64,000 nt of DNA from assembly GCF_011297335.1 (NCBI RefSeq), contig NZ_JAAOTJ010000010.1, positions 124,001-188,000 on the forward strand, given 5' to 3'. This document shows, in pieces, positions 1 to 64,000 of the stretch. How positions within the stretch are numbered: the first letter of the stretch is position 1; every line of letters begins with the position of its first letter. A program made the position numbers and the translations under genes. Origin of the DNA: Catellatospora methionotrophica (GTDB taxonomy: Bacteria > Actinomycetota > Actinomycetes > Mycobacteriales > Micromonosporaceae). Under the pieces are notes generated by a model. That model had not been told where the DNA came from and did no database searches. It was given only the letters and a program-made list of their open reading frames with translations.

Positions 1-682
1 GCGCCGAGGGCACCGCCGCGCGCAGCGCCTGCACGGCCAGGCCGTGGCCGAGCAGCAGGTGGTGGGTGGCGAGCAGGCTGTCGGCGGGGTTCTTGCGGCC
101 GGGGGCGTGGAAGCCCGCGCCGTAGCCGAGGAACGCCGAGCACCACGGCTCGTTGAGGGTGCACCACAGCTGGACGCGGTCGCCGAGGCGCGCGCCGACG
201 ACGGCGGCGTAGTCGGCGAAGCGCAGCGCGGTGTCGCGGGCGGTCCAGCCGCCGCGGTCCTCCAGCTCCTGCGGCAGGTCCCAGTGGTAGAGCGTGGCCG
301 CGGGCTTGATCCCGGCGGCCAGCAGTTCGTCGACGAGCCGGTCGTAGAACGCGATGCCGGCCGGGTTCTCCCCGGAGCGGCCGCCGGGCTGCACGCGCGG
401 CCAGGACACCGAGAACCGGTACGCCGACAGCCCGATCTCGCGCATCAGCGCGACGTCGTCGCGGTAGCGGTGGTAGTGGTCCGCGGCGACCTCGCCGGTG
501 TGCCCGTCGGTCACCAGTCCGGGGGTGGCGCAGAAGGTGTCCCAGATCGACGCGGTGCGGCCGTCCTCCGCCACGGCGCCTTCGATCTGGTACGCGGCGG
601 TCGCCGCACCCCACCAGAAGTCGGGGGGAAACCGCAGCTCCTGTGTGGTGGCTGCGGCTGGTGCCTCGGTCTGGGTGGGCAT
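1..682 (-). CDS. GH1 beta-glucosidase, N-terminal part (cut by window start)
   Basis: Reading the minus strand from the ATG at 682 gives about 227 residues of a glycoside hydrolase family 1 enzyme, open to the window edge. The start is supported by AAAGGGA just upstream. Visible family marks are [15 protein letters not shown] near the N-terminus, the YHWDLPQ strand and the TLNEPWC motif, whose Glu is the acid/base residue. The nucleophile ENG motif would lie outside the window. There is no signal peptide, so it should act in the cytoplasm, releasing glucose from imported beta-glucosides. It resembles the complete GH1 gene at 9195 closely (same [13 protein letters not shown] stretch), so the two are paralogues. 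A LacI-type operator lies 43 bp upstream. The family call is firm; substrate preference cannot be read. Confidence 0.93.
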
Positions 683-724
683 GGAGTCCCTTTCGTGGAG
701 ACGGGGAGAGCCGGGAAACGCAGT

Positions 725-738
725 GGAGAGCGCTCTCC
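725..738. promoter_or_regulatory. LacI-type operator, copy 1
   Basis: A perfect 14-bp palindrome GGAGAGCGCTCTCC between the divergent GH1 gene and the GH16/GH2-like gene. It lies closer to the GH1 start (682) and probably represses it. Its centre is 178 bp from that of copy 2, close to 17 helical turns, so the two sites could be bridged by one tetramer or two dimers (inference). The sequence is of the CebR/MalR-like LacI type known in actinobacteria. Confidence 0.85.
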
Positions 739-871
739 GAATGTGTCCCAGGCTCCCGGTTACGGGCCGTGGATGTCAAGAGCGGATCGCGCTACGCCGA
801 TGAGGGAATCGACGAGGTGGTATACAAATCGCTCTCATGCGGACAGTTCGGCATAGCCGACAGTCGTTGTC

Positions 872-900
872 TTGACAGCGGAGAAATATCGGCGTAACAC
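872..900 (+). promoter_or_regulatory. Sigma-70-type promoter of the GH16/GH2-like gene
   Basis: TTGACA at 872-877 and TAACAC at 895-900 are separated by exactly 17 bp. The operator at 903-916 follows directly, so a bound repressor would cover the transcription start. The same arrangement (TTGACG, 17 bp, TAACAC, operator) occurs before the discoidin-DUF1996 gene, which supports both calls. Confidence 0.75.
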
Positions 901-902
901 TC

Positions 903-916
903 GGAGAGCGCTCTCC
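903..916. promoter_or_regulatory. LacI-type operator, copy 2
   Basis: Perfect palindrome GGAGAGCGCTCTCC placed two bases downstream of the predicted -10 element of the GH16/GH2-like gene, the usual position for a repressor that blocks initiation. Confidence 0.88.
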
Positions 917-968
917 ACCTCACGGCCCTCCGGCCGGAGCTCTCCCCGTTGCAACAGGTAGGAGCCCC

Positions 969-3900
969 ATGACCCCCGTCAGTCACCGCCCGGGTGCGCG
1001 GCATCTCGCCCGCCGCTGGCGGATAGCGATACCCGTCGCGATCACCACGGTGATCTCGTCCCTTGCCCTCGTCATCCCGCTGACCAGCGCCAGCGCCGCC
1101 GACTCGCTGATCTCGCAGGGCAAGCCCGTCACCGCGTCCTCGGTCCAGGGCGCCGACCTCGCCGCGGCCAACGCGGTCGACGGCAACGCCGGCACCCGCT
1201 GGGGCAGCCAGTGGGCCGACCCGCAGTGGATCCGGATCGACCTCGGCCAGACCGCCTCGATCAGCCAGGTCGTCCTGGAGTGGGAGGGCGCGTTCGCGCG
1301 CTCGTTCCAGATCCAGACCTCGGCCGACGACGTCAACTGGACGCCGGTCTACACGACCACCACCGGCCCCGGCGGCACGCAGACCCTCAACGTCACCGGC
1401 TCCGGCCGGTACGTGCGCATGTACGGCACGGTGCGCAACGCGGGCTACGGCTACTCGCTGTTCGAGTTCAAGGTGATCGGCTCGTTCGGGCCGCCCACCA
1501 GCCCGAGCGCCAACCCCGGCGCGTGCGGCACCACCAACGTCGCCCAGGGTAAGACCGCCACCAGCTCGTCGGTCGAGAACGCGGGCACCCCGGCCTCGGC
1601 GGCCGTCGACGGCAACGCGGGCACCCGCTGGTCCAGCGTGTACGCCGACCCGCAGTGGCTGCAGATCGACCTCGGCAGCACGCAGAGCATCTGCCAGGTG
1701 GTGCTGCAGTGGGAGGGCGCGTACGCGACCGCCTTCCAGCTGCAGACCTCGGCCACCGGCACCGGCGGCTGGACGAACATCTACAGCACCACCACCGGCA
1801 CCGGCGGCACGCAGACCCTCAACGTCGGCGGCTCCGGCCGGTACATCCGCATGTACGGCACCACCCGCGCCAACGGCTACGGCTACTCCCTGTGGGAGTT
1901 CAAGGTCTACGTCGGCGGCGTCGTGACCTCCCCGTCGCCGAGCCCCAGCACGCCGACCAGCCCGAGCCCGAGCCCGTCGGGCAACTGGACCACGGTCTGG
2001 GAGGAGAACTTCGACGGCGCGGCCGGCACCTCGCCGAGCGCGGCGAACTGGCTCATGCGCACCGGCACGCAGTACCCGGGCGGCGCGGCGAACTGGGGGA
2101 CCGGCGAGGTCGAGACCGCCAGCAACTCCACCGCCAACGTCTCCCTGTCCGGTGACGGCAAGCTCAACATCAAGGCGATCCGCGACGGCGCGGGCGCGTG
2201 GACGTCGGGCCGCCTGGAGACCCAGCGCACCGACTTCGCCCCGCAGCCGGGCGAGCTGCTGCGCTTCTCCGCCGTCATCCAGCAGCCGAACGTGGCCAAC
2301 GGCCTGGGCTACTGGCCCGCGTTCCGGGCCACCGGCGCGGCGTACCGCGGCAACTACAACAACTGGCCGGGCGTCGGCGAGACCGACATCATGAGCGGGG
2401 TCAACGGCCGCAGCCAGTTGTCGAACACCCTGCACTGCGGCACCGCCCCCGACGGGCCGTGCGGGGAGTACAACGGGCGCACCTCGGGCCTGGCGACCTG
2501 CCTCGGCTGCCAGACCGCGTTCCACGAGTACGCGCAGGTCATCGACCGCACCAAGACCGACGAGGAGATCCGCTTCTACCTCGACGGGCGGCAGACCTGG
2601 GTCGTCCGGGAGAGCCAGGTCGGCGTCGCCGCCTGGCAGGCCGCCGTGCACCACGGCTTCTACCTGCGGCTCGACCTGGCCATGGGCGGCCTCTACCCGA
2701 ACGCCGTCGCGGGCGAGACCGTGCCGACCTCGGAGACCACCTCCGGCGGCGTGCTCGCCGTCGACAAGGTCACCGTGTCCAAGCAGGTCGGGGCCACCGC
2801 CCCGGCGATGACCGACCCGGCGATCCCGGCCGGGCCGAGCGTCGTGCGCATCACCGGCACGCAGGGCAACTGGCAGCTCCAGGTCAACGGCGCGCCGTTC
2901 CTGGTCAAGGGCCTGACCTACGGCCCGCCGCAGGGCGCCGCCGACGGTTACATGCGCGACCTGAAGAACATGGGCGTCAACACGATCCGCACCTGGGGCG
3001 TGGACGACACGCAGACCCCGGTGCTGCTCAACACCGCCGCCCGCCAGGGCATCAAGGTGATCGTCGGGCACTGGCTCAACCAGGGCGCCGACTACGTCAA
3101 CGACACCGCGTACAAGAACGCGGTCAAGGCCGAGATCGTGGCCCGGGTCAACACGCTCAAGAACAACCAGGGCGTGCTGATGTGGGACGTCGGCAACGAG
3201 GTGCTGCTCACCATGCAGGACTTCGGGCTGCCGGCCGCCGAGGTCGAGGCGCGCCGCAACGCGTACGCCGCGTTCGTCAACGAGGTCGCCGTGGCGATCC
3301 ACGCCGCGGACCCCAACCACCCGGTCACCTCGACCGACGCGTGGGTCGGCGCGTGGCCGTACTACAAGAACAACGCGCCCGCGCTCGACGTGTACGGCAT
3401 CAACTCCTACGGTGCGGTCGGCGGCCTCAAGCAGGCCTGGATCGACGGCGGCTACACCAAGCCGTACGTGCTCACCGAGGGCGGCCCGGACGGCGAGTGG
3501 GAGGTCCCCAACGACGCCAACGGGGTGCCGCTGGAGCCGACCGACCTGCAGAAGCGGGCGCAGTACACGGCGAGCTGGAACGCGCTGCTCAGCCACCCGG
3601 GTGTCGCGCTGGGCGGCACCGAGTTCCACTACGGCCTGGAGAACGACTTCGGCGGCGTATGGCTCAACACGCTGACCGGCGGCTGGCGCCGGCACGGCTG
3701 GCACGCGCTCAAGCAGGCGTACAGCGGCACACCCTCGGCGAACACCCCGCCGGAGATCACCAGCCTGACCCTGTCGAACACCACCTCGGTGCCCGCGGGC
3801 GGCCAGTTCACGCTGTACGTCGGCGCGAGTGACCCGCAGGGCGACCTGCTGCGCTACAACCTGATGTACAGCAACAAGCACATCAACGGCAACCGGGGCT

Positions 3901-4460
3901 TCGACAACGTGCGCTTCACCCAGCTGGGTGGCAGCAACGAGTTCTCGGTGACCGCGCCGCAGCAGATGGGCGTCTGGAAGATCTACGTGTACGTGTTCGA
4001 CGGCCACGGCAACGTGGGCATCGAACAGAAGTCGATCCGCGTCGTCGCGCCGACGGTGCCGGGCACCAACATCGCCCAGGGCCGCCCGGCGACCGCGTCG
4101 ACGTACCAGCCGACCGGCACCAACGGCCCGCAGCTGCCCTCCTACGCTGTGGACAACAACTACGGCACCCGCTGGGCCAGCGAGTGGCTGACCACGGCGT
4201 GGCTGCAGGTGGACCTGGGCTCGGTCAAGACGTTCAACAACGTCCTGCTCGGCTGGGAGGCGGCGTACGCCAAGTCCTACCAGATCCAGGTCTCCAACGA
4301 CGGGACCAACTGGAACACGGTCTACTCGACCACCGCCGGCAACGGCGGGTTCGACATCCTCCCGGTCACCGCGACCGGCCGCTATGTCCGTATGAACGGC
4401 GTCGAACGCGCCACCGCGTACGGCTTCTCACTGTGGGAGTTCGGCGTCTACCAGAACTGA
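969..4460 (+). CDS. Secreted discoidin/GH16/GH2-like multi-domain glucanase
   Basis: A 1163-residue exported protein. A signal peptide ends near ASA-AD (residue 44). Two F5/8 type C (discoidin, CBM32-like) domains follow at about 45-173 and 186-313, a Ser/Pro/Thr linker at 314-340, a GH16 domain at 341-606, a TIM-barrel domain like GH2/clan A at 620-925, an Ig-like domain at 930-1022 and a third discoidin domain at the C-terminus. The barrel shows both catalytic Glu candidates: E744 in WDVGNEV and E837 in LTEGGPDGEW. In the GH16 signature (normally E-x-D-x-x-E) the residues are E471, D473 and S476, so the usual acid/base Glu is Ser. Likely role: extracellular beta-1,3-glucan breakdown or remodelling. 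ATG 969 is preceded by AGGTAGGAG. A LacI operator covers the promoter. Confidence 0.88.
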   Translation: MTPVSHRPGARHLARRWRIAIPVAITTVISSLALVIPLTSASAADSLISQGKPVTASSVQGADLAAANAVDGNAGTRWGSQWADPQWIRIDLGQTASISQVVLEWEGAFARSFQIQTSADDVNWTPVYTTTTGPGGTQTLNVTGSGRYVRMYGTVRNAGYGYSLFEFKVIGSFGPPTSPSANPGACGTTNVAQGKTATSSSVENAGTPASAAVDGNAGTRWSSVYADPQWLQIDLGSTQSICQVVLQWEGAYATAFQLQTSATGTGGWTNIYSTTTGTGGTQTLNVGGSGRYIRMYGTTRANGYGYSLWEFKVYVGGVVTSPSPSPSTPTSPSPSPSGNWTTVWEENFDGAAGTSPSAANWLMRTGTQYPGGAANWGTGEVETASNSTANVSLSGDGKLNIKAIRDGAGAWTSGRLETQRTDFAPQPGELLRFSAVIQQPNVANGLGYWPAFRATGAAYRGNYNNWPGVGETDIMSGVNGRSQLSNTLHCGTAPDGPCGEYNGRTSGLATCLGCQTAFHEYAQVIDRTKTDEEIRFYLDGRQTWVVRESQVGVAAWQAAVHHGFYLRLDLAMGGLYPNAVAGETVPTSETTSGGVLAVDKVTVSKQVGATAPAMTDPAIPAGPSVVRITGTQGNWQLQVNGAPFLVKGLTYGPPQGAADGYMRDLKNMGVNTIRTWGVDDTQTPVLLNTAARQGIKVIVGHWLNQGADYVNDTAYKNAVKAEIVARVNTLKNNQGVLMWDVGNEVLLTMQDFGLPAAEVEARRNAYAAFVNEVAVAIHAADPNHPVTSTDAWVGAWPYYKNNAPALDVYGINSYGAVGGLKQAWIDGGYTKPYVLTEGGPDGEWEVPNDANGVPLEPTDLQKRAQYTASWNALLSHPGVALGGTEFHYGLENDFGGVWLNTLTGGWRRHGWHALKQAYSGTPSANTPPEITSLTLSNTTSVPAGGQFTLYVGASDPQGDLLRYNLMYSNKHINGNRGFDNVRFTQLGGSNEFSVTAPQQMGVWKIYVYVFDGHGNVGIEQKSIRVVAPTVPGTNIAQGRPATASTYQPTGTNGPQLPSYAVDNNYGTRWASEWLTTAWLQVDLGSVKTFNNVLLGWEAAYAKSYQIQVSNDGTNWNTVYSTTAGNGGFDILPVTATGRYVRMNGVERATAYGFSLWEFGVYQN

Positions 4461-4478
4461 CGCCGGACCACGCACCAG

Positions 4479-4515
4479 GTGCGGCGGGTGGAGGCCTCGA
4501 CCCGCCCGCCGCACC
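4479..4515 (+). terminator. Hairpin after the GH16/GH2-like gene
   Basis: GGTGCGGCGGG (4479-4489) and CCCGCCGCACC (4505-4515) form an 11-bp GC-rich stem with a 15-nt loop, 18 bp after the stop codon. It has no T-tract, as is common in actinomycetes. Confidence 0.6.
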
Positions 4516-4543
4516 GTCATCCTGCCGAGGTTGCGTAACCGCT

Positions 4544-4604
4544 CGACTTGCCAGGCACCCGGGCGTACCTTGAACAGCCGTTCGCGTACCTGCCTGGCAA
4601 GTCG
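4544..4604. repeat. Dispersed palindromic element, copy A
   Basis: Perfect 14-bp arms CGACTTGCCAGGCA (4544-4557) and TGCCTGGCAAGTCG (4591-4604) flank a 33-bp centre with GGGCGTACC and CGCGTACC flanks. A second element with the same outer and inner sequence lies at 41270-41344. This copy sits 56 bp upstream of the lacI operator, so it could affect the regulator's transcript or end read-through from the upstream gene. Confidence 0.75.
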
Positions 4605-4659
4605 GGCGTTCAAGGCACCCGGACCGGGAAACCGGCCCAAGTCGGTGCAGGTCGGGAGC

Positions 4660-4673
4660 GGAGAGCGCTCTCC
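4660..4673. promoter_or_regulatory. LacI-type operator, copy 3 (autoregulation)
   Basis: Perfect palindrome GGAGAGCGCTCTCC, 21 bp before the lacI start codon and overlapping the place where a -35 element would be. The repressor should therefore control its own gene. Confidence 0.88.
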
Positions 4674-4681
4674 CTCTGTGC

Positions 4682-4687
4682 TATAAA
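4682..4687 (+). promoter_or_regulatory. -10 element of the LacI regulator gene
   Basis: TATAAA ends 7 bp before the ATG at 4695, so the predicted transcription start coincides with the start codon. That points to a leaderless mRNA. The matching -35 region would fall inside the operator at 4660-4673 and is not a good consensus match. Confidence 0.5.
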
Positions 4688-4694
4688 GGCGTTC

Positions 4695-5747
4695 ATGACC
4701 AGTGACCAGACGCCGGCGCAGCGGCTGCCGACGCTTGAGGACGTCGCGCAGGTGGCGGGCGTGTCCCGGGCCACCGTCTCGCGGGTGATCAACAACATCC
4801 GCAACGTCGACCCGCAGCTGCACAAGGTCGTCTGGGACGCGGTCACCGCCACCGGCTACGTGCCGAACCGGGCGGCGCGATCACTGGTCACCGGCCGTAC
4901 GGGCGCGATCGCCCTGGTCGTCTCCGAGGCCGAGAACCGCGCCGCGGACGATCCCTTCCTGGGCGCCTTCTTCTCCGACCCGTTCTTCGGCCGCGTGGTA
5001 GGCGGCGTGCTCAGCGTGCTGCGGCCGTCCGGGGTACACCTGGCCCTGGTGCTCGCCGGTGACGAGGACGCCTGCGCGAAGGTCGTCTCGGACGTGCGCC
5101 AGGGGCAGGTCGACGGCGTCGTGGTGCTGTCACTGCACCCGCACGACCCGCTGCCGCGCCTGCTCGCCGACGCGGCGGTGCCCGCGGTCCTCTACGGCCG
5201 CCCCGCCGCGCCGATGCCGATCAGCTACGTCGACGTCGCCACGTACCAGGGCGCGAAACTCGCCGCCGATCATCTCATCGCGCGCGGCTGCCAGCACGTG
5301 GCGACGATCTCCGGCTCGGTGGACATGCCCGCGGGCGTGGACCGTCTCAACGGCTTCCGTGAGGCGATGGCCAAGCAGGGGGTCGCCTACGTGCCCTCGT
5401 ACGACGGCGGCTTCACCCAGGAGGGCGGCGAGCGCGCCATGGAGCGGCTGCTCGCCGAGCATCCCGAGGTCGACGGCGTCTTCGTCGCCAGCGACGTGAT
5501 GGCCCAGGGCGTGATGACGGTGCTGCGCGAGGCCGGCAAGGCCGTGCCCGACGACGTCGCCGTGATCGGTTTCGACGACAGCAGCGCGGCCCTGGCCACC
5601 CGCCCGCAGCTGACCACTGTGCGCCAGCCGGTCGAGGACATGGCCGCGGAGATGGCCCGCCTCCTGCTGACCCGGATCGACCAGCGTGCCAACCGCACCA
5701 CGAGTGTCATCTTCGATCCGGACCTCGTCGCCCGCGCCTCCGCCTGA
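4695..5747 (+). CDS. LacI-family transcriptional repressor of the beta-glucan regulon
   Basis: 350 residues, normal LacI length. The N-terminal helix-turn-helix reads LPTLEDVAQVAGVSRATVS, followed by the hinge helix region (GYVPNRAARSLV) and a periplasmic-binding-protein-like effector domain ending with the usual RPQLTTVRQPVEDM stretch. An upstream extension to 4548 is possible in frame, but it would include the operator and promoter, and homology begins at the HTH; ATG 4695 is therefore chosen. No strong Shine-Dalgarno is seen, consistent with a leaderless transcript. It is closest in type to CebR/BglR regulators, which respond to cello- or laminari-oligosaccharides. The seven sites here, one in front of its own gene, imply that it controls the GH1, GH16/GH2-like, ABC and discoidin-DUF1996 genes. 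The ligand is unknown. Confidence 0.92.
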   Translation: MTSDQTPAQRLPTLEDVAQVAGVSRATVSRVINNIRNVDPQLHKVVWDAVTATGYVPNRAARSLVTGRTGAIALVVSEAENRAADDPFLGAFFSDPFFGRVVGGVLSVLRPSGVHLALVLAGDEDACAKVVSDVRQGQVDGVVVLSLHPHDPLPRLLADAAVPAVLYGRPAAPMPISYVDVATYQGAKLAADHLIARGCQHVATISGSVDMPAGVDRLNGFREAMAKQGVAYVPSYDGGFTQEGGERAMERLLAEHPEVDGVFVASDVMAQGVMTVLREAGKAVPDDVAVIGFDDSSAALATRPQLTTVRQPVEDMAAEMARLLLTRIDQRANRTTSVIFDPDLVARASA

Positions 5748-5898
5748 CCCTCCGGGTTGGATCATCGTTTCCCACCGCGCATGAATCCGTGGCGCGGATC
5801 GCGGCGTGTCCATCAAGATCAACTTCCCTTGATCGTATCGACCGCCAGGCCGTAACCTGCGCCGATGTCGGTTCCTGTAACAGAGTGGCAACTGACCC

Positions 5899-5927
5899 TT
5901 GACAGGCGGTGGGCGGCGGGCGATGCT
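5899..5927 (+). promoter_or_regulatory. Promoter of the sugar ABC-GH1 operon
   Basis: TTGACA (5899-5904), 17 bp, GATGCT (5922-5927). The two operators that follow cover the expected start site. The 5' leader to the ATG at 6029 is roughly 95 nt. Confidence 0.65.
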
Positions 5928-5935
5928 CTGCCGTG

Positions 5936-5949
5936 GGAGAGCGCTCTCC
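5936..5949. promoter_or_regulatory. LacI-type operator, copy 4
   Basis: Perfect palindrome GGAGAGCGCTCTCC eight bases downstream of the predicted -10 of the transport operon, immediately followed by a degenerate second copy. Confidence 0.88.
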
Positions 5950-5950
5950 G

Positions 5951-5964
5951 ATAGAGCGCTCTCA
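5951..5964. promoter_or_regulatory. LacI-type operator, copy 5 (degenerate)
   Basis: ATAGAGCGCTCTCA keeps the perfect core AGAGCGCTCT but differs from the consensus at both left-end bases and the last base. Centre-to-centre spacing from copy 4 is 15 bp, so two dimers would bind on different faces of the helix. This is the only promoter in the window with a tandem pair. Confidence 0.6.
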
Positions 5965-6028
5965 CGAAGCTCCTCAGCACGTTACCCCAAAAGAACGCAC
6001 CATCCCTTCCTGTGTTTGGAGGAAAAGC

Positions 6029-7327
6029 ATGCGTCCAGCCCTCAACGGCGGAAGCCTGCGCCGCCGCGCCGTCACGGTCGCGGTTCCGCTGCTCGCTGCC
6101 GCGCTGGTCATGACCACGGCTGCCTGTGGTGGCAGTGACGATCCGGCGAAGCCGGGTGAGAAGGTCAAGCTCACCATCGCGACGTTCGGTGAGTTCGGGT
6201 ACAAGGACCTGTACAAGGAGTACATGGCCGCGAACCCGAATGTGGAGATCGTGGAGCGGATCACCAAGGCCGAGGATCACCACAAGAACCTGGCCGCGCA
6301 CCTGGCGACCAACACCGGTGCCGCCGACATCGAGGCGATCGAGGAGGGCTGGGCGGGTCAGTTCACGGCCAACCCGGGCAAGTTCTACAACTGGAACGAC
6401 TACGGCGCTGCTGAGATCAAGGCGCAGTGGCCGGCATGGAAGTGGCAGCAGGGCTCCTCGGCCAAGGGCGAGGTCGTCGGTCTCGGCACCGACGTCGGCG
6501 GTATGGCGATGTGCTACCGGCGTGACATCTTCGAGAAGGCGGGCCTGCCCACCGACCGTGAGGCCGTGAGCAAGCTGTGGCCGACGTGGGAGGAGTACAT
6601 CGCCACGGGCGTGAAGTTCAAGAACGCCAACATCAAGGGCTCGGCGTGGATGGACGGCCCGACGATCATGTACCGGTCCGTTCTGGGTCAGCAGCCGGTC
6701 GGCATCTACGACGCCGACAAGGTCGTCGTGGAGACGAATCCCGGTGTGAAGAAGGCCTGGGACCTGACGATCGATGCGATCAACAAGGGTCTGTCGGCGA
6801 AGATCGCTCCGTGGTCGGCTGACTGGAACGCCGGTATGGCCAAGGGCAGCTTCGTGACCCTGGCGTGCCCGTCGTGGATGATGGCCTACATCCAGTCGCA
6901 GGCCAAGGACTCCTCGGGTAAGTGGGACATCGCCGCTGTTCCTGGTGGTGGCGGTAACTGGGGTGGTTCGTTCCTGACGCTGCCCAAGCAGGGCAAGAAC
7001 GTCCAGGAGGCTGCGAAGTTGGCCAAGTGGCTGGTCGCCCCCGAGCAGCAGGCGAAGGTGTTCCGGGCTCTCGGTAACTTCCCGTCGACCGTCTCCCTGT
7101 ACGAGGAGTCGGTGATCAAGGACTTCAAGAACCCGTTCTTCAACAACGCGCCGGTGGGTCAGATCTTCTCGAATTCGGTGAAGACGATGGTGCCGCAGTA
7201 CATGGGTCCGAAGTCGGGTGACATCAACACGGCGATTCAGAATGGTCTGACGCGTGTGGAGCAGGGCAAGCAGAAGGCTGACGAGGCCTGGACGCAGTCC
7301 GTCAAGGACGTCAACGCACTCCTGTGA
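6029..7327 (+). CDS. Sugar ABC transporter substrate-binding lipoprotein
   Basis: 432 residues of the family 1 extracellular solute-binding type (MalE/CebE-like). A basic N-terminus and hydrophobic stretch lead to a lipobox around TTAAC33-GG, so the mature protein should be anchored to the outer face of the membrane through Cys33. Internal features are typical: LTIATFGEFGY near the mature N-terminus and the long C-terminal lobe with WLVAPEQQAKVFRALGNFPS. The ATG at 6029 follows a strong GGAGGAAAA; upstream in-frame codons run through the operators and are rejected. It is the first gene of the binding protein-permease-permease-GH1 operon under two LacI-type operators. The ligand is probably a beta-gluco-oligosaccharide, inferred from neighbours only. 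Confidence 0.93.
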   Translation: MRPALNGGSLRRRAVTVAVPLLAAALVMTTAACGGSDDPAKPGEKVKLTIATFGEFGYKDLYKEYMAANPNVEIVERITKAEDHHKNLAAHLATNTGAADIEAIEEGWAGQFTANPGKFYNWNDYGAAEIKAQWPAWKWQQGSSAKGEVVGLGTDVGGMAMCYRRDIFEKAGLPTDREAVSKLWPTWEEYIATGVKFKNANIKGSAWMDGPTIMYRSVLGQQPVGIYDADKVVVETNPGVKKAWDLTIDAINKGLSAKIAPWSADWNAGMAKGSFVTLACPSWMMAYIQSQAKDSSGKWDIAAVPGGGGNWGGSFLTLPKQGKNVQEAAKLAKWLVAPEQQAKVFRALGNFPSTVSLYEESVIKDFKNPFFNNAPVGQIFSNSVKTMVPQYMGPKSGDINTAIQNGLTRVEQGKQKADEAWTQSVKDVNALL

Positions 7328-7402
7328 GCTGGGGGCGGGCCCGGTCATGGCAGCAGCCGTGGCCGGGCCCGCCCGCACCGCCGCCTCGAAGGGACACCCC
7401 CG

Positions 7403-8299
7403 ATGAAAAACCTCATGTACCGCCTGGACGTGAAGGGGTCCCCGTACCTCTACATCGTCCCGTTCTTCCTTCTCTTCGCCGCGTTCGGCATCTTCCCGCT
7501 GGCGTACACCGCGTGGGTGTCGCTGCACGAGTGGAGCCTGCTGTCGGAGACCCACACGTTCCTGGGCCTGCAGAACTACCGGGAGCTGTTCGCCGACGAA
7601 TACTTCTGGAACGCGTTGCGTAACACCGCCCAGATCTGGGTGCTGTCCACCGTTCCCCAGCTGCTCATGGCTCTGCTGCTCGCGCATGTGCTGAACCAGC
7701 GGTTGCGTGCCCCGACGTTCTGGCGGATGACGGCGGTGCTGCCCAACATCACGTCGGTGGCCGCGGTGGCGATCATCTTCGCGCAGATCTTCGGCAAGGA
7801 CTACGGCCTGGTCAACTGGATTCTGGAGACCCTGGGCCTGGGGCGTATCGACTGGCAGGCTGGGACGGCGTCGTCGCAGATCGCGATCTCGGTAATGATC
7901 ATCTGGCGGTGGACGGGCTACAACGCCCTGATCTACCTGGCCGCGATGCAGGCCGTCAGCAAGGACCTCTACGACGCTGCCTCGCTCGACGGGGCGTCGA
8001 GTTTCCAGCAGCTGACCCGGATCACGGTCCCGGCGATCCGTCCGACGATCATCTTCACGGTGATCATCTCGACGATCGGCGGCATGCAGGTTCTGGCCGA
8101 GCCGTTGCTGTTCGGCGGCGGTTCGATGACCGGCGGTAGCGACCGGCAGTTCCAGACGCTGTCGCTGTATCTGTACGAGGTGGCGTTCTCCCGGTTCGAC
8201 TTCGGTTATGCCTCGACCGCGGCGTGGGCGATGTTCGGCATCATCGTGATCGTCGCGGCGATCAACTACTTCCTGACCAGCCGCCTGCGGAGGTCCTGA
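7403..8299 (+). CDS. Sugar ABC transporter permease (MalF/CebF type)
   Basis: 298 residues with about six membrane spans, starting with the FFLLFAAFGIFPLAYTAWVSL segment. The cytoplasmic EAA-like loop that contacts the ATPase reads DAASLDGASSFQQLTRITVP. ATG 7403 is preceded by GAAGGGA. It ends on TGA that overlaps the ATG of the second permease (8299), so the two are translationally coupled. No ATP-binding subunit gene is present in the operon; in actinomycetes such CUT1 transporters are usually energised by a shared MsiK-type ATPase encoded elsewhere, which is the likely case here. Confidence 0.93.
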   Translation: MKNLMYRLDVKGSPYLYIVPFFLLFAAFGIFPLAYTAWVSLHEWSLLSETHTFLGLQNYRELFADEYFWNALRNTAQIWVLSTVPQLLMALLLAHVLNQRLRAPTFWRMTAVLPNITSVAAVAIIFAQIFGKDYGLVNWILETLGLGRIDWQAGTASSQIAISVMIIWRWTGYNALIYLAAMQAVSKDLYDAASLDGASSFQQLTRITVPAIRPTIIFTVIISTIGGMQVLAEPLLFGGGSMTGGSDRQFQTLSLYLYEVAFSRFDFGYASTAAWAMFGIIVIVAAINYFLTSRLRRS

Positions 8300-9198
8300 T
8301 GACCGTCACCATGACCCGTCCGAAGGGCGACGCCGAGGCCGTCGCGCCCACCCCGCCGTCGCGGCGCTACAAAGGGTTCGTGGAGCGCCGACCCGGCAAG
8401 CTCACCTACCTCGCGCTGACCGGCCTGGCCCTGTTCTCGGCGTTCCCGCTGTACTGGTCGTTCGTCGTCGGCTCCCACGACAACGGCGTGCTCGGCGAGG
8501 TGCCGCCGCCGCTGGGCCTTGGCCCTAACCTGTTCGCCAACGTCGAGCGCGCCTTCGGCACCATCGACTTCGCCAAGGCGCTGGCCAACTCGTTCATGGT
8601 GTCCGGCGCGATCACGATCAGCGTGGTGCTGTTCTCCACCCTGGCCGGGTTCGCGTTCGCGAAACTGGCCTTCCGGGGCCGTAACGCGCTGCTGGTCATG
8701 GTCATCGCGACCATGATGGTGCCGACCCAGCTCGGCATCATCCCGCTGTACATGCTCATGGCGAAGATCGAGTGGACCGGCACCATGTACGCCGTCGTCG
8801 CACCTGGCCTGGTCAGCGCCTTCGGCGTCTTCTTCATGACGCAGTACCTGGGCGAGGCGGTGCCGACCGAGCTGATCGAGGCGGCCCGCGCGGACGGCTG
8901 TACGACGCTGCGCATCTTCTGGCACGTGGTGCTCCCGGTGTCCAAACCCGCCGCGGCGGTGCTCGGCATGCTCACCTTCATGACGGCCTGGAACGACTTC
9001 TTCTGGCCGCTGGTCGTGCTCACCCCCGAGGACCCGACCGTGCAGGTCGCGCTGTCCGCGCTGGCCAGCGGTTACATCACGGACTTCTCGCTGTCGCTCA
9101 CCGGAACGATCATCGCGACGGTCCCGTTGCTCGTCGTCTTCGTGGCGCTGGGCAAGCACATCATCGGAGGCATCATGCAAGGGGCGATCAAGGGATGA
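8299..9198 (+). CDS. Sugar ABC transporter permease (MalG/CebG type)
   Basis: 299 residues, the partner of the upstream permease. The N-terminal 35 residues are polar and cytoplasmic; six membrane spans follow from about residue 38. The conserved loop EAARADGCTTLRIFWHVVLP matches the EAA motif of MalG-type permeases. The start ATG 8299 overlaps the stop of the preceding gene, and its own stop overlaps the next ATG (ATGA at 9195-9198), so four genes form one tightly coupled operon under LacI control. It would import an oligosaccharide for cleavage by the GH1 enzyme encoded next. Confidence 0.93.
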   Translation: MTVTMTRPKGDAEAVAPTPPSRRYKGFVERRPGKLTYLALTGLALFSAFPLYWSFVVGSHDNGVLGEVPPPLGLGPNLFANVERAFGTIDFAKALANSFMVSGAITISVVLFSTLAGFAFAKLAFRGRNALLVMVIATMMVPTQLGIIPLYMLMAKIEWTGTMYAVVAPGLVSAFGVFFMTQYLGEAVPTELIEAARADGCTTLRIFWHVVLPVSKPAAAVLGMLTFMTAWNDFFWPLVVLTPEDPTVQVALSALASGYITDFSLSLTGTIIATVPLLVVFVALGKHIIGGIMQGAIKG

Positions 9199-10586
9199 CC
9201 AGCGTTCTGCCACAGGAGATCGCCGCGCCATCGCGGCTGTCCTTCCCCCAGGGATTCCGCTGGGGCGCGGCGACCGCGTCGTACCAGATCGAGGGCGCGG
9301 CGACCGAGGACGGGCGTACGCCGTCGATCTGGGACACCATGTCCCGCGAGCCGGGCCGGGTGTTCCGCAACCACAGCGGCGACGTGGCCTGCGACCACTA
9401 CCACCGCTACCGCGACGATGTGCGCCTCATGTCCGAGCTGGGCCTGGGCACCTACCGGTTCTCGGTCGCCTGGCCGCGGATCAAGCCCGACGGCTCCGGC
9501 CCGGTCAACCCGCGCGGCCTCGACTTCTACGACCGCCTCGTCGACGAACTGCTGGCCAACGGCATCGCGCCGATGGTCACCCTGTACCACTGGGACCTGC
9601 CGCAGGTGCTGGAGGACCGGGGCGGCTGGGCCAACCGGGACACCGCGTACTACCTGGCCGACCTGGCGGCGGCCACGATCGCGCGGCTCGGCGACCGGGT
9701 CGCGTCCTGGACCACGCTCAACGAGCCGTGGTGCTCGGCCTTCCTCGGCTACGCCAGCGGCGACCACGCCCCCGGCCGCCGCGACCCGCAGGCCGCCTAC
9801 CTGGCCGCGCACCACCTGCTGCTGGGCCACGGCCTGGCCGCGCAGGCGCTGCGGGCCGGCGGCGCACGCGAGCTGTCGATCGTGCACGTGCTCACCCGGG
9901 TCAACCCGCAGAACCCGCACGACCCGCACGACCGCGACGCGGCCAGCCTCGTCGACGGCCTGCAGAACCGGATCTGGCTGGACCCGGTGCTGCGCGGGCA
10001 CTACCCGGCCGACATCCTGCCGCTGTTCGAGCGCTTCGGCGCCGCGGACGCCATCCGCGACGGCGACCTGGACGTCATCTCCACGCCGATCGACCTGCTG
10101 GGCGTGAACTACTACCAGCCGGCACTGGTACGGGCCAAGGTCGGCGCGGTCGGCCAGTCGAACTACCCCGGCAGCGAGGGCATCGACTTCCCGCCGCAGG
10201 GCCTGCCGGTCACCGGCATGGACTGGCCGATCGACGCGACCGGCCTCGGGGACACGCTGGTCCGGCTGTCGCGGGACTACCCGGGCACGCCGCTGATGAT
10301 CACGGAGAACGGCTCGGCGTACCACGACATCCTGGAGGGCGACCGGGTCGCCGACCCGGACCGCATCGCCTACTTCGACGGCCACCTGCGCGCGGTGCAC
10401 AAGGCCATCGAGCGTGGCGCGGACGTGCGCGGCTACCTGGCGTGGTCGCTGATGGACAACTTCGAGTGGGCGTACGGCTACGACAAGCGCTTCGGCCTGG
10501 TCTACGTCGACTACGACACCCAGCGCCGGGTGCCCAAGGACAGCGCGCGCTGGTACTCGCAGGTCATCCGCGACAACGGCCTGTGA
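9195..10586 (+). CDS. GH1 beta-glucosidase, complete
   Basis: 463 residues, normal length for a bacterial GH1 enzyme. The acid/base Glu lies in TTLNEPWC and the nucleophile Glu in LMITENGSAY; the C-terminal SLMDNFEWAYGY aglycone/glucose-binding motif is complete. There is no signal peptide, so it hydrolyses imported beta-linked oligosaccharides in the cytoplasm. ATG 9195 overlaps the permease stop as ATGA, and AAGGG lies a few bases before it. A start further upstream in the same frame would run inside the permease gene and lacks homology. It is a paralogue of the truncated GH1 gene at the window start, and both carry upstream copies of the same operator. Confidence 0.95.
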   Translation: MTSVLPQEIAAPSRLSFPQGFRWGAATASYQIEGAATEDGRTPSIWDTMSREPGRVFRNHSGDVACDHYHRYRDDVRLMSELGLGTYRFSVAWPRIKPDGSGPVNPRGLDFYDRLVDELLANGIAPMVTLYHWDLPQVLEDRGGWANRDTAYYLADLAAATIARLGDRVASWTTLNEPWCSAFLGYASGDHAPGRRDPQAAYLAAHHLLLGHGLAAQALRAGGARELSIVHVLTRVNPQNPHDPHDRDAASLVDGLQNRIWLDPVLRGHYPADILPLFERFGAADAIRDGDLDVISTPIDLLGVNYYQPALVRAKVGAVGQSNYPGSEGIDFPPQGLPVTGMDWPIDATGLGDTLVRLSRDYPGTPLMITENGSAYHDILEGDRVADPDRIAYFDGHLRAVHKAIERGADVRGYLAWSLMDNFEWAYGYDKRFGLVYVDYDTQRRVPKDSARWYSQVIRDNGL

Positions 10587-10648
10587 ACGACCCGGTCTGA
10601 GCGCTGCCCGTCCGTCGCGCTCAGGCCGGTGTACCGGTGGCACGTGAA

Positions 10649-10680
10649 CGCCCCGGCCCGCGAACTCGCGGGCCGGGGCG
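10649..10680. terminator. Bidirectional terminator between GH1 and the hypothetical gene
   Basis: CGCCCCGGCCCGCG (10649-10662) and CGCGGGCCGGGGCG (10667-10680) form a perfect 14-bp stem with loop AACT. It lies between convergent genes (GH1 ending at 10586 and the minus-strand gene ending at 10695), so it can serve both. Confidence 0.75.
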
Positions 10681-10694
10681 TCGTGCGCCGTGGA

Positions 10695-11357
10695 TCAGTG
10701 CTGCGGCGCGTTCCACATCGCGGCGAAACCCGCCGCCTCACCGGTCAGCCAGCGGTCCACGTCCGCGCCCTTGGTGGCCTCGCTCTGATAGGCGATGCCG
10801 CGCCGTACGTCGACCAGCACCGGCTCGGCGTGCGGCAGGATCTGGTCCATGTTCGCCCGGAGCAGGTGCAGCGTGGCCATGATCAGGTCGGCGGTCGGCG
10901 GGTCCTCGTCGAAGTGCAGCCGCACCGCCTCGCTGCGGCCGTCCTCGTAACGCAGCCCGAAGTGCGCGGCGATGCGCACGGGCAGGGAGCCGATCATCGC
11001 GAGCGCGTCGTTGGTCCGGGTGACCCGGCAGCCCTGCCCCTCGATGGACGTCAGGTAGCTGGCCGCGCCCGCCGTCAGGGACGCGTACAGCCGCTGCCAG
11101 CGGGGGTCGACGACGCCGTTGACCTCGACCAGGTGGGTGCCGGGCGTGTGCTGGTCGATGTCGGTCTTGAGGGCCTTGATCAGCCGGCTGTGCGGGTTGA
11201 ACCCGCCGCCGGTCTCCCGCTGCTTGCGCAGCTTGCCGACGAAGGCCGCCTTGGCGGGGCCGGACCGGTCGACGTAGCGCGTGAACGCCAGCAGGGTGGC
11301 GTAGGGCAGCAGGGGCTTGGCGGGGGTGTCGGCGACGGTCGCTTGAGGGGTAGGCAT
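10695..11357 (-). CDS. Hypothetical protein
   Basis: 220 residues, cytoplasmic by appearance: no signal peptide, no membrane span, no nucleotide-binding or metal motif that I can name. The sequence is moderately charged, with a conserved-looking C-terminal half (EAVRLHFDEDPPTADLIMATL and DVRRGIAYQSEATKGADVD). Codon use is normal for the window, so it is a real gene rather than a shadow. ATG 11357 lies next to an AT-rich stretch (11380-11410) likely to hold the promoter. It interrupts the sugar locus in the opposite direction and has no operator nearby, so it is not obviously part of that regulon. Confidence 0.7.
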   Translation of the reverse strand: MPTPQATVADTPAKPLLPYATLLAFTRYVDRSGPAKAAFVGKLRKQRETGGGFNPHSRLIKALKTDIDQHTPGTHLVEVNGVVDPRWQRLYASLTAGAASYLTSIEGQGCRVTRTNDALAMIGSLPVRIAAHFGLRYEDGRSEAVRLHFDEDPPTADLIMATLHLLRANMDQILPHAEPVLVDVRRGIAYQSEATKGADVDRWLTGEAAGFAAMWNAPQH

Positions 11358-11507
11358 GTCGGCTCCGTTCGCAGCTCAGCGATTATTTTTCGTACACACA
11401 TTCTAATCGATGGCACTGACATTTCCGACCCCCCGCGACCGCCCGATCGGACGTCTTCGGAGCCCTCCGGTCGGCCACTGACGGGACCTTGCGCGCGCCT
11501 GCACAAT

Positions 11508-11945
11508 GTGGCGGTGACCTTGCTCAAACGCCTGACGAACTCGCCCAAGGCGCTCGTCTTCAGCTACCTGCTGCTGATCGTGATCTCCGGCGCCATCTAC
11601 TGGCAGGTGGAGGTCGACAAGTCGCCCGGGGACGCGCTCTGGTGGGCGGTGGTCACCGCCTCGACCGTCGGCTACGGCGACACCTACCCGACGACCTGGC
11701 CCGGCCGGGTGATGGCGGGCATCCTCATCTCGGTCATGATCCTCTTTGTGATCCCGCTGATCACGGCGCACTTCGCGAGCAAGCTCATCGTCGACAACGA
11801 CGCGTTCCAGCACGAGGAGCAGGAAGAGATCAAGAACCAGCTCCGCGAGATCCGCGCGATCGTCGAGCGCCTGGCCCCCGCCGACGCCGACCGGACCGGC
11901 GCGGCCCTGGACGCGCTCGAAGCCCGAGCCGACGGCACCCGCTGA
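11508..11945 (+). CDS. Small two-span potassium channel
   Basis: 145 residues with the layout of a minimal K+ channel subunit: membrane span ALVFSYLLLIVISGAIYW, pore helix, selectivity filter TVGYGD, second span VMAGILISVMILFVIPLIT, then a charged C-terminal helix rich in Glu and Arg (residues about 100-135) that could form a coiled coil. It should act as a tetramer in the plasma membrane. The start is uncertain: GTG 11508 and GTG 11514 are two codons apart and neither has a clear ribosome-binding site. The frame stays open far upstream but without channel-like sequence. No regulatory domain such as RCK is attached. Confidence 0.85.
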   Translation: MAVTLLKRLTNSPKALVFSYLLLIVISGAIYWQVEVDKSPGDALWWAVVTASTVGYGDTYPTTWPGRVMAGILISVMILFVIPLITAHFASKLIVDNDAFQHEEQEEIKNQLREIRAIVERLAPADADRTGAALDALEARADGTR

Positions 11946-12003
11946 CTCGACTGTCCCTCAAGCGCGTACCCCCAGCGCCGCGCGACCCGCGCTCCCCCGG
12001 CCG

Positions 12004-12085
12004 AAGGAAGGGCACCTTCCCATCGCTTCCGAGCCGAAGGAGGGGCACCTTCCCATCGCTCTGCGTTGAGGAAGGTGCCCCTCCT
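12004..12085. repeat. Repeats of the GGAAGGGCACCTTC hairpin family
   Basis: Two direct copies of a roughly 20-bp unit (AAGGAAGGGCACCTTCCCAT and a one-base variant starting at 12036), followed by an inverted copy. AGGAGGGGCACCTT (12038-12051) and AAGGTGCCCCTCCT (12072-12085) make a 14-bp stem. Related hairpins or halves occur at 22025, 44251 and 47293. Here it lies after the potassium channel gene and could end its transcript. Confidence 0.75.
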
Positions 12086-12113
12086 AACGCGTGGCGCTCG
12101 GGTGGCTGGCGAT

Positions 12114-12174
12114 GATCGCTGTTTCTGGTCAAAACCTGGGGTTGTACCGCACCTTTTGACCGCAGACAGTGATC
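12114..12174. repeat. Imperfect long inverted repeat
   Basis: The 21-bp arms at 12114-12134 and 12154-12174 match at 17 of 21 positions and begin or end with GATC; the centre is CCTGGGGTTGTACCGCACC. No coding sequence overlaps. It may be a decayed copy of a small non-autonomous element. Confidence 0.5.
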
Positions 12175-12222
12175 TTCGTCGGAGGGGTGGCCTACCTCAC
12201 CGCCCGACGGGCGGTCACCTGC

Positions 12223-12261
12223 CCGGTCAGGACCAGCGGGCGCCCGACAGGTCCTGACCGG
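12223..12261. repeat. 12-bp perfect inverted repeat
   Basis: CCGGTCAGGACC (12223-12234) and GGTCCTGACCGG (12250-12261) around a 15-bp centre. It is followed by AGCAGTGTTCTTC, which resembles the end of the preceding inverted repeat (ACAGTGATCTTC), so the two may derive from one element. The whole 11946-12756 stretch has no gene; besides these repeats it holds two operators and one promoter. Confidence 0.5.
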
Positions 12262-12398
12262 AAGCAGTGTTCTTCGCGGCGGGAGGGGTCCGCGCCACTA
12301 TGGCGGGCGCTCCCACGGCACTGGCCAGGCCTGCGAGAGCCTGGGCCGGTGCGTGACGCCGGTGCCGCCGCCTCGGATCCAGGAGCGGCACCGGCGAT

Positions 12399-12412
12399 GG
12401 AGAGCGCTCTCC
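12399..12412. promoter_or_regulatory. LacI-type operator, copy 6 (distal)
   Basis: Perfect palindrome GGAGAGCGCTCTCC, 228 bp centre-to-centre upstream of copy 7. No promoter or gene is evident directly next to it, so it is best read as an auxiliary operator for looping. An unrecognised small transcript starting here cannot be excluded. Confidence 0.8.
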
Positions 12413-12593
12413 ACAGCGCAGATGTTACGCGGATGTTGCCGCTCGTCAATACCTGCCGAAATTCCGTCCGAAATAAACCGCTACCACTGATTTTGCAGTG
12501 GCTTCCGCTGGCGCACAGCGTGGTCCCGGCGCGGCGACAGCCCGACGCACCCGCGATGCGATACCCGGCACAACGCGCAAAATAGACAGGACA

Positions 12594-12622
12594 TTGACGG
12601 AAGTGCAGCCGTGGCGTAACAC
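12594..12622 (+). promoter_or_regulatory. Promoter of the discoidin-DUF1996 gene
   Basis: TTGACG (12594-12599), 17 bp, TAACAC (12617-12622), followed by the operator at 12627. The layout matches the promoter at 872-900 almost base for base. Confidence 0.72.
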
Positions 12623-12626
12623 TGTT

Positions 12627-12640
12627 GGAGAGCGCTCTCC
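12627..12640. promoter_or_regulatory. LacI-type operator, copy 7
   Basis: Perfect palindrome GGAGAGCGCTCTCC four bases downstream of the predicted -10, covering the start site of the discoidin-DUF1996 gene. Confidence 0.88.
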
Positions 12641-12756
12641 ATCGTACTGCGGTGTGGAGACGCCATGCCCGTCATCGGCCCGCGGTACGGACCCGTCCGT
12701 CCCGGCTCGCCGCACCGGTCCCGGTGCGCCGAGCCCCCCATCCTCCGGGAGATCCG

Positions 12757-14142
12757 ATGACATCCATCGGCCACAGCCGGCCGAGGCGCTCCAGGTTCGC
12801 GCAACTAGCCGCCGCGACCCTGCTGGCGTCACTGGTCACCGTCGTGCCCATGCAGTCCGCCCAGGCGGCCGTCACCCTGCTCTCGCAAGGCAGGCCGGCC
12901 ACCGCGTCGTCCACCGAGAACGGCGGCACCCCCGCCACCGCGGCGGTCGACGGCAATCCCGCCACCCGCTGGTCCAGCCAGTTCAGCGACCCGCAGTGGC
13001 TGCGTGTCGACCTCGGTTCCACCGCCGCGATCACCCAGGTCGTGCTGCAGTGGGAGGGCGCTTACGCGACCGCGTACCAGATCCAGGTCTCCGGCGACGG
13101 CAACAACTGGACCTCGATCTACAGCACCACCACGAGCACCGGCGGCACCCAGACGGTCAACGTCACGGGCAGCGGCCGCTACGTGCGGGTGTACGGCACC
13201 GCCCGTAACGGCGGCTACGGGTACTCGCTGTGGGAGTTCAAGGTGTACGGCGACAACGGCACCACGCCGCCCGCCACCGGATACGTGCTGGCGAATCCGC
13301 AGGTCACCGGCGTGACGCCGTCGACCTACAACCCGCCGCACGCCTACTTCCACGAGTTCCAGGCCAACTGCGCGACGAGCCACGACAAGCCCGACGACCC
13401 GATCGTCTACCCGGGCCTGCCGGGTGCGTCGCACATGCACACGTTCATGGGCAACCGCACCACCAACGCGGCCAGTACGCTCACGTCGCTCAACGCGGGC
13501 GGCACGACGTGCCTGGCGCCGGGCGACAAGTCCGGGTACTGGATGCCGACGATGTACAACGGCAGCCAGGTCGTCAACCCGGTCGGGCCGCAGGTCATCT
13601 ACTACAAGACGGGTGTCAACGACTACACCAGCGTCCGGCCGTTCCCGCCGGGCCTGCGTTTCGTCGTCGGCAGCCCGAACGCCACGGCCGACCAGTTCAT
13701 GTTCGGGTCGGTCGAGGGCTGGGAGTGCGGCGAGAGCTACCACAACGCCGACTTCCCGGCGTACTGCCCGGTGGGCACCCAGGTCAACGTCCGCTACCAG
13801 GCCCCGAGCTGCTGGAACGGCCTCTACCTGGACACCCCCGACCACAAGAGCCACATGGCGTATCCGGTGAACCTGGTCTGCCCGGCCAGCCACCCGGTCG
13901 CGCTGCCGATGATCGAGTTCAAGATGGCGTTCCCGGCGAGCGGGGACATGTCGCAGGTGCGGCTGTCGAGCGGACGGGGCTACTCGTTCCACTACGACTT
14001 CTTCAACGCCTGGGACCCGGCCACGCAGGCCGCCCTGGTCAACCACTGCGTACGCGGTGGCCTGCAGTGCAACGCCCGTGGCTACGACGAGACCCAGCCC
14101 GGTCGCGGCGCGGCCCTGAACGCGAACTACCAGCTCCCGTAA
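12757..14142 (+). CDS. Secreted discoidin-DUF1996 protein
   Basis: 461 residues. A signal peptide ends near AQAA (residue 37), one F5/8 type C domain spans about 38-161, and the rest is a DUF1996 domain with its typical HAYFHEFQANC start, SHMHTFMGN motif and GYWMPTMYN stretch. Several cysteines (NCATSH, TTCLAP, GWECGES, YCPVG, SCWNG, LVCPAS, HCVRGGLQC) suggest disulfide bonds in the secreted protein. DUF1996 proteins occur in fungi and actinomycetes and are often attached to carbohydrate-binding domains; their activity is not known to me. ATG 12757 has GGGAGAT upstream; earlier in-frame codons run through the operator. Two LacI-type operators put it in the beta-glucan regulon, so it may be a new activity on the same polymer (inference). 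Confidence 0.87.
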   Translation: MTSIGHSRPRRSRFAQLAAATLLASLVTVVPMQSAQAAVTLLSQGRPATASSTENGGTPATAAVDGNPATRWSSQFSDPQWLRVDLGSTAAITQVVLQWEGAYATAYQIQVSGDGNNWTSIYSTTTSTGGTQTVNVTGSGRYVRVYGTARNGGYGYSLWEFKVYGDNGTTPPATGYVLANPQVTGVTPSTYNPPHAYFHEFQANCATSHDKPDDPIVYPGLPGASHMHTFMGNRTTNAASTLTSLNAGGTTCLAPGDKSGYWMPTMYNGSQVVNPVGPQVIYYKTGVNDYTSVRPFPPGLRFVVGSPNATADQFMFGSVEGWECGESYHNADFPAYCPVGTQVNVRYQAPSCWNGLYLDTPDHKSHMAYPVNLVCPASHPVALPMIEFKMAFPASGDMSQVRLSSGRGYSFHYDFFNAWDPATQAALVNHCVRGGLQCNARGYDETQPGRGAALNANYQLP

Positions 14143-14151
14143 CCGCACCAC

Positions 14152-14179
14152 GGCCGGCCCCGACATGGCGGGGCCGGCC
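14152..14179 (+). terminator. Hairpin after the DUF1996 gene
   Basis: GGCCGGCCCCG (14152-14162) and CGGGGCCGGCC (14169-14179), an 11-bp perfect stem with a 6-nt loop, 9 bp after the stop codon. Confidence 0.7.
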
Positions 14180-14257
14180 CTCGGCCGGGATCGCGCCCCT
14201 GGGCGTACGCCCACCGCGGTGCTACCGTCGACAGCCCCTGAACCCCGAGGTCAGCCC

Positions 14258-14455
14258 ATGTCTCACCGTTGCGGCAAGCACATCCTGCTGTCGGCCCCCG
14301 CCTCGCCCCGCTCCGGCTGGGTGGCCTGCCCCGTGCACCGCATGGGCGACTCCCAGCTCGACCAGCTGTTCGGCCGCATCGTCGGCCTCGAATTCCACGG
14401 CGAGGAGGTCCTCGCCTTGGGCTGGATCATCCACCACGCCATGCTCGACGACTGA
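14258..14455 (+). CDS. Small hypothetical protein with paired Cys/His motifs
   Basis: 65 residues beginning MSHRCGKHILL, with a second motif ACPVH about 19 residues later. C5, H8, C24 and H27 could bind a zinc ion, giving a small zinc-ribbon-like fold; this is inference from spacing only. The C-terminal half (GLEFHGEEVLALGWIIHHAM) is acidic and helical-looking. The ATG at 14258 lacks a strong Shine-Dalgarno but follows GAGGTCAG. No family is recognised. The gene is flanked by a terminator hairpin on the left and ends about 125 bp from the stop of the convergent GH99 gene. Confidence 0.55.
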   Translation: MSHRCGKHILLSAPASPRSGWVACPVHRMGDSQLDQLFGRIVGLEFHGEEVLALGWIIHHAMLDD

Positions 14456-14579
14456 CGCCGACTCCTGATCCACACAGGGTCGAGGCCGCACACCGACTGC
14501 GAGCGCGGTGCGCGCGGGCGGTGGGTGAGCCCGGCCCCGGCGCTCACGTGGGAGGCGGCGACGGGACCGGGCGGTTCGG

Positions 14580-17060
14580 TCAGGAGGCGTAGGCCTCCAG
14601 CTCGGAGAGCTGGCCTGCGGGCCAGCCGGTGTTGCCGGTGACGACCACGCGGACGTGGCGGGTGGGGGTCACCGCGAAGGTGAGGGTGACCGTGTTCCCC
14701 GTGGCCGGGTTGAAGGTGTAGGTGCCCGACGGCACGAGGGTGCGCCAGGTGATGCCGTCGTCGCTGCCCAGTACGGACAGGGTCTGGCTGCGGGTGGCCC
14801 ACGAGGCCGGGGCGGGCAGCTTCAGCACCAGCCGCGACAGCGCGGTGCTCGACCCGAGGTCGACCTGGGCCCACTGCGGCCAGGCGTTGTTCGGGCTCTC
14901 CCAGTACGTGTCGCGGTTGCCGTCGGTGATGTTGCCCGAGCCGTAGGACTGGACGTGGCCGCTCTCGGCGGTCGGCCGCCCGGCGGCCAGGTTGACGTTG
15001 CCGGCCGGGTCGGTGGTGACGGTGACCGCGTTCGACGGGCCGGAGACCAGGCCGGCGCCGTCCTGCGCCGTGACGGTGAACGTGTGCGCCGAGCCGGGGG
15101 CCAGCCCCGACACGGTGTACGACGTCCCGCTCGCGGTCCCGACCTGGGTGCCGTTGCGCAGCACCCGGTAGCCGGTGACGCCGACGTTGTCGGTGGACGC
15201 CGTCCAGGACAGCGACACGGTGGTCTGCGTCTTGGCGGTGACGGTCAGGTTGCCCGGGGCGCTGGGCGGCTGGGTGTCGACGGTGCCGCCCCCGTACACC
15301 TCGAATTCTGAGATCTGGCCCGCGGGCCAGCCGGTGTTCGACGTGATGGTGAGGCGCACGTAGCGGACCGTGGCCGTGGCGGGGATGGTCACGGTGTTGG
15401 CCGTGGCCGGGTCGAACAGGCGGCCGCTGGCGGCGGACAGGGGTTGCCAGGTGACGCCGTCGGTGGAGCCGTGCACGGCGATCTGCTGGGTGCGCGCGCC
15501 CCAGCCCGGCGGGAGCTTCAGCGCTACGCGGCTGACCGGCTGCGCGCCGCCCAGGTCGACGGTCAGGGTCTGCGGGAACGCGTTGTTGGCGCTCTCCCAG
15601 TAGCTGCCCGCGTTGCCGTCGACGGCGTTGCCGGGCGGGAAGCCGCCGTTGCCGCTCGACGCGACGGCCGGGCGGTTCAGGGCCAGGTTGACCGTTGGCG
15701 ACGCCGGGTCGGTGGTGGCGGTGACGGTGTTGCTCGGGCCGGAGATCGCCCCTGCGGCGTCGCGGGCGCGTACGTAGTAGGAGTAGGCGGTGGCCGGGGT
15801 GAGGCCGTTGAGGGTGACGGAGGTGCCGGTGGGCGACGCCACGACGTTGTCGACCGCGCCGAGCTCCTGATAGACGGTGTAGCCGACGACGGCGACGTTG
15901 TCGGTCGACGCGGTCCAGGACAGCGAGACGCTGGTCGAGGTCTTGCCGGTCACGGTGAGGTTGCCGGGCACGGTCGGCGGGACGACGTCGCCGGGGCCGG
16001 AGCGGTTGGCGAACTCGGTGGCCCAGTAGCGGGTCCGGGTCAGGTAGGCGGTCTCGGCGGCCGCGCCGGTCAGGCCGTACGCGCCGTCGAAGGTCTGGTA
16101 GCCGAAGCCCGCGGGCGGGGTGGCGTGCGCGGGTTCGATGGACGAGCCCTCGTGCCACTCGTTGAACGACGTGATCGACACCCAGTCCGGCAGGCCGCCG
16201 GTGGCCGGGTTCAGCGCGTTGTTCCACTGCAGGTCGTAGGTCGCCCCGTTGGCGCGGCCCACGGTCGGGGTGGTGTTGCCGGGCACGGCGCGGTCGTCGA
16301 GGTAGCCGGGTGCGACCGAGGGGGCCCAGACCAGGCCGTTGGCCTTGCAGAAGGCGCTCGCGTTCGCCCAGCCGGGCGCGGTGGAGCCGGCGATGCCGTC
16401 GTAGGTGTACATGCCGCCGAAGCCGGCGACCTTCGAGGTGTCCGTGGTCTGCGCCAGGATGATGTTGCTGCTCTTGAGCGGTGCGATGGCCGACCAGTCG
16501 CTGATCAGCAGGCTCTCGAAGACGTAGAACGCGGGGCGGTTGCCGTGCGCGGCGTCGCGGTAGTAGGCCGGGCTGGCGCCGTACCTCGTGTTGAGGTAGT
16601 TGATGTCGGCGACGGTGGAGGCGGCGGTGCGCCCGGCGTAGGGCTCCAGGTGCCAGGCGACCTTCAGGCCCTGCGCGGCGGCGGCGGCGAGCACGCCGGT
16701 GGCGAGGTTGTCCTCGTAGGAGTTCTGGCCCCACCAGCTGTAGACGAGCACGCCCGCGCCGGACTGGCGGATCCACTGCATGTGCTGGGCGACCGCGCCG
16801 GCGTAGTCGCCGGAGTCGTACGCGCCGAGCTTGGGGTAGAGGTTCGCGCCGACGTCGGCGGGCGGGGTGTGGCCGCCCTGCTGCCAGTGGCGGTACTGGC
16901 CGTAGGTCGCCGGGTTGCCGTACCAGGAGTAGTAGAAGACGTGCACGTTCGGCGACGGCGGCGGGTCGGCGGCCGACGCGCCCTGCGGCGCTGCCGTGAG
17001 CCCGGCGGCCACCATCAGCGCGGCGAGCACCACGCGTAGAGGTCGTGCCCAGACGGACAT
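14580..17060 (-). CDS. Secreted GH99 glycoside hydrolase with FN3 and discoidin domains
   Basis: 826 residues. A signal peptide ends at ASA30-AD. The catalytic domain (about 36-350) fits family GH99 (endo-acting alpha-mannanase/mannosidase): VFYYSWYGNP near the start, E139 in HLEPYAG, and E301 and E304 in FNEWHEGSSIEPA, the pair that is catalytic in the family. It is followed by FN3 (about 362-450), F5/8 type C (456-590), a second FN3 (600-690) and a second F5/8 type C (692-826). The signature WESPNNAWPQWAQVDLG in the last domain is close to those in the divergent GH87 protein, so both should bind the same or a similar polymer. GGAGAGGA precedes the ATG. Activity on alpha-mannan or fungal wall material is likely, though the exact substrate cannot be read. 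Confidence 0.88.
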   Translation of the reverse strand: MSVWARPLRVVLAALMVAAGLTAAPQGASAADPPPSPNVHVFYYSWYGNPATYGQYRHWQQGGHTPPADVGANLYPKLGAYDSGDYAGAVAQHMQWIRQSGAGVLVYSWWGQNSYEDNLATGVLAAAAAQGLKVAWHLEPYAGRTAASTVADINYLNTRYGASPAYYRDAAHGNRPAFYVFESLLISDWSAIAPLKSSNIILAQTTDTSKVAGFGGMYTYDGIAGSTAPGWANASAFCKANGLVWAPSVAPGYLDDRAVPGNTTPTVGRANGATYDLQWNNALNPATGGLPDWVSITSFNEWHEGSSIEPAHATPPAGFGYQTFDGAYGLTGAAAETAYLTRTRYWATEFANRSGPGDVVPPTVPGNLTVTGKTSTSVSLSWTASTDNVAVVGYTVYQELGAVDNVVASPTGTSVTLNGLTPATAYSYYVRARDAAGAISGPSNTVTATTDPASPTVNLALNRPAVASSGNGGFPPGNAVDGNAGSYWESANNAFPQTLTVDLGGAQPVSRVALKLPPGWGARTQQIAVHGSTDGVTWQPLSAASGRLFDPATANTVTIPATATVRYVRLTITSNTGWPAGQISEFEVYGGGTVDTQPPSAPGNLTVTAKTQTTVSLSWTASTDNVGVTGYRVLRNGTQVGTASGTSYTVSGLAPGSAHTFTVTAQDGAGLVSGPSNAVTVTTDPAGNVNLAAGRPTAESGHVQSYGSGNITDGNRDTYWESPNNAWPQWAQVDLGSSTALSRLVLKLPAPASWATRSQTLSVLGSDDGITWRTLVPSGTYTFNPATGNTVTLTFAVTPTRHVRVVVTGNTGWPAGQLSELEAYAS

Positions 17061-17699
17061 GACGGATCCTCTCCGTTACGGGGTCGGGACGGTGCTGTCG
17101 CCCGGGAGCGGCCGGGGGGAGCGGTGTAGGCAAAACCTTAGATACGTGTTCGCAAAAACTCTAGAGTTGCGTGCAAGTTTGCAATGCCAATCGAAACGTT
17201 GCGGACGGTGACGGCGCAACGGTTGCCATCGCGGCAGGCGCGTGGGACGGGCCCGCCGGGTCCATGGGCCGCCCCTGCTCATCCGCGCCCGACGATGCCG
17301 CGGGCCGTCCACAACGGAGACCTTTCGAGATCAGTGGTCATGAGTGGGCGTCACGGCCGGTGACCGGTGCTGGTCGGGCAGGGGTGGTGGCCGTACGCAC
17401 ACCAGATGATCACTGTCCGTCCTCACCCGACTGTTGCTACGTTTTTTGCATTGCACTGTGGACTTCTAACTACCAAGGCTCTAACGTTTTGCTACCACAG
17501 TCAGCAACACCGATGACTTGAACTCGTAACAGGCAGGTGCTCCTCGGCCGTGGCGGCGTGTGCGCAGCAGCTGGCACGTCGCCGCAATCCGCTCCCGGCC
17601 GGGTCGCCTTCCGCACCACGGGGTGGCCGTCGTCCGCGACGGTGACCGCGGATTCGCGGCGGGATGAAACGCAGGAGAGGCAATGCAGGGAGGAGTGCA
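17061..17699. promoter_or_regulatory. Divergent intergenic region between the GH99 and GH87 genes
   Basis: About 640 bp without a gene. Two AT-richer islands stand out. One, at 17130-17215, contains the 12-bp palindrome AACTCTAGAGTT (17157-17168) and TGCAA-GT-TTGCA (17172-17183). The other, at 17435-17520, has TTTTTTGCATTGCA. They probably hold the two promoters and a shared operator. No GGAGAGCGCTCTCC site is present, so the LacI regulator of the first locus is not expected to act here. Confidence 0.45.
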
Positions 17700-20600
17700 G
17701 TGAAACTCAAGAATGTCCGCACCAGGCTGCTCGCGACGGTCGTCGCCGCCAGCCTGGCTGTCGTGGCGGGGCCGACGACGTCGGCCACGGCTGCCGGAGG
17801 GCCGAACCTGGCCGCCGGCAAGCCGACCGCGGCGAGCAGCACCAACGGTCCGTACGGGACCGGTAACCTCGTCGACTCGAACCAGGGTTCCTACTGGGAG
17901 AGCTCCGGGGCGCTGCCCCAGTGGGCGCAGGTCGACCTCGGCAGCGCCGTCAGCGTCGACCAGGTCGTGCTGAAGCTGCCCGCGGGCTGGGGCGAGCGCA
18001 CCCAGACGCTGACCGTGCAGGGCAGCACCAACGGCACCTCGTTCAGCACGATCGTGGGCTCGGCCGGGTACAACTTCCAGCCCGGTTCCGGCAACGTGGT
18101 GACGATCAACTTCACCGCGGCCAGCACCCGCTACGTGCGGATCAACATCACCGCCAACACCGGCTGGGCGGCCGCGCAGCTGTCCGAGCTGGAGGTCTAC
18201 GGCGCGGGTGGCGGCGGCACGTCGGGCAACCTGGCGATCGGCAAGTCGATCACCGAGAGCGGCCACGCCGACGTGTACGGCGCGGGCAACGCCAACGACG
18301 GCAACCAGGGCTCCTACTGGGAGAGCGTGAACAACGCGTGGCCGCAGTGGCTGCGCGTCGACCTCGGCTCGACCGTCAGCGTGAACCGGGTCGTGCTGAA
18401 GATCCCGAGCGGCTGGGGCGCACGTACGGAGACCCTCGCGGTGCAGGGCAGCACCAACGGCACCACGTTCTCCGACATCGTGGCCTCGACCGGGTACACC
18501 TTCACCGGCGCGAACACGGTGACGATCAACTTCGCCACCGCGAACACCCGGTACGTGCGGATCAACATCACCGCCAACACCGCGTGGCCGGCCGGCCAGA
18601 TCTCCGAGTTCGAGATCTACGGCCCGACCACCGGTGACACCCAGGCCCCGTCCACGCCGGGCAGCCTGGCCTACACGACTCCGGCGTCCGGCCAGATCCG
18701 CCTGACCTGGAACGCGTCCACCGACAACGTCGGCGTCACCGCGTACGACATCTACGCCAACGGCGACCTGCTGACCAGCGTCAGCGGCTCGACGCTGGTC
18801 TACACCGACAGCCGGCCGGACAGCCAGACGGTCAGCTACTACGTACGGGCCCGCGACGCGGCCGGCAACCAGTCGGGCAACAGCAACACCGTCACCCGTA
18901 CCGGCCAGACCGGCGACACCCAGGCGCCCACCGCGCCCGGCAGCCTCGCCTTCACCCAGCCCGCCTCCGGCCAGATCCGCCTGACCTGGACCGCGTCGAC
19001 CGACAACGTCGCCGTGACCGGGTACGACATCTACGCCAACAGCGCGCTGCGCGGCAGCGTCAGCGGTTCCACGCTGGTCTACACCGACAGCCAGCCGGAC
19101 TCCGCGACGGTCAGCTACTACGTGCGGGCCAAGGACGCGGCGGGCAACATCTCGCCGATGAGCAACATCGTCACCCGCAACGGCTCCGGTGGCGGCGGCA
19201 CCAACCAGGCGCTGAACAAGCCGATCACCGACAACGGCCACACGCACATCTTCGCGCCGGAGAACGCCAACGACGGTGACCTCACCACCTACTGGGAGGG
19301 CAGCACGTCGCCCAACCAGCTCACCGTGGCGATGGGCTCCAACGTCGGCGTCAGCTCGGTCGTCGTCAAGCTCAACCCGGACGCCGCGTGGGGCGCGCGT
19401 ACCCAGACCATCCAGGTCCTGGGCCGCGAGCAGAGCTCGTCGTCGTACGTCAACGTGGTCTCCGCGCAGGCGTACAGCTTCAACCCGGCCACCGGCAACA
19501 CGGTGACCATCAACGCCGCCGGCAGCTACGCCGACATCCGGCTGCAGTTCACCGGCAACTCCGGCGCCCCCGGCGGCCAGGTCGCCGAGTTCCAGGTCAT
19601 CGGCACCCCGGCGCCGAACCCGGACCTCACGGTCACCTCGGTCACCTGGTCCCCGGCCTCCCCGGTGGAGACCGACGCGATCACGGTGAGCGCGGTCGTG
19701 CGCAACGCGGGCACCAACACCGCGGGCGCGACCAACGTCAACTTCTACCTGGGCACCACCCTGGTGGGCACCGGCGCGGTCGGCTCGCTGGCCGCCGGCG
19801 CGCAGACGACGGTCAACGCCAACATCGGCACCCGCAACGCCGGTTCCTACGCCGTCACCGCGAAGGTCGACGAGGCCAACACGGTCGTCGAGCAGAGCGA
19901 GACCAACAACAGCCTCACCGCGTCGAGCAACCTCACGGTCAGCCCGGTGCAGAGCTCCGACCTGGTCGCGAACGTGAGCTGGACGCCGAGCAACCCGGCT
20001 GCCGGCAACAACGTGACCTTCTCGGTCGCCATCAAGAACCAGGGCACCACGGCCTCGGCCGGTGGCGCGCACGGCATCACGCTGACCGTCCTCAACGAGG
20101 CCGGCACCGTGGTCCGCACCCTGACCGGCTCGTTCACCGGCGTGATCAACGCGGGGGCCACCTCCGCGGCGGTCACCCTGGGCACCTGGACCGCGGCCAA
20201 CGGCCGGTACACGGTCCGCGTGGTGCTCGCCAACGACGCCAACGAGCTGCCGGTCAAGCAGGCCAACAACACCAGCAACACGCCGCTGTTCGTCGGGCGT
20301 GGCGCGAACATGAACTACGACATGTACGAGGCCGAGGACGGCTCGACCGGCGGCGGCGCGTCCGTGGTCGGCCCGAACCGCACCATCGGCGACCTCGCCG
20401 GTGAGGCCAGCGGCCGCAAGGCCGTCACGCTGAACAGCAACGGCCAGTACGTGCAGTGGACCACCAAGTCCGCGGCCAACGCCCTGGTCACCCGCTTCTC
20501 CATCCCGGACAACGCGGGCGGCACCGGAACCACGTCGACGCTGAACATCTACGTCAACAACGTGTTCCACAAGTCGATCACGCTGACCTCCAAGTACGCG

Positions 20601-21971
20601 TGGCTCTACGGCGCGGAGGCGGGCCCGAGCAACTCGCCCGGCGCCGGTCCGGCCCGCCACCTGTACGACGAGGCCAACATCCTGCTGGACTCCACCATCC
20701 CGCAGGGCGCCACGATCAAGCTGCAGAAGGACGCGGCCAACAGCGGCACCTTCGCGATCGACTTCATCAACCTGGAGCTGGTGAGCCCGCGGGCGAACCC
20801 GGACCCGGCGAAGTACAAGGTGCCCACCGGCACCTCGCACCAGGAGGTCCAGAACGCCCTCGACGCGGTCCGGATGGACACCACCGGTGCCTTCGTCGGT
20901 GTCTACCTGCCCGCCGGCAACTACGAGACGGCGCAGAAGCTCAGCGTCTACGGCAAGCCGATCAAGGTCGTCGGCGCGGGTATGTGGTACACCCGCTTCA
21001 ACACCCCGACCGGCCAGGAGAACACCGACGCCGGCTTCCGGGTGGAGAGCAGCGCCAACGGCTCGTCCTTCGAGCACCTGGCGTTCTTCGGCAACTACAC
21101 CATCCGCCAGGACGGTCCCGGCAAGGTCTGGGGCGAGCTGAAGTCGGTCAACAACCTGACCTTCGACAGCGTCTGGGTCGAGCACACCGTCTGCGGCTGG
21201 TGGGGTGTCAACGTCAGCGGCTGGACCGTCAAGAACAGCCGGGTCCGCAACACCTTCGCCGACGGCATCAACCTGACCAACGACTCCAACAACAACCTCG
21301 TCACCAACGTCGAGGGCCGGGGCAACGGCGACGACGCGTTCGCGCTGTTCTCCGCGATCGACTCCGGTGGCTCGGTCGGCAACCACGGCAACGTCTTCGA
21401 GAACCTCTCGGCGACGCTGACCTGGCGTGCCGCTGGTCTGGCCGTGTACGGCGGCTACGACAACGTGTTCCGCAACCTGTACATCGCGGACATGCTGACG
21501 TACTCCGGCATCACGATCAGCTCGCTGGACTTCGGATACCCGTTCGTCGGGTTCGGCACGACGCCCACACGCTTCGAGAACATCTCGCTCGTGCGGGCCG
21601 GTGGCCACTTCTGGGGCAACCAGACCTTCGGCGCCATCTGGATCTTCGCGGCCTCGAAGGAGTTCCGCGGCATCCGGATCAGCAACGTCGACATCGTCGA
21701 CCCGACGTACTCCGGCATCATGTTCCAGTCGAAGTACCCGGAGCAGCAGCCGGTCACCGACACCATCTTCACCAACGTCAACATCAGTGGCGCGCAGAAG
21801 AGCGGTGACGCGTACGACGCCAAGTCCGGCATCGGCATCTGGGTCAACGAGATGCCCGAGACCGGTCAGGGCCCGGCGCGGGGTTCGGCCACCTTCACCG
21901 GCCTGACCTTCAGCAACAACTTCCAGAACATCCGCAACACGACCACCACCTTCACCCTCAACATCAGCTGA
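17700..21971 (+). CDS. Secreted GH87-type alpha-1,3-glucanase/mycodextranase with many binding domains
   Basis: 1423 residues from GTG 17700, chosen because GGGAGGA lies 5 bp upstream and the signal peptide starts right after; ATG 17664 is a weaker alternative. Order: signal peptide (to about 32), two discoidin domains (36-290), two FN3 domains (300-490), a third discoidin domain (495-625), two CARDB domains (630-850), a CBM6/35-like domain (860-1000) and a C-terminal right-handed beta-helix. The helix matches GH87 mutanase/mycodextranase. D1188 in FADGINL and D1211-D1212 in GNGDDAF are spaced like the family's catalytic Asp residues. It should cut alpha-1,3-glucan (fungal wall or dental-plaque type polymer) outside the cell. 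It is divergent from the GH99 gene, which carries similar discoidin domains. Confidence 0.86.
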   Translation: MKLKNVRTRLLATVVAASLAVVAGPTTSATAAGGPNLAAGKPTAASSTNGPYGTGNLVDSNQGSYWESSGALPQWAQVDLGSAVSVDQVVLKLPAGWGERTQTLTVQGSTNGTSFSTIVGSAGYNFQPGSGNVVTINFTAASTRYVRINITANTGWAAAQLSELEVYGAGGGGTSGNLAIGKSITESGHADVYGAGNANDGNQGSYWESVNNAWPQWLRVDLGSTVSVNRVVLKIPSGWGARTETLAVQGSTNGTTFSDIVASTGYTFTGANTVTINFATANTRYVRINITANTAWPAGQISEFEIYGPTTGDTQAPSTPGSLAYTTPASGQIRLTWNASTDNVGVTAYDIYANGDLLTSVSGSTLVYTDSRPDSQTVSYYVRARDAAGNQSGNSNTVTRTGQTGDTQAPTAPGSLAFTQPASGQIRLTWTASTDNVAVTGYDIYANSALRGSVSGSTLVYTDSQPDSATVSYYVRAKDAAGNISPMSNIVTRNGSGGGGTNQALNKPITDNGHTHIFAPENANDGDLTTYWEGSTSPNQLTVAMGSNVGVSSVVVKLNPDAAWGARTQTIQVLGREQSSSSYVNVVSAQAYSFNPATGNTVTINAAGSYADIRLQFTGNSGAPGGQVAEFQVIGTPAPNPDLTVTSVTWSPASPVETDAITVSAVVRNAGTNTAGATNVNFYLGTTLVGTGAVGSLAAGAQTTVNANIGTRNAGSYAVTAKVDEANTVVEQSETNNSLTASSNLTVSPVQSSDLVANVSWTPSNPAAGNNVTFSVAIKNQGTTASAGGAHGITLTVLNEAGTVVRTLTGSFTGVINAGATSAAVTLGTWTAANGRYTVRVVLANDANELPVKQANNTSNTPLFVGRGANMNYDMYEAEDGSTGGGASVVGPNRTIGDLAGEASGRKAVTLNSNGQYVQWTTKSAANALVTRFSIPDNAGGTGTTSTLNIYVNNVFHKSITLTSKYAWLYGAEAGPSNSPGAGPARHLYDEANILLDSTIPQGATIKLQKDAANSGTFAIDFINLELVSPRANPDPAKYKVPTGTSHQEVQNALDAVRMDTTGAFVGVYLPAGNYETAQKLSVYGKPIKVVGAGMWYTRFNTPTGQENTDAGFRVESSANGSSFEHLAFFGNYTIRQDGPGKVWGELKSVNNLTFDSVWVEHTVCGWWGVNVSGWTVKNSRVRNTFADGINLTNDSNNNLVTNVEGRGNGDDAFALFSAIDSGGSVGNHGNVFENLSATLTWRAAGLAVYGGYDNVFRNLYIADMLTYSGITISSLDFGYPFVGFGTTPTRFENISLVRAGGHFWGNQTFGAIWIFAASKEFRGIRISNVDIVDPTYSGIMFQSKYPEQQPVTDTIFTNVNISGAQKSGDAYDAKSGIGIWVNEMPETGQGPARGSATFTGLTFSNNFQNIRNTTTTFTLNIS

Positions 21972-22024
21972 CGCTGACCCCGGGCGCGCGACGGCCTCCC
22001 CGCCGCGCGCCCGGTGCGGGTGAA

Positions 22025-22059
22025 AGGAAGGGCGCCTTCGTCATGAAGGCGCCCTTCCT
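22025..22059. terminator. Terminator hairpin of the GGAAGGGC family
   Basis: AGGAAGGGCGCCTTC (22025-22039) and GAAGGCGCCCTTCCT (22045-22059), a perfect 15-bp stem with loop GTCAT. It sits between convergent genes (the GH87 gene ending at 21971 and the alpha/beta hydrolase gene ending at 22075). The sequence is a variant of the family at 12004 and 47293. Confidence 0.8.
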
Positions 22060-22074
22060 GCTTCTCATAGGTCG

Positions 22075-23139
22075 CTACCGCAGGCCGTCCGCGTCGACGA
22101 CGGCCTGGGCGAACGGCCCCGGCGCCTCCTGGGGCACGTTGTGGCCGATGCCCTTGAGCGTGCGGTGCTGGTACGGGCCGGTGAACCGGGCCCGGTAGGC
22201 CTCGCCGTCGCCGGGCGGCGTGAACGGGTCGACCTCGCCGTCGACCGTGATCGTCGGAACACCGATCGTCGGCCCCTTCGCCAGCTGTGCCTCCAGCTCG
22301 TCGTGGCGCGGGTCGCCCTGCGCCAGGCCCAGCCGCCAGCGGTAGTTGCCGATCACGATCGGCACGTAGTCCGGATTGTCGAACGACGCCGCCGTCTGGT
22401 CGAAGGTCGCGTCGTCGAACTTCCACGTCGGCGAGTTGAACGTCCAGATCAGCTTCGCCAGGTCGTGCCGGTTCTTGTCGAGGCCGAGCCTGCCGCGCTC
22501 GGTGCTGAAGTAGTACTGGTACCACCACGCCCACTCCGCCTTGGGTGGCAGCGGCTGCGCCTGGGCCGCCCGGTTGGTGATCAGGTAGCCGGTCACCGAG
22601 ACCAGCGCCTTGACCCGCTCCGGCCACAGCGCGGCCACGATGTCGGCGGTACGCGAACCCCAGTCGTACCCGGCCAGCACTGCCTGCCGGATGCCGAGCG
22701 CGTCCATCAGCGCCACGAGATCCAGGGCGAAGGCCGACTGCTCGGCGGTCCGGGGCGTCGCCGCGTCGCGGAACCGCGTCGTGCCGTGGCCGCGCAGGTG
22801 CGGGGTGATCGCCCGGTAGCCCTTGGCGGCCAGCAGCGGCGCGACGGCGGTGTAGCTGTGGATGTCGTACGGCCAGCCGTGCAGCAGGAACACCGGGCGT
22901 CCGTCGGCGGGGCCGGTCTCCACGTAGCCGACGTTCAGCTCGCCCGCGTCGATCTGGCGTACCGGGCCGAACGCCGGCGGCACCCGCGCCACCCCGTGCG
23001 CCGCCGGACTCGCCGGGACCGGTCCGGCTGCGTGGGCTGCGCCTGCGGCGTGAGCCGTGGCGGGCGGCACGACGAGGCCGCCCAGCCCGGCCACCGCCCC
23101 GGAGCCGAGGATCTTGCCGAAGGTGCGCCGGTCGATCAT
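22075..23139 (-). CDS. Tat-exported alpha/beta hydrolase, epoxide hydrolase-like
   Basis: 354 residues. The N-terminus MIDRRTFGKILGSGAVAGLGG has the twin-arginine pattern with a hydrophobic core, followed by an Ala-rich stretch, so export by Tat is expected. The hydrolase domain (from about 60) shows the HGWPYD oxyanion loop, the nucleophile elbow AGYDWGSR with Asp159, and the catalytic His in GIGHNVPQE. An Asp nucleophile places it with epoxide hydrolases and haloalkane dehalogenases rather than esterases. The HGWP motif is the one common in epoxide hydrolases. It stands alone between the GH87 gene and the divergent aldo-keto reductase. Its substrate is unknown. Confidence 0.85.
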   Translation of the reverse strand: MIDRRTFGKILGSGAVAGLGGLVVPPATAHAAGAAHAAGPVPASPAAHGVARVPPAFGPVRQIDAGELNVGYVETGPADGRPVFLLHGWPYDIHSYTAVAPLLAAKGYRAITPHLRGHGTTRFRDAATPRTAEQSAFALDLVALMDALGIRQAVLAGYDWGSRTADIVAALWPERVKALVSVTGYLITNRAAQAQPLPPKAEWAWWYQYYFSTERGRLGLDKNRHDLAKLIWTFNSPTWKFDDATFDQTAASFDNPDYVPIVIGNYRWRLGLAQGDPRHDELEAQLAKGPTIGVPTITVDGEVDPFTPPGDGEAYRARFTGPYQHRTLKGIGHNVPQEAPGPFAQAVVDADGLR

Positions 23140-23330
23140 CCGGAACCTCCCACGAGGTGTCGACGGAGGACAGCGGGTGCGAAAACCACCGCGGCGTGGC
23201 GACGCGCGGGCTGCTGTGCCCGGCCTCGGACGCTACCTCGCCAGGCTGGCAAGCGGGCGGTTTCCGCCGCATGCCGCCGCGCCGTGCCACCGTGCGGGCG
23301 CGATCGCGGCGCGGACGGAATGATGGAGGC

Positions 23331-24299
23331 ATGTCGCTGGAGAGGCTCGATCTGAGCAGCCCCGTCGCCCGGCTCGGATTCGGGCTGGCCGCGGTGGGTC
23401 GGCCGGGATACATCAACCTGCACCGCGACCGGGATCTGCCCGTCGCGCGGACCGTCGAGGCGATGCGGGAACGCACGTACGCGCTGCTCGACGCCGCGTA
23501 CGCGGCCGGGGTGCGCTACGCCGACGCGGCACGCTCGTACGGCCGCGCCGAGGAGTTCCTGGCCGATTGGCTCGGCTCGCGCGACGTCGCGGACATGGTG
23601 GTCGGGAGCAAGTGGGGCTACACGTACACCGGGGGCTGGCGGGTCGACGCCGAGGTGCACGAGACCAAGGACCACGGACTCGGGGTGTACGAGCGGCAGC
23701 TCGTGCAGACGCGTGCGCTGCTGGGGGAGCGGCTGGACGTGTACCAGATCCATTCGCTGACCGTGGAGAGCCCGGCGCTGGCCGATACCGCGCTGCACCG
23801 GCGGCTGGCCGAGCTGGCCGCGACCGGGGTGACGATCGGCTTCTCCAGCAGCGGGCCGAGGCAGGCCGACGCGATCGACGCGGCCCTGCGGATCGAGGTC
23901 GACGGGGTGCCGCTGTTCCGCAGCGTGCAGGCCACCTGGAACCTGCTGGAGCCGTCGGCGGGCCGGGCCCTGGCCGCCGCCCGCGCCGCGGGGTGCCACG
24001 TGATCGTCAAGGAGGCGATGGCCAACGGGAGGCTGGCCGAGCCGTCCGCGGAGCTCGGGGTGCTGGCCGAGGTGGCGGCGGAGGCGGGTGCGCCGCAGGA
24101 CGCCGTCGCGCTGGCGGCCGTGCTGCACCAGCCGTGGTCCGGGGTCGTCCTGTCCGGCGCGGCGACCACGGCACAACTGGCGTCCCACCTGGCCGCGTCC
24201 CGCGTGGACCTGTCCGCCGACCAGCTCACCCGGCTCGCGACCCTGGCCGAACCCGCCGACCACTACTGGAAGCACCGCGCCACCCTGCCCTGGACCTGA
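23331..24299 (+). CDS. Aldo/keto reductase
   Basis: 322 residues of the AKR family. ATG 23331 is preceded by GGAGG at good spacing; the longer in-frame stretch upstream has no homology. Visible landmarks are the N-terminal RLGFGLAAVGRPG strand, the Asp/Tyr region YADAARSYGRAEEFL, the Lys in VGSKWGYTYTGG, the YQIHSLT strand and the C-terminal cofactor region VVLSGAATTAQL. It should reduce or oxidise a carbonyl with NADP(H) in the cytoplasm. It is divergent from the epoxide hydrolase-like gene and convergent with ptsH. The substrate cannot be inferred. Confidence 0.88.
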   Translation: MSLERLDLSSPVARLGFGLAAVGRPGYINLHRDRDLPVARTVEAMRERTYALLDAAYAAGVRYADAARSYGRAEEFLADWLGSRDVADMVVGSKWGYTYTGGWRVDAEVHETKDHGLGVYERQLVQTRALLGERLDVYQIHSLTVESPALADTALHRRLAELAATGVTIGFSSSGPRQADAIDAALRIEVDGVPLFRSVQATWNLLEPSAGRALAAARAAGCHVIVKEAMANGRLAEPSAELGVLAEVAAEAGAPQDAVALAAVLHQPWSGVVLSGAATTAQLASHLAASRVDLSADQLTRLATLAEPADHYWKHRATLPWT

Positions 24300-24363
24300 C
24301 CCCGCCCCCGCCGGCCGCACACCGCCTCGGCCGCGCGGACCCCACCCCACCTACCCCACTGCG

Positions 24364-24428
24364 ATAGACGTTGGCCTATGACGTCGAAAATAAGTAGATC
24401 AAATTCAACGTAATAGGCCAACGTCTAT
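24364..24428. terminator. AT-rich inverted repeat between convergent genes
   Basis: Perfect 16-bp arms ATAGACGTTGGCCTAT (24364-24379) and ATAGGCCAACGTCTAT (24413-24428) enclose 33 bp that is strikingly AT-rich for this genome. The position between the aldo/keto reductase gene and ptsH suggests a bidirectional terminator; a small mobile remnant is an alternative. Confidence 0.55.
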
Positions 24429-24453
24429 GAAAAACGAGGGCGGCGCGCCCCCG

Positions 24454-24714
24454 TCAGCTGGTGGTGCGCAGGGCGGTGGCCACGGCTTCGGCGGCGGCGG
24501 GGGCGTCGTCGCCGGTGGCGCGGACGGTGACGGTCTCGCCCGCGGTGGCGCCGAGGGCCAGCAGGGCCAGGACGCCGCGGGCGTTGGCGACTTTGGCGCC
24601 GTAGACGATCTCGACCGTGCTGGTGAACCTGGCCGCGGTGACGACTATCTGGCCCGCCGGGCGGGCGTGCAGGTGGGCGGGCAGGACGACGGTGAGTTCA
24701 GAGCTTTCGGGCAT
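24454..24714 (-). CDS. ptsH: HPr-like phosphocarrier protein
   Basis: 86 residues, the size of HPr. The phosphorylation site LHARPAG holds H16, equivalent to His15 of the family. The region of the regulatory Ser46 reads ARGVLALLAL with no serine there, so it probably lacks HPr-kinase-type control. It follows dhaM on the minus strand with a 17-bp overlap (dhaM ends at 24698), and stands divergent from the dhaK-dhaL-ptsI operon. The context suggests it passes phosphate from the Enzyme I encoded at 26936 to DhaM. Whether it also serves sugar PTS permeases elsewhere is open. Confidence 0.92.
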   Translation of the reverse strand: MPESSELTVVLPAHLHARPAGQIVVTAARFTSTVEIVYGAKVANARGVLALLALGATAGETVTVRATGDDAPAAAEAVATALRTTS

Positions 24715-25090
24715 GCCAGGCCTCCTCCGCCGCGTCGGCGACCGTGTCCAGGTCCGCGCCGGTGGCCGCGATGACGGCGGCGGCCACCGCGCCCTCGACG
24801 AACGGGGCGTCGACCAGGCGCACCTGAGGGTTGGGATGGTCCTCCAGCAGGGCCTTCGCGGTGAGCACCGAACTGCCCAGGTCGGGCAGGACGATCACGC
24901 CCGCACCGGAGCCCGCCTCGGCGATCGCGTCGCGGATCAGCTCGTACGAGGTGCCCAGGCCGCCGTCGTCGTCGCCGCCCGCCACGGTCACCGCGACCGC
25001 GTCGCCGGCCACCTGCCGCAGCAGCTCGCGCAGCCCGGCTGCCAGATCGGGACTGTGCGAGACGAGGACCAGCCCCACGGTGCCGCTCAT
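24698..25090 (-). CDS. dhaM: PTS-dependent dihydroxyacetone kinase phosphotransferase subunit DhaM
   Basis: 130 residues, a single EIIA-Man-like domain without the extra HPr and EI-like domains of the E. coli protein. The N-terminus GLVLVSHSPDLAAG carries the phospho-acceptor H12; the later VIVLPDLGSSVLTA stretch is typical of DhaM. The ATG at 25090 begins the family domain; an upstream in-frame start exists at 25168 but adds 26 residues without homology. DhaM takes phosphate from HPr and passes it to ADP bound in DhaL. It is co-transcribed with ptsH and divergent from dhaK. Confidence 0.92.
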   Translation of the reverse strand: MSGTVGLVLVSHSPDLAAGLRELLRQVAGDAVAVTVAGGDDDGGLGTSYELIRDAIAEAGSGAGVIVLPDLGSSVLTAKALLEDHPNPQVRLVDAPFVEGAVAAAVIAATGADLDTVADAAEEAWHARKL

Positions 25091-25299
25091 GTGGGGATGG
25101 TAGCCCCGCGGGCCGGTAAACCGGGCGGGGTGCGCCGAGTCGGGGCAGGATGGACTTACGACGCCCACCGGCGGCGCGACGGTCGCGTCCCCGGGCCGCT
25201 GTGACGGGTCAGGGGCGACGCTGGTGGGGAGTCCTCGGTGGTTCGCCGTTCAGGCGGGCCGCCGGGACGAGCCACTGGCGGAGTGAAGGGAGCCCGGCC

Positions 25300-26298
25300 G
25301 TGAAGAAGTTCATCAACCACCCCGACGCGGTGGTCCGTGAGGCGCTGGTGGGTCTGGCCGCCGCCCATCCGGAGCTGCGGGTGGACCTGGAGCAGCAGAT
25401 AGTGGTCCGGGCCGACGCGCCCAGGGCCGGCAAGGTCGGACTGATCTCCGGCGGCGGGTCGGGCCACGAGCCCCTGCACGCCGGTTTCGTGGGGCTGGGC
25501 ATGCTCGACGCGGCCTGCCCGGGGGAGGTGTTCACCTCGCCGGTGCCGGACCAGATCCTCGCCGCGGGCAAGGCGGTCGACGGCGGGGCCGGGGTGGTGC
25601 ACATCGTGAAGAACTACACCGGTGACGTGATGAACTTCCAGCTCGCCGCGGAGCTGTCGGCCGACGAGGGCATCGAGGTGCACTCGGTGCTGGTCGACGA
25701 TGACGTGGCGGTGGAGGACTCGACGTGGACCGCGGGCCGCCGGGGTACGGGCGCGACGATGCTGGTCGAGAAGATCGCCGGGGCGCTGGCCGAGGAGGGC
25801 GGGGACGCGGCCTCGGTCGCCGCGCTGGGTACGCGGGTCAACGAGGCCAGTGCGTCGTTCGCGATCGCGCTGAGCCCGTGTACCACGCCCGCCGCCGGGC
25901 GGCCGGGGTTCGAGCTGGGCGAGGACGAGATGGAGGTCGGCGTCGGCATCCACGGCGAGCCGGGCCGCCGCCGGGAGAAACTGCTGCCCGCCCGCGACAT
26001 CGCGACGATGACGCTGGAGGCGATCCTGGCGGCCAAGCCGGTCGCCGCGGGCGAGGACGCGATCGTGCTGATGAACGGGCTCGGCGCGACCCCGCTGATC
26101 GAGCTGTACCTGCTCTACGGGGAGTTCGCGGGGCTGCTGGAGTCGGCCGGGGTGCGCATCGCGCGCAACCTCGTCGGCAACTTCGTGACCAGCCTGGACA
26201 TGGCGGGCATGTCGCTGACGATCTGCCGGGCCGATCCGGAGCTGCTGCGGCTGTGGGACGCCCCGGTGCGTACGCCGGCGCTGCGCTGGGGGGTCTGA
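25300..26298 (+). CDS. dhaK: Dihydroxyacetone kinase subunit DhaK
   Basis: 332 residues, full length for DhaK. H218 in GIHGEPG is the residue that binds dihydroxyacetone covalently, and GGGSGHEPLH near residue 51 is the conserved glycine-rich substrate loop. GTG 25300 is chosen because of GAAGGGAG upstream and because KKFINHPD is the usual N-terminus. It forms a complex with DhaL and receives phosphate to make dihydroxyacetone phosphate, which enters glycolysis. First gene of dhaK-dhaL-ptsI; its stop overlaps the next start. Confidence 0.95.
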   Translation: MKKFINHPDAVVREALVGLAAAHPELRVDLEQQIVVRADAPRAGKVGLISGGGSGHEPLHAGFVGLGMLDAACPGEVFTSPVPDQILAAGKAVDGGAGVVHIVKNYTGDVMNFQLAAELSADEGIEVHSVLVDDDVAVEDSTWTAGRRGTGATMLVEKIAGALAEEGGDAASVAALGTRVNEASASFAIALSPCTTPAAGRPGFELGEDEMEVGVGIHGEPGRRREKLLPARDIATMTLEAILAAKPVAAGEDAIVLMNGLGATPLIELYLLYGEFAGLLESAGVRIARNLVGNFVTSLDMAGMSLTICRADPELLRLWDAPVRTPALRWGV

Positions 26299-26939
26299 TG
26301 GACGTCACCTTGGCCAGGGCCTGGCTGGACGCGGCGGCGGACGCCATCGCGGCCCAGGCCGATCAGCTGACCACGCTGGACGCCGCGATCGGCGACTCCG
26401 ATCACGGGGTGAACATGAAGCGCGGGTTCGGTGCGGTGCGCACCGCGCTGGACGGGGCCGCGCCGGACGGGGTGGGCGCGGTGTTCACGCTGGCCGGGTC
26501 GACGCTGGTGTCGAAGGTCGGCGGGGCGGCGGGGCCGCTGTACGGCAGCGCGCTGCGGGCGCTGGGCAAGTCCCTGCCGGACGGGCCGCAGGTGGACGCG
26601 GCGGCGTTCGGGGCGGGGCTGCGCGCGGGTCTGGAGGCGCTGCGGAAGCTGGGCGGGGCCGCGCCGGGCGACAAGACCATCGTGGACGCGTACCTGCCGG
26701 CGGTGGACGCCTACGACGCGGCGGTCCGCCAGCACGGTGGTGACGCCGACGGCGGGCTGGCCGCCGCCGCCCGTGCCGCCGCGACGGCGGCCGCCGAGGG
26801 CATGCGGGCCACGGTCCCGTTGCAGGCCCGCAAGGGGCGCGCGTCGTACCTCGGCGAGCGCAGCATCGGGCACCAGGACCCCGGCGCCACCTCGACCTGG
26901 CTGATCTTCCAGGCCCTGGCGGACGCCGTCGCGCCATGA
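26298..26939 (+). CDS. dhaL: Dihydroxyacetone kinase ADP-binding subunit DhaL
   Basis: 213 residues. The Mg-ADP site AAIGDSDHGVNMKRG has D33 and D35 with the family spacing, and a second family motif DPGATSTWLI lies near the C-terminus. DhaL keeps ADP as a tightly bound cofactor that is rephosphorylated by DhaM, then phosphorylates dihydroxyacetone on DhaK. The start ATG overlaps the dhaK stop (TGATG) and its own stop overlaps the ptsI start (ATGA), so the three proteins should be made together. Confidence 0.95.
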   Translation: MDVTLARAWLDAAADAIAAQADQLTTLDAAIGDSDHGVNMKRGFGAVRTALDGAAPDGVGAVFTLAGSTLVSKVGGAAGPLYGSALRALGKSLPDGPQVDAAAFGAGLRAGLEALRKLGGAAPGDKTIVDAYLPAVDAYDAAVRQHGGDADGGLAAAARAAATAAAEGMRATVPLQARKGRASYLGERSIGHQDPGATSTWLIFQALADAVAP

Positions 26940-28531
26940 GGCCCGAGGTCTACTGCGGGGTCGCGGGCGCGCCCGGAGTCGCGGTCGGTGTGCTGCGCCA
27001 TCAGGCGTACGGCAGCAGCGGCGAGCCGGTGGCCGCCACCGCGGACCAGGTCGGGGCGGCGTTCGACGCGGTCGCGGCCCGGCTGCGCTGCACCGCGCAG
27101 GGCATGCGCGAACGGGGTGAGCACGGCACCCCGGCCGACATCCTGGAGGCGACCGCGCTCATCGCCGACGACCCGGACCTGCGCTCGGCCGCGATCGGCG
27201 GCGTCGAGAACGGCACCCCGGCGGACCGGGCGGTGCTGGACGCGGCGGAACGGTACGCCGGGGTGCTGGCCGGGCTGTCGGATCCGACGCTGGCCGCCCG
27301 CGCCGCCGACGTGCGCCAGATCGGACGCCGCGTCGTCGAGCAGCTGCGATCCGGGGCCGGGCGGTCCGCCGGGCCCGGCGAGGAGCCGGTGATCCTGGTC
27401 GCCGAGGAACTGGGCGCCGACGACCTGCTCGACCCGTCGGTGCCGGTGGTGGGCGGGGTCTCGCGACTGGGCGGGCCGAACGCGCACGTGGCGATCGTGG
27501 CGCGGGCGCTGGGCGTGCCGCTGCTGTTCGGGGTGAACGTGCCCGCGTCGTCGGGGGGCCGCCAGGCGGTGCTGGACGCGGTGGTGGCGACCCTGACCGT
27601 GTCCCCGACGCCGCACCGGCTGGAGGCCGCGCAGCGGGCCGCCGCGGCGGCCCGGCAACGGCGCGACGAGCTGGCCGCGCTGCGCGACCAGCCCGCGGTG
27701 ACCCGGGACGGCACCCCGGTGCGGCTGCTGGTCAACGTCTCCACCGCGGCCGACGCGGTGGCGGGCCTGGCGGCCGGGGCGCTGGGGGCGGGGCTGATCC
27801 GCACCGAGGTGGCGTTCCTGCACGCGGGGCACTGGCCGACCCGGTCCGAGCACGCCGCGGCGCTGCGGCCGGTGCTCGCGGCGCTGGCCGGGCACACGGC
27901 GACCGTACGCACGCTGGACTTCGCGCCGGACAAGCTGCCACCGTTCCTGTGGGGCACCTCGTCGCGCCATCGTGGGCTGGAGCTGATGCTGGACGCCCCA
28001 CGGGCGCTGGCAGACCAGTTCGCGGCGATCCTCGACGAGGCCGACGGGGCGAGGCTGCGCGTCATGATCCCGATGGTGGTCTCGGTGGCCCAGCTGGACC
28101 GCTGCCGTGAGCTGCTCGACGCGGCGGCGGCCGCGCACGGGGTGCCGTCGCCGCCGCTGGGCGCGATGATCGAGCTGCCGGAGGCGGTGGTGGCGGTCGA
28201 CGAGCTGGCGGCGGCGGCCGACTTCCTGTCCATCGGCAGCAACGACCTGACGGCGGCGCTGCTGGGGCTGGACCGGCGTGATCCGGCGCTGACGCCGGGC
28301 CGGATCGCCGATCCGGTGGTGCTGTCGGCGGTGGTGGCGGTGGTGCGGGCGGGCCGCCGGCACGACCGGGACGTGTCGGTGTGCGGGGACGCGGCGGGCG
28401 ACCCGGCGCTGGTGCCGCTGCTGCTGTCGGCGGGGTGCCGGATCCTGTCGGCGGCCCCGACGGCGCTGGACGAGGTGCGCGCGGCGGTTCGTGACACGAC
28501 GCTGGACCCCGGCGAAATAAAGCCCATCTAG
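26936..28531 (+). CDS. ptsI: PTS Enzyme I (PEP-protein phosphotransferase) of the DHA system
   Basis: 531 residues, slightly short for Enzyme I (about 570). The phospho-histidine is H184 in GGPNAHVAIVARALGVP; the usual GGxTSHxAIxAR context is altered (Asn-Ala before His). The PEP-binding barrel has LIRTEVAFL, FLSIGSNDLTAALL and the catalytic Cys483 in VCGDAAGD. It would start the chain PEP to EI to HPr to DhaM to DhaL to DhaK. Being fused by ATGA to dhaL strongly ties it to dihydroxyacetone phosphorylation rather than general sugar uptake. A second, general EI may exist elsewhere in the genome. Confidence 0.92.
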   Translation: MRPEVYCGVAGAPGVAVGVLRHQAYGSSGEPVAATADQVGAAFDAVAARLRCTAQGMRERGEHGTPADILEATALIADDPDLRSAAIGGVENGTPADRAVLDAAERYAGVLAGLSDPTLAARAADVRQIGRRVVEQLRSGAGRSAGPGEEPVILVAEELGADDLLDPSVPVVGGVSRLGGPNAHVAIVARALGVPLLFGVNVPASSGGRQAVLDAVVATLTVSPTPHRLEAAQRAAAAARQRRDELAALRDQPAVTRDGTPVRLLVNVSTAADAVAGLAAGALGAGLIRTEVAFLHAGHWPTRSEHAAALRPVLAALAGHTATVRTLDFAPDKLPPFLWGTSSRHRGLELMLDAPRALADQFAAILDEADGARLRVMIPMVVSVAQLDRCRELLDAAAAAHGVPSPPLGAMIELPEAVVAVDELAAAADFLSIGSNDLTAALLGLDRRDPALTPGRIADPVVLSAVVAVVRAGRRHDRDVSVCGDAAGDPALVPLLLSAGCRILSAAPTALDEVRAAVRDTTLDPGEIKPI

Positions 28532-28554
28532 TACGCATCACCCCCGACGAACGC

Positions 28555-28572
28555 ATACCCGGCAGCGGGTAT
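28555..28572 (+). terminator. Weak hairpin after ptsI
   Basis: ATACCCG, loop GCAG, CGGGTAT: a 7-bp stem 23 nt after the ptsI stop. Too short to be certain. Further downstream in the 28532-28742 interval TATGCT (28606-28611) may be a -10 for glpF, without a convincing -35. Confidence 0.35.
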
Positions 28573-28742
28573 CGGAGAGCGATCCAGGCAGGACGTGATT
28601 CGTTCTATGCTGGACTCGTAGCGCGAGTGGATCACCGTTTTCGGTGGTCGGCGGCGGTTTTGCCGCGACGGCACACGACATCTCCGCGCGCCGCACGGCC
28701 TCGCCGCCCTTACCCGCGGACACCTCTGGGGGGCGGACAGAC

Positions 28743-29615
28743 ATGGCAAGTTCCGGGACGGCAACAGTGGACAGGCCGAGCCACACGAAGGGACTGTGGC
28801 GCGAGCTGAGCGCCGAGTTCGCCGGCACCATGATCCTGATTTTGTTCGGCGTCGGCGTGGTGGCCCAGGTCGTCGGCGGCGGCCTCGGCGACCACGACAG
28901 CATCTCCTGGGCTTGGGGCCTGGGCGTGACGATGGGTGTGTACGTCGCGGCGCGGATCAGCGGCGGCCACCTCAATCCGGCGGTGACGTTCTCGCTGGCC
29001 CTGTTCAAGGGTTTCCCCTGGATCAAGGTGCTGCCCTACATCGTCGCGCAGTTCCTGGGCGCGTTCGTGGCCGCGCTGATCGTCCGGTGGAACTACACCG
29101 AGGTGCTGCACAAGGTGGACCCCGGCCTCACCATGAAGACGCAGGGCGTGTTCTCCACCCTGCCCGGCAACGGCGCGCTGCCGATCGGCACCTGGGGGGC
29201 GTTCCGTGACCAGATCATCGGCACGGCGATCCTGCTGTTCGTGGTGCTGGCGCTGACCGACCTGCTCAACCTGCCGCCGCTGGCCAACCTGGCCCCGCTG
29301 ATGATCGGCCTGCTGGTGGTCGGCATCGGGATGGCCTGGGGCACCGCGGCCGGCTACGCGATCAACCCGGCCCGTGACTTCGGGCCCCGGCTGGCGTCTT
29401 ATCTGACCGGTTACGAGTCCGCGTTCCGAGATCAGTATGGGAATCTCTATTTCTGGGTGCCGATCGTCGCCCCGCTCATCGGCGGACCGCTGGGCGCCTG
29501 GCTGTACCAGGTCCTGGTCGGCCGGTACCTCACGGCCGAGCAGGTGGAAGAGGCGAGCACGCCGGTCGGCACGGTCGGGGTGAAGGAGTCGGGCACGTCC
29601 GAGAACGACGCGTGA
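28743..29615 (+). CDS. glpF: Glycerol facilitator / aquaporin family protein
   Basis: 290 residues with six membrane spans and the two half-helix motifs NPAVTF and NPARDFGPR. The Asp after the second NPA is the mark of glycerol-conducting members. A polar C-terminal tail of about 35 residues ([18 protein letters not shown]) lies in the cytoplasm. The ATG at 28743 follows a GGGGGGCGG stretch; the frame is open upstream but without membrane sequence. It is 34 bp before glpK and begins a glpF-glpK-glpD operon, so it should admit glycerol. It lies next to the DHA kinase locus, which uses a related C3 substrate. Confidence 0.94.
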
Positions 29616-29649
29616 GCCGTGCCAGGGACGATCAGGGAGAGGACGCGAG

Positions 29650-31167
29650 ATGGCTGACTTCGTGGGTGCGATCGATCAGGGGACGACGAGCACACGGTTC
29701 ATGATCTTCGACCGGGGCGGCAACGAGGTCGGCAAGCACCAGCTGGAGCACAAGCAGTACCTGCCGCAGGCCGGCTGGGTGGAGCACAATCCGCTGGAGA
29801 TCTGGGAGCGGACCAGTGCCGTCATCCGCACGGCGCTGGCCCAGAGCAAGTTGCAGGCCTCCGACCTGGCCGCGGTCGGCATCACCAACCAGCGCGAGAC
29901 CACCGTGGTCTGGGACCGCCGGACCGGGCGGCCGTACTACAACGCCATCGTCTGGCAGGACACCCGCACCGACCGCATCGCGTCCGCGCTCGACCGCGAC
30001 GGCCGCGGCGACACCATCCGGCGCAAGGCGGGGCTGCCGCCCGCGACGTACTTCTCCGGCGGCAAGATCCAGTGGATCCTGGAGAACGTCGAGGGCGTAC
30101 GCGAGGCGGCCCAGCGCGGCGACGCCCTGTTCGGCAACACCGACGCCTGGACGCTGTGGTACCTGACCGGCGGCTCCGACGGCGGCGTGCACATCACCGA
30201 CGTCACCAACGCCAGCCGCACCATGCTGATGAACCTGGAGACGCTGGACTGGGACGACGAGCTGCTGTCGTTCTTCGACATCCCGCGCTCGATGCTGCCG
30301 GAGATCCGGCCGTCGTCGGACCCGTCGCTGTACGGCACGACCCGGGCCGGCGGGCCGTTCGCCGGGGAGGTGCCGCTGCCGGCGACGCTGGGCGACCAGC
30401 AGGCGGCCACGGTCGGGCAGGTGTGCTTCTCGCCCGGCGAGGCGAAGAACACCTACGGCACCGGTAACTTCATGCTGCTCAACACCGGCACGGAGCTGGT
30501 CCGCTCCAAGTCTGGCCTGCTGACCACGGTCTGCTACCAGTTCGGCGACCAGCCCGCGGTGTACGCCCTGGAGGGCTCCATCGCGGTGACCGGCTCGGCC
30601 ATCCAGTGGCTGCGCGACCAGCTCGGCATCATCAGCGGCGCGGCGCAGAGCGAGTCGCTGGCCCGGCAGGTCGAGGACAACGGCGGCATGTACTTCGTGC
30701 CCGCCTTCTCCGGCCTGTTCGCCCCGTACTGGCGCTCCGACGCGCGCGGGGTGATCGTCGGCCTGTCGCGCTACAACACCAACGCGCACCTGGCCCGCGC
30801 CGCGCTGGAAGCGATCTGCTACCAGTCCCGCGACGTGGTCGAGGCGATGGAGAAGGACTCCGGGGTGGCGCTGGAGTTCCTCAAGGTCGACGGCGGCATC
30901 ACGGCGAACAAGCTGTGCATGCAGCTGCAGGCCGACATCCTCGGGGTGCCGGTCAGCAAGCCCGTGGTCGCCGAGACGACCGCGCTGGGCGCGGCGTACG
31001 CGGCCGGGCTCGCGGTCGGGTTCTGGCAGAACACCGACCAGCTGCGCGAGCAGTGGCACGAGGACCAGCGCTGGGAGCCGACCTGGAGCGACGAGCAGCG
31101 CGAAGAGGGCTACAAGGGCTGGAAGAAGGCCGTCGAGCGGACCCTGAACTGGGTCGAGGTCGGGTAA
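29650..31167 (+). CDS. glpK: Glycerol kinase
   Basis: 505 residues, full length. Family marks: N-terminal [17 protein letters not shown] (phosphate 1 site), [23 protein letters not shown], and the C-terminal [21 protein letters not shown]. It phosphorylates glycerol entering through GlpF to sn-glycerol-3-phosphate with ATP. The ATG is preceded by AGGGAGAGGA. The gap to glpD is 10 bp, so they share a transcript. No dedicated regulator (such as a GylR-type IclR protein) is found in the window. Confidence 0.97.
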
Positions 31168-31177
31168 GGGGCCCACG

Positions 31178-32878
31178 ATGGACGTCGTCGCGCTTTCCGC
31201 TGAGTCGCGCCGTCAGGCGCTGGCCGACATGGCCGCACGTGAACTGGACATCCTCGTGATCGGCGGGGGCGTGGTCGGGGCCGGGGCGGCGCTGGACGCG
31301 GCCACCCGGGGCCTGAGCACCGGGCTGGTCGAGGCGCGGGACTGGGCCTCGGGCACGTCCAGCCGGTCCAGCAAGCTGATCCACGGCGGCCTGCGCTACC
31401 TGGAGATGCTGGACTTCGGCCTGGTCGCCGAGGCGCTCAAGGAGCGGGCGCTGCTGCTCACCCGGCTCGCCCCGCACCTGGTCAAGCCGGTGAAGTTCCT
31501 CTACCCGCTGACGCACCGGGTGTGGGAGCGGCCGTACGTCGGGTCGGGCGTGCTGCTGTACGACATCATGGGTCTGGGCACCGGCAACGGTCGCGGGGTG
31601 CCGCACCACCGGCACCTGAGCCACCGCCGGGCGCTGCGCGAGGCCCCGTGTCTGAAGAAGGCGTCGCTGGTCGGCGCGGTGCAGTACTACGACGGCCAGG
31701 TCGACGACGCCCGGCACACGATGACCGTGGTGCGCACCGCGGCGTCCTATGGCGCGATGGTCGCCAACCGGGCCCGGATCAACGAGTTCCTGCGCGAGGG
31801 GGAGCGGGTCGTCGGCGCGCAGGTCGAGGACGTGGTGACCGGTGAGATGTACGAGATCCGCGCGAAACAGGTGATCAACGCGACCGGGGTGTGGACCGAC
31901 GAGACGCAGCGTATGGCCGACACCCGCGGGCAGTTCCACGTACGCGCCTCCAAGGGCGTGCACCTGCTGGTGCCGCGGGACCGCATCCAGTCGCGCACCG
32001 GGCTGATCCTGCGCACCGAGAAGAGTGTGCTGTTCGTGATCCCGTGGGGGCGGCACTGGATCGTCGGCACCACCGACACCGACTGGAACCTGGACCTGGC
32101 CCACCCGGCGGCCACCGCCAGCGACATCGAGTACATCCTGGAGCACGTCAACTCGGTGCTGGTCACCAAGCTGACCCAGGCCGACGTCGAGGGCGTGTAC
32201 GCCGGGCTGCGCCCGCTGCTGGCCGGGGAGTCCGAGGAGACCAGCAAGCTGTCCCGCGAGCACCTGGTCGGGCACCCGGTCCCGGGGCTGGTCGTCATCG
32301 CGGGCGGCAAGTACACCACGTACCGGGTGATGGGCAAGGACGCCGTCGACGAGGCGGTGCGCGGCATGGACCAGCGCATCCCGGAGTCGATGACGCACGA
32401 GGTGCCGCTGGCCGGGGCCGAGGGCTACAAGGTGCTGTGGAACCGGCGGCACCTGCTGGCCCAGGAGTCGGGCCTGCACGTGGTGCGCATCGAACACCTG
32501 CTCAACCGGTACGGCTCGATGATCCACGAGGTGCTGCGGCTGATCGCCGACGATCCCACGCTGGCCGACCCGCTGCCCGGCGCCGACGACTACCTGGGCG
32601 CGGAGGCCGTGTACGCGGCTTCGCACGAGGGCGCGCTGCACGTCGACGACGTGCTGGCCCGGCGTACCCGGGCGTCGATCGAGACCTGGTCGCGCGGGGT
32701 GCAGGCGGCCCCGACGGTGGCCCGGCTGATGGGCGGCGTGCTCGGCTGGACCGACAAGGAGATCGAAGAGGAGATCGAGGTGTACGCGGCCCGCGTGCAG
32801 GCCGAGCGGCAGTCGCAGGAGGAGCCCGACGACGAGTCGGCCGAGGAGGTTCGGCTGGCTGCGCCCGATCTTGGATGA
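31178..32878 (+). CDS. glpD: Glycerol-3-phosphate dehydrogenase, FAD-dependent
   Basis: 566 residues. An N-terminal FAD-binding motif VIGGGVVGAGAALDAATRG is followed by the family stretch TSSRSSKLIHGGLRYLE, and the C-terminal part has the GlpD-type extension with charged tail EEPDDESAEEVR. It oxidises sn-glycerol-3-phosphate to dihydroxyacetone phosphate at the membrane, feeding electrons to quinone. Last gene of the glpF-glpK-glpD operon; its product is the same as that of the DHA kinase, so the two neighbouring operons converge on one metabolite. Confidence 0.96.
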   Translation: MDVVALSAESRRQALADMAARELDILVIGGGVVGAGAALDAATRGLSTGLVEARDWASGTSSRSSKLIHGGLRYLEMLDFGLVAEALKERALLLTRLAPHLVKPVKFLYPLTHRVWERPYVGSGVLLYDIMGLGTGNGRGVPHHRHLSHRRALREAPCLKKASLVGAVQYYDGQVDDARHTMTVVRTAASYGAMVANRARINEFLREGERVVGAQVEDVVTGEMYEIRAKQVINATGVWTDETQRMADTRGQFHVRASKGVHLLVPRDRIQSRTGLILRTEKSVLFVIPWGRHWIVGTTDTDWNLDLAHPAATASDIEYILEHVNSVLVTKLTQADVEGVYAGLRPLLAGESEETSKLSREHLVGHPVPGLVVIAGGKYTTYRVMGKDAVDEAVRGMDQRIPESMTHEVPLAGAEGYKVLWNRRHLLAQESGLHVVRIEHLLNRYGSMIHEVLRLIADDPTLADPLPGADDYLGAEAVYAASHEGALHVDDVLARRTRASIETWSRGVQAAPTVARLMGGVLGWTDKEIEEEIEVYAARVQAERQSQEEPDDESAEEVRLAAPDLG

Positions 32879-32898
32879 TCGCGTTCTAATGTGATTTC

Positions 32899-34353
32899 AT
32901 GCGAATCGTCCCAGTAGTGCGTGATGTCAGATTCTGGAGCGCCACGCTGCTGGCGGGCGCACTGCTGCTCGGCGGGTGCACGGGCTCGCCGCCCGCGCGC
33001 CCGGGGCCGATGGGCATCGAACCGGGCCTGGAAGGCGACACCCCGGCCGAGGTCGACCTCGCCGGGATCGGGGACCCGTACTTTCCGAACTACGGCAACG
33101 GCGGTTACGACGTCGCGTCGTACGCGCTGAAGGTGACGTTCGACCCGGCGTCCGGGCAGCTCGACGGGACCACGACGGTCAAGGCCAAGGCGACCGTCCC
33201 GCTGGACCGGTTCCATCTCGACCTGATCGGTCTCGACGTCGCGTCCGTGGTGGTCGAGGGCGATCCGGCCGAGGTCAGGCGGGACCGCGACGAGCTGGTG
33301 GTCACCCCGGCCAAGCACATCGACTCGGGGCAGGCGTTCACGGCGGTCGTGAAGTACAGCGGCAAGCCCGGGGAGGTCCGCGCGCGCGACGCCGAGCACA
33401 ACGGCTTCTACGTGAGCAAGGACGGGGCGGTGGCGATCGGCGAGCCGCAGTCCGCGGCGGCCTGGTTCCCGGTCAACGACCACCCGAGCGACAAGGCGCT
33501 GTACACCATCGACCTGACCGTGCCGAACAAGCTGTCCGGGCTGAGCAACGGACTGCTCAAGGGGAAGAAGACCGACGGCGACTGGACCACGTGGAGCTGG
33601 AACGTCACCTCACCGATGGCGTCCTACCTGGCCACGATGGTCGTCGGCGACTACCGGGTGACGCAGACCGAGCACCGGGGCAAGCCCGTGATCTACGCGG
33701 TGGCCTCGGCGATCCCGGCGGGGGAGGCCGACCGCAACCTGGCCCGCACGACGGAGGTCGCCGACTTCCTGGAGGGGCTGTTCGGGCCGTACCCGTTCGA
33801 CGCGTACGGCGGCATCGTCGTCGGCGACAACCGGGTCTCCGACGAGCTGGAGAACCAGACCCGGCCCATCTACCTGCCCAAGACCTGGGAGAAGGGGTCG
33901 GACACGATCATCCTGGCGCACGAGCTGGCGCACCAGTGGTTCGGTGACAGCGTCTCGGTGCAGAACTGGCGCGACATCTGGCTCAACGAGGGCTTCGCGA
34001 CGTACGCCGAGTGGCTGTGGGACGAGCACCAGGGCGGGCGGACCGTGCAGGAGCACTACGACCGGCGCTACCGCGACCGCAAGGACCGGATGTGGCGGGT
34101 GCCCACCGCCGACCCCGGCAGCGACGGCATCTTCTCCAGCAGCGTCTACGAGCGCGGCGCGATGACCCTGCACGCCCTGCGCAAGCTCGTCGGCGACGAC
34201 AGGTTCTTCACCATCATGCGCACCTGGACCGCCGAGCAGCGCGACGGCAACGCCAGCACCGCGGAGTTCGTCACCCTCGCCGAACGCATCGCCGCCCGCC
34301 CCCTCGACGCCTTCTTCCAACCCTGGCTCTACGGCAAAACCCGCCCCGAATGA
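32899..34353 (+). CDS. M1-family metallopeptidase lipoprotein
   Basis: 484 residues, shorter than cytoplasmic aminopeptidase N (about 850), with the first two M1 domains only. The N-terminus has a lipobox LLLGGC, so it should be anchored outside the cell. The zinc site HELAHQWFGD (H341, E342, H345) and E364 in WLNEGF have the exact 18-residue spacing. The substrate-binding exopeptidase motif, GAMEN in the family, is replaced by a DELENQ context. It starts 20 bp after glpD without its own evident promoter, although the function is unrelated. Probably degrades extracellular peptides. Confidence 0.9.
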   Translation: MRIVPVVRDVRFWSATLLAGALLLGGCTGSPPARPGPMGIEPGLEGDTPAEVDLAGIGDPYFPNYGNGGYDVASYALKVTFDPASGQLDGTTTVKAKATVPLDRFHLDLIGLDVASVVVEGDPAEVRRDRDELVVTPAKHIDSGQAFTAVVKYSGKPGEVRARDAEHNGFYVSKDGAVAIGEPQSAAAWFPVNDHPSDKALYTIDLTVPNKLSGLSNGLLKGKKTDGDWTTWSWNVTSPMASYLATMVVGDYRVTQTEHRGKPVIYAVASAIPAGEADRNLARTTEVADFLEGLFGPYPFDAYGGIVVGDNRVSDELENQTRPIYLPKTWEKGSDTIILAHELAHQWFGDSVSVQNWRDIWLNEGFATYAEWLWDEHQGGRTVQEHYDRRYRDRKDRMWRVPTADPGSDGIFSSSVYERGAMTLHALRKLVGDDRFFTIMRTWTAEQRDGNASTAEFVTLAERIAARPLDAFFQPWLYGKTRPE

Positions 34354-34375
34354 CCCACCACCCACCACCCCTGAT

Positions 34376-34440
34376 CCGCAACTCTTAAAAAGTCGCGCCT
34401 ACCCCGGACTCCGGTAGGCGCGACTTTTTAAGAGTTGCGG
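34376..34440. terminator. Long perfect hairpin between convergent genes
   Basis: 28-bp arms at 34376-34403 and 34413-34440 with a 9-nt loop. The outer part contains AACTCTTAAAAAGTCGCGCC, and because it includes A and T runs in both arms it gives a T-rich end for transcripts from either side. It separates the M1 peptidase gene from the convergent ClC gene. Confidence 0.88.
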
Positions 34441-34482
34441 CAGGGGTGTGGGCGGCAGGGGTGTGGGCGGCAGGGGTGTGGG
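34441..34482. repeat. Short tandem repeat, 15-bp unit
   Basis: CAGGGGTGTGGGCGG repeated 2.8 times directly next to the hairpin and just before the stop codon of the ClC gene. Strand-slippage repeats of this kind vary in length between strains. Confidence 0.7.
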
Positions 34483-34483
34483 G

Positions 34484-35809
34484 TCATGGGGCGAGGGGGG
34501 AGTGGTTGAGGCCGTGTTCGGTCAGCTGTTCGGTCATGTAGGCGACGACGGTGGCGATGAGGACCACGGGGGTCATGGCGAAGCCGAGGGGGCCCAGGAG
34601 GAGGACGACGAGGACGACGGCGCTGACGGGGAGGGGGAGCATGGCGACGGTGGCGGCGGCCATGCCGGCGGCCATCGCGGGGACCGCGCCGAAGCCGGGT
34701 AGCGGGCCGGCGAGCACGCCGAGGATGCCGCCGAGGCTGACGGCGGGGAAGATCGGGCCGCCGCGCAGGGCGGCCAGGGACAGCGCGTAGCCGAGGCCCT
34801 TGAAGACGACCAGGGCGACCAGGGCCGCTTCGGGCCAGGCGTGCGGGTCGGCGGCCAGCGCGGCCAGGGTCTGCTGGCCGGACAGCGCCACCTCGGCCGG
34901 GGACCGTCCGGTGAGCAGGGCGTACACGGAGGCGCAGACGCCGACGCCGAGCGCGGCCAGCACCGTCGCCGACAGCGGGCGCGCGGCGACGCGGGGGGCG
35001 AGCTGCTTGGCGAGGCCGCGTACCAGGCGGATGCCGACGGCCGCGACGACCGCCACCGGCAGCGCCCACAGCAGGTCGGCGATGTCGGGGCGGATGACAC
35101 TGCCGGGCGGGATGGGCAGGGTCAGCGAGCCGATGGGCAGGCCGGACCACAGCCCGAGACCGGTGAACACGATCGCGCCGACACCTGCCGCGAGCAGGCA
35201 CGGGATCACCACGGCGGACAGCGCCGCGCCGCTGAGCTGCACCATCTCGATCAGCAGTACGGCAGCGACGATGGGGCTGCCGAAGATGGCGGCGATGGCG
35301 GCCGCCGCGCCCGCGCCGCTGATGATCAGGGCGCGGCGGCTGCCGGGGGCGACGCCGAACGCGTGGGCGGCCAGCAGCGCGAGTCCTCCGCCACCGGCGA
35401 TCAGCGGAGCCTCGGGCCCGAGGACGGCGCCGAGCGGCAGGCTCAGCAGTGCCGCGACCAGCACCCAGGGCAGTTCGGCGGGTTGCGGCGGCGGGCCGCC
35501 CATACCGTCGACGGGGGTGTGCCCGCCGTGGCCGGGCGCCCAGCGGGCCACCGCACCGACGCCCAGCCCGGCCACGGCCAGCAGCGGCAGCGGCCACCAC
35601 CAGGGCGGCTGGTCACCGCCGAACAGGTGCTGCGGGATGGTGTGCCACATCTGGTGCTCGGCGGCGTGCAGGACGGCCAGGAAGCCGAACGCGACCAGCG
35701 ACACCGGCACGCCGAGCAGCCCGGCGATGCCGAGCAGGCGCAGGTAGTCCGGGTGGCGGATCAGCTCCAGGGCGCGATCCCGGACCTGCTGTGGGGACAC
35801 TTCCGACAT
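34484..35809 (-). CDS. ClC-family chloride channel/transporter
   Basis: 441 residues, many membrane spans. Two of the three ClC filter motifs are visible: LGPEAPLIAGGGG (usual GREGP) and GGPIFPAVSLGG (usual GxFxP). The first motif (GSGIP) is not evident and reads HTPVDGMGG at that place, so anion selectivity may differ. The proton glutamate of antiporters is probably the Glu in GPEAP. No CBS domains are attached. The start ATG 35809 follows a short AT-containing leader; upstream lies the terminator of the DUF5996 gene, so it has its own promoter. Confidence 0.88.
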   Translation of the reverse strand: MSEVSPQQVRDRALELIRHPDYLRLLGIAGLLGVPVSLVAFGFLAVLHAAEHQMWHTIPQHLFGGDQPPWWWPLPLLAVAGLGVGAVARWAPGHGGHTPVDGMGGPPPQPAELPWVLVAALLSLPLGAVLGPEAPLIAGGGGLALLAAHAFGVAPGSRRALIISGAGAAAAIAAIFGSPIVAAVLLIEMVQLSGAALSAVVIPCLLAAGVGAIVFTGLGLWSGLPIGSLTLPIPPGSVIRPDIADLLWALPVAVVAAVGIRLVRGLAKQLAPRVAARPLSATVLAALGVGVCASVYALLTGRSPAEVALSGQQTLAALAADPHAWPEAALVALVVFKGLGYALSLAALRGGPIFPAVSLGGILGVLAGPLPGFGAVPAMAAGMAAATVAMLPLPVSAVVLVVLLLGPLGFAMTPVVLIATVVAYMTEQLTEHGLNHSPLAP

Positions 35810-35869
35810 ATAACCACGCTAGGTGTTTCGCCCGGTGAGCGTGGCGGGATGACCGACGTGCCCGGCGGT

Positions 35870-35905
35870 GCTCGTTTCCGGACGCTGAAGCGTCCGGAAA
35901 CGAGC
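35870..35905 (-). terminator. Terminator of the DUF5996 gene
   Basis: GCTCGTTTCCGGACGC (35870-35885), loop TGAA, GCGTCCGGAAACGAGC (35890-35905): a perfect 16-bp stem 6 bp after the stop codon on the minus strand. Confidence 0.82.
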
Positions 35906-35911
35906 CCGTCC

Positions 35912-36826
35912 TCACGCGGCTACCGGTGCCTCCAGGGCGTGCCGGTCCCAGTTGGCCAGTTCTGCTTCGGCCTCGTAGGTGCACTGCAGGAACGCCATCA
36001 GCGTCGCGTCCGGGTCGTCGGCGGTGCGCACCACCTCGTACGGCAGCAGGAACTCGCCCAGTTCCGTGTCGTAGTGGGCCTGCCCCGGCGAGATCGGCCA
36101 GTCCCGGAAGCCGGGCGGCTCGGGGTAGGCGTACGCGTAGAACGCGCCCTCCTCGCCCCCGCCGGGCCAGAAGCCGCAGCTGCTCACCTCGTGGTCGTAG
36201 GCCAGGCGGCTGACCCGGTCGGGGCAGTTGGGCACCCCGCCCGGATGCGGCGGAGCCTCCTCGCCGGAGAACCGGGTCACCGCGAGGTCCAGTGCGCCCC
36301 AGAACAGGTGCACCGGGCTGACCTTGCCCTGGAAGCGGGCCCGGAACGCGGTGAACACCCGGTGCATCTGCACCGTCGCCAGCCAGAACCGGTGGGCGTA
36401 CACCGGGTCGTAGACGCAGTGCTGCTCGTCGGCCGCGAACGGGATCGCCACCGGCAGCTCCACCGGCCGGGCCATGATGTCGACCGGCATGCCGAGCGCG
36501 TCCAGTTGCAGCATCACGGCCGCGTAGAAGTCGGCGACACTGCGCGGGCGCAGCTCCACCTCGCGGCTCTCGCCGCCGGTGGTGTGCAGGTCGAGCACGT
36601 GCCGCTGGAAGTCGAAGGTGATCTCCAGCCCGGCGGATCCGTACGGCATCAGCGACGTGGTGAAGCCGCGGGTGGAGACGTAGAGCGGCACCTGCCACCA
36701 GTGGTTGATCATCGGTTCGAGTGCCAGCCGCACCTTGCCCACGACCTGGGTCCACAGGTGCAGCGTGTCCCGCGTGTCCGACCACTGCGCGAGCGTCAAC
36801 GCAGGCCAGACTCCCTTGCTGGTCAC
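35912..36826 (-). CDS. DUF5996 family protein
   Basis: 304 residues, full family length. The N-terminus WSDTRDTLHLWTQVVGKVRL, the NHWWQVPLYVSTRG stretch and the later VHLFWGALDLAVTRFSG are typical of the DUF5996 family in bacteria. No signal peptide or membrane span. Function unknown. The start GTG 36826 is the first in-frame codon before the conserved WP-x-L-x-W segment and has only a weak ribosome-binding site. It is divergent from the ATPase gene at 36898, with just 71 bp between start codons. Confidence 0.85.
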   Translation of the reverse strand: MTSKGVWPALTLAQWSDTRDTLHLWTQVVGKVRLALEPMINHWWQVPLYVSTRGFTTSLMPYGSAGLEITFDFQRHVLDLHTTGGESREVELRPRSVADFYAAVMLQLDALGMPVDIMARPVELPVAIPFAADEQHCVYDPVYAHRFWLATVQMHRVFTAFRARFQGKVSPVHLFWGALDLAVTRFSGEEAPPHPGGVPNCPDRVSRLAYDHEVSSCGFWPGGGEEGAFYAYAYPEPPGFRDWPISPGQAHYDTELGEFLLPYEVVRTADDPDATLMAFLQCTYEAEAELANWDRHALEAPVAA

Positions 36827-36897
36827 CTGTCCAGCATGCCGGAGCCGGGCCGGGCGCGGCGGCCGTTCGGCGCGGTCGGCGGCGTTACCGTCGGTGG

Positions 36898-37668
36898 ATG
36901 GCGAAGGCGGACGGCGGGTTTCTGCGGTGGGTGGAACTCGACGAGGACGGGGCGGACCTGACGGCGTACCCGTTCGCGCTGCCCGTGGTGGCCGGGTTGC
37001 GCAAGGCGGGGCGGCTGGAACTGGACCCGAAGGTGACGTTCCTGGTCGGCGACAACGGCACGGGCAAGTCGACGCTGATCGAGGCGATCGCCGTGGCGGC
37101 CGGGTTCAACCCGGAGGGCGGCTCGCAGAACTTCGCCTTCGCGACCCGCGCCAGCGAGTCCGTGCTCGGCCGGCACCTGACGCTGGTCCGCGGTCTGCGC
37201 AAGCCACGCACCGGGTTCTTCCTGCGGGCGGAGTCGTTCTACAACGTCGCCACCGAGATCGAGCGGCTGCAGGCGCAGGGCTCCTACGGCGGCCACAGCC
37301 CGCACGAGCGCTCGCACGGCGAGTCGTTCCTGGACCTGGTCACGCACCGGTTCGGGCCGCAGGGGCTTTACCTGCTCGACGAGCCGGAGGCGGCGCTGTC
37401 GGTGTACGGCTGCCTGGCCGTGATCGCCCGCATCCAGGAGCTGACCGCGCAGGGCTCGCAGTTCGTGATCGCCACGCACTCGCCGATCCTGCTGGCCGTT
37501 CCCCGGGCGCGCATCCTGCAGTTCGACGGCGCGGGCGCGATCACCCCGGTCGGCTTCGACGAGGCCGAGCCCGTGGCACTGACCCGGTCGTTCCTGGCCG
37601 AGCCGCGGCTGTACCTGCACCACCTGCTGTCCGGGCCGGACCCGGACAGCAGACGGGACGTGGGCTAG
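36898..37668 (+). CDS. AAA/ABC-type ATPase of the RecF-like class
   Basis: 256 residues. A complete nucleotide-binding set: Walker A VGDNGTGKST, a signature-like SHGESF, Walker B GLYLLDEPEAAL and the switch His in IATHSP. There is no membrane domain, so it is a soluble single-domain ATPase of the type annotated as AAA_23/ABC-ATP predicted. Such proteins are common as orphans in actinobacteria and their role is not settled. ATG 36898 is chosen because upstream in-frame sequence has no homology. It overlaps the convergent methyltransferase by the four bases CTAG, which are a stop codon for both genes. Confidence 0.85.
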   Translation: MAKADGGFLRWVELDEDGADLTAYPFALPVVAGLRKAGRLELDPKVTFLVGDNGTGKSTLIEAIAVAAGFNPEGGSQNFAFATRASESVLGRHLTLVRGLRKPRTGFFLRAESFYNVATEIERLQAQGSYGGHSPHERSHGESFLDLVTHRFGPQGLYLLDEPEAALSVYGCLAVIARIQELTAQGSQFVIATHSPILLAVPRARILQFDGAGAITPVGFDEAEPVALTRSFLAEPRLYLHHLLSGPDPDSRRDVG

Positions 37669-38330
37669 CCGCCGAGCTGGAACACGTTGATGCGGCTGAG
37701 CTGCGCGTCGATGAAGGTCAGCGCGCTTTCCGCGTCGTACGTGGCCACCAGCGTCAGCTCCGTGGTGGGCAGGTAGTCCCGGCCCGGATCGCCGACCAGC
37801 ACCCGCGCGCCGCGGTCGGCGGCCCGCCGCAGGAACGGCAGCACCCGCTCGGCCATCTCGTCGCTGTAGAACACGTCCCCGGCCAGCACGAGGTCGGCGT
37901 CGCCGCCGTCACCGTCGAGCAGGTCGCCCTGTCGGCCTGTCACGGTCACCCCGTTGGCCCGCGCGTTCAGCTCGACCGCCGCGATGGCGTACGGGTCGAT
38001 GTCGTTGGCGGTCACCGTGGCCGCCCCGGCCAGCCCGGCCGCGATCCCGGCGAGGCCGGAGCCCGCGGCGAGGTCGAGCACCCGGCGTCCGCGCGCCACC
38101 TCGGGGTTGTCCAGGACATAGCGCGCCACGCCCTGGCCACCGGCCCAGGCGGACGCCCAGAACGGCGTCGTCAGGGCCTGCCCCGCCTCGGCTTCCATCC
38201 GGGCCCACCACACGATCGCGTCGACCGCGAGGTGCAGGCGGATCTCGGGCACGAGCGGCACGGGGGTCAGGCTGAGCCGGTCCAGCCCGTCGCTGTGCGC
38301 GGGGAGTGTCTTGTCCTTGAGGTCGTGCAT
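37665..38330 (-). CDS. Class I SAM-dependent methyltransferase, METTL20/PrmA-like
   Basis: 221 residues from ATG 38330. The N-terminal PEIRLHLAVDAIVWW region and TPFWASAWAGGQGVARY are like those of small lysine methyltransferases of the ETF-beta/L11 type. Motif I is VLDLAAGSGLAGIAA, with the acidic VTANDIDPYA next and LVLAGDVFYS as the post-I motif. It probably methylates a protein side chain, but the target is not shown. Start choice is uncertain: an in-frame upstream ATG at 38384 would add 18 residues. It ends on the CTAG shared with the ATPase gene. Confidence 0.83.
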   Translation of the reverse strand: MHDLKDKTLPAHSDGLDRLSLTPVPLVPEIRLHLAVDAIVWWARMEAEAGQALTTPFWASAWAGGQGVARYVLDNPEVARGRRVLDLAAGSGLAGIAAGLAGAATVTANDIDPYAIAAVELNARANGVTVTGRQGDLLDGDGGDADLVLAGDVFYSDEMAERVLPFLRRAADRGARVLVGDPGRDYLPTTELTLVATYDAESALTFIDAQLSRINVFQLGG

Positions 38331-38518
38331 TGCGTAATCAACGCGACCTGTCACCCGCTCAGCATGCCGGACTCGTCGCTCCATCGGTCGCAGAATCGCC
38401 CTGTTCGTCGGCAAAAGTCATCCTTCCCGTGCATGGCGCGCTAGGGTCAGCGGTTGTGGGGCAATGGCCGCACCGCGCAGTGCGGTGCGGGGCAGTCGAC
38501 GGCCCCTGAGAGGGATTC

Positions 38519-38722
38519 ATGGCAACCGGCACCGTCAAGTGGTTCAACGCTGAGAAGGGCTTCGGCTTCATCGAGCAGGACGGCGGGGGTGCGGACGTTT
38601 TCGTCCACTACTCCGCCATCTCCGGTGGCGGATACCGCGAGCTCCAAGAGGGCCAGCAGGTCGAGTTCGAGGTCACCCAGGGCCAGAAGGGCCCGCAGGC
38701 GGCCAACGTTCACCCGCTCTGA
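38519..38722 (+). CDS. cspA: Cold-shock protein
   Basis: 67 residues, the normal size. Both RNA-binding motifs are intact: KGFGFI (RNP1) and VFVHYSAI (RNP2). ATG 38519 follows GAGAGGG. It binds single-stranded RNA/DNA and acts as an RNA chaperone. It stands alone, with a strong terminator 12 bp after the stop. Confidence 0.97.
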
Positions 38723-38734
38723 TCAGTGCAGCAC

Positions 38735-38775
38735 AAGGGCGTCCCCGTCACCGTACAGGTGACGGGGACGCCCTT
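38735..38775. terminator. Terminator between cspA and lon
   Basis: AAGGGCGTCCCCGTCACC (38735-38752), loop GTACA, GGTGACGGGGACGCCCTT (38758-38775): a perfect 18-bp stem ending in TT, between convergent genes, so it may work both ways. Confidence 0.9.
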
Positions 38776-38792
38776 CCCGTTCGGCCCCGACG

Positions 38793-41141
<2,349 letters not shown>

Positions 41142-41163
41142 CGTCGACACCTGCCATTCTGAA

Positions 41164-41184
41164 CTTGAGTCTTACCCACTCAAG
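41164..41184. promoter_or_regulatory. HAIR operator (HspR-binding site) of lon
   Basis: CTTGAGT, 7 bp (CTTACCC), ACTCAAG: an exact match to the HspR-associated inverted repeat. HspR with DnaK represses such genes and releases them on heat shock. Confidence 0.93.
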
Positions 41185-41196
41185 TCCAGGACGACC

Positions 41197-41216
41197 TTGG
41201 TTGTTCCCTCAACCAA
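41197..41216. promoter_or_regulatory. Second inverted repeat upstream of lon
   Basis: TTGGTTG, 6 bp, CAACCAA, lying 12 bp further upstream than the HAIR site. It could be an additional operator or part of the promoter region; I do not recognise its binding protein. Confidence 0.4.
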
Positions 41217-41269
41217 AGCGTGTGACCCACGCCACTCCCGCCCCGCGCTCCGCTCGCACCCCGCATCAT

Positions 41270-41344
41270 GATCGTCCGCCTTGCCTGGCAGGTGTGCGTA
41301 TCTCGCGGCGCCATGCGCACAGGTGCCAGGCAAGTCGGACGATC
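41270..41344. repeat. Dispersed palindromic element, copy B
   Basis: 21-bp arms at 41270-41290 and 41324-41344 pair with a single mismatch, and an inner TGTGCG/CGCACA pair extends the stem. The arm TTGCCTGGCA and the flanking GTCCG/CGGAC surround the same core as copy A at 4544-4604; in the matching orientation both read GACTTGCCAGGCACC at one end and ACCTGCC[A/T]GGCAAG at the other. It lies between the divergent lon control region and the end of the membrane protein gene (41389). Confidence 0.78.
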
Positions 41345-41388
41345 GAGGACCGGGCAACGGCCTCAACGGCGGCAACCCGCCGTGCGGG

Positions 41389-42222
41389 TCAGCAATTCCC
41401 GCGCGGGATGTACAGGGGCCGGTCGGTCTCCTCGGCACCGGGCGCGCCGACGAGCGCGGCCTCGACCAGCGTCGCCTCGACCAGCGTGGCCTCGGCGTGG
41501 CTGGGCTCGGGCGTGTCGGCGGGTTCGGCCTGGCTCCCGGACTCGCCGTGGACCTCGGCTGCGGCCTGGCCGGGCTCGGCGTGGCCCTCGGGTGCGGGCT
41601 GGCCGCCGGGCGCGGTGTGGATCTCGACCTCGGTCTGGCTCGCGTTCTCGACGTCGGCGGCCCCGGCAGCGGGCGCGGCTTCGGAGCGCGCCGCGGGCAC
41701 GGACGGCGTCCCCTGGTCGGCCGCGGGCGCGGCTTCGGCGGGTGCGGCCGGGGTGTCGAAGGAGGCGGCGCCCGCGGCCATCATCGCCGCGAACTCGTCC
41801 GTGGCCGACGGCTCGGCCGCGGGCAGCTCGGCGGCGAGCGCGGCGGACGTGCCCGGCTTCGGGGCGAGCAGGCCGATGGCCAGGCCGGTGATCACCGGCA
41901 TCACCGAGTAGGAGGACGCGACGTCGGTGAAGTAGACGTCCAGGCCGATGTTGAACGCGCCGCCCAGGTAGAGGCCCAGATCACCGGCGGTGGTGACGGC
42001 CGCCCAGACCAGGCCGACGAAAACGCCCTCGGGGCCCGCCGCGTCGGGGCGCTTACGCAGGTAACGGACGGCGAAGCCGAGGACCAGCGCGACCATCGTG
42101 GTCAGCTTGATCGACTCGTACAGTGCCTCGTGCTTGCCCTCGGCGGGCAGCAGGATCAGCGAGATGCCGACCATGCCGAGCCACACTCCCAGCCCGTATC
42201 CGAGCACGCGCGACGACCTCAT
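41389..42222 (-). CDS. Hypothetical membrane protein with long disordered tail
   Basis: 277 residues. The start ATG 42222 follows a perfect AGGAGG with good spacing, so the extra 11 residues of the open frame upstream are rejected. About the first 130 residues hold four hydrophobic segments (GVWLGMVGISLILL, LTTMVALVLGFAV, GVFVGLVWAAVTTAGDLGLY, SVMPVITGLAIGLL). The remaining half is rich in Ala, Glu, Pro and Ser with near-repeats such as ATLVEATLVEAALV, so probably unstructured and cytoplasmic, ending in PRGNC. No family is recognised. Related short repeats in the DNA (15-bp units around 41440-41500) mean that the tail length may vary. Confidence 0.72.
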   Translation of the reverse strand: MRSSRVLGYGLGVWLGMVGISLILLPAEGKHEALYESIKLTTMVALVLGFAVRYLRKRPDAAGPEGVFVGLVWAAVTTAGDLGLYLGGAFNIGLDVYFTDVASSYSVMPVITGLAIGLLAPKPGTSAALAAELPAAEPSATDEFAAMMAAGAASFDTPAAPAEAAPAADQGTPSVPAARSEAAPAAGAADVENASQTEVEIHTAPGGQPAPEGHAEPGQAAAEVHGESGSQAEPADTPEPSHAEATLVEATLVEAALVGAPGAEETDRPLYIPRGNC

Positions 42223-42359
42223 GGGCGATTCCTCCTTTTGACGCGGGATTCTCACCTTGCTAACCGTTGTGGGCGGTGTGAGGTCGCTGCCCCGGCCGGG
42301 CTGGTGTGTGTCCCGCTGCGGTTAGCCCAGTGGCCGTGGCCCCTGGGCTGCCCGTCGGG

Positions 42360-43607
42360 CTAGGCGACCAGCGCGGGCGCGAGTTCGGCTGAGCGGCCGG
42401 CGACCGCGCCGCCGATCAGGTCCAAGGCTTGGGCGTACGCCATCGGTGGCAGTCGCCGCCCGTCGCGCAGCCGCAGCGAGACCTCGCCCGCGTCGGCCTC
42501 GCGGGAGCCGATGACCGCCAGATAGGGAACCCGCCGCTGCGAGGCCTCGCGGATGCGCAGCCCCAGTGAGCCGTCGAAGCTTACCGACGCCCGCAGCCCG
42601 GCGCGTTGCGCCTGGTCGGCGAACTGCCGCGCGGCCGCGTCCTGGTCCTCGCCGACCGGGGCGACGGCCAGCTGCACGGGCGCGTACCAGGCCGGGAACG
42701 CCCCCTGGTGCACCTCCAGCAGGTGCGCCATCAGCCGCTCCATGCTGCCGACGATGCTGCGGTGCACCATCACGGGCCGGGCCGGGTTGCCGTCCCGGCC
42801 GGTGAACGACAGGTCGAACCGCTCCGGCTGCGCGAAGTCCACCTGCACGGTGGCCAGGGTCCACTCCCGACCCGCCAGATCCCGTACCTGAATGTCGATC
42901 TTCGGCCCGTAGAACGCGGCCTCGCCCGGCGCCTCCTCGAACGGCACCCCCGCCTGCACCAGGGCGTCGCGCAGCAGCGCCTCGGCCCGCGCCCAGTCCT
43001 CGTCCGCGCCCAGGTAGCCCGCCCCCGGCCCGCGCAGCGACAGCCGGTAGCCGTCGGCCGCGAAGCCCAGCGCCGGATGGATCCGCGCGCACATCTCCAG
43101 CACCAGCGCGACCTCGGCGCCGACCTGGTCGAGCGAGCAGAACACGTGCGCGTCGTTGAGCGAGATCGCCCGCACCCTGCTCAGCCCGCCGACGACGCCG
43201 GAGCGCTCGGCGCGGTACATGCCGCCGATCTCGGCGATGCGCACCGGCAGCTCGCGGTAGGACCGGCCACGGGAGCCGAACACCATCGCGTGGTGCGGGC
43301 ACAGGCTCGGGCGCAGCATCAGCGCCTCGGCGTCGTCGTCCGGGGCGTCAGGATCGTCGGACATCGCCGGGAACATGTCGTCGCCGAACTTGGCCAGGTG
43401 CCCCGACCTCTGGAACATCTGGCGTTTGGCCAGCGGCGGTGAGTAGACGTGCTGGTATCCGGCGAGGCGTTCCTCCTCGCGGACATGCTCCTCGATGGCG
43501 TGGCGGGCGGCGGCCCCGGCGGGCAGCCACAGCGGCAGCCCCGCGCCGATCATCGGCTCGGAGTGGTAGATCTCGAGTTCGCGGCCGAGGCGGCGGTGGT
43601 CCTTCAC
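42360..43607 (-). CDS. thrS: Short threonyl-tRNA synthetase-like protein
   Basis: 415 residues: class II synthetase core plus anticodon-binding domain, without the N-terminal TGS and editing domains of the normal 640-residue enzyme. Zinc/threonine site residues are present (Cys and His in RPSLCPHHAMVF, His in MVHRSIVGSMERL). Motif 2 reads YRAERSGVVGGLSRVR, and the C-terminal part (YLAVIGSREADAGEVSLRLRDG) is the tRNA anticodon domain. GTG 43607 follows AGGGAG; ATG 43643 is possible. Such second ThrRS copies can be stress-induced or inhibitor-resistant forms; lack of editing may allow Ser mischarging unless edited in trans. Upstream is a threonine-rich leader peptide with a hairpin, so it is probably induced on threonine starvation. 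Confidence 0.88.
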   Translation of the reverse strand: MKDHRRLGRELEIYHSEPMIGAGLPLWLPAGAAARHAIEEHVREEERLAGYQHVYSPPLAKRQMFQRSGHLAKFGDDMFPAMSDDPDAPDDDAEALMLRPSLCPHHAMVFGSRGRSYRELPVRIAEIGGMYRAERSGVVGGLSRVRAISLNDAHVFCSLDQVGAEVALVLEMCARIHPALGFAADGYRLSLRGPGAGYLGADEDWARAEALLRDALVQAGVPFEEAPGEAAFYGPKIDIQVRDLAGREWTLATVQVDFAQPERFDLSFTGRDGNPARPVMVHRSIVGSMERLMAHLLEVHQGAFPAWYAPVQLAVAPVGEDQDAAARQFADQAQRAGLRASVSFDGSLGLRIREASQRRVPYLAVIGSREADAGEVSLRLRDGRRLPPMAYAQALDLIGGAVAGRSAELAPALVA

Positions 43608-43662
43608 GGTGTGCTCCCTGGGTGAGAAACGGCCGGGGCACACGTGGGGCGGATACGCGTCA

Positions 43663-43686
43663 GCCCCGGGGCGTGTGCCCCGGGGC
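43663..43686 (-). terminator. Attenuator-like hairpin upstream of thrS-like gene
   Basis: GCCCCGGGG (43663-43671) and CCCCGGGGC (43678-43686), a 9-bp all-GC stem with a 6-nt loop, between the leader peptide stop (43712) and the synthetase start (43607). Its CCCGG segments could also pair with the hairpin at 43725-43744, giving mutually exclusive structures. Confidence 0.6.
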
Positions 43687-43711
43687 CGACGGTCGACTGA
43701 AGTTCAGCAGG

Positions 43712-43771
43712 TCAACGCGTACGAACGCCGGGACGTCCCGGCGTCGTCGTGCTGACCAGACGCTGATGCAT
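43712..43771 (-). CDS. Threonine-rich leader peptide
   Basis: A 19-codon open frame, MHQRLVSTTTPGRPGVRTR, on the same strand as and about 105 bp upstream of the thrS-like gene. Three consecutive ACG threonine codons lie at 43742-43750, and a fourth Thr is at position 18. A 20-nt perfect palindrome (43725-43744) begins at the last of the three Thr codons, so a ribosome stalled there would keep it open. The terminator-like hairpin at 43663-43686 follows. Together this is the layout of transcription attenuation by threonine starvation. No clear Shine-Dalgarno is seen before the ATG, and expression is inferred. Confidence 0.55.
   Translation of the reverse strand: MHQRLVSTTTPGRPGVRTR
43725..43744. 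repeat. Palindrome within the leader peptide gene
   Basis: ACGCCGGGACGTCCCGGCGT, a perfect 20-nt palindrome that in RNA makes an 8-bp stem with loop ACGU. It overlaps the third ACG Thr codon of the leader peptide and could act as pause or antiterminator partner. Confidence 0.65.
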
Positions 43772-43858
43772 GACAGCACGATAGCGCAGCGGCCGCGCCC
43801 CGGGGCAAGCGATATCCGTCACCGAGGTACTTTCGACGTGAGGACCCGGAGGTGAGCC

Positions 43859-44245
43859 GTGGGGCACTGGTACGAGTCGAGCATCGACCGGCAGATCCGC
43901 GAGGCGGCCGAACGCGGCGAGTTCGACGACCTGCCCGGCGCGGGCAAGCCGCTGCCCGGGGCGGGCGAGGTGCTGCCCGACGACTGGTGGCTGCGCGACC
44001 TGGTCCAGCGCGAGAACCTGTCCGCCGCGATCCCGGCCACCCTGCTGCTGCGCCGCGACCTCGAGGACCTGCCCGAGGCCGTCGCGAAGAAGACCTCCGA
44101 GCAGGCGGTACGCGCGTACGTCGCGGAACTGAACGTGCGCGTGGTCCGCGCCCACCGGGGCGAACTGGCCGGTCCCGCCATCGCCCTGGCCCTGGTCGAC
44201 GCCGACGACGCCGTGCGCCAGTGGCGCGCCCGCCGCGCCCGCTGA
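43859..44245 (+). CDS. DUF1992 (DnaJ-homologue subfamily C member 28-like) protein
   Basis: 128 residues. The N-terminus WYESSIDRQIREAAERGEFDDLPGAGKPL is the hallmark of the DUF1992 family, also described as a conserved domain of DNAJC28-like proteins. There is no J-domain. The remainder is helical and charged (residues 45-128). GTG 43859 has GGAGGTGA at good distance. Function unknown. It is divergent from the leader of the thrS-like gene and convergent with the TAP-like gene. Confidence 0.9.
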   Translation: MGHWYESSIDRQIREAAERGEFDDLPGAGKPLPGAGEVLPDDWWLRDLVQRENLSAAIPATLLLRRDLEDLPEAVAKKTSEQAVRAYVAELNVRVVRAHRGELAGPAIALALVDADDAVRQWRARRAR

Positions 44246-44250
44246 ACGAA

Positions 44251-44269
44251 GAAGGGCACCTTCCCATCG
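44251..44269. repeat. Half copy of the GGAAGGGCACCTTC family
   Basis: GAAGGGCACCTTCCCATCG is identical over 19 bases to 12007-12025. It lies between convergent genes (stops at 44245 and 44291) but has no inverted partner here. Confidence 0.65.
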
Positions 44270-44290
44270 GCCTTGCGGTGACTGCCCAGG

Positions 44291-45829
44291 TCAGCCGAAG
44301 GGCTGCTGGTCGGGCTGGCAGACCGTGCCTTTCGGCGGCGTGACCAGGTCGACGAGGTAGCGTTCGCGGGCCTGGTCGACGCACGCGCTGGGGACCTGGT
44401 AGCTCGGGTGGCCGTAGCCGTTCAGGGTGAGCAGTACGGCGTTGCCGAGCAGCTTCTCGGTGGCCTGGGCGTTGTGGTACGGCGTGCCGGGGTCGTGCCG
44501 GGCGCTGATCAGCAGCACCGGCGTCTTCGTCGGGGCGTTCCACGGCCCGGCGTAGCGGTCCGTGTCGTCGGCGGGCCAGTTCGCCGCGCACGGCGCCCAC
44601 AGCCACCAGCCCAGTACGGCGCCCCACAGCTTGCCCGCCGCGGTGAACCGGGCGATCTCCTGCGGCCACTGGGACACCGGTGTGCGGGCGCTCCCGTCGA
44701 CGCAGCTGATCGCGGCTGACGTGGTCGCCGCGGCGAAGCCCGCCGGGCTCTGCATCTGCCGGGCCGAGGTGAGCAGCGCCGACGCGTCGCCCGCCGCGGC
44801 GGCGTCGAGGTCCTCGGCGAACTGCGGCCAGGTCAGCGGCAGGCGCAGCGGGTTGAACGTGGACATCTGCAGGTCGCCGTAGCTGAGCGTGCCGGGCGGG
44901 TCGGCGTGCGGGGCCGGGATCGGCGCGCGGCGGGCCATGGCGAACAGCGCCTCGACCCGCTGCGTGACGGGTTCGCCGTGCCCGGCCAGCGCGCAGCGGC
45001 CCGGCGCGGCCTCCTGGCACAGCTTCATGAACTGCGCGAAGACCTCGTCGGCCGAGGAGACGTTGTCGGCGGTGCGCGTCTCGGCGCTGGTGGTGTACTC
45101 GACCGCGTCGACGATGCCGTCGAGCATCATCGCCCGGGTCCGGCCGGGGAACAGGTTGAGGTACGTCTGGCCGATCATCGAGCCGTAGGACAGCCCGACG
45201 TAGGTGAGCTGCTCGTCGCCGACGAGGGCGCGCAGCGCGTCCAGGTCGCGGGCCGTGTCGGCGGTGGAGATGTGCGACAGCAGCTTGCCGCTGACCTCGC
45301 CGCACCGGCGGGCCAGGTCGACGGCTCTGGCCTCGTACGCCTTCGACTGCTCGGTGGTCGACGGGATCGATACGCCCTGCCAGAACGTGGTCTGCTCAGC
45401 CTCGCTGGGGAAGCATCTGACGGGCGAGCTGCCCTCGGTGCCGCGCGGGTCCCAGCCGATGACGTCGAAGCGCCCGCCGCCCCACGCGTCGAAGTCGTCC
45501 CCGCCGCCGCGCACCAGCTCGACGCCGCTCTGGCCGGGTCCGCCAGGGTTCATGAACATCGACCCGATGCGCTCCTGCGGGCGGCTGGCCAGGTGGCGGA
45601 TGACCGCGAGCTCGATCCGCGGCCCGTCCGGTTCGGACCAGTCCAGCGGCACCGGCACCTTGGCGCACTGGAACCGCTCGGCCAGGCCCTCGCAGCCGGT
45701 CCACACGATACCGGGCGGCTCACGCCGCGCGGCCGTCATCGCGTCGGGCGTCGCGGCACATCCGGCGGCCAGGCAGGCCGCGACGGCGACCGCGACGGCC
45801 CGTAGCCCGGCGCGGACGCGCCCGATCAT
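44291..45829 (-). CDS. TAP-like alpha/beta-hydrolase peptidase lipoprotein
   Basis: 512 residues from ATG 45829, which follows GAGGGGTG; the in-frame GTG at 45844 is too far upstream of the signal peptide. The N-terminus ends in a lipobox LAAGC, so it should be attached outside the cell. The domain matches the tripeptidyl aminopeptidase/S33-like group: oxyanion GGPGQSG, nucleophile Ser in GLSYGSMIG, Asp in ARHDPGTP and His in GYGHPSY, with a C-terminal TAP-like part containing several Cys. Likely an extracellular aminopeptidase acting on short peptides. Confidence 0.9.
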   Translation of the reverse strand: MIGRVRAGLRAVAVAVAACLAAGCAATPDAMTAARREPPGIVWTGCEGLAERFQCAKVPVPLDWSEPDGPRIELAVIRHLASRPQERIGSMFMNPGGPGQSGVELVRGGGDDFDAWGGGRFDVIGWDPRGTEGSSPVRCFPSEAEQTTFWQGVSIPSTTEQSKAYEARAVDLARRCGEVSGKLLSHISTADTARDLDALRALVGDEQLTYVGLSYGSMIGQTYLNLFPGRTRAMMLDGIVDAVEYTTSAETRTADNVSSADEVFAQFMKLCQEAAPGRCALAGHGEPVTQRVEALFAMARRAPIPAPHADPPGTLSYGDLQMSTFNPLRLPLTWPQFAEDLDAAAAGDASALLTSARQMQSPAGFAAATTSAAISCVDGSARTPVSQWPQEIARFTAAGKLWGAVLGWWLWAPCAANWPADDTDRYAGPWNAPTKTPVLLISARHDPGTPYHNAQATEKLLGNAVLLTLNGYGHPSYQVPSACVDQARERYLVDLVTPPKGTVCQPDQQPFG

Positions 45830-45896
45830 GTCACCCCTCGCCACGACGATCCCCCGTTCGTCACCGCTTCCGCCGCCGACCGAACGGCCCCTGCCG

Positions 45897-47171
45897 TCAG
45901 GCGTCGCGCAGCAGTGGGCAGGTCATGCAGTGGCCGCCGCCGCGTCCTTTGCCGATCTCGAAGCCGTCGATCTCGACGACCTCGATGCCCGCCTCGCGGT
46001 ACCGGCGGTTGCTGTAGACGTTCTTCGAGTACGCCACGACCACGCCCGGCGACAGCGCGACCACGTTGTTGGCGCAGTCCCACTGCTCGCGCTCCTGCTG
46101 GGCCTCGTCGCCGCCGGTGGTGACGACCCGCAGGTCCTTCTCGTGGGCCAGCCCGATGGCGTGCGCGACGGCGCCCAGGAAGCTGTCCTCGGCGGTGACG
46201 GCGAGCGTGCCCTCCTTGTCGCCGGGGCGGATGCTGTACGCCGTGGTGCCGTCGATGACCTTCGGGTAGACGGTGACGGTGTCGCGGTCCATGAACGTGA
46301 ACACCACATCCAGGTGCATGAACTGGCGTTTGCGCTCCAGCTGCACCGCGATGATGCGCTCGGCCGCGCCCTTGGCGAACAGCCGCCGTGCCAGGATCTC
46401 CACCATCTGCGGAGTGGTGCGCTCGCTGATGCCGATCAGGACGGTGCGGTTGCCGACCGGCATCACGTCGCCGCCCTCGATCGACGAGCGCCCGAAGGAC
46501 TGTATGTCGAACTCGTCGTGCTCGTCGCTGCCCGCGTCCGGGAACCAGAAGTTGATCTTCTCCTGCCGGAACATCGGGTGGAAGCGGTACACCGTGCCCA
46601 GGTTGACGGTCTCCAGCTGGCGCGAGGGCCAGTACATGGGGTTCAGCGAGACGCCCTCGTAGATCCAGCACGAGGTGTCGCGGGTGAACAGGTGGTTGGG
46701 CAGCGGCGGCAGGATGAACGACGAGCCGACCGTGGTCGCCACGGCCAGCGAGCGCGCCGCGAGCCGGTCGTCGTCGGCGAACTGCATCAGCTCGGCCCGG
46801 GTCACCCCGCCGGTCAGATGTGTCGCGAGGGTCTTGGGGTCCATGCTGCCCAGCGCCTCGCGCACCGCGTCGACCATGGCCGGGCCCACCGTGTACGGGC
46901 TGACGGTGTGCCCGATGACCCATTCGCGCGCCTCGGGCGAGGCCAGGGCCTCGGTGAGCAGGTCGTGCAGGAGGAACACCTCGACGTCGCGGGCGCGCAG
47001 CTCGGCGACGAACTGGTCGTGCTCCTGCTGCGCGCGCTCGACCCACAGCACGTCGTCGAACAGCAGCTCGCCGCGGTTGGACGGGGTGAGGCGGCGCAGC
47101 GCCAGGTCGGGGCGGTGCACCAGCACCTTGCGCAGCGTGCCGACCTCCGAGTGGACTCCGAATCCGGTCAT
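45897..47171 (-). CDS. arcA: Arginine deiminase
   Basis: 424 residues, full length. Catalytic Cys415 is in GGGHCMTCPLLRDA at the C-terminus; His and Asp are in QFMHLDVVFT, and the guanidinium-binding Glu region is SSIEGGDVMPVG. The N-terminal VHSEVGTLRKVLVHRPDLAL is the usual start. It converts arginine to citrulline and ammonia, giving ATP when coupled to ornithine carbamoyltransferase and carbamate kinase, or acid resistance. Neither partner gene is in the window, so arcA stands alone here. Confidence 0.97.
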   Translation of the reverse strand: MTGFGVHSEVGTLRKVLVHRPDLALRRLTPSNRGELLFDDVLWVERAQQEHDQFVAELRARDVEVFLLHDLLTEALASPEAREWVIGHTVSPYTVGPAMVDAVREALGSMDPKTLATHLTGGVTRAELMQFADDDRLAARSLAVATTVGSSFILPPLPNHLFTRDTSCWIYEGVSLNPMYWPSRQLETVNLGTVYRFHPMFRQEKINFWFPDAGSDEHDEFDIQSFGRSSIEGGDVMPVGNRTVLIGISERTTPQMVEILARRLFAKGAAERIIAVQLERKRQFMHLDVVFTFMDRDTVTVYPKVIDGTTAYSIRPGDKEGTLAVTAEDSFLGAVAHAIGLAHEKDLRVVTTGGDEAQQEREQWDCANNVVALSPGVVVAYSKNVYSNRRYREAGIEVVEIDGFEIGKGRGGGHCMTCPLLRDA

Positions 47172-47292
47172 CGCGCACTCCTTCGCCGCAGCCCTCCCGC
47201 CCCCGCCGCTGCCCCGAATGCTACGTCCGTTTCATGTCCTTCGCGCCGGATCGCCTGTTCCCGCAGCGGGGGCAGCCCTCACCCGAAGCGAA

Positions 47293-47338
47293 GGAAGGGC
47301 ACCTTCACAACGCTCCGCGTTGTGGAAGGTGCCCTTCC
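47293..47338. terminator. Terminator hairpin of the GGAAGGGC family
   Basis: The 21-nt arm at 47293-47313 and the 22-nt arm at 47317-47338 pair with a single bulged base; loop TCC. It lies after the GH25 gene (minus strand, stop at 47353) and before arcA. Core GGAAGGGCACCTTC is shared with 12004 and 44251. Confidence 0.8.
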
Positions 47339-47352
47339 CATCAGCCGGTGGG

Positions 47353-49311
47353 CTACGGCCGAGGCGCGGTGCGGGCAGCCGGGTGGTGCGCGCTCGGGTT
47401 CGGGCTCGCGCCTGCGCGGCTCGCCGACGGAGCCGGGCCCGCCGACCGGGCCGGGCTCGGCGCGGTGGGCGGAGCGTGACTCGGACCGGACGAGCCGGCC
47501 GGGCCGTGACTCGGGCCGGCCACGGCGGCCGGGGTGCGACTCGGCGACGGGCTCGCCGCCGGGGTCCGGCTCGGCGAGACCGACGGCCGGGCGGCCACCG
47601 GCGCGTCCGACGGCGACGGCGGCGTGCTCGGCGACGTGCTGGGCCGCGGTGAGGCGGCGGGAGCCGGGTTCGCGGCGGGTGCCGGAGCCGCCGCCGCGCC
47701 GGTGCCGCCGTACGTGAAGGTGATCTCCACGGCGCTGCCGCCGGTCAGGCTGTTGGTCAGCTGCCAGACCAGGCCCGCGTCACCGGAGGCGTCGATCGCG
47801 CCCGGCGTGAAGACCCTGTCGCCGTTCCAGTCGCCGACCAGCGGCACCGTGAACACCGCGCCGAAGCCCACGTGGACCTGCGTCGCCCCGCCGGTGGTGA
47901 CGTTGCTCAGGTAGTAGTCGTGCCGGTCGCCGTCCATGTCGACCGTGCCGGGCGTGAAGGTGCGGTTGCCGTCCCAGTCGCCGACGATCGGCGTCTTGCC
48001 CGCGTCGCCGTACGTGAACGCGATCTCGGTCACCGGCTTGGCGAACGTGTTCGTGAGCTGCCACGAGTGCAGCTTGCCGTCGCGGCCGACCGCCCCCGGG
48101 GTGAACGTGCCGTTGCCGTCCCAGTCGCCGACCACCGGGATGTCCTCGACGCCGCCGAAACCGGTGTGGATGTCGGCCGGACCACTGCGGAAACTGTTGA
48201 CCAGGTAGAAGTCGCGCCGCTTGCCCTCGGCGTCGACCGTGCCCGGCGTGTAGGTGCCGTTGCCGTCCCAGTCGCCCACCAGCGGGGCCTTCTCCGCGTC
48301 GCCGTAGGTGAAGTCCAGCGCCGGGTCGGGCGTGCCGTCCAGGGTGTTCGACAGCCGCCAGCGCCACGTGTCACCCTCGGCGCTGACCAGGCCGGGCGTC
48401 ATCGTGCCGTTGCCGTCCCAGTCGCCGACGACCGGCCGGGGCAGCGGACCGCCGGGGTTGGCGGCGAGGGCGGCCAGGTCGGCCAGGTTGCCGTTGAAGA
48501 CGTTCTGGTCGCCGGGCAGCTTGCCGTGGTTGGCGTACTGCCACAGCGTCCAGCGGTCCCACCCGGCGGGCAGCCCGCGCACCTTGTCGGTGTAACTGGA
48601 CACGAACAGGTAGTGGTCGCCGAAGTCGGCGTTGCGCCCGGTGCACGGGTTCCACCAGTTCGGGTTCGTGTAGATCATCGTGGCGCTGCCGGTGCGCTCG
48701 CGTACCCGCTCGGTGAAGTCGCGGATGAAGCGGACCAGCTCGTTCTTGGACTTGCCCCAGCACGGGCCGGGCGCGACGAGCTTGCCGCCCAGCTTGTACG
48801 GCCACTCGATGTCGAGCATCGGCGGCAGGCTGCGCCCGTCGTTGCGGTACTGCGCCCGGTCCAGGAAGTAGTCGGCCTGGGTGCGGCCGTTGGTCTTGTC
48901 GGGCCGCGCGAAGTGGTACGCCCCGAACAGGATGCCGTTACCCCGCGCCCCGCTGTAGTTGTCCTTGAACGAGGCGTCGACGTAGTGCACGCCCTCGGTC
49001 GCCTTGGCGTAGACGAACTTCGCGCCCTTGTCGGCGACCTTGTCCCAGTCGATGTTGCCCTGGTGGTGCGACACGTCGATGCCGGTGACCGGGTAGCCGC
49101 CCGGTGCGCCCGCCAGCGCCCGCGCCGCGGCTGGCGGGGCCAGGTCGGCCGGGGTGCCCGCGCCTGCCCAGCCGTCGGTGATCGGCTTGCCGTCGGGGCC
49201 GAGCGGGTCGGTCGGCGGCGCGGCCCCGGCAGGCAGTGCGGCCAGGGACAGGAGCAGCCCGGCCGCGGCGAGGACGACACGGCGGGCTGCGGCGGTGCGG
49301 TTAAGGTTCAC
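47353..49311 (-). CDS. Secreted GH25 muramidase with DWDGNG repeats
   Basis: 652 residues from GTG 49311, supported by GAGGAG a few bases upstream. A signal peptide ends near AGA-AP (30). The GH25 domain (about 74-285) has D79 in TGIDVSHHQGNIDW and the D167/E169 pair in MLDIEWP. Then come five repeats of about 46 residues, each with the core VGDWDGNGTxTPG and a following WxLSNT or FYLVNS strand, like FG-GAP/beta-propeller blades with a possible Ca-binding DxDxN. A Pro/Ser/Ala tail of about 150 residues ends the protein. It should cut the glycan strands of peptidoglycan. The gene follows the NlpC/P60-like gene by 8 bp, so the two are one operon. Confidence 0.9.
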   Translation of the reverse strand: MNLNRTAAARRVVLAAAGLLLSLAALPAGAAPPTDPLGPDGKPITDGWAGAGTPADLAPPAAARALAGAPGGYPVTGIDVSHHQGNIDWDKVADKGAKFVYAKATEGVHYVDASFKDNYSGARGNGILFGAYHFARPDKTNGRTQADYFLDRAQYRNDGRSLPPMLDIEWPYKLGGKLVAPGPCWGKSKNELVRFIRDFTERVRERTGSATMIYTNPNWWNPCTGRNADFGDHYLFVSSYTDKVRGLPAGWDRWTLWQYANHGKLPGDQNVFNGNLADLAALAANPGGPLPRPVVGDWDGNGTMTPGLVSAEGDTWRWRLSNTLDGTPDPALDFTYGDAEKAPLVGDWDGNGTYTPGTVDAEGKRRDFYLVNSFRSGPADIHTGFGGVEDIPVVGDWDGNGTFTPGAVGRDGKLHSWQLTNTFAKPVTEIAFTYGDAGKTPIVGDWDGNRTFTPGTVDMDGDRHDYYLSNVTTGGATQVHVGFGAVFTVPLVGDWNGDRVFTPGAIDASGDAGLVWQLTNSLTGGSAVEITFTYGGTGAAAAPAPAANPAPAASPRPSTSPSTPPSPSDAPVAARPSVSPSRTPAASPSPSRTPAAVAGPSHGPAGSSGPSHAPPTAPSPARSAGPAPSASRAGASPNPSAHHPAARTAPRP

Positions 49312-49319
49312 GGCTCTCC

Positions 49320-50990
49320 TCAGTGCAGGACGGTGGGCTGGTCCAGCGGCGGTACGCCGGGCGGCGGTACGAAGGCCGACGCGCTCGGCGACGGGTCTGC
49401 CACCGGCGGTACGACGGGACCGGCGGACGGCGCGGCCGGTCCGGGGCTCGGGGCGGCCGGTGGGGTGGCAGGGCTGGGCACGGGGCTCGGCGGGACCGCC
49501 GGGCTCGGGGACGGCCCGGCCGCCCCGGGGGCGGCGGGCGTACCGGCGTACGCGAAGACGGTGTCGGCGATGCCGCTGGCCAGCGCGTTGGACAGCCGCC
49601 ACTCGCGGATCGCGGGGTCGGCCACGCCGGGGGTCACGATGCCGTCGCCGTCCCAGTCGCCGGTCACCGGGATCTGCCCGACGTCGCCCAGCGACACCTC
49701 GGTCTCGGTCTCCGGGTCGTCGAGGCTGTTGGTCAGCTCCCAGTCGCGGTGCTCCCCGTCGTGGTCGACCACGCCCGGCGTGCTGACCCGGTCGCCGTTC
49801 CAGTCGCCGACCACCGGGACCTTGTCCACGTCACCGAAACCGACGTGCAGGTCGTGCTCGCCACCGGCCAGGGTGTTGGACAGGTACCAGTCGCGTACGT
49901 CGCCGTCGGCGTCGACCACGCCGGGGGTGAAGGTGCCGTTGCCGTCCCAGTCGCCGACGACCGGGGCCTTCTCCGTGTCCCCGTAGCCGACGCGTACGTC
50001 CGGCTCGCCGCCGCGCAGCGAGTTGGACAGGTACCAGTCGTGGTGCTCGCCGGTCAGGTCGACGGTGCCCGGCGTCCACCGGCCGTCGCCGTCCCAGTCG
50101 CCGACGATCGGCAGTTTCCGCACGTCGCCGAACAGGAAGTCGGCGTCGGTCGTCGCCCCGCGCGGGTCGTCGGACAGCCGCCAGCGCCATGACTCGCCCT
50201 CGGGCACGGCCGTTCCGGCGGTGACCCGGCCGTCGCCGTCCCAGTCGCCGGTCACCGGATACCAGACCGCCTCGTTCTCGATCACGTTGCGGTAGCGGTA
50301 GGAGGTGTACTTCTTGCGGCTGTAGCCCGACTCCGACCAGGTGCGGTGCTTGACCGAGGGCGGCGTCTGCTCGTACATGACGAAGTCGCCGCCGGGCTGG
50401 TCGGTCCAGCGCTCGAACAGCACCACGTGCGAGCCGTCCCTGGGCCGGGACCGGTTGTGGTGGAGCAGCATGTCGCCGGGCCGCAGGTCGGCGAAGCCGA
50501 TCCGCTCGCCGACCTGGTGCAGGTCCCCGGTCCAGTGGTTGCGGCCCAGATCCCAGGCCATCGACACGTACCCGGAGCAGTCGGTGCGCCAGCCCTTGCG
50601 GAACGTGAGCTGGCTGTAGCCGACGTGGTCGTCGGCCCAGATCGCGGCGCGGGCGAGGATCTGCATGCGGGTGATCGGCTGGCCGAGCCCCCGCGCCGGC
50701 CCGGCCATGCCGTCGGGCTGCATCGGCAGGCCCTGCGCGTCGACGCCCTGCGGGCGCAGCACGTCCGGATCGTCGGCCCCGTCAGGCACCGCCGCGGCGG
50801 GCGCGGCCAGCGCGAACGCCGCCACGGCGGCCAGCAGCCCGGCGGCGGCCCGGTGCAGCGGACCGCGGCGCGGGGCGGAGCGCGCCGGCGCGGCCCCGAC
50901 CCACGCCGTGCCACGACCCGGGTCGCCGTCCTGCGGGCACCGCTCGGCGCGGCCACCCCCGCTCTCCTCGCATGATCCGCAATCCCGCAT
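49320..50990 (-). CDS. Secreted NlpC/P60-like endopeptidase with DWDGNG repeats
   Basis: 556 residues. The hydrophobic part of the signal peptide (AAAGLLAAVAAFALAAPAAA) starts only near residue 48, so either the n-region is unusually long or the real start lies later; no better in-frame start with a ribosome-binding site is seen. The catalytic domain (about 100-240) has Cys in RTDCSGYVSMAWDL and His in GSHVVLFERW, as in NlpC/P60 and CHAP-type amidases. Five repeats follow with core VGDWDGDGxxTPG, homologous to those of the adjacent GH25 enzyme, then a Pro/Ser tail. It would cut peptide stems, complementing the glycan-cutting GH25 partner. Confidence 0.85.
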   Translation of the reverse strand: MRDCGSCEESGGGRAERCPQDGDPGRGTAWVGAAPARSAPRRGPLHRAAAGLLAAVAAFALAAPAAAVPDGADDPDVLRPQGVDAQGLPMQPDGMAGPARGLGQPITRMQILARAAIWADDHVGYSQLTFRKGWRTDCSGYVSMAWDLGRNHWTGDLHQVGERIGFADLRPGDMLLHHNRSRPRDGSHVVLFERWTDQPGGDFVMYEQTPPSVKHRTWSESGYSRKKYTSYRYRNVIENEAVWYPVTGDWDGDGRVTAGTAVPEGESWRWRLSDDPRGATTDADFLFGDVRKLPIVGDWDGDGRWTPGTVDLTGEHHDWYLSNSLRGGEPDVRVGYGDTEKAPVVGDWDGNGTFTPGVVDADGDVRDWYLSNTLAGGEHDLHVGFGDVDKVPVVGDWNGDRVSTPGVVDHDGEHRDWELTNSLDDPETETEVSLGDVGQIPVTGDWDGDGIVTPGVADPAIREWRLSNALASGIADTVFAYAGTPAAPGAAGPSPSPAVPPSPVPSPATPPAAPSPGPAAPSAGPVVPPVADPSPSASAFVPPPGVPPLDQPTVLH

Positions 50991-51123
50991 GCCGTCTTAA
51001 CGGAGCGGCCCACGATGGCGTTGCGCCTGGTCGGCGCGCCGTGAAGCGATCTTCCGGGCGCGCCGTACGTTTCGGTCGGGCGGGCAGCGGGAATCCCTAG
51101 CGCAGCGTGAGAGGAGATCTGCC

Positions 51124-51450
51124 ATGCCGCAGCAGGGCTGGAGTGCCAAGCGGGAGCGCCAGTACGAGCACATCAAGGCCAGTGCCGAGGAACGTGGCAA
51201 GTCCGAGGACGTCGCGCAGGAGATCGCCGCGCGCACCGTCAACAAGGAACGGGCCCGTGCCGGGGAGGCCAGGCAGTCCAGCGCGCTGTCGAGGAACGAC
51301 ATCTCGTCGGGTCGGCGTGGCGGGCTGCGCTCGCATCGCGGCGAGGGCGGACGCACCCGCGACCAGCTCTACGAGGAGGCGAAGAAGAAGAACGTCAAGG
51401 GCCGCTCGACCATGACCAAGGCCGAGCTGCAGCGCGCCGTCGACCGCTGA
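51124..51450 (+). CDS. Small basic protein of the actinobacterial plasmid-stabilisation-like type
   Basis: 108 residues, rich in Arg, Lys and Glu. The N-terminal part WSAKRERQYEHIKASAEERGKS is typical of a family often labelled plasmid stabilization protein in actinobacteria. The C-terminal AKKKNVKGRSTMTKAELQRAV resembles the Rho-N/SAP-like helix-extended-helix found in nucleic-acid binding proteins. ATG 51124 follows GAGAGGAGA. There is no partner toxin next to it, so the label should not be taken as function. Nucleic-acid binding is plausible. Confidence 0.82.
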   Translation: MPQQGWSAKRERQYEHIKASAEERGKSEDVAQEIAARTVNKERARAGEARQSSALSRNDISSGRRGGLRSHRGEGGRTRDQLYEEAKKKNVKGRSTMTKAELQRAVDR

Positions 51451-51462
51451 CCCGGCCCGGTC

Positions 51463-51681
51463 TCACGGCGCGGGTGGTGTGATCACCGCGTGCGTGTGCA
51501 GTGCGTCCAGGACCTCGTCCTGGGCGTACTCGCCTTCGGGCAGCGTGCCGACCGACTGCAGCACGTCCGGGGGCATGCCCTCGGCGACCGCGCGGCGGCG
51601 CAGTTCGGCGACGCTGAGCCGCTCCTCCCCGATGAACAGCGTGTCCAGCAGTGTCTCCAGCATCTCGCGGTCCTCGGCCAT
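51463..51681 (-). CDS. DUF2795-like small protein
   Basis: 72 residues. The stretch SVAELRRRAVAEGMPPDVLQ followed by LPEGEYAQDEVLDAL fits the short DUF2795 domain (helix, xGaxxxV, LPxxxY). Cytoplasmic, acidic; function unknown. It is convergent with the small basic protein, 12 bp between the stops. The start ATG 51681 has a GGAGGGGGCGGGCG-type leader. Confidence 0.7.
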   Translation of the reverse strand: MAEDREMLETLLDTLFIGEERLSVAELRRRAVAEGMPPDVLQSVGTLPEGEYAQDEVLDALHTHAVITPPAP

Positions 51682-51945
51682 CGCCCGCCCCCTCCCGTGT
51701 GCGACCCGGCGGCGATCCTCCCCAGTGTCCGCCTCGCGGCATCACCGCGAGGCGTATCCGCCAGGACGAACCGGGCGAACACGTTTCAGTTCTGGCGTCG
51801 GCGGGGAACCAGCCGGTATGCCGCTGGGCGGGTCCGGCCGTGCCGAACTCCCACGCGGCGACGCTCCGGCATGGTGAGGTCATGACATCGGCCCGGCGGG
51901 GACGGCGTCCCCGCGGCCGGGTGCTGATCGAAGGGAGTCGTTCGG

Positions 51946-52188
51946 GTGGACAGGATCGCCGCGAAGTTCGTCCATGGCGCCGCCGAGATCACTCGGGAGA
52001 TCGAGGTGGACTCGGCTGTCGACCCGCCGGAGACGTACTCGATCTGGGTCGCGAACGGCCTCGACCCCGCCCCGGGCCAGTGGGTCGCGGGCGACCCGTG
52101 GGAGGCCGTGTATGTGCGCGAGGCCAACCCCGCTGGTGAACCGGCCTGGATCTACCGCTTCCGCGCGCTCGTCGACCCGGAGGAGTGA
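51946..52188 (+). CDS. Small hypothetical protein
   Basis: 80 residues from GTG 51946, preceded by GAAGGGA at about 12 bp. It contains a Trp- and Pro-rich middle (YSIWVANGLDPAPGQWVAGDPWEAVYVREAN) and ends acidic. No signal peptide, membrane span or recognised family. Codon bias is normal, supporting a real gene. It is convergent with the phosphatase-glycosyltransferase fusion gene, 12 bp between the stops. Confidence 0.6.
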   Translation: MDRIAAKFVHGAAEITREIEVDSAVDPPETYSIWVANGLDPAPGQWVAGDPWEAVYVREANPAGEPAWIYRFRALVDPEE

Positions 52189-52200
52189 GCGCCGGGCCGG

Positions 52201-53781
52201 TCACCGGCTCCGCGCCAGCAGCTCCACGGCCGCGACGACCTCGGCCGGGTCGATCTCGCCCAGGCACGGGTGACCGGGCTGGGCGCAGGTGAGCGCGCGG
52301 GTGTCGCGGCATGGCGCGTCCGGGTCGCCGAGCCGTACGTGCGGCACACCGTGCGGGCCCCACCGGGCGAACGGCACCGTCGGCGCGAACATGCTCACCA
52401 CGGGCGTGCCGACCGCCGCGGCCAGGTGAGCCGGGCCGGTGTTGCCCACGACCAGACACGCCGATCCGGCCAGCAGCCGCCCGAGGGCGGCCAGGTCGGT
52501 CTGCCCGCCGAGGTCGCCCGCGACGTCACCGGCCACCTCGGCGGTCAGTTCGGTCTCGCCGGGGCCGCCCGTGACGATGACCTCGCGTCCCGAGCGCGCC
52601 AGCTCCCGCACGATCTCGACGGCGACCTTGCGCGGCAGTCCCCGCGCCGCGGCGCTCGCACCCGGGTGCACGATCACCCGTCCGGTGCGCGCGGCGGGCG
52701 AGGGCAGCACCGTACGCAGCCGGGCGTCGTCGCCCGGGGGCAGGCCGTATCCGGCCGCGGCGGCCAGTGACAGGGCGCGCTGCGCCTCGGGCAGGTCGTC
52801 GGGCACGCGGTGGCGCACGTCCAGCAGCGCGCCGGGATAGTCGTCGCAGACCGCGCTGATCCGGCCGACCCCGGCCAGCCGCAGCAGCAGCGCGGTGGGC
52901 AGCGGCGACTGGGCCGCCGAGGTGAAGATGACCGCCTCGTCGATCTGCCAGCAGCGCACCGCGTCGAGGAGCCCGTCCACCGCCGCCGGGTCGACCGGCG
53001 CCGGGTCACGTTCGGCCCAGGGCGTACGCCACTCCAGCACCCGCGTCACGCCGGGTAGCAGCCGGCCGGCGGGCACCCCCGGCGGCCCGGTGAGCAGGGT
53101 GACCGAGGACGCCCGCGCGGCCAGCGCCCGCAGCGCGGGCCCGGCCAGCAGCACGTCGCCCGCCGAGCCGGCGCGCACCGCGAGCACGTTGCCGGGCTCG
53201 TCGGCCCCCGCCGGGCCGGGGCGCAGCAGCCGTCGACGGGCGAGGATCCACTCGGCGGCGGCGAACATGGTCGGCGCGCGGTACGGGGCCGCGGCGGCTT
53301 CGGCCACGCAGGTCTGCCCGGTCGGCACCAGCAGGCCGGTCGCCCCCGCCGCCGCGGCGGCCAGCAGGTCGGTGCCGAGGTCGCCGACCATCACGCAGCG
53401 GTGCGCGCCGATGCCGAGGGCGCGGGCCGCGGCGGTGATCAGGCCGGGTGAGGGCTTGCGGCAGGCGCATCCGTCGGCGGGGGTGTGCCAGCAGGTCTGC
53501 CAGGTGTCGAACGGGCCGAGCAGCTGCCCGATGCGGGCGTCGACGGCTTCGGCCTGGGCGCGGGTGACGAACCCGAAGCCGACGGCCGACTGGTAGGACA
53601 CGACCCCGATCCGCAGCCCGGCCTCGCGCAGCAGGTCGAGCGCGGCGCGTACGCCGGGCATCGGCACGACGAGATCGGGATCGCTGAGCTGCGGCACATC
53701 GCGGATCAGAGTGTTGTCCCGGTCGAACAGGACCGCGTCGAACATGCCGGTGGAGCTGCCGTCGATCTCTGCTCTGCGCAC
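52201..53781 (-). CDS. GmhB-like HAD phosphatase fused to GT9 glycosyltransferase
   Basis: 526 residues. The first about 185 form a HAD-IIIA phosphatase: D20 and D22 in LFDRDNTL, and a GmhB-type zinc loop CWHTPADGCACRKPSPG. The rest (about 200-520) is a heptosyltransferase-like GT9 domain, with the donor-side motif NTGPAHLAAAVGTPVVSMFAP. In Gram-negatives GmhB makes heptose-1-phosphate and WaaF-like GT9 enzymes transfer ADP-heptose. Here both are one polypeptide in a Gram-positive-type genome, so it may build a heptose-containing glycan or natural-product sugar. ATG 53781 is chosen; M13 (53745) is also possible, and the HAD motif starts right after it. No further heptose genes are in the window. 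Confidence 0.88.
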   Translation of the reverse strand: MRRAEIDGSSTGMFDAVLFDRDNTLIRDVPQLSDPDLVVPMPGVRAALDLLREAGLRIGVVSYQSAVGFGFVTRAQAEAVDARIGQLLGPFDTWQTCWHTPADGCACRKPSPGLITAAARALGIGAHRCVMVGDLGTDLLAAAAAGATGLLVPTGQTCVAEAAAAPYRAPTMFAAAEWILARRRLLRPGPAGADEPGNVLAVRAGSAGDVLLAGPALRALAARASSVTLLTGPPGVPAGRLLPGVTRVLEWRTPWAERDPAPVDPAAVDGLLDAVRCWQIDEAVIFTSAAQSPLPTALLLRLAGVGRISAVCDDYPGALLDVRHRVPDDLPEAQRALSLAAAAGYGLPPGDDARLRTVLPSPAARTGRVIVHPGASAAARGLPRKVAVEIVRELARSGREVIVTGGPGETELTAEVAGDVAGDLGGQTDLAALGRLLAGSACLVVGNTGPAHLAAAVGTPVVSMFAPTVPFARWGPHGVPHVRLGDPDAPCRDTRALTCAQPGHPCLGEIDPAEVVAAVELLARSR

Positions 53782-53988
53782 TCGGCGGCCTTACCCGGCG
53801 GCGCTGAGTCCAAAACATCCTGCTCCGTAGTTTAAGTGGTGATTGCCGTAAGCATCCCTTTCGCGAGGCGGTCTGATGGTCTAGCAGCCTAGGAAGATCC
53901 AGGCGCGGTGTCGGCGGACACCGCCAGAAACGGCCCCACGCTGCGGGAACCGAGCCCGTCGCGGATCGGACCCGGCGACACTGGGAAC

Positions 53989-54438
53989 GTGGGGGAGCAG
54001 CTGACGGGACGTACGGTCCGCGACGTGATGACCGGCCGCCCGGTGTGCGTCGAACCCGGCACGACGCTGACCGAGGCGGCCCGGCTCATGCGCGACAACG
54101 CCATCGGCGACGTGCTGGTCGCCGAAGGCGAACGCCTGGTCGGCATCGTGACCAGCGGAGACATCGTGCGCGTGGTGGCCGCCGAACGCGACCCGGCCAC
54201 GATCGTGGCCGGGGAGCTCACCGACCGGGAACTGGTGACCGTGCACGCCGACGACGACACCGGCGAGGCCGCCCGGATCATGAAGGAGCGCTCGCTGCGC
54301 CGCCTGCCCGTGTGTGAGAGCCACCGGGTCATCGGCGTCATCACCTGGAACGACCTGACGCGCGGCCAGCGCCACCAGCCGCCCGACTCCGACGAGGGCG
54401 CCACGGGCGTGGGCTGGTCGACCCGGCCCGACGGGTGA
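53989..54438 (+). CDS. Tandem CBS-domain protein
   Basis: 149 residues made of two CBS domains: TVRDVMTGRPVCVEPGTTL to VGIVTSGDIVRVV, and VAGELTDRELVTVHADDD to VIGVITWNDL. Stand-alone CBS pairs bind adenosine nucleotides and act as energy sensors. GTG 53989 is chosen because it falls directly before the first CBS; the GTG at 53908 would add 27 unstructured residues. It is convergent with the MEDS/ATPase gene (stops 54438 and 54446), opening the signalling block. Confidence 0.87.
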   Translation: MGEQLTGRTVRDVMTGRPVCVEPGTTLTEAARLMRDNAIGDVLVAEGERLVGIVTSGDIVRVVAAERDPATIVAGELTDRELVTVHADDDTGEAARIMKERSLRRLPVCESHRVIGVITWNDLTRGQRHQPPDSDEGATGVGWSTRPDG

Positions 54439-54445
54439 TCCGCCC

Positions 54446-55384
54446 TCAGCCGTTGAGACCCAGGCGCACGACGCAGCCGCCGTCGGCCGCGTCGACGGTG
54501 AGGTCGTCGCTCATCTGACGGGCCAGCCACAGCCCCATGCCGCCCGCGCCGACCTCCCGGTCCGTCGGCAGGTAACCGCTGTACGGGCTGAAGCAGGTGC
54601 CACCGTCGGACACCGCGCACAGCGCCCGGCGCGCGTCGGACCACAGCCGCACCCGCACCGGGGCCACCCCGTGCAGGATCGCGTTCGTGGCCACCTCGCT
54701 GACGGCGAGCATGAACCCCTGCACCGCGTACGCCGCGAAACCGTCGCGCAGCAGCGCCTGCTCGACCGCGGCACGCAGGGCCGCCAGGTCGTGCGGGCCG
54801 GTGACGTCCAGCCGGGGCGGGCTGTCCTCCAGCGGATCGGGCCAGCGCATACGGGCCTCACCGAGCAGGGTGAGCGCGTCGGTGTACCCGGCGCTGGGCA
54901 CCCGGCCGCCGTCGGCGAGCAGGTGGGAGTGGCTGCTCTCGCCCGCGCGCAGGATGTCGGCGGGCACGCGGCGGCGGTCGTACAGGCACAGGTTCCAGAC
55001 CGGGTAGCTGGTCAGGGCCTGGCCGAGCGCGGCGTCGAAGCGGGCCCACTCCCACTGGCCGCTCGGCTTCGGCCCGAAGTCGATCTCGGTGACCACCCGG
55101 ACCCGTTCACAGCCCCGCTCCCGTTCGCGCGCCACCAGCTCGCGGTAGGCGTTCATCGCGCCGACGGTGCCGCCGTACACGTCCTCGCGGGGCAGTTCGG
55201 CGACCCGGTCCGGGCCCATGGCGTCGCGCAGGCGCGCGGCGTTGTCGGGGCGGCAGATCAGCACGACACTGTCACCGGCCGCGGCGCCCTCGCGCAGGAA
55301 CGGCACCACGGCGTCCAGCAGCCCGCCGTCGTCGTCGTACTGCAACGCGTCGTGGCGGCTGAGCGGCTGCTGCGGCAGGCTCAT
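54446..55384 (-). CDS. MEDS-domain / HATPase anti-sigma-like sensor
   Basis: 312 residues. The N-terminal half (about 10-165) is a MEDS domain (HDALQYDDDGGLLDAVVPFL; YGGTVGAMNAY). The C-terminal half is a small GHKL ATPase of the RsbW type: N-box SEVATNAILHG, then SDGGTCFSPYS and AGGMGLWLARQM. Such proteins act in partner-switching control of sigma factors or antagonists together with SpoIIE phosphatases, two of which are encoded close by. MEDS domains are named from sensory proteins linked to methylotrophy/methanogenesis, and the ligand here is unknown. Confidence 0.87.
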   Translation of the reverse strand: MSLPQQPLSRHDALQYDDDGGLLDAVVPFLREGAAAGDSVVLICRPDNAARLRDAMGPDRVAELPREDVYGGTVGAMNAYRELVARERERGCERVRVVTEIDFGPKPSGQWEWARFDAALGQALTSYPVWNLCLYDRRRVPADILRAGESSHSHLLADGGRVPSAGYTDALTLLGEARMRWPDPLEDSPPRLDVTGPHDLAALRAAVEQALLRDGFAAYAVQGFMLAVSEVATNAILHGVAPVRVRLWSDARRALCAVSDGGTCFSPYSGYLPTDREVGAGGMGLWLARQMSDDLTVDAADGGCVVRLGLNG

Positions 55385-55630
55385 CCGGCCACCCCCGTCG
55401 CCGGGGTGGGCCGCCGCCTGCGCGGTCGCACCGCGCGGCGGTCGCCGTCGGTGTGTCCCGCGAGCGCCGTTGCGTCCACCACTGGTCCTTCCCGAGCCCG
55501 CTTTGTGGCCCGTCGTCCGGCTTTGTCAAGCCGTAAGACAATGCTATTGCTCCGTGCCCGCGACCCTGAACCCGCCGTCCGGCCGGGTCCGCCGGGTCAG
55601 CCGGCGCGTGAGGGGGGCGATAGGTACGCC

Positions 55631-57235
55631 TTACCCTTCTGCGTCGTTGCGAACCGCCATGATGGCCATGTCGTCGCGGGGCGGGTCGGTGGAGAAGTCG
55701 ACGGCGGCGGTGCGCAGCCGGGCGGCGATGACGTCGGCGGGGTGTCCCGCCAGGTAGGTCAGCCGCTGGGCGAGCCGCTGGGTGCCGAAGAACTCCTGGC
55801 TGTTGCGGCGCTCGGTGACGCCGTCGGTGAAGAAGACCAGGGTCTCGCCGGGCTGCAGCACGAGCCGGGCGGGCGGGCAGGTGACCGGCGAGACCAGGCC
55901 GAGCGCGGTGCCCCAGCGGCCGGCCGAGGAGACGCGGCCGTCGGCGTGCAGGATCAGCGGCCGGTCGTGCCCGGCCAGGTGCAGCGAGACCTCGACGCCG
56001 GAGCCGCGGCTGCGGGTGTCGAAGGCGGCAAGGGCCAGCGTGCAGTAGCGCTCGGAGCGTTCGCTGAGGGTCTCGTTGAGGGCGTCGAGCACCGACTCAA
56101 GGGGCCTGCCGTCCTTGACGAGCACCCGGATGACCTCGCGGATCAGCCCGGTCACCGCGGCGGCGTGTACGCCCTTGCCGGACACGTCGCCGACCATGAC
56201 CAGCCAGCGCCCGTCGGGCATGGGCATGATGTCGTACAGGTCGCCGCCGACCTCGACGCCCCGGCCCGCGGGCACGTACTCGGCGCCGATGCCCAGGCCG
56301 GGGATCGTCGGCAGTTTGGCGGGCAGCAGCGCCTGCTGCAGGGTGTGCGAGACGGTCTGGCGTTCCTCGTGGATGCGGGCGTTGTCCATGGCCAGCGCGC
56401 AGCGGCGGGCGACCTCCTCGGCGACCGGGATCTCGTCGGGGTCGCGCGGGGAGTCGGTGTCGCGGCCGATGCTGAGCACGCCGAGCCATTCGCCGCGGGC
56501 GAACAGAGGCACGGCGATACCGGACAGGGCACCCGGCAGGGGGACGTTCTTCCCCGCGAGCAGGGCCTCGGCCAGCGGCGGGGTGAGCAGCGAGCGGGTG
56601 AGGTCGTCGCTGACGGCGTCGAGCCAGCCGCTGAGGGCCTCGTCGGCGTGGGCGGCGGCGGCGGGTTCGAGGCGGCGGCCGGGGGTGGCCCGGTGCAGGA
56701 TGCACCAGGTGCCCAGGCGGGGCACGACGAGGCGGGGGATCAGCGCCAGGGTGAGGGTGAGGTCCAGGGACTGGGCGAGCAGTTCGCTGACCTCGGAGAG
56801 GAACGCCAGTGAGGTCTGCCGCCGCCGGTCGCTGTCACGCAACCGCTGGTGTTCGAGGGTCATGCCGAGCCGCTGGGTGGCCAGGTGGGCCAGGGTGCGG
56901 GCCTCGGGTGTGTCGGGGGCGTCCAGGCGCAGTTCGGCGGACCAGGGCAGGCTGACCGGCACGGTGATGCGCCGGATCGTGGCGCCGGGTGGCAGCCGTC
57001 TGCCCTGGGCGGCCAGCAGTTGTGCGCCGTCGCCGTCGCCGCGGTCGAGCCAGACGGCGCTGCCGCCGGCACCGGTGTGCTGGGCCAGGACGCGCAGCAG
57101 GTCGCCGGTGAATCCGTGCACGGTGCCGGTCTCGTCGGCGGTGGTGGCGACGTCGAGCAGGGCGTCGACGGCGGCCAGCGGTGCGTCGGCGGGCTGGCGG
57201 GGGGAGTGCTCCGGGTCGGGAGCGCGGTTCGGCAC
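55631..57235 (-). CDS. GAF-SpoIIE serine phosphatase
   Basis: 534 residues. The first about 125 form a sensor-like region with a GHKL/GAF-like look, a GAF domain spans about 150-295 (LGTWCILHRA; SGIAVPLFARGEWLGVLSIGR), and the C-terminal SpoIIE/PP2C domain has VGGDLYDIMPMPDGRW, VGDVSGKGVHAA, ETLVFFTDGVTERR and PPRDDMAIMAVRN, all with the metal-binding Asp residues. It would dephosphorylate an anti-anti-sigma factor in response to a ligand. GTG 57235 has only a weak ribosome-binding site. It is divergent from the kinase gene at 57405. Confidence 0.92.
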   Translation of the reverse strand: MPNRAPDPEHSPRQPADAPLAAVDALLDVATTADETGTVHGFTGDLLRVLAQHTGAGGSAVWLDRGDGDGAQLLAAQGRRLPPGATIRRITVPVSLPWSAELRLDAPDTPEARTLAHLATQRLGMTLEHQRLRDSDRRRQTSLAFLSEVSELLAQSLDLTLTLALIPRLVVPRLGTWCILHRATPGRRLEPAAAAHADEALSGWLDAVSDDLTRSLLTPPLAEALLAGKNVPLPGALSGIAVPLFARGEWLGVLSIGRDTDSPRDPDEIPVAEEVARRCALAMDNARIHEERQTVSHTLQQALLPAKLPTIPGLGIGAEYVPAGRGVEVGGDLYDIMPMPDGRWLVMVGDVSGKGVHAAAVTGLIREVIRVLVKDGRPLESVLDALNETLSERSERYCTLALAAFDTRSRGSGVEVSLHLAGHDRPLILHADGRVSSAGRWGTALGLVSPVTCPPARLVLQPGETLVFFTDGVTERRNSQEFFGTQRLAQRLTYLAGHPADVIAARLRTAAVDFSTDPPRDDMAIMAVRNDAEG

Positions 57236-57404
57236 CCTAGTAGTGTCCGCCGATCAGCGCCGGGTTTCCACCGTGGGCTGCTTGCCGCGCGGGGCTGGCT
57301 CGCATCCGGGGGTCGTTCGGACAATGATGAAGCGTGCGTCGCGACGGTGCGGCGCGGCGATGGGCCAGTAGGCGCGAGTCGGCCATCGAGGGGAGTGGGT
57401 CCTG

Positions 57405-60400
57405 GTGACGGCGAATCGGACGACGGCACAGCGTGGGCGGGCGGATGACGCCGACGCGCGGTGGCACGAGGTCGCGGCGGCGCTGCGGGCGGTGCGTGAC
57501 GGTGACTTCAAGGTGCGCCTGCCCCGTGGTTCCGGCATCGTCGGCGAGGTCGCGGACGCCTTCAACGAGGTGGTGATGCTGCAGGAGCAGCGTAACCGCG
57601 AGTTCTTGCGTATCTCGCGGGTCGTCGGCCGGGAGGGCCGGGTCACCGAGCGCCTGGACGAGGAGGCGTACGAGGGCGCCTGGGCCGACGGTGTACGCGC
57701 GGTCAACAGCCTGATGGACGACCTGGGGCGGCCGACCGCGGAGATCGCCCGCGTGATCGTGGCCGTGGCCGAGGGCGACCTGAGCCAGCACATGACCCTG
57801 GACATCGAGGGCCGGCCGCTGCGCGGCGAGTTCCTGACCATCGGCCGCACCGTGAACCGGATGGTGGACCAGCTGTCGTCGTTCGCCGACGAGGTGACGC
57901 GTGTCGCCCGTGAGGTCGGCACGGAGGGCAAGCTCGGCGGTCAGGCCGACGTGCGGGGTGTGTCGGGCACGTGGCGGGACCTGACCGACAACGTGAACTT
58001 CATGGCGTCGAACCTTACCGCGCAGGTGCGGTCGATCTCACAGGTGACGACGGCCATCGCGCAGGGCGACCTGTCGCAGAAGATCGCGATCTCGGCGCAG
58101 GGCGAGGTGGCCGACCTCGCCGACACGATCAATTCGCTGACCGACACGCTGCGGGTGTTCGCCGAGCAGGTGACGCGGGTGGCGCGTGAGGTCGGCACGG
58201 AGGGCAAGCTGGGTGGTCAGGCCGAGGTGCCGAACGTGGCGGGCACCTGGAAGGACCTGACCGACGCGGTGAACTACATGGCGTCGAACCTGACCGCGCA
58301 GGTCCGTAACATCGCGCAGGTCGCGACGGCGGTGGCCCGCGGTGACCTGTCGCAGAAGATCGCGGTGGCGGCGCAGGGCGAGATCCTGGAGCTCAAGGAC
58401 GTCGTCAACACGATGGTGGACCAGTTGTCGTCGTTCGCCGACGAGGTGACCCGGGTGGCCCGTGAGGTGGGTTCGGAGGGCAAGCTCGGCGGTCAGGCGC
58501 AGGTGGCCGGAGTGTCGGGTACGTGGCGGGACCTGACCGAGAACGTGAACCAGTTGGCGGGCAACCTGACCGCTCAGGTCCGCAACATCGCACAGGTGAC
58601 CACCGCCGTGGCGCGGGGTGACCTGTCGCAGAAGATCACGGTCGACGCGCGGGGCGAGATCCTGGAGCTGAAGTCGACGGTCAACACGATGGTCGACCAG
58701 TTGTCGTCGTTCGCCGACGAGGTGACCCGTGTCGCGCGTGAGGTGGGTTCGGAGGGCAAGCTCGGCGGTCAGGCGCAGGTGGCCGGGGTGTCGGGTACGT
58801 GGCGGGACCTGACCGAGAACGTGAACCAGCTGGCGGGCAACCTGACCGCTCAGGTCCGCAACATCGCGCAGGTGACCACCGCCGTGGCGCAGGGTGACCT
58901 GTCGCAGAAGATCACGGTCGACGCGCGGGGCGAGATCCTGGAGCTGAAGTCGACGGTCAACACGATGGTCGACCAGTTGTCGTCGTTCGCCGACGAGGTG
59001 ACCCGTGTCGCGCGTGAGGTCGGTTCGGAGGGCAAGCTCGGCGGTCAGGCGCAGGTGCGCGGCGTGTCCGGCACCTGGCGCGACCTGACCGACAACGTCA
59101 ACGTCATGGCGTCGAACCTGACCGCGCAGGTCCGTAACATCGCGCAGGTCGCGACGGCGGTGGCCCGCGGTGACCTGTCGCAGAAGATCGCGGTGGCGGC
59201 GCAGGGCGAGATCCTGGAGCTCAAGGACGTCGTCAACACGATGGTCGACCAGCTGTCCGCCTTCGCCGACGAGGTCACCCGTGTCGCCCGTGAGGTCGGT
59301 TCGGAGGGCAAGCTCGGCGGTCAGGCCCAGGTGCCCGCGGTCGCCGGTACGTGGCGCGACCTGACCGACAACGTGAACTTCATGGCGTCGAACCTGACCG
59401 GCCAGGTCCGCAACATCGCCCAGGTGACCACGGCCGTGGCCAAGGGCGACCTGTCGCAGAAGATCACCGTCGACGCGCACGGCGAGATCCTGGAGCTGAA
59501 GAACACCGTCAACACGATGGTCGACCAGCTGTCGTCGTTCGCCGACGAGGTGACCCGTGTCGCCCGTGAGGTGGGTTCGGAGGGCAAGCTCGGCGGTCAG
59601 GCGCAGGTGCGCGGCGTGTCCGGCACCTGGCGGCACCTGACCGAGAACGTGAACCAGCTCGCCTCGACGCTGACCACGCAGCTGCGGGCCATCGCGCAGG
59701 TGTCCACGGCGGTGACCCGCGGCGACATGACCCAGCGCATCTCGGTGCAGGCGCAGGGCGAGGTCGCCGAGCTCAAGGACAACATCAACCAGATGATCGT
59801 CACTCTGCGCGATACCACCACGAAGAACGCCGAGCAGGGCTGGCTGGACTCGAACCTGGCCCGCGCCGGTGAGCTGCTGCAGGGCCAGCGGGACCTGGAG
59901 CAGGTCTCCCGCATGATCATGTCGGATGTGACGCCGCTGATCGAGGCGCAGATCGGCGCGTTCTTCCTGTCCGAGCCCGACGGCGAGGACATCCGGCTGC
60001 AACTGACCGCGGCCTACGGGTACGCCGGGGGCGGCACCGCCGCGCACTACGCGGTCGGGGAGGGGCTGGTCGGCCAGGCGGCCGTGGACCGGCGCACCAT
60101 CCGCGTCGGCGCGGGCCGCACCAAGATGGCGGTGCGGTCCGGCATCGCCGACACGAAGGTCGCCGATCTGATCGTGGTGCCGATCGTGTTCGAGGGCGAG
60201 GCGCTGGGCGTCATCGAGTTCGGCAGCGTCACCCCGTTCTCGGAGCTGCACCTGGACTTCCTTGACCGGCTCGCGGGCACGCTGGGCATCGCGCTGAACA
60301 CGATCCTGGCCAACCGGCGTACCGAGGAGCTGCTGGCCCAGTCGCAGCGGCTGGCGCAGGAGCTGCGCGACCGTTCGGTGGAGCTGCAGCGCACCAACAA

Positions 60401-61817
60401 CGAGCTGGAGGAGAAGGCGGCCCAGCTGTCGGAGCAGAACCGCAACATCGAGATCAAGAACCGGGAGATCGAGCTGGCGCGGCTCGGTCTGGAGGACAAG
60501 GCGCGGCAGCTGTCGGCGGCCTCGCAGTACAAGTCGGAGTTCCTGGCCAACATGAGCCACGAGCTGCGTACGCCGCTGAACTCGCTGCTGCTGCTGTCGC
60601 GGCTGCTGGCCGACAACCCGGAGGCGAACCTCACCCCGAAGCAGATCGACTTCGCGCGCACCATCCACAGCGCCGGGTCGGACCTGCTGGCGCTGATCGA
60701 CGACATCCTGGACCTGTCGAAGATCGAGGCCGGGCGGATGGACGTCGAGCCGGGCGAGGTGCGCTTCCAGGACATCTGCGACTACGTGGAGCAGGCGTTC
60801 CGGCCGCAGACCGAGGAGAAGCGCCTGGAGCTGGAGCTTTCCCTGTCCGGGCAGCTGCCCGCCGGGATGATCACCGACGCGCAGCGGCTGCAGCAGATCC
60901 TGCGCAACCTGCTGTCGAACGCGGTCAAGTTCACCGACGCGGGCACCGTGCACCTGGAGATCGGGCCCGCCCCGGCGGACCTGGTGTTCGAGGAGCCGTC
61001 GCTGAGCCAGTCCGGGGAGGTGGTGATGTTCGCGGTGCACGACACCGGCATCGGCATCTCGGCCAGCAAGCTGGCGCTGATCTTCGACGAGTTCCAGCAG
61101 GCCGACGGGACGACCAGCCGCAAGTACGGCGGGACGGGCCTGGGGCTGTCGATCAGCCGGGAACTGGCGCGGCTGCTCGGCGGCACCATCACGGTGACCT
61201 CGGCGCCGGGCCAGGGTTCGACGTTCACGCTGTACCTGCCGGGCATGCTGACCGGTCCGACGACCGCGCCGACGTTGCCGCTGTTGCCGGCGCTGACCGG
61301 GGTCGGCGCGCCCGCCGGGGCGGTGCCGGTGAGCCCGTCGGCGCAGGCGCACTACGCGACGCCGGTGTCGCGGCCGATCATCGGCCGGGCGGCGACCGAC
61401 ACGCTGGGCGCCGAGGTGTCCTCGACCCTGGACGGGGCCCGGGTCCTGATCGTCGACGATGACGTGCGAAACGTGTTCGCCCTGGCCAGCGCCCTGGAAC
61501 ACCACGGCATGCAGGTGCTGTACGCCGACAACGGCAACGACGGCATCCAGCTGCTGGCCGAGCATCCCGACATCGACATCGTGCTGATGGACGCGATGAT
61601 GCCCGAGCAGGACGGCTACGAGACGACGCGGATCATCCGGCGCAACCCGCACCTGGCCACGCTGCCGGTGGTGTTCCTGACCGCCAAGGCGATGCCCGGC
61701 GACCGCGAGGCGGCGCTCGGCGCGGGCGCCAGCGACTACATCACCAAACCCGTCGACCTCGACGAGCTGCTGCGCCTGATGGCGCGCTGGATCGGCCGCC
61801 CGGAGCAGAAGGCATGA
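57405..61817 (+). CDS. Poly-HAMP hybrid histidine kinase (Nik1/group III-like)
   Basis: 1470 residues without a signal peptide or membrane span, so cytoplasmic. Residues about 10-830 are a chain of HAMP units: [13 protein letters not shown][T/S]EGKLG occurs seven times at 92-residue steps. Then come a GAF domain (about 860-985), a coiled coil (990-1045), HisKA with H1052 in [10 protein letters not shown], HATPase ([23 protein letters not shown]) and a receiver domain with D1396 in VLMDAMMP. The domain order resembles fungal group III osmosensing kinases, in which the HAMP array itself senses the signal. Start GTG 57405 follows GAGGGGAG. It ends on ATGA overlapping a tiny frame that leads to the response regulator gene. 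Confidence 0.95.
57884..59640 (+). repeat. 276-bp tandem repeats inside the HAMP kinase gene
   Basis: Seven in-frame units of 276 bp (92 codons). The units starting near 58436 and 58712 differ at only about five positions over 276 bp. The stretch from about 58310 to 58412 recurs almost unchanged around 59138-59240. Such near-identity in DNA, not only protein, indicates recent duplication or gene conversion. Confidence 0.9.
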
Positions 61818-61892
61818 GCGAGCGTAGCGAGCGAGTCATGTGGTCTGGGCGTCGTGCCGCCGACGAGCGCAGCGGGGAGAAGGCATGAGCGA
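61807..61892 (+). repeat. 71-bp insertion-like unit at the kinase/regulator junction
   Basis: AGAAGGCATGAGCGA occurs at 61807-61821 and again at 61878-61892, i.e. a direct repeat with a 71-bp period. Between them lies GAGCGAGCGTAGCGAGCGAG, a low-complexity stretch. The result is a 24-codon frame (61814-61888) linked by ATGA to both the kinase stop and the regulator start. Whether this peptide is made or is only a translational bridge is unknown. Confidence 0.6.
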
Positions 61893-62457
61893 CTTGGAGC
61901 AGGGTTTTCTGCTGGCGAAGGTGCTGCTGGTCGACGACCGGCAGGACAACCTGATCGCGCTGGAGGCGATGCTGCAGGGGCTGCCGGTGGAGCCGGTCGC
62001 GGTCAGCAGCGGTGAGGCGGCGCTCAAACGGCTGATGGTCGACGACTTCGCGGTGATCCTGATGGACGCGCAGATGCCGGGCCTGGACGGGTTCGAGACG
62101 GCGGGGCACATCAAACGCCGCGAGCGCACCCGGCACATCCCGATCATCTTCCTGACCGCGGCCGACCGTGACGCCCGGCTGGCGCTGCGCGGGTACGCGG
62201 CGGGCGCGGTCGACTACCTGACCAAGCCGTTCGACCCGTGGGTGCTGCGGGCCAAGGTCGCCATCTTCGTGGACCTGTGGGTCAAGACGCAGCAGTTGCG
62301 CCAGCAGGCCCAGCAGTGGGCCCGGCTGTCCGGGGCGGCCCAGGACGCGGTGCGCCTGCTCGAAGACCCCGGTCTGGACGACATCGAACGCGCCCGCGAA
62401 GGGCTGCGGGCGGCGCTGCCGCACGATCCGGAGCCGCTGACCCGCCGCACGCGCTGA
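61885..62457 (+). CDS. Response regulator with receiver domain
   Basis: 190 residues. The receiver domain (about 10-130) has the acidic pair in VLLVDDRQDN, phospho-acceptor D61 in ILMDAQMPG, the T/S position in FLTAADR and Lys in YLTKPFDP. There is no DNA-binding domain; the last 60 residues are helical (LRQQAQQWARLSGAAQ). Such short regulators act by protein contact, for instance on a phosphatase. ATG 61885 follows GGGGAGAAGG. It is coupled to the hybrid kinase gene and convergent with a SpoIIE phosphatase gene, both plausible partners. Confidence 0.92.
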   Translation: MSDLEQGFLLAKVLLVDDRQDNLIALEAMLQGLPVEPVAVSSGEAALKRLMVDDFAVILMDAQMPGLDGFETAGHIKRRERTRHIPIIFLTAADRDARLALRGYAAGAVDYLTKPFDPWVLRAKVAIFVDLWVKTQQLRQQAQQWARLSGAAQDAVRLLEDPGLDDIERAREGLRAALPHDPEPLTRRTR

Positions 62458-62468
62458 CCCGGCGCGGG

Positions 62469-64000
62469 TCAGCCCGCGGTGATCTCCAGGGCGAGCAGGC
62501 AGGCCTCGTCGTCGCGTTCGGGCGGGGTCAGCTCCCACAGCCCGGCGGTGCCGGACTTGCGGTAGGCGCCGGCGACGCGGGTCGCGAACTCGGCCAGCGG
62601 GTCGCGTTTGCGTTTGTGCAGCACCCCGTCGGTGAACGACACGAAGCTGTCGCCCGGTTCCAGCCGCAGCGTGTGGGTGTCGAAGCGCTGCCCGTCGAGC
62701 AGGCCTAGCAGCGGCCCGGCCGGGTCGTCGACGACCCCGGCGACGCCGTCGCGCACCAGCAGCGGCTGCAGGTGACCCGCCGACGCCCAGTGCAGGGTGC
62801 GGTCCTCGGGCCGGTAGTGGCCGATGAGCAGGCTGGCCAGCGGGCCGTCGGGCGCGCCCATCAGCATGCCGTTGACGATGCGCAGGATCTCGGCGGGCGC
62901 GGTCCCGGCCGAGCCCAGCGTCATCACCGGGAAGCGCAGGCGCACCACCGCGGCGGCGGCGACCAGGCCGGTGCCGAACGCGTCGCCGATGACGAACAGC
63001 AGCGAGCCGTCGTCGAGGCGTTCGGCGTCGCAGAAGTCGCCGCGCAGCTGCGTACGGGGTGCGGTGGCCGCGTAGTGGCGGCCGGTGACCTCCGCGCCGG
63101 GCGCGTGCAGCACCAGCTCGCGGCTGGGGTACAGCAGCCGGCTGAGGTTCGAGACCAGGGACTGCTCGGCGGCGAGCTGGATCTGGCGGGCGGCGGCGAC
63201 GGTCTCGCTGCGGGTCCACCGGTCCTCGGCGGCGTGCTGCTCGCTGACGTCGTGCAGGACCAGCCGGATGAGCCGGATGTCGTCACCGGCGAGGTCGGCC
63301 TCGGCGAACACCCGCACCGGCACCACGCCGCGGGCGGTGTTCAGCCGCAGCAGGGCCAGGTCGGGGCGGCCCTGGGCGAGCCCGGCGAGCAGTTCGCGCA
63401 GCAGCCCGCGGTCGGCGGGGGCGAAGAACGACGCGAACTTGTCCAGGGTGGTCGGGCCGTGCGCCTCCTCGCGGCCGACCAGGCCGTGCAGGCCGGGGGA
63501 CCAGACCGCGTCGCCCGCCTGCAGGTCCCATTCGGCCCAGCCGGAGCGGCTCAGCGTCTCCAGGCGGGCCATCCGGGCGTCGTTGCTGACCGTGGCGTCG
63601 ATGCGCTCCCACGCGGCCAGCAGCGCGTCGCCGACGCGGGCCGCGCGGCGGTTCAGGATGACGCGCCGGGGGCGGCCGTTGACCACGGCGTCCTCGACGA
63701 CGGCGTCGCGGGCGAAGGGCACGTCATCGGTGAGCAGGTCGACGTAGGCGTCGAAGACGCCGTTGACGCGCAGCCGGGGGTAGACGTCGAGCAGCAGCCG
63801 GCCGACGGTGTCGCCGTCGGAGGCGCGTACGGCGGGCCCGGCGGCGGCGATGACGAAGTCCTCGACGGTGCCGTCGTCGGCGCGTACCGGGGTGAGCAGG
63901 TGGCCCCGCCCGCCGAGCACGTCGAGCGCGGTCGCCAGCCACACCGGCAGGTTCGCGGGGCCGGTGTCGGCCGCCGACCACAGGCGGCGCAGCGCCCGGC
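62469..64000 (-). CDS. PAS-like/SpoIIE serine phosphatase (cut by window end)
   Basis: The frame stays open from the stop at 62469 to the last base, so the protein is at least 510 residues and its N-terminus is outside the window; a GTG at 63944 is inside coding sequence (NLPVWLATALDVLGG runs across it). Two PAS-like regions are recognisable (DDGTVEDFVIAAAGPAVRA; SGWAEWDLQAGDAVWSPGLH), then a short coiled stretch and a SpoIIE/PP2C domain with LRGDFCDAERLDDGSLLFVIGDAFGTG, DSFVSFTDGVLHKR and ERDDEACLLALE. It is the second phosphatase of this block and could act on the same anti-anti-sigma partners. Convergent with the response regulator gene. Confidence 0.88.
   Translation of the reverse strand, partial: RALRRLWSAADTGPANLPVWLATALDVLGGRGHLLTPVRADDGTVEDFVIAAAGPAVRASDGDTVGRLLLDVYPRLRVNGVFDAYVDLLTDDVPFARDAVVEDAVVNGRPRRVILNRRAARVGDALLAAWERIDATVSNDARMARLETLSRSGWAEWDLQAGDAVWSPGLHGLVGREEAHGPTTLDKFASFFAPADRGLLRELLAGLAQGRPDLALLRLNTARGVVPVRVFAEADLAGDDIRLIRLVLHDVSEQHAAEDRWTRSETVAAARQIQLAAEQSLVSNLSRLLYPSRELVLHAPGAEVTGRHYAATAPRTQLRGDFCDAERLDDGSLLFVIGDAFGTGLVAAAAVVRLRFPVMTLGSAGTAPAEILRIVNGMLMGAPDGPLASLLIGHYRPEDRTLHWASAGHLQPLLVRDGVAGVVDDPAGPLLGLLDGQRFDTHTLRLEPGDSFVSFTDGVLHKRKRDPLAEFATRVAGAYRKSGTAGLWELTPPERDDEACLLALEITAG

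Follow-up and report, generated by a model that had tools for sequence, protein, structure and literature searches.

A threonine-codon leader and covarying alternative helices upstream of a threonine-poor, editing-less threonyl-tRNA synthetase gene in Actinomycetes

The window analysed here, a 64,000-nucleotide stretch of the Catellatospora methionotrophica contig NZ_JAAOTJ010000010.1, contains a gene (thrS) for a short threonyl-tRNA synthetase (ThrRS), preceded by a small reading frame with a run of threonine codons. The locus raises the questions of what this reading frame senses, through which RNA pairings it might act on the downstream gene, and when a cell with a full-length ThrRS would make a second, shorter one. 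The first-pass annotation, made from the sequence alone, had proposed a classical ribosome-mediated attenuator responding to threonine starvation; here we follow up that proposal by comparative sequence analysis and RNA folding. The features of the locus are collected in Table 1.

Table 1. Elements of the leader and short thrS gene, with positions in the window
Feature	Position	Strand	Details
-10 box (TANNNT)	43778..43783	minus	TATCGT; 6 nt before the leader ATG
Leader reading frame	43712..43771	minus	19 codons, ATG 43771 to TGA 43712; MHQRLVSTTTPGRPGVRTR
Leader hairpin 1:2	43704..43766	minus	Predicted fold; strand 2 lies around and after the stop codon
Regulatory run	43742..43750	minus	ACG ACG ACG (Thr-Thr-Thr)
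Inner hairpin	43725..43744	minus	8 bp, ACGCCGGG-ACGT-CCCGGCGT; begins at the last ACG
GC hairpin 3:4	43658..43691	minus	10 all-GC pairs, loop ACAC
Strand 3b	43672..43683	minus	CCGGGGCACACG; top of the 5′ arm plus loop; complementary to strand 5
Strand 5	43633..43644	minus	CGTGTGCCCCGG; partner is 3b or Shine-Dalgarno strand 6
Strand 6	43609..43618	minus	GGGAGCACAC; contains the thrS Shine-Dalgarno sequence GGGAG
Short thrS	42360..43607	minus	415 aa; GTG start 43607, set by homology and Shine-Dalgarno sequence

The short synthetase, its leader and their distribution

Pfam assigns the tRNA-synt_2b and HGTP_anticodon domains to the short ThrRS and nothing else; the protein scores 428 bits against the thrS model TIGR00418 (cut-off 383.65), with a match that begins no earlier than residue 166 or 171 of the 565 in the model. 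The earlier description of a ThrRS without TGS and editing domains is borne out by these matches. The short ThrRS aligns along its core with solved ThrRS and, as judged by eye, carries the zinc ligands and motifs. A second, full-length ThrRS of 674 residues is encoded elsewhere in the same genome. An upstream thrS start at 43643, which falls inside strand 5 of the RNA scheme described below, is unlikely.

The leader has the 19 codons and the three consecutive ACG codons that had been attributed to it. When the upstream regions of orthologous short thrS genes were compared, as the first-pass annotation had suggested, the leader frame and its Thr run were found in every one of 91 regions from Micromonosporaceae and public contigs (78 distinct after removal of duplicates). 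Seventy of these regions come from the 223 of 300 family genomes that match the short ThrRS at E ≤1e-100, the weakest of which may not be short, and loci below 50% identity were dropped; the nearest relatives among the genome contigs are Catellatospora (85–92% identical). Each of the 91 regions retains the frame and the Thr run while the peptide elsewhere is variable, so the leader is not a chance reading frame. Among 117 distinct leaders from Actinomycetes the Thr motif is TTTP in 114, NTTP in two and PTTP in one, the last three keeping two Thr codons; the 351 codon places of the run are occupied by ACG (324), ACC (23), ACT (1) or a codon for another residue (3), so that departures from ACG are synonymous in 24 cases versus three non-synonymous. 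The residues flanking the run vary freely among the leaders and the rest of the peptide is not kept, with start codons being ATG in 111 and GTG in six. Almost purely synonymous variation is what one would expect of codons that are sensed, and at the level of sequence this conservation gives strong support to a leader of Thr codons in front of an editing-less ThrRS.

A similar picture was obtained from a sample of 345 genomes of the class, in which 52 of the 54 short thrS genes (those at ≥54% identity) carry the leader, the remaining two being at contig ends. The covariance model of the leader, R1, rests on an RNAalifold structure of just nine pairs; it is therefore mostly a sequence model, and its E-values are rough. 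At E ≤0.001 it gave 72 matches in these genomes, of which 52 lie directly before a short thrS and 20 elsewhere, 18 of the latter having E-values of 2.5e-5 or worse. Of the two strong matches with no adjoining short thrS, one (genome G531) is at a contig end. The other (G538:C55, locus L203) is a TTTP leader, MARVFWSTTTPGISRRLSLAR, at bases 290–355, which precedes a full-length thrS beginning at 441; this is the sole thrS of G538 over the family cut-off, with no short gene over it. To judge from this genome, the leader is evidently able to work with either synthetase. In the genome of the window itself the model gives one strong place, which is this locus, a member of the training set. The best 10 of 697 matching records in a plasmid search are from Streptomycetaceae and Nonomuraea, and the leader is present in five of the five plasmid-search records examined. 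A comparable leader is absent from all eight outgroup thrS loci, seven of which are full-length by open frame (588–695 residues) and one 391 residues long; a chance TT reading frame occurs in one of them (L057).

A TANNNT box begins at −13 relative to the leader start in 72 of the 117 leaders, at −12 in 44 and at −14 in one. The choice of start was box-aware, the box being preferred in 78 leaders and required in 39, with none rejected for lack of one. This placement predicts a leaderless leader mRNA, in agreement with RNA-seq data for the thrL leader of Streptomyces lividans, which is leaderless (PMC8079986). A sigma-70 consensus scan gave no hit for the window's promoter; outside the Micromonosporaceae the promoter consensus is TGCTANCGT, an extended −10. 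An A-rich patch some 42–44 nt before the leader start (43803–43817 in the window) is common in the set, with A in 65–74%, and may represent an operator or some upstream element. Further upstream, a gene with a DnaJC28 domain (43859–44245, plus strand) is divergent from the leader.

Alternative helices between the leader and the Shine-Dalgarno sequence

We divide the RNA into six strands: strand 1 precedes the Thr run and strand 2 follows it, strands 3 and 4 are the arms of the GC hairpin, strand 5 comes next, and strand 6 is that of the Shine-Dalgarno sequence. The leader stretch folds at −115.6 kcal/mol, against −87.6 kcal/mol for dinucleotide shuffles (z −6.4). The 8-bp hairpin that begins at the last ACG is as originally described, and its core, CCGG…CCGGC, is conserved. 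The second predicted hairpin, before the start codon, is present and all-GC as claimed, but with 10 such pairs rather than nine; it reaches 15 pairs when outer ones and a G-U are counted. For the comparative work, four of the 117 leaders had no hairpin call (leaving 113) and 11 had no clear thrS start; the Shine-Dalgarno pairing and folding sets comprise 101 sequences and the covariation permutations 93, whilst alignment A1 retains 53 leaders after removal of eight with an unclear terminator and of near-identical ones.

Strand 5 has two candidate partners. Its complementarity to strand 3b scores 21.1 on average, where shuffles reach 16.1 and swapped partners 17.4. Of the 113 homologues, 96 score higher than their shuffles (L100, which has no shuffle, being counted as not above) and 89 higher than the swaps; the paired motifs exchange between species, as in CAAGTG/CACTTG, CACACG/CGTGTG, CACCCG/CGGGTG and GAACG/CGTTC. 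Pairing of strand 5 with the Shine-Dalgarno strand beats shuffles in 84 of 101 sequences and swaps in 84 of 101. When partners were permuted over all 93 sequences, z was −13.8 for 3b:5, −9.7 for 5:6 and −7.0 for 1:2 (−5.5 and −2.4 for 1:2 within the two groups), with controls, not all of them null, at 0.1 for 1:5 (−1.9 within Micromonosporaceae) and −2.5 for 3b with 6 over all; these z-values, like those of the map that follows, account for relatedness only at the level of the two groups, and row L143, a Micromonosporaceae genome, falls in the 'other' group. A map of 78 segment pairs, with permutation confined to each group, has 3a–4a (z −19.0) and 3b–4b (−12.8) on top, partly by construction, since pairing was used to locate the hairpin. 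They are followed by 3b–5 (−10.0), strand 1 with the spacer after the stop codon (−6.3) and 5–6 (−5.7); below these five lie a neighbour pair, mid–6 (−4.1), and pairs with no proposed role, from −3.3 to +4.9. Because the role-less pairs span that range, 5:6 is the weaker signal and 3b:5 the stronger. An antiterminator 2:3 was sought by covariation in the 93 sequences and in the segment-pair map and was not found (2:3b z +1.8); its coding role may leave the core of this helix no room to vary.

Helix 3b:5 excludes both the top of 3:4 and 5:6, and all three covary. Two close Catellatospora relatives, L009 and L034, differ in this respect: in the former strand 5 is a perfect match to the hairpin loop, in the latter it is a better match to the Shine-Dalgarno strand, as though 3b:5 and 5:6 competed over short evolutionary times. 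Helix 3b:5 could also serve another end, such as a pseudoknot.

The first-pass annotation had proposed folding the RNA for mutually exclusive pairings. In our models a stall was represented by a ribosome placed on the middle Thr codon, and 3:4 was disfavoured via an energy penalty. Before strand 4 exists, stalling raises the expected pairs of strand 2 and the spacer with strand 3 from about 4.3 to 10–11 (101 sequences). At equilibrium, 3:4 and 5:6 stay closed even with the stalled ribosome, and the Shine-Dalgarno sequence is mostly paired in all equilibrium states (probability of being open about 0.3; 101 sequences), so an open state would be at best kinetic. With 3:4 penalised and the ribosome stalled, the probability of an open Shine-Dalgarno sequence rises by over 0.1 in just 23 of 101 sequences, and in seven the site closes; outside the Micromonosporaceae, 5:6 mostly persists under the penalty. 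In the window, penalising 3:4 takes 5:6 from 8.5 pairs to 0 and 3b:5 from 0 to 10.9, and GGGAG pairs elsewhere and stays closed (probability open 0.20 before and 0.19 after). The exchange of 5:6 for 3b:5 was thus recovered in the window, but opening of the Shine-Dalgarno sequence was not reproduced. Folding support for the order of events proposed below is mixed, and the role of 3b:5 in it is putative.

A threonine-poor product, the proposed switch and other readings

A point absent from the first-pass annotation concerns the composition of the enzyme. The window's short ThrRS contains three Thr in 415 residues, compared with 22 in the matching 415-residue core of the full-length ThrRS of the same genome. 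The median is five (range 1–28) in 85 short orthologues, 17 (13–24) in 11 full-length actinobacterial cores and 14 (12–20) in 22 other ThrRS cores; the difference between short and full-length enzymes has a Mann-Whitney p of 1e-7, with sequences treated without regard to relatedness. The short set derives from 120 sequences at ≥50% identity, of which four were dropped for stops and the remainder reduced to the 85 distinct ones; the full-length set derives from 17 loci, six of which, holding 16–24 Thr, were dropped as their alignment ran through a stop. The highest count in the short set belongs to L164 (= L197, genome G494), with the same leader and 28 Thr, the next-highest having 17. Lys, Asn and Phe are also lower in the short ThrRS, in keeping with the higher GC of the short genes (73% vs 68%); Thr codons, however, are GC-neutral, and Ser is unreduced (ratio 1.0). 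Gln is lower as well (ratio 0.62).

The remaining Thr codons are also biased. Short thrS genes use ACC 526, ACT 11, ACG four and ACA one time (n = 542), and full-length thrS genes ACC 162 and ACG 41 times (n = 203; Fisher p for ACG vs ACC 3e-20). Thr is the only one of eight codon families to drop in G-ending share (0.008 in short vs 0.202 in full-length genes); for Ala, Pro, Val, Leu and Ser the two sets have similar shares, and for Gly and Arg the short thrS genes have the higher one. Within the window, where 35 coding-like reading frames were taken from a crude caller, the short thrS (with its longer start) has the lowest Thr content, 0.9%, with the next at 2.7% and a median of 6.0%; ACG makes up 32% of ACG plus ACC in the other 34. 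These counts establish, for the coding sequences, an enzyme depleted of both Thr and ACG, as would fit one made during threonine starvation. That leaders draw their regulatory codons from those that starvation affects most is a theory supported by tests in E. coli (PMC1183508); the needs of RNA pairing may be another reason for the leader's ACG codons.

We consider it probable that a ribosome-mediated leader-peptide switch senses charged tRNA-Thr, most sharply the ACG-reading species, and raises the level of an accessory, editing-less, Thr-poor ThrRS, with threonine limitation as the likely inducing condition; the short ThrRS would then resemble an emergency enzyme of soil actinobacteria. When threonine is present, the ribosome would reach the stop codon, 1:2, 3:4 and 5:6 would form, and thrS would be off. 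When threonine is short, the ribosome would stall on the ACG codons and free strand 2, which would capture strand 3 before strand 4 is made and so delay 3:4; strand 5 would then pair with 3b instead of the Shine-Dalgarno sequence, and thrS would be on. That control is exerted mainly at translation initiation is to our minds evenly balanced; otherwise, termination at 3:4 would be the sole or an added step. A fuller version is a starvation-proof circuit comprising an ACG leader, an ACG-poor and Thr-poor product, a six-strand Shine-Dalgarno switch (5:6 closed, 3b:5 open) and no terminator. The short thrS mRNA would then stay translatable when others stall, because it calls for almost no Thr and almost never for ACG, and the ACG-reading tRNA would be expected to lose its charge first; as a whole, this version is tentative and somewhat short of an even chance.

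The first-pass annotation had called the attenuator 'classical'. Its Thr leader, now seen to be conserved, stands; against the label, a U-tract is mostly absent and the conserved pairings downstream include the thrS Shine-Dalgarno sequence. Purely transcriptional attenuation, with 3:4 as terminator, 2:3 as antiterminator and the later helices incidental, is a possibility on the doubtful side of even. The layout (1:2, 2:3 and 3:4, with the stop codon at the end of strand 2) is the same as that of trp leaders, 2:3 forms ahead of strand 4 on a ribosome stall, 3:4 is the best supported helix, and the window's Shine-Dalgarno sequence stays closed when 3:4 is penalised. After the GC hairpin, however, the window has no U-tract and no terminator-like site was found there; the same lack holds for most homologues, four of 113 having at least five T within 9 nt downstream of the stem. 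A laxer count, of at least five T in 8 nt with the last four stem bases included, gives 19 of 113, a point in favour of a terminator, and eight of the 113 have a run of four. Actinobacterial terminators often have no U-tract, so 3:4 may yet act as one. Against purely transcriptional control, 3b:5 and 5:6 covary although they are transcribed past the termination point, and the S. lividans authors likewise call termination unclear in their account of thrL (PMC8079986). A mostly U-less GC hairpin followed by the covarying, mutually exclusive helices 5:6 and 3b:5 makes translational control a serious alternative to transcription attenuation, one for which the folding models would still have the site closed.

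Two further readings concern the signal rather than the step controlled. The leader might mainly sense ThrRS inhibitors, such as borrelidin and obafluorin, with the short ThrRS as a resistance isozyme, which we regard as unlikely. The residue before the Pro of the motif xxQxDFxxP, presumably a borrelidin contact, is Gln in 56 of 76 distinct short ThrRS (HQ 37, AQ 17, VQ 1, NQ 1; the others have DK, 19, or HL, 1), including that of the window (TVQVDFAQP), and Leu in the solved ThrRS 1nyq, but the full-length ThrRS of the same genome likewise has Gln there. There is precedent in a duplicated TrpRS1 that is resistant to indolmycin (PMC9437257); the sensing step, through uncharged tRNA-Thr, would be identical, however. 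The Thr depletion points to low Thr-tRNA, yet does not separate starvation from inhibition, because an inhibitor also lowers Thr-tRNA. It is highly improbable that the helices serve protein-mediated autoregulation with the Thr run secondary. E. coli ThrRS does act on its own mRNA (PMC2965389), and the 3:4 and 5:6 helices are conserved; nonetheless, the Thr codons change almost solely synonymously, and no anticodon-like loop shared at 3:4 was seen by eye among the homologues listed.

The threonine-sensing leader-peptide switch that we favour offers a concrete RNA switch that can now be tested, and a prediction of which tRNA-Thr isoacceptor is most sensitive to starvation in these bacteria. It also hints at when they rely on a ThrRS without a proofreading domain of its own.

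Relation to known systems

The closest known system is thrL-thrS of S. lividans TK24 (SLIV_19412/19410), reported in 2021 with the Thr-codon leader MKRVRPFLETTPGFVPAR (PMC8079986). As described there, thrL shares with the window's locus a short Thr leader before thrS, a leaderless mRNA and a hairpin without a U-run (PMC8079986), and the window leader fits this type, as a TTP leader before thrS that is predicted to be leaderless. The thrL peptide also resembles class-sample leaders that precede short thrS genes, for example MKRAQPFLTTTPDSVPAR, and SLIV_19410 is probably the short paralogue, to judge from its leader. It differs in having two Thr codons versus three here; the thrL passages of that report concern one strain, give no comparative evidence, and mention no Shine-Dalgarno helix, short synthetase or low Thr content (PMC8079986). 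Because thrL is homologous, the Thr sensor is not new, and the proposal of Thr as a new leader specificity in actinobacteria is superseded by it (PMC8079986). The S. lividans metL leader, MSTTSDRTPATEATTTPGARCMCRRMCAF, also contains TTTPG (PMC8079986). With the present set, what was a one-strain annotation becomes a regulator whose conservation extends across Micromonosporaceae, Streptomycetaceae, Streptosporangiaceae (Nonomuraea) and a Dermatophilaceae MAG.

Ribosome-mediated attenuation of trpS1, the Streptomyces gene for an auxiliary, antibiotic-resistant TrpRS, has reportedly been described by Vecchione and Sello; as here, an accessory synthetase is placed under a leader peptide, but the amino acid is Trp and the inhibitor indolmycin. 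In T-box RNAs the tRNA is bound directly by the RNA. No T-box or other Rfam family was found in 40000–48000 of the window, where two weak matches are chance-like. The translational T-box of actinobacterial ileS, as outlined in a 2005 survey, resembles the proposed switch in its sequestor and anti-sequestor over a synthetase Shine-Dalgarno sequence (PMC1262725), and has no leader peptide, unlike the window's leader. In the sections concerned, the same survey gives no conserved RNA structure for threonine (PMC1262725). Its Streptomyces trpS and leuS attenuators have a cognate-codon leader before a synthetase gene, as here, but sense other amino acids and are termed classical attenuators (PMC1262725). 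The Anabaena ThrRS T2 is likewise a second ThrRS with impaired editing that is made under stress, although, according to the portion describing it, it is under zinc/Zur control and retains a degenerate editing domain (PMC4787780).

For the composition of the product, the nearest likeness is the low cognate bias of biosynthetic enzymes, whereby an enzyme that relieves a shortage is itself poor in that amino acid; as set out there, that bias concerns biosynthesis and not a synthetase (PMC4209129), and here it extends to synonymous codons. Among the matches listed from open-access PMC text (subscription papers lying outside), there was no other report of the leader or the short ThrRS, and none of low cognate amino acid content in a synthetase. 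The short ThrRS offers a clear natural example of a synthetase whose composition and choice of synonymous codons seem to have been selected against the very shortage that it has to relieve. Compared with these systems, the known part is the leader, described in one strain and extended here, and what is new is the possible translational switch together with the Thr-poor product.
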